Part shown: positions 1 through 9,937 of the stretch, in pieces
Numbering within the stretch: position 1 is the stretch's first letter
Layout of the letters: the number at the start of each line of letters is the position of its first letter
NCBI GenBank assembly: GCA_003696125.1
Contig: RFHZ01000394.1
Span: forward strand, 1-9,937
Length of the DNA: 9,937 bases
Reading direction: 5' to 3'
Source of the DNA: Nitrospinota bacterium
GTDB lineage: Bacteria; Tectomicrobia; Entotheonellia; J063
Position numbers and translations under genes: made by a program
Notes under the pieces: model-generated
Told to the model about the DNA's origin: nothing
Seen by the model: only the letters and a program-made list of their open reading frames with translations
Database searches by the model: none

Positions 1-21
1 CCCTAGGGGGGAAGGCACGTT

Positions 22-468
22 TTGAGCGATCCGCGCCAGGCATTTCGCGCCTGTACCACCTTTCAGGTCGAGTTTGCAGACACCGATGCGCAGGGGGTGG
101 CGTACTACCCGAACTATTTCCGTTTCTTTGATCGGGGACGGCTGGCCTATTGGGAGGCCATCGGGCTAGAGGAGGAGGAGATCCGCCGCATCGAGCAGGA
201 TACGGTGGTGGTGGAGGTCTGGTGCCGTTACCATGCCCCGGTACGGTTTTATGATCGGTTAACCATCTATACCCGCGTTACCAGGATCAAGCGCTCCAGT
301 TTCGCTTTGCGCTCCCTCCTCTACCACGAATCTTCCGCCACCATGGTGGCGGAAGGGGAAACGGTCCTGGTCAATACCGACCGGAGCACAGAGAGAGCGA
401 CGCCGCTTCCGGCGCGCATCCGGGCCTTGATCGAGGCCTTTGAGGGGGAGGCATTGCGCAGGGGATAA
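22..468 (+). CDS. Acyl-CoA thioesterase, 4-hydroxybenzoyl-CoA thioesterase (YbgC/FadM-like) hotdog family
   Basis: This 148-residue protein has the usual length and pattern of a single-domain hotdog thioesterase, which hydrolyses an acyl-CoA to free acid and CoA in the cytoplasm. The N-terminal signature FADTDAQGVAYYPNY covers residues 18-32. Asp22 aligns with the catalytic Asp17 of the Pseudomonas 4-hydroxybenzoyl-CoA enzyme. The late AEGETVLVNTD stretch is the typical beta-strand ending. The start is a TTG at 22, supported by a G-rich ribosome site (GGGGGGAAGG, about 5-14). A start beyond the window edge cannot be excluded. The gene ends 8 bases before the -35 box of the next promoter, so it probably closes an upstream unit. 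The acyl substrate cannot be read from sequence. A role in the oxidoreductase pathway downstream is doubtful, because an OOR-type enzyme makes no acyl-CoA. Confidence 0.88.
   Translation: MSDPRQAFRACTTFQVEFADTDAQGVAYYPNYFRFFDRGRLAYWEAIGLEEEEIRRIEQDTVVVEVWCRYHAPVRFYDRLTIYTRVTRIKRSSFALRSLLYHESSATMVAEGETVLVNTDRSTERATPLPARIRALIEAFEGEALRRG
332..355. repeat. Perfect 24-bp palindrome inside the thioesterase gene
   Basis: The left arm CTTCCGCCACCA (332-343) is followed directly by its exact reverse complement TGGTGGCGGAAG (344-355), with no spacer. It encodes residues Ser-Ser-Ala-Thr-Met-Val-Ala-Glu in the loop before the last strands and does not disturb the family pattern. In RNA it would form a GC-rich hairpin with a minimal loop. 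It could be a protein-binding site, a transcript-end or stability element, or chance. Confidence 0.75.
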
Positions 469-476
469 TTTTTTTC

Positions 477-504
477 TTGACTCTGCTTTTTTTTGTGTTA
501 TAGT
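477..504 (+). promoter_or_regulatory. Sigma70-type promoter of the gntR regulator (probably of the operon)
   Basis: A -35 box TTGACT (477-482) and a -10 box TATAGT (499-504) are separated by 16 bp, each matching consensus at five of six positions. The spacer is T-rich. Transcription should begin near 511, leaving about 36 nt of leader before the ATG at 547. This placement rules out the upstream TTG at 493, which lies between the two boxes. It is the only strong promoter seen ahead of the oxidoreductase and transporter genes. Confidence 0.72.
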
Positions 505-517
505 GGTCATACCAGTA
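501..517. promoter_or_regulatory. Putative FadR/GntR operator over the transcription start
   Basis: TGGT-CAT-ACCA (504-514) is the classic TGGT-N3-ACCA dyad bound by FadR-subfamily GntR regulators. The dyad extends to 501-517 (TA and TA at the ends) with a single mismatched pair (G503/G515). It overlaps the last base of the -10 box and the predicted start point, so a bound regulator would block RNA polymerase. Because it sits right before a FadR-type gntR gene, autorepression is the natural reading. I found no second exact copy in the other intergenic regions. Confidence 0.68.
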
Positions 518-546
518 GACGGGTAGACGGGTGGACAGGTAGGCAG
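515..546 (+). repeat. Four tandem 8-bp imperfect repeats in the gntR leader
   Basis: Four consecutive octamers GTAGACGG, GTAGACGG, GTGGACAG and GTAGGCAG fill the leader from the operator to the ATG at 547. The first two are identical; the third and fourth each differ by two bases. The last units carry GG/AGG stretches that may serve as the ribosome site. Unit loss or gain would change leader length and the spacing to the start codon. Confidence 0.7.
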
Positions 547-1332
547 ATGGTGCTGCTCAGAGCGATGACCGAAAGAGAAGAGGAAGAGGGGAGAAAGACC
601 CATTCTCCCAAGAAGAAGATGATGCTCAAGGCGATCAAGAAGACCCGTATCTACGAAGAAGTGGTGGCCCAGATCCTGGCCCTGATCCGGGAAGGAAAAC
701 TCAAGCCGGGCGATCAACTCCCCTCCGAGCGAGAACTCGCCGAGACCTTCCAGGTAAGCCGTACCTCGGTCCGGGAAGCCATCCGGGCCATGGAAACCCA
801 GGGGGTGGTGTTGAGCCGGCCGGGAAGCGGAACCTTTATCGCCGTCCGCAACCTGGAGTCGATCGTGCAAGAACTCATCTCCCTCCTCCTGGAGGATAGG
901 AGCGATCTGATCGACATCTTCGAGATGCGGCGCCTCCTGGAACCGCATATCGCCGCGCTGGCTGCAGAGCGCGCCAGCCCAGAAGATATCTGTCGCTTAC
1001 AGGAGATCATACAAAGACAGACCCAGAAGACGCTCCAGGGAGGAGTGACCGTAGAGGAGGATACCGATTTTCACCTCACCCTCTGCCGGGCCACCCAGAA
1101 CAGGGCCCTGCTGAAACTCATCTCCGCAGTGGTCGATATCTTAAGCCAGAGCCGCAGATTCTCGCTGCAAACCCCTGGCCGGGCCCAGCGATCCCTGGCT
1201 TCGCATCGAGAGATCCTGGAGGCGGTGGAACGGCACGATCCAGAACGGGCACGAGAGGCGATGCAAAAGCATATCGCCGAAGTGGAAAGGAATGTGTTCA
1301 GCCTGGAGAAGGATATGGGGATGCCTAATTGA
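547..1332 (+). CDS. GntR-family transcriptional regulator, FadR subfamily with FCD ligand domain
   Basis: A winged helix-turn-helix lies in the first 100 residues (core PSERELAETFQVSRTSVREA, about 59-78). It is followed by an all-helical FCD effector domain. The FCD metal-site pattern is complete: Asp172, His176, His220 and His242, which in known members hold a metal that helps bind small organic acids. It probably senses a carboxylate linked to the locus and represses or activates the downstream genes. The start is uncertain. ATG 547 lies downstream of the promoter and gives 261 residues; ATG 565, 619 or 622 would give proteins nearer the usual 230-240 residues, but they lack good ribosome sites. 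The charged N-terminal extension is unusual. The next gene follows after 68 bases on the same strand, and an operator-like dyad overlaps this gene's own promoter. Confidence 0.9.
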   Translation: MVLLRAMTEREEEEGRKTHSPKKKMMLKAIKKTRIYEEVVAQILALIREGKLKPGDQLPSERELAETFQVSRTSVREAIRAMETQGVVLSRPGSGTFIAVRNLESIVQELISLLLEDRSDLIDIFEMRRLLEPHIAALAAERASPEDICRLQEIIQRQTQKTLQGGVTVEEDTDFHLTLCRATQNRALLKLISAVVDILSQSRRFSLQTPGRAQRSLASHREILEAVERHDPERAREAMQKHIAEVERNVFSLEKDMGMPN

Positions 1333-1343
1333 CGGAGGAAAAG

Positions 1344-1366
1344 GGGGAGACAGCGGGTGTCTCCCC
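1344..1366 (+). promoter_or_regulatory. Stem-loop between gntR and the oxidoreductase genes
   Basis: GGGGAGACA (1344-1352) and TGTCTCCCC (1358-1366) form a perfect 9-bp stem with a 5-base loop, GCGGG. No T-run follows, so it is not a classical terminator. It may be a processing or stability element that sets oxidoreductase level apart from the regulator, or a partial attenuator. Confidence 0.55.
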
Positions 1367-1383
1367 GTATATCGTGTTCACAC

Positions 1384-1392
1384 GAGAGGAGG
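1384..1392 (+). promoter_or_regulatory. Ribosome binding site that fixes the gamma-delta start
   Basis: GAGAGGAGG sits 8 bases before ATG 1401. It is far better than anything ahead of the in-frame TTG at 1329, which would also run translation through the 1344-1366 stem. It therefore supports 1401 as the true start. Confidence 0.85.
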
Positions 1393-1400
1393 TTTTCACT

Positions 1401-2555
1401 ATGAGTACCGTGTCGGTGGAGTTGGTTTATCGTGGGATCTTTCAAAGAACGCTGGCCAGAAACATCTGTCGGGGAATTGTCTTTGCTGCGCGGAAAGAGA
1501 ACAAAGTGGGTATCGCCTTTGGCCGGTATGGGGACTCTCCAGAGCGCAACGGGATTCCGGCCAAACAGTTTGCCATTGTGGCAGACACGGACGAAGAGCT
1601 GCAGGCGAGTATGGCGCTTTATGAACCGACCGAAGTCGATGTCACCATCGCGCTGGATGACTCCCTCTGCAAGGGGGTAGAGTCGTGGGCCTGGTACGGC
1701 CTGCAGCCGATCAATAAACTCACCAAGAAAGATGGAACCCTCCTCATCACCTCCCTCCTCTCTCCTGAGGAACTGCTCAAGCACATCCACCGCAAGGAGG
1801 TACCGTACAACATCGCCCTGGTCAAAGGGGCGGCCAGCTTCTCCGGTCTCTGGGTCTTCAAGGACGATCATACCGATGTCCGGGTGCTGGGCGCGCTGGT
1901 CAAGGTCTGCCCGCAACTGGTCAGCCTTGAGGCCATGGAAAAGATGATCCGGGAGCAGTGGAAGGACGAGCTCAAGGTGACCTCGGCGCGGACATCTTAC
2001 GAACGGGTCCAGATACGCCGGGTAGAGCCGGGCGAAGGGAACCCGGAAGAGCCGTACCGCTTCGAGCTCCCCAAATGGCAGGAGATGGAAGAGGGGATCA
2101 TCGTGCGCGGTATCCCCCAGGGGGGTGGTTTTCATGGAGGAGAAGGAGGGTACCAGCCGGGCCGCAACCCGTACTTCAAGAAGTTTACCACCCGCACCAT
2201 GCGACCGGTGATCGATTTTGAGAAGTGCACCAAGTGCACCCTCTGCTGGCTGCAGTGTCCCGATACCTGCTTCGATGTGACCCCAGACGGGTTCTACGAT
2301 GCCAACATGGAGGCCTGCTGCGGCTGCGGCGTGTGTGAGGCGGTCTGCCCCGTACCGGACTGTATCGTCATGGTCAATGAGGCGGCCTTTGACAGCAATG
2401 AGAGCCAGTACGAGATGTGGCAGCGTGACAAGGAGGGCTACCGGACCTGGGTGGCGGAGAAGATTAGCCTGGCCAAGTCCGAACGGCGTTCCCACGGATT
2501 CCAATATCGTGGACAGTATGAAGAAGAATTGGCAGCGATGCGAAAGGAGGCGTAA
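1401..2555 (+). CDS. 2-oxoacid:ferredoxin oxidoreductase, fused gamma-delta subunit (oxalate oxidoreductase-like)
   Basis: This 384-residue protein joins the gamma domain (about residues 1-200) to a delta-type two-cluster ferredoxin domain (about 265-335). Two [4Fe-4S] motifs are intact: Cys276, 279, 282, 286 and Cys306, 309, 312, 316. They should carry electrons from the thiamine diphosphate site to external ferredoxin. The gamma region keeps a FGRYGDSPERNGIPA motif, like the FGPERRGAPV of relatives. The early glycine-rich GxGGQG motif of CoA-using gamma subunits is replaced by RGIFQRTLAR, which suits an enzyme that does not use CoA. A gamma-delta fusion in a three-gene set is the arrangement I recall for Moorella oxalate oxidoreductase. 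The C-terminal tail (about 335-384) is charged. The stop codon is 2 bases from the alpha start, so the two are translationally coupled. Confidence 0.93.
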   Translation: MSTVSVELVYRGIFQRTLARNICRGIVFAARKENKVGIAFGRYGDSPERNGIPAKQFAIVADTDEELQASMALYEPTEVDVTIALDDSLCKGVESWAWYGLQPINKLTKKDGTLLITSLLSPEELLKHIHRKEVPYNIALVKGAASFSGLWVFKDDHTDVRVLGALVKVCPQLVSLEAMEKMIREQWKDELKVTSARTSYERVQIRRVEPGEGNPEEPYRFELPKWQEMEEGIIVRGIPQGGGFHGGEGGYQPGRNPYFKKFTTRTMRPVIDFEKCTKCTLCWLQCPDTCFDVTPDGFYDANMEACCGCGVCEAVCPVPDCIVMVNEAAFDSNESQYEMWQRDKEGYRTWVAEKISLAKSERRSHGFQYRGQYEEELAAMRKEA

Positions 2556-2557
2556 AA

Positions 2558-3796
2558 ATGGCTGAAACAGTAGTCCCCCGGGCCGAAACCCTGGGCAGGG
2601 AAGAGCAAGAAGCACTGCTAAGCGGTTGTGAGGCGATTGCCCAGGCATGTCGCCTCGCCGATGTAGACGTCATCACCGCTTACCCGATTCGCCCCTATGA
2701 CACCGTCATGCAGGCGGTCTCCAAGCTGATCGCCAACGGGGAGCTGGATGCCGAGTATATCGTGGCGGAAAGCGAGCATTCCCAGTTTGAGATCGTCAAA
2801 CACGCCTCGGCCGTAGGGGCACGGGTCTTCGTCGGATCGAGCGGTGTCGGCTGGTTTTACGCCTTTGAAGCGATTACGGTCACGGCCGGTCTCCGGTTGC
2901 CGGTGGTGGCCATGGTCGGAAACCGGGCTCTCGATGATCCGGGAGCCTTTGGAGTGGGGCACAGCGATGCCTTGGCGGTCCGCGATCTGGGCTGGATGCT
3001 GGTCTGGGTAGATACGGCGCAGGAGGCGATGGACACCGCCCTGATCGCCTGGCGGGTAAGCGAGGATCCCCGCGTGTTGCTGCCATGCGCCCTGGGAGCA
3101 GATGGGGCCTTCTTGACCCACTCCCAGCACCTGGTCAAGGTTCCCACCGAGGAGCAGGTCAAGCAGTTCCTCCCGCCCTATAACCGCGGAGATAAGACCC
3201 TGCACCCGGATAACCCGATCACCATCGCCCCCCAGGTGAACGAAGACTGGCTCATGGAGATCCGCAAGCATAACGATGAGGCGATGAAGCGGGCCAAGGG
3301 TGTGATCAAGGAGGTGTACAAAGAGTTTAAAGAGATCTTTGGACGCGGCGATCCCGAATCGCCCTTCTTTGAAGAATACATGACCGAGGATGCGGAGATC
3401 GTCCTGGTCGGCATGGGAACCCTGGCCATGCCGGTCAAGGTGGCCATCCGCAAGCTGCGGGAACAGGGGAAGAAGGTCGGCTTTGTCCGGCTCCGCTGGT
3501 TCCGCCCCTTCCCCACCGAAGAGCTCCAGGCCTGCCTCTCCCGCTTCAAGGCGGTGGGAGTGATCGACCGGGATTACTCCTTTGGCTCCCCTTCCTGGGG
3601 AGGAGTGGTCTTCAACGAGCTGCGTGCCGCACTCTATCCGCTCCAGCAGCGTCCGCATGTGATCGGCTTTATCTGTGGCCTCGGTGGAAGAGAGGTGACC
3701 ATCGAGAACGTGATCGAAATGGCAGGCATTACCCAGAAGGCAGCCGAAACGGGTCGAGTGGAACAGGATAACTACTGGATAGGTTTAAGGGGGTAA
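2558..3796 (+). CDS. 2-oxoacid:ferredoxin oxidoreductase, alpha subunit (oxalate oxidoreductase-like)
   Basis: This 412-residue subunit carries the pyrimidine-binding domain that completes the thiamine diphosphate site, followed by the second alpha domain (LRWFRPFPTEEL, then VIDRDYSFGSPSWGG, then CGLGGREVT near the end). The substrate-loop motif reads AYPIRPYD at residues 41-48. Pyruvate enzymes have YPITP here, so Arg45 replaces the usual Thr. Tyr42, Arg45 and Arg123 keep exactly the spacing of Tyr28, Arg31 and Arg109, which I recall as the oxalate-contacting residues of Moorella OOR. Asp126-Asp127 follow in the region of the mobile switch loop. The predicted reaction is oxalate to 2 CO2 with two electrons to ferredoxin. 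The start is fixed by AAAGGAGG (2543-2550), which lies inside the end of the gamma-delta gene. Beta follows after 3 bases. Another small 2-oxodicarboxylate remains possible as substrate. Confidence 0.93.
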   Translation: MAETVVPRAETLGREEQEALLSGCEAIAQACRLADVDVITAYPIRPYDTVMQAVSKLIANGELDAEYIVAESEHSQFEIVKHASAVGARVFVGSSGVGWFYAFEAITVTAGLRLPVVAMVGNRALDDPGAFGVGHSDALAVRDLGWMLVWVDTAQEAMDTALIAWRVSEDPRVLLPCALGADGAFLTHSQHLVKVPTEEQVKQFLPPYNRGDKTLHPDNPITIAPQVNEDWLMEIRKHNDEAMKRAKGVIKEVYKEFKEIFGRGDPESPFFEEYMTEDAEIVLVGMGTLAMPVKVAIRKLREQGKKVGFVRLRWFRPFPTEELQACLSRFKAVGVIDRDYSFGSPSWGGVVFNELRAALYPLQQRPHVIGFICGLGGREVTIENVIEMAGITQKAAETGRVEQDNYWIGLRG

Positions 3797-3850
3797 GCGA
3801 TGAGCACAACAACCGTTCCGTTGGCAAGAATAAAAGGGGTAAGAGACATG
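3787..3850 (+). promoter_or_regulatory. Duplicated ribosome-site and start context before beta
   Basis: Two similar initiation contexts lie 48 bases apart and in frame: AAGGGGGTAAGCG before ATG 3800, and AAAAGGGGTAAGAGAC before ATG 3848. Either could be used. The second gives 316 residues, closer to the roughly 315 I recall for OOR beta; the first suits tight coupling to alpha. Confidence 0.55.
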
Positions 3851-4798
3851 CCGGTGGAGGAGTATTTCACCTCCGGCCACCGGACCTGCCAGGGGTGTGA
3901 ATCGGCCCTGGTACTCAAGTTGATGATCAAGGCAGCCGGACCACGCACCATTGTCCTGGGGAGTACCGGCTGCATGTACGTGGCCAACACCACCTACTAT
4001 ACCACGCCCTGGGTGGTCCCCTGGATGCACACCCAGCTCGGTTCGTCCGGCTCTGCGGCTCTGGGCACGGCGGCAGGGTTAAAGGCGCTGATGCGCAAAG
4101 GGAAGATCAAGGAGGAACCGCTCAACGTCATCGCCTTCTGTGGGGATGGCGGGGGAGCAGACATGGGGTTATCGGCCATCTCAGGGGCGCTCACCCATAA
4201 ACACTACAACTTCCTGGTTCTCCTTTACGATAATGAATCCTACGCCAACACCGACATCCAGGTCTCCGGACTGTCCCCATGGGGGGTGAATACCACGTTT
4301 AGCCCTCCAGGCAAGGCGAAACGGATTCTGCATGATCGCTGGAAGAAGAATGTGGCGGGGATGATGGCGGCAGGACACCCGGATTGCCGCTACGTGGCCA
4401 CCGGGTGTGCTTCCTTTGCCGTGGATATGATGAACAAGATCCGTAAGGGACTCACGATCGAGGGGCCGGCCTTTATTCACACCCTCGATCCCTGTCCCAA
4501 GGGGTGGGATTACGATCCCATCCTGTCGCATGAACTGGGGAAGCTGGCCATCGAAACCGGTGTCTGGCCCCAGTACGAGATTGAGGATGGGAAGCTTCGC
4601 CTGAACGGGATCACCAAGATGATTGCAGAGGGGAAGCGGAAGCGGAAGCCGGTGCGGGAGTACTTGCTGAAGCAGGGGCGCTTTGCTCACTTTACCGATG
4701 ACGATATCGATTTCTTCCAGAGCAAGGTGGATGAGATGTGGGAGCGGTGGCTCATCCCGGGTGTCATTCCCTTTGCCAAGGAGCTCGAAGAGGCGTAG
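3800..4798 (+). CDS. 2-oxoacid:ferredoxin oxidoreductase, beta subunit (thiamine diphosphate binding, oxalate oxidoreductase-like)
   Basis: This 332-residue protein holds the diphosphate half of the thiamine diphosphate site. The GDGGGADMG motif at 115-123 and the paired DNE/YANT segment at 144-151 bind Mg2+ and cofactor. Four conserved cysteines, Cys30, Cys33, Cys58 and Cys232 (in DPCPKGW), fit the proximal [4Fe-4S] cluster; the 3 and 25 residue gaps match the Cys812, 815, 840 spacing of Desulfovibrio pyruvate oxidoreductase. With alpha and gamma-delta it forms a cytoplasmic complex passing electrons through three clusters to ferredoxin. The first ATG starts 3 bases after the alpha stop. The in-frame ATG 3848 is an equally good start and would drop a 16-residue tail unlike the family. 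This gene ends the oxidoreductase block; structured RNA follows before the transporter. Confidence 0.93.
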   Translation: MSTTTVPLARIKGVRDMPVEEYFTSGHRTCQGCESALVLKLMIKAAGPRTIVLGSTGCMYVANTTYYTTPWVVPWMHTQLGSSGSAALGTAAGLKALMRKGKIKEEPLNVIAFCGDGGGADMGLSAISGALTHKHYNFLVLLYDNESYANTDIQVSGLSPWGVNTTFSPPGKAKRILHDRWKKNVAGMMAAGHPDCRYVATGCASFAVDMMNKIRKGLTIEGPAFIHTLDPCPKGWDYDPILSHELGKLAIETGVWPQYEIEDGKLRLNGITKMIAEGKRKRKPVREYLLKQGRFAHFTDDDIDFFQSKVDEMWERWLIPGVIPFAKELEEA

Positions 4799-4812
4799 GT
4801 TCCTGTTCTCGT

Positions 4813-4850
4813 ACCACCCCGGTTGTCCGGCAAGGACGAAGGGGAGTGGT
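4813..4850 (+). promoter_or_regulatory. First hairpin in the oxidoreductase-transporter gap
   Basis: ACCAC (4813-4817) pairs with GTGGT (4846-4850). CCC (4818-4820) pairs with GGG (4842-4844) past a bulged A4845. An inner GTCC/GGAC stem (4825-4828 with 4834-4837) caps the structure. It is moderately stable, with no T-run. It stands directly before a stronger hairpin at 4857-4895. Confidence 0.4.
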
Positions 4851-4856
4851 TGGGTT

Positions 4857-4895
4857 GCCCTTTCTCCCTTCCAGGTTTTGGAGGGGAGAAAGGGC
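4857..4895 (+). promoter_or_regulatory. Strong 16-bp hairpin upstream of tctC
   Basis: GCCCTTTCTCCCTTCC (4857-4872) pairs with 4880-4895 over 16 bp, all Watson-Crick except one G-U (4869/4883), closing a 7-base loop AGGTTTT. No T-run follows, so it is unlikely to be a simple intrinsic terminator. A position between a catabolic block and its transporter suits an mRNA-stability or processing site giving different levels of the two parts. Confidence 0.68.
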
Positions 4896-4920
4896 TGCTG
4901 GGTTCCACAATGGAAACAGA

Positions 4921-4929
4921 AGGGAGGGA
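4921..4929 (+). promoter_or_regulatory. Ribosome binding site that fixes the tctC start
   Basis: AGGGAGGGA lies 5 bases before ATG 4935. Starting there yields a proper signal peptide as the N-terminus. Upstream in-frame starts would put more than 80 unrelated residues in front of it and overlap the beta gene. Confidence 0.85.
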
Positions 4930-4934
4930 CGGTT

Positions 4935-5948
4935 ATGAGGAGAGAGGGAAGATTTCCAGGTTGGAAGTTCGGAATAGGAACCGTGATCCTGTGTCTCATG
5001 CTGTTGCTGGTTTGGGGGGGAAGCGATGTCTTCGCGGCATGGCAACCCCGCAAGCCGATAGAGCTGGTGGTAATGGCGGGAAGAGGAGGTGGGGCAGATC
5101 GTATTGCCCGGCTGATGCAGAGTGTCATCCAACAGCATAACTGGAGTCCCCGCCCTATCATTGTGGTCAACAAAGGAGGAGGGGCCGGAGCAGAAGCGCT
5201 CACCTATATGATGTCCAAGAAGGGAGATCCCCATGTCCTGATGGTGACCCTGAACAGCTTCTTCACCACGCCGATCCGGGCCAAGCTGCCCGTCACCTGG
5301 CGTGACCTGACCCCCATAGGCCGGCTGGCCATGGACACCTTCCTCCTGTGGGTCCATGCCGATACCCCTTATAAGACGGCGCAGGAATATATCGATGCCT
5401 GCAAGAAGAAGGGACCCGGAAAGTGCATCATGGGAGGAACGGGAAGAGGCCAGGAGGATTCCATCGTTACCGCCATGTTGGAGAAGGAATTTGGGGTGCA
5501 GTTTACCTATGTCCCCTTCAAAGGGGGAGGAAAGGTGGCGGCCGCCCTTATCGGCAAGCAGGTCGATTCCACGGTGAACAACCCCTCCGAGCAGATCGAT
5601 TACTGGCGCGCCGGGAAATCCCGCCCTCTGGCCCAGTTCCTGCCCGAACGGCTCCCCACCTTCCCTGATGTACCTACCTTTGCCGAATTGGGGCATCCGG
5701 GACTGGTCTACTACATGCAGCGGAGTATCATTGCGGCAGGTGGTATTCCGGCAGAGGCGAAGCAGTACTATGTAGACCTGGTAAAGAAGTTCTTCGATTC
5801 TGAGGAATGGCAGAAGTACACCAAGTCGGAAGGGCTGGAAGCGGCCTGGCTTACCGGTGACGAGTTGAATAAGTTCTTTGAAGAACAGACCACCCTGCAT
5901 AAGAAGTTGATAGAGGAGCTGGGAACCAAGCGGATCTTCGGTGAGTAA
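4935..5948 (+). CDS. tctC: TTT-type transporter periplasmic substrate-binding protein (TctC/Bug family)
   Basis: This 337-residue secreted binding protein captures a small carboxylate for the TctAB permease. A signal peptide spans residues 1-34: basic MRREGRFPGWK, then a hydrophobic stretch 12-27, with likely cleavage after VFA before Ala35. There is no lipobox cysteine. Family marks follow: IELVVMAGRGGGADRIAR (42-59), in which the usual PGG loop reads GRGGGAD, then VVNKGGGAGAEAL from 77, and the late DVPTFAELGHPG segment. Bug proteins bind carboxylate through main-chain groups and water in these loops, so the ligand cannot be read off, but citrate, other dicarboxylates and aromatic acids are known for relatives. 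It begins 136 bases after the oxidoreductase beta gene on the same strand. A terminator-like structure after it probably lets it be made in excess over the membrane parts. Confidence 0.93.
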   Translation: MRREGRFPGWKFGIGTVILCLMLLLVWGGSDVFAAWQPRKPIELVVMAGRGGGADRIARLMQSVIQQHNWSPRPIIVVNKGGGAGAEALTYMMSKKGDPHVLMVTLNSFFTTPIRAKLPVTWRDLTPIGRLAMDTFLLWVHADTPYKTAQEYIDACKKKGPGKCIMGGTGRGQEDSIVTAMLEKEFGVQFTYVPFKGGGKVAAALIGKQVDSTVNNPSEQIDYWRAGKSRPLAQFLPERLPTFPDVPTFAELGHPGLVYYMQRSIIAAGGIPAEAKQYYVDLVKKFFDSEEWQKYTKSEGLEAAWLTGDELNKFFEEQTTLHKKLIEELGTKRIFGE

Positions 5949-5961
5949 TAGATCCTGGTGT

Positions 5962-6028
5962 GAGGCGCGTGAAGCCGGTCAAAAAACTGGTCTCAGGGAG
6001 TTGGACCGGAGAGGCGCGCCTCTTTTTT
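5962..6028 (+). terminator. Terminator or attenuator between tctC and tctB with two alternative folds
   Basis: Fold one: GAGGCGCG (5962-5969) pairs with CGCGCCTC (6015-6022), and CCGGTC (5975-5980) pairs with GACCGG (6004-6009), separated by a 5-by-5 internal loop. Fold two: the 14-base palindrome AGAGGCGCGCCTCT (6010-6023) makes its own 5-bp stem with a CGCG loop. Both end directly in six T residues (6023-6028). Partial read-through would lower tctBA relative to tctC. Confidence 0.68.
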
Positions 6029-6061
6029 CCACCGGGCACGTAACCTCTTGGCTTGCTAATG

Positions 6062-6100
6062 CCTGACCACAGGAGGTATCAAAGTGGGGAAGTGGTCAGG
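6062..6100 (+). promoter_or_regulatory. Inverted repeat enclosing the tctB ribosome site and start codon
   Basis: CCTGACCAC (6062-6070) and GTGGTCAGG (6092-6100) are perfect 9-bp arms. The 21-base loop between them holds AGGAGGT (6071-6077) and the GTG start (6084). As RNA, this displays or restrains the ribosome site. As DNA, the arms contain TGGTC half-sites about 30 bp centre to centre, similar to halves of the GntR operator at 501-517. Confidence 0.6.
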
Positions 6101-6608
6101 AACAGGTACTGGACATCATCAGCAGGAAGAGTGGTGGTCTATGCGCAAAGGTGATATTCTCTTTGCTCTGCTTTTGCTGGCAGTAGCCATCATCACCATG
6201 TTTGAGGCGGCGAAACTCAGGATAGGGTGGGTTCCTGGGGCCGGTCCGGGAGGAGGGGCCTTTCCCTTCTGGATAGCGGCCTTGATGGCCTTACTCTGTA
6301 TCATCATCATCCTGCGAGCCCTGTTCGGCCACCAGATGCAGGGCCCCTTTTTTGTCAGTAGAGAAGGGGCGAGAACGGTGATCAAGGTGGCCCTCTTATT
6401 CTCGGCTGCCGTCGCTTCGATCTCGATCCTGGGTTTCTATGGGGCCATGTTTGCCCTTTTTCTCATTTACCTGAAGGGGTTAGGCCGGCATAAGTGGAGT
6501 ACCACCATCCTGGTGGCTATTCTCGTCCCTTTGGGGCTGTACCTCTTTTTCGATGTGTTCCTGCTGGTACCCTTACCCAAAGGGATGCTGGAGTTTTTCT
6601 TCTACTAG
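6084..6608 (+). CDS. tctB: TTT-type transporter small membrane subunit (TctB family)
   Basis: This 174-residue protein is the small, poorly conserved membrane partner of TctA. Four hydrophobic helices are visible, around residues 24-40, 57-77, 95-115 and 141-160, which is the family pattern. The motif GPGGGAFPFWIA after the first helix and the closing PLPKG turn are typical of TctB. The GTG at 6084 is backed by an ideal AGGAGGT six bases upstream. ATG 6141 would give MRKGDILFALLL, which looks like the usual family start, but its ribosome site is weak; the 19-residue polar extension is otherwise unexplained. It follows tctC after a terminator-like structure and precedes tctA, so it is part of one importer. 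Confidence 0.9.
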   Translation: MGKWSGTGTGHHQQEEWWSMRKGDILFALLLLAVAIITMFEAAKLRIGWVPGAGPGGGAFPFWIAALMALLCIIIILRALFGHQMQGPFFVSREGARTVIKVALLFSAAVASISILGFYGAMFALFLIYLKGLGRHKWSTTILVAILVPLGLYLFFDVFLLVPLPKGMLEFFFY

Positions 6609-6622
6609 AGGCAGTGAGCAAG

Positions 6623-6647
6623 GCTCCCCTATATAGGGCAGGGGGGC
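6623..6647 (+). promoter_or_regulatory. GC-rich hairpin in the tctB-tctA gap
   Basis: GCTCCCC (6623-6629) can pair with GGGGGGC (6641-6647) including one wobble. A competing 12-base palindrome CCCTATATAGGG lies at 6627-6638. No T-run follows. It is modest evidence for a folded spacer between the two membrane genes. Confidence 0.35.
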
Positions 6648-6680
6648 GGTCCGATTCCCACCTGTGGGAGAAGGGGGAAG

Positions 6681-6688
6681 GGAGGGAG
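6681..6688 (+). promoter_or_regulatory. Ribosome binding site that fixes the tctA start
   Basis: GGAGGGAG lies 8 bases before ATG 6697. The in-frame GTG at 6664 is upstream of this site, lies within a small stem (6656-6669), and would only add a glycine- and glutamate-rich tail unlike the family. Confidence 0.8.
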
Positions 6689-6696
6689 ATACGAGC

Positions 6697-8250
6697 ATGG
6701 ATAGTATGGGGAGTGTCCTTCAGGATCTGCTCTTCGGATTTCAGGTTGCATTAACACCCTTTAACTTGAGCATTGCCGCGATCGGTGTGGTGTTGGGAAC
6801 GATCATCGGTGCGGTACCTGGACTCGGTCCCTCTAACGGTGTGGCCATCCTCCTCCCGGTGACCTTCCTCGTCCCGGCCAATGCAGCCATCATCTTCGTT
6901 GCCGGTATCTACTACGGCGCCTGTTATGGAGGGGCTATCTCCTCCATCCTCCTGGGTATTCCCGGTGATTCGATTGCCGTGGCCACCACCTTTGATGGAC
7001 GTCCCTTAGCCCTCAAGGGGAGAGGAGCGCAGGCACTCATTACGGCAGCAGCCAGCTCTTTTGTGGGAGGGACGGTCGGTATCGTCCTCATAACCACGCT
7101 GGCCCTCCCCCTGGCTAACTTTGCCCTCAAGTTCGGCCCACCGGAAAACTTTGCCATCATGATGCTCGCCTTTGCCACCTTTGTCGGCCTGGGTGGTCGG
7201 GACCCCTTCAAATCCCTGGTCTCGGTCTGCCTGGGACTCATCGCCAGTGCCATCGGGATCGATATCATCGGTGGCATGCCGCGTCTCATCTATGGAGGCT
7301 ATGCCGGCTTCTACCACGGTATCAGCTTCCTGGTCGTCACCATCGGGGTTTACGGTATCGGGGAGATCCTGGCCACGGTGGAGGAGAATATTCATTTTGA
7401 GATCACCAAGACCCGTATCCGGTGGCATCACTATGTGGAGACCTTTAAGGAGATTGTCCGCTACTGGAACACGTTTATTCGATCCGCCTTGTTCGGGTAC
7501 TTCATCGGGCTGGTCCCGGCTGCAGGTGCTACCCCGGCGGCCTTCATGAGTTATGGCCTGACCAAGCGCTTCGGCAGGGATCGGGATAAACTGGGTGAGG
7601 GGTGCCTGGAAGGGGTGGTGGCCCCGGAGACGGCCAACAACGCGGCCAGCACCGGTGCTTTCCTCCCCATGCTGACCATGGGTATCCCCGGTTCACCTAC
7701 CACGGCGGTTATCCTGGGTGCCCTGATCGTGTGGGGACTGCGTCCCGGTCCTCTCCTCTTCATCGAACACCGAGACTTTGCCTGGGGCCTGATTGCCAGC
7801 CTCTATACCAGTAACATCGTGGCCGTATTGCTGAATACACTGGCCATTCCCGTCTTTGTCGCCATCCTCCGCATCCCCTTTACCGTCATGGCTCCCCTGG
7901 TCGTGGCCCTGAGTGTCTCCGGAGGATTTGCCGCCGATCAGGCCTATATCGATATCTGGTGGGTATTGATCTTCGGGCTGGCCGGGTACATGTTTAAGAA
8001 GCTCCACTACCCGATAGCCCCCCTCATCCTGGCCCTGGTGTTAGGGGATATGACCGAGACGGCGTTGCGACAGAGCCTGGTGATGTCCCAGGGATCGCTC
8101 GCCATCTTCTTCACCCGGCCTATTTCCCTGGCCTTCATGATCATCGCCATCCTGCTCTTCTTAACCCCGGTCTTCCAGGCCCTCCTCAAGCGGGCCCGCA
8201 CGCAGAGACGTATGGCCGAAGAGGTTCCCCAGACCACGGTAGATGTCTAA
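6697..8250 (+). CDS. tctA: TTT-type transporter large permease subunit (TctA family)
   Basis: This 517-residue polytopic inner-membrane protein has the normal TctA length and about a dozen hydrophobic segments. It forms the translocation path of a secondary importer driven by a proton or sodium gradient, fed by TctC. Conserved glycine/proline loops are clear: VLGTIIGAVPGLGPSNG from 32, YGGAISSILLGIPGD soon after, and the second-half APETANNAASTGAFLPMLTM (309-328) leading into GIPGSPTTAVILGAL. These two PG-type loops are thought to line the transport site. The C-terminus is basic and cytoplasmic. It completes the three-part importer next to the oxidoreductase. All key motifs are intact and no frameshift was seen. 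The substrate is inferred only from context. Confidence 0.96.
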   Translation: MDSMGSVLQDLLFGFQVALTPFNLSIAAIGVVLGTIIGAVPGLGPSNGVAILLPVTFLVPANAAIIFVAGIYYGACYGGAISSILLGIPGDSIAVATTFDGRPLALKGRGAQALITAAASSFVGGTVGIVLITTLALPLANFALKFGPPENFAIMMLAFATFVGLGGRDPFKSLVSVCLGLIASAIGIDIIGGMPRLIYGGYAGFYHGISFLVVTIGVYGIGEILATVEENIHFEITKTRIRWHHYVETFKEIVRYWNTFIRSALFGYFIGLVPAAGATPAAFMSYGLTKRFGRDRDKLGEGCLEGVVAPETANNAASTGAFLPMLTMGIPGSPTTAVILGALIVWGLRPGPLLFIEHRDFAWGLIASLYTSNIVAVLLNTLAIPVFVAILRIPFTVMAPLVVALSVSGGFAADQAYIDIWWVLIFGLAGYMFKKLHYPIAPLILALVLGDMTETALRQSLVMSQGSLAIFFTRPISLAFMIIAILLFLTPVFQALLKRARTQRRMAEEVPQTTVDV

Positions 8251-8475
8251 GAAAGGAGCTCTTCTTCCCTCCATCTCCGTGAGCAGGCAGGTCGGCACTG
8301 GGCTCACAAGGCCGATCGCCAGCCAGAGGGGAAGGCCGAAGCGAGAATACCCGAAAAAGTGTTTGCATTTTCCCTTTCCCTCCTGTACCCTACCTGAGGA
8401 CCTTAGCTCCCTGGAACCGTAGCAGTGACCTGTTTTTTTCATCATCGTTTCTACCGGTAAGGTAGCCTGGAAACC
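8251..8475. other. Intergenic region between tctA and the exchanger
   Basis: These 225 bases are the longest gene-free stretch. GTGAGC (8279-8284) can pair with GCTCAC (8302-8307) across a 17-base loop. Seven T residues (8433-8439) follow no convincing stem. CTACC-GGTAA-GGTAG (8451-8465) is a 5-bp stem just before the next start. A possible -35 TTGCAT (8363-8368), 17 bases before TACCCT (8386-8391), is weak. I see no clear terminator or promoter here. Confidence 0.5.
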
Positions 8476-9426
8476 ATGGAGGGAAACGCTCTGATCAGTA
8501 CTCTGCTTTTCGTCGTGGGTCTTGCCCTGCTCATCAAGGGGAGCGATGCCTTTATCGAAGGGGCGGCCTATATTGCGCGATACTACCGTGTTTCCGAAGC
8601 GATCATCGGCATCACCCTGGTCTCCATGGGGACCTCTCTGCCGGAACTGGCCTCTGATACCTATGCTTCCTACCTGGGGAAGGGGCTGCTGGCAGTAGGG
8701 GATATTGTGGGGAGTAACATCACCAATGTGGCCCTGGTGCTGGGACTGGGAGTGGCGGCGGTCCCGGGCATTGCCGTGAATCGGACCATGGCCGTACGAG
8801 ACGGTTTCATAATGCTTATCGCCCTCTCCTTCTTCGCCTTTCTCGCCTGGGGAGATATCTCCCGCCTGGAGGGAACCCTGCTCCTGCTCGGTTTTGCTTC
8901 TTATCTCTTCTTCCTTTACCGGCAACAGCAGAAAGAGCTGGCCTCCTGGGTCGAGGTGGAGGAGGTTACGGGGAGGATTCGCAGCATCCGTACCGCCTTT
9001 GTCATGCTGGTGGTGGGAGGAGGGGTGGTCTTTTTGGGGTCCCGCCTGGTGGTGGATGGGGCGGTAACGATTGCCCGCATTCTGGGGGTAGCGGAGAGTA
9101 TCATCGGTGCCACCATCATGGCCTTTGGTACCTCGGTCCCGGAGCTGGCCGTGACCGTCGGTGGACTGGTCAAGAAGCATACGGATATCTCGGTAGGGAA
9201 CATCATCGGCAGCAACATCTTCAATGTGATGTGGATCATCGGCGTTTCTTCCCTGGTTCGTCCCCTCCCGGTAGACGATGCCCTCCTATTCGTTCATATC
9301 CCGGTGATGCTGGCCGTCTCCTTCCTCCTGGTCTTCTTCATGCTGAGAAGGGGGGAGCTCCTGCGCTGGCAGGGGGTGGTTTTTCTCCTCATCTATACCC
9401 TCTTTGTCGGGTATAACTATTTTTGA
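8476..9426 (+). CDS. Calcium/cation antiporter, CaCA family (YrbG-like Na+/Ca2+ exchanger)
   Basis: This 316-residue membrane protein has about ten helices in two inverted halves, the normal build of bacterial CaCA exchangers that expel Ca2+ against Na+ or H+. Each half has the ion-binding alpha repeat: GTSLPE (52-57) with GDIVGSNITN (75-84), and GTSVPE (218-223) with GNIIGSNIFN (241-250). The acidic Glu57 and Glu223 expected for Ca2+ coordination are present. The first repeat has Asp76 where the second has Asn242. A charged cytoplasmic loop joins the halves (about 148-170). The ATG at 8476 has only a weak ribosome site (AAGG, distant), so expression may be low. It is 225 bases from tctA, so co-transcription is unsure. 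The 3' end overlaps the opposite-strand ABC gene by 10 bp. The family is secure; the exact counter-ion is not. Confidence 0.93.
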   Translation: MEGNALISTLLFVVGLALLIKGSDAFIEGAAYIARYYRVSEAIIGITLVSMGTSLPELASDTYASYLGKGLLAVGDIVGSNITNVALVLGLGVAAVPGIAVNRTMAVRDGFIMLIALSFFAFLAWGDISRLEGTLLLLGFASYLFFLYRQQQKELASWVEVEEVTGRIRSIRTAFVMLVVGGGVVFLGSRLVVDGAVTIARILGVAESIIGATIMAFGTSVPELAVTVGGLVKKHTDISVGNIIGSNIFNVMWIIGVSSLVRPLPVDDALLFVHIPVMLAVSFLLVFFMLRRGELLRWQGVVFLLIYTLFVGYNYF

Positions 9427-9937
9427 TCCGGCGCTGGAGGGGGAGAGGTGTAGAGATGACAGGCCACGAGATGGTTGGTATCTGCCGCCTCCAGAGGGGG
9501 ATCGACCTGACGGCAGATGTCCATGCGGGCCGGACAGCGGTTATAGAAGCGGCAGCCGGGAGGGAGATCGATCGGGTTGGGGAGTTCCCCTTCCAGCAGG
9601 ATGGCCGGATTGTCAAAGATAGAGCTCTGCCCATCGCCGATCTGGGGGATGGCGGAGAGGAGGGCCTGGGTATAGGGGTGAAGGGGATGGGTAAAGAGGA
9701 TACGGGAGGGGCTGAGCTCGACGATCTTCCCCAGGTACATCACGGCCACACGATGGCTGATGTACTTGATGACGCTCAGGTTGTGGGAGACGAAGAGATA
9801 GCTGAGACCGAGTCGCTCGCGCAGGTCGATAAAGAGGTTCAGGATCTGGGCCTGTCCAGAGACATCGAGGGCCGAGACCGCTTCATCGGCGACGATAAGA
9901 CGGGGGCGTACCGACAGGGCGCGGGCAATGGCCACCC
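9417..9937 (-). CDS. Oligopeptide/dipeptide ABC transporter ATP-binding protein (OppF/DppF-like), partial
   Basis: Only the last 170 or so residues are inside the window; the gene continues past 9937. The visible part begins just after the ABC signature (VAIARAL). It has Walker B LIVADEAVSALDVSGQAQ, with Ala in place of the common Pro after the catalytic Glu, then the H-loop LFVSHNLSVIKYIS. The C-terminal oligopeptide-transporter extension follows: HPYTQALLSAIP, then GCRFYNRCPARMDIC and a final VACHL, with the four cysteines typical of this subfamily. It would power uptake of peptides, nickel or similar solutes together with permease genes beyond the edge. Orientation is opposite to all other genes here, so it belongs to a separate unit. 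The first GTG at the edge is an internal Val codon, not a start. Confidence 0.92.
   Translation of the reverse strand, partial: VAIARALSVRPRLIVADEAVSALDVSGQAQILNLFIDLRERLGLSYLFVSHNLSVIKYISHRVAVMYLGKIVELSPSRILFTHPLHPYTQALLSAIPQIGDGQSSIFDNPAILLEGELPNPIDLPPGCRFYNRCPARMDICRQVDPPLEAADTNHLVACHLYTSPPPAPDQK

Follow-up and report, generated by a model that had tools for sequence, protein, structure and literature searches.

Our analysis indicates that the window, the complete 9,937-nucleotide stretch of contig RFHZ01000394.1 from a Nitrospinota bacterium, carries an operon whose enzyme is probably a CoA-independent oxalate:ferredoxin oxidoreductase, belonging to a sister clade of the oxalate oxidoreductase (OOR) of Moorella thermoacetica. 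The initial annotation had put oxalate forward as the best candidate substrate, and this proposal gains support from the placement with OOR in both the alpha and the beta tree and, as a new line of evidence, from linkage to oxalate/formate antiporters. Substrate, product, electron acceptor, CoA independence and transporter substrate are predicted here from the observed sequences, their conservation, phylogeny and gene linkage. With moderate confidence we further propose that the clade represents a widespread second class of OOR, outside published oxalotrophy surveys, in which the switch aspartate is lost from its OOR position with new acidic residues nearby, and which would allow uncultured lineages that respire, among them SAR202, Rokubacteria, Methylomirabilota and Acidobacteriota, to oxidise oxalate without CoA.

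On the plus strand, a gene for a GntR-family regulator with an FCD domain (619-1332; PF00392 82.7 bits, PF07729 111.1 bits), the probable local regulator of the operon, precedes those for the gamma-delta (1401-2555), alpha (2558-3796; 412 aa) and beta (3800-4798) subunits, bearing out the fused gamma-delta gene and three-gene order read earlier from the sequence. The gamma-delta protein comprises domain III and two [4Fe-4S] clusters with the ligands Cys276/279/282/286 and Cys306/309/312/316, and beta contains the TPP-binding domain and a further [4Fe-4S] cluster (Cys30/33/58/232). Three subunits with a fused gamma-delta chain and two delta clusters is also the composition of OOR. Downstream on the same strand are TctC, a periplasmic carboxylate-binding protein (4935-5948; PF03401 128.9 bits), the small membrane subunit TctB (6084-6608; PF07331 59.5 bits) and the large membrane subunit TctA (6697-8250; PF01970 459.7 bits), which together form a candidate oxalate uptake system; a paper search on TTT with oxalate found no oxalate-specific TTT system. 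The order gntR-gamma-delta-alpha-beta is conserved among relatives, with gntR directly upstream in most of them and downstream of tctA in Rokubacteria, and tctCBA follows beta in the window as well as in Methylomirabilota, Rokubacteria and Armatimonadota loci.

OOR was the best match of all three subunits in PDB sequence and NCBIfam searches, with alpha aligning to 5c4i_A at 369 bits (E 2.6e-109), beta to 5c4i_C at E 5.4e-88 and gamma-delta to 5c4i_B at E 1.5e-18 (further Moorella OOR structures are 5exd and 5exe). The fold models agreed, as the alpha model matched OOR best, at 46% identity in the fold alignment, and the eight best PDB matches of the AF2 gamma-delta model were all OOR chains. 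All three subunits nevertheless stayed below the NCBIfam equivalog cut-offs (alpha NF045791, 423 against 500 bits; beta NF045792, 354 against 590; delta NF045790, 90 against 230), and the NF045791 scores fell into separate ranges for canonical OOR (542-593), the window clade (365-423) and the other sequences sampled (334 or less). In an IQ-TREE phylogeny of 62 alphas, in which canonical OOR comprised Moorella, two Chloroflexota genomes and one Acidobacteriota genome, the window clade (34 rows) formed one group (100/99) and was the sister of canonical OOR (100/100); a beta tree of 41 rows gave the same sister placement (100/99). An alpha chain placed among pyruvate, branched-chain or aryl-glyoxylate enzymes had been named as the finding that would speak against oxalate, and was not seen: alpha groups with OOR apart from the pyruvate and 2-oxoglutarate types, the branched-chain and phenylglyoxylate enzymes having been compared by profile score only. 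Judged by these scores and trees, we classify the window clade as a sister family of canonical OOR and not as canonical OOR, since the NCBIfam cut-offs are missed and Asp116 (Moorella numbering) is absent.

The alpha subunit carries AYPIRPYD at residues 41-48 (YPIRPY at 42-47, codons 2681-2698, plus strand) and GNRALDDPG from residue 121, and the alignment to 5c4i_A equates Tyr42, Arg45 and Arg123 with Tyr28, Arg31 and Arg109 of Moorella OOR, which we take, with the backing of one paper (PMC5020499), to be oxalate contacts, at the constant offset of 14 noted before. The initial annotation regarded these three as the active-site set of OOR. Across 132 aligned alphas (91 from the window clade, four canonical OOR and 37 from other 2-oxoacid:ferredoxin oxidoreductases, OFORs) this view had to be narrowed, because the Tyr28 and Arg109 columns are near-universal, leaving Arg45 as the only diagnostic residue. 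The arginine of YPIRPY was found in 91/91 window-clade and 4/4 canonical OOR alphas and in none of the 37 others, of which 34 have Thr, two Ser and one Gly at this column, a distribution that goes beyond chance. Moreover, the set is incomplete. YPIRP was described as unique to Moorella OOR, whose bait-and-switch mechanism was said to hinge on Arg31 and Asp116 (PMC5020499), and the Asp116 column, Asp in 4/4 canonical OOR, is Ala in 91/91 window-clade alphas (Ala130 here). In the switch or plug loop (residues 125-131; 2930-2950, plus strand) Moorella LDPPGDF is thus LDDPGAF, with Pro113 also replaced by Asp (Asp127); the remainder, LDxPGxFG with Asp112 and Phe117, is invariant in the window clade and OOR and absent from other OFORs. 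Furthermore, alpha Tyr33 and Gln62 (Moorella numbering) as well as beta Thr29, Tyr60, Asn63, Gln79, Phe167 and Lys234 (window numbering) are common to the clade and OOR and are not those of pyruvate:ferredoxin oxidoreductase (POR). Beta differs from OOR and POR at Asp152, where both have Gly (NTDIQ versus NTGIQ), next to an Asn whose active-site role is taken from Asn996 of Desulfovibrio PFOR (PMC5020499). The new acidic residues alpha Asp127 and beta Asp152, near the lost switch aspartate, may substitute for Asp116. Residues 122-140, including the switch loop, were unresolved in the AF2 alpha monomer (pLDDT <50).

All 12 cluster cysteines of Moorella OOR are present across the window's subunits, the four of beta aligning with 5c4i_C and those of gamma-delta being invariant in 28 aligned sequences. 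The Gly-rich loop GRGGQG is present in 18 POR-type gammas. The clade has YRG(I/V)FQK in its place, with YRGIFQR in the window itself, and Moorella has ARGVVMNK. Domain III was reported to form the CoA P-loop of PFOR (PMC8091585), from which we infer that GRGGQG is this loop, and its loss in both the clade and OOR fits a CoA-independent enzyme.

In the proposed reaction, oxalate would enter via TctCBA, or via OFA-family antiporters in relatives, and would be held by Arg45 and Arg123 at the TPP site between alpha and beta. Attack by TPP would release one CO2, and the second would leave from carboxy-TPP. Two low-potential electrons would travel by way of the beta cluster and both delta clusters to ferredoxin, with no CoA involved; expression would probably be under GntR/FCD control.

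No OxlT-type antiporter is encoded in the window, which, like its Methylomirabilota, Rokubacteria and Armatimonadota relatives, carries TctCBA instead. Among 31 genomes with OOR-family genes, however, 11 of the 15 antiporters above the TIGR04259 cut-off have an OOR-family gene no more than 10 kb away; for ten of them this neighbourhood includes the window clade, and nine of these ten have no canonical OOR there. A simple null model, which ignores shared ancestry, gives p of about 6e-21 for this linkage. Because a second set of 16 genomes was picked before the antiporters were looked up, it tests the linkage seen in the first set. The linked loci belong to Acidobacteriota and Chloroflexota: an antiporter above the cut-off adjoins the Acidobacteriota operon downstream (L055, L062, L080, L186) or upstream (L187), in the orders gntR-gamma-delta-alpha-beta-OxlT and OxlT-gamma-delta-alpha-beta-gntR, and the Chloroflexota antiporters stand 8.4 kb from the operon. 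The two gene orders, together with the Chloroflexota cases, speak for the linkage having arisen more than once. Against the oxalate reading counts that an oxalate/formate exchanger wants formate as counter-ion and OOR makes none. The two MFS genes of a further relative (L004) were considered as oxalate transporters and were not of the oxalate family.

The main doubt about oxalate comes from the lost switch aspartate and from the coexistence with canonical OOR in one genome, which leave room for a related small substrate. An OOR-derived enzyme could have been retuned to another small anion (glyoxylate, mesoxalate, tartronate semialdehyde, oxamate or similar) with Arg45 retained for a further polar or carboxylate group, and Ala130, Asp127 and beta Asp152 would suit such a change, as would alpha Glu78 and His82, which stand where Ser and Gly are conserved. 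One Acidobacteriota cluster (L166; contig C257 of G008, 6149-19192) contains, on one strand and in this order, gntR, the window-clade gamma-delta, alpha and beta genes, canonical OOR and an oxalate/formate antiporter, an arrangement that argues against simple redundancy of the two enzymes. FMN-dependent 2-hydroxyacid dehydrogenases, which 29 Dehalococcoidia/SAR202 loci (L011-L054) carry downstream of beta at a distance of up to about 4 kb, might also be set on this side; they could feed glyoxylate or oxalate or reflect plain synteny. We nevertheless consider a retuned substrate unlikely, given that the clade otherwise keeps the OOR pocket signature and that ten of the 15 antiporters above cut-off lie near it, nine of them with no canonical OOR within the same distance.

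A CoA-dependent pyruvate or branched-chain 2-oxoacid:ferredoxin oxidoreductase is very improbable. The superfamily is common to both, and the PorABCD-type POR of Methanosarcina acetivorans (PDB 9bt4) shares the fold, the TPP and cluster domains, the Arg114-type arginine and the Tyr of YPITP; in addition, eight Rokubacteria loci and one Acidobacteriota cluster (L061, L069-L071, L074, L078, L079, L083, L167) have pyruvate phosphate dikinase in the neighbourhood of the operon, the Acidobacteriota cluster also with a glyoxylate aminotransferase-like gene. This POR, however, has Thr instead of Arg at the carboxylate-binding position, a separate gamma with GRGGQG and a separate clade, and the window's subunits do not classify as PorABCD; Arg45, the lost loop and the placement in both trees strongly disfavour the pyruvate or branched-chain reading. 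OFOR enzymes are generally reversible, and the enzyme could in principle run backwards, using reduced ferredoxin to turn CO2 into oxalate, which we regard as equally remote, as uptake-type transporters adjoin the operon and a heme-copper oxidase-family gene (PF00115, which also includes NO reductases) in 12/13 window-clade genomes points to oxidation.

On present genomic evidence, the physiology is best read as oxidation of oxalate without CoA in uncultured lineages most of which respire. The clade's genomes differ in this from Moorella, and with CODH/ACS in only 1/13 they were rejected as acetogens. The Frc/Oxc pathway (formyl-CoA transferase and oxalyl-CoA decarboxylase) probably uses the same substrate, has a TPP-dependent step and is served by OxlT-family transporters, but is CoA-activated and yields formate. 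In the window's own genome neither oxc (304.8 against the TIGR03254 cut-off of 739.4 bits) nor frc (269 of 504 bits needed) was found above cut-off, and none of 15 genomes had Oxc above cut-off. A TPP enzyme conserved near SAR202 loci was examined as oxalyl-CoA decarboxylase and rejected, scoring best as sulfoacetaldehyde acetyltransferase or acetolactate synthase-like.

A scan of genome contigs identified 231 relatives. The best 80, at 65-77% identity, belong to Chloroflexota (SAR202 and Dehalococcoidia among them), Methylomirabilota, Rokuibacteriota, Armatimonadota and Acidobacteriota, and to a single archaeal MAG. The clade occurred in 12/201 Chloroflexota and 4/199 Acidobacteriota genomes (samples including each centre genome), and the phylum of the window's genome was represented by five genomes. 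A mobile-element source was rejected, as plasmid tblastn matches were only POR and NifJ-type relatives below 37% identity. The clade is a sister branch of the only acetogen enzyme known and has apparently not been reported before: the open-access papers we read present oxalate oxidoreductase as an enzyme of Moorella, and a search of the open-access literature for oxalate together with SAR202, Rokubacteria and related names turned up no claim of this kind. One oxalate-degradation survey explicitly left OOR out (PMC8062136), and another, built on oxc, frc, oxdC and oxlT, did not include it (PMC10192776). If the clade oxidises oxalate, such surveys overlook a route without CoA in uncultured bacteria that are abundant in soil, groundwater and the deep ocean. 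Moreover, the fixed change of Asp116 to Ala makes the proposed bait-and-switch mechanism directly testable, since a large natural sister clade without the switch aspartate is at hand. Oxalate itself is a common plant and fungal acid.

Several further observations concern individual loci. Two Chloroflexota genomes (L159 and L160, in G035 and G193) carry canonical OOR above cut-off with Asp116 present, both alongside CODH/ACS. The delta subunit of the canonical OOR in the Acidobacteriota cluster L166 is fused to a GltD-like NAD(P)-binding flavoprotein (610 aa), which suggests a link to NAD(P) instead of ferredoxin. Within the class of the window's genome, an orthologous alpha (L161, G001) is split over three reading frames, with tctA nearby, and either long-read indels or a pseudogene would account for this. 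Finally, Na+/Ca2+ antiporters of three mutually dissimilar subfamilies stand near the operon, in the window (8476-9426), in L004 (11745-12965), and in L185 (12795-13871) and L184, and possibly serve calcium handling during the use of calcium oxalate.
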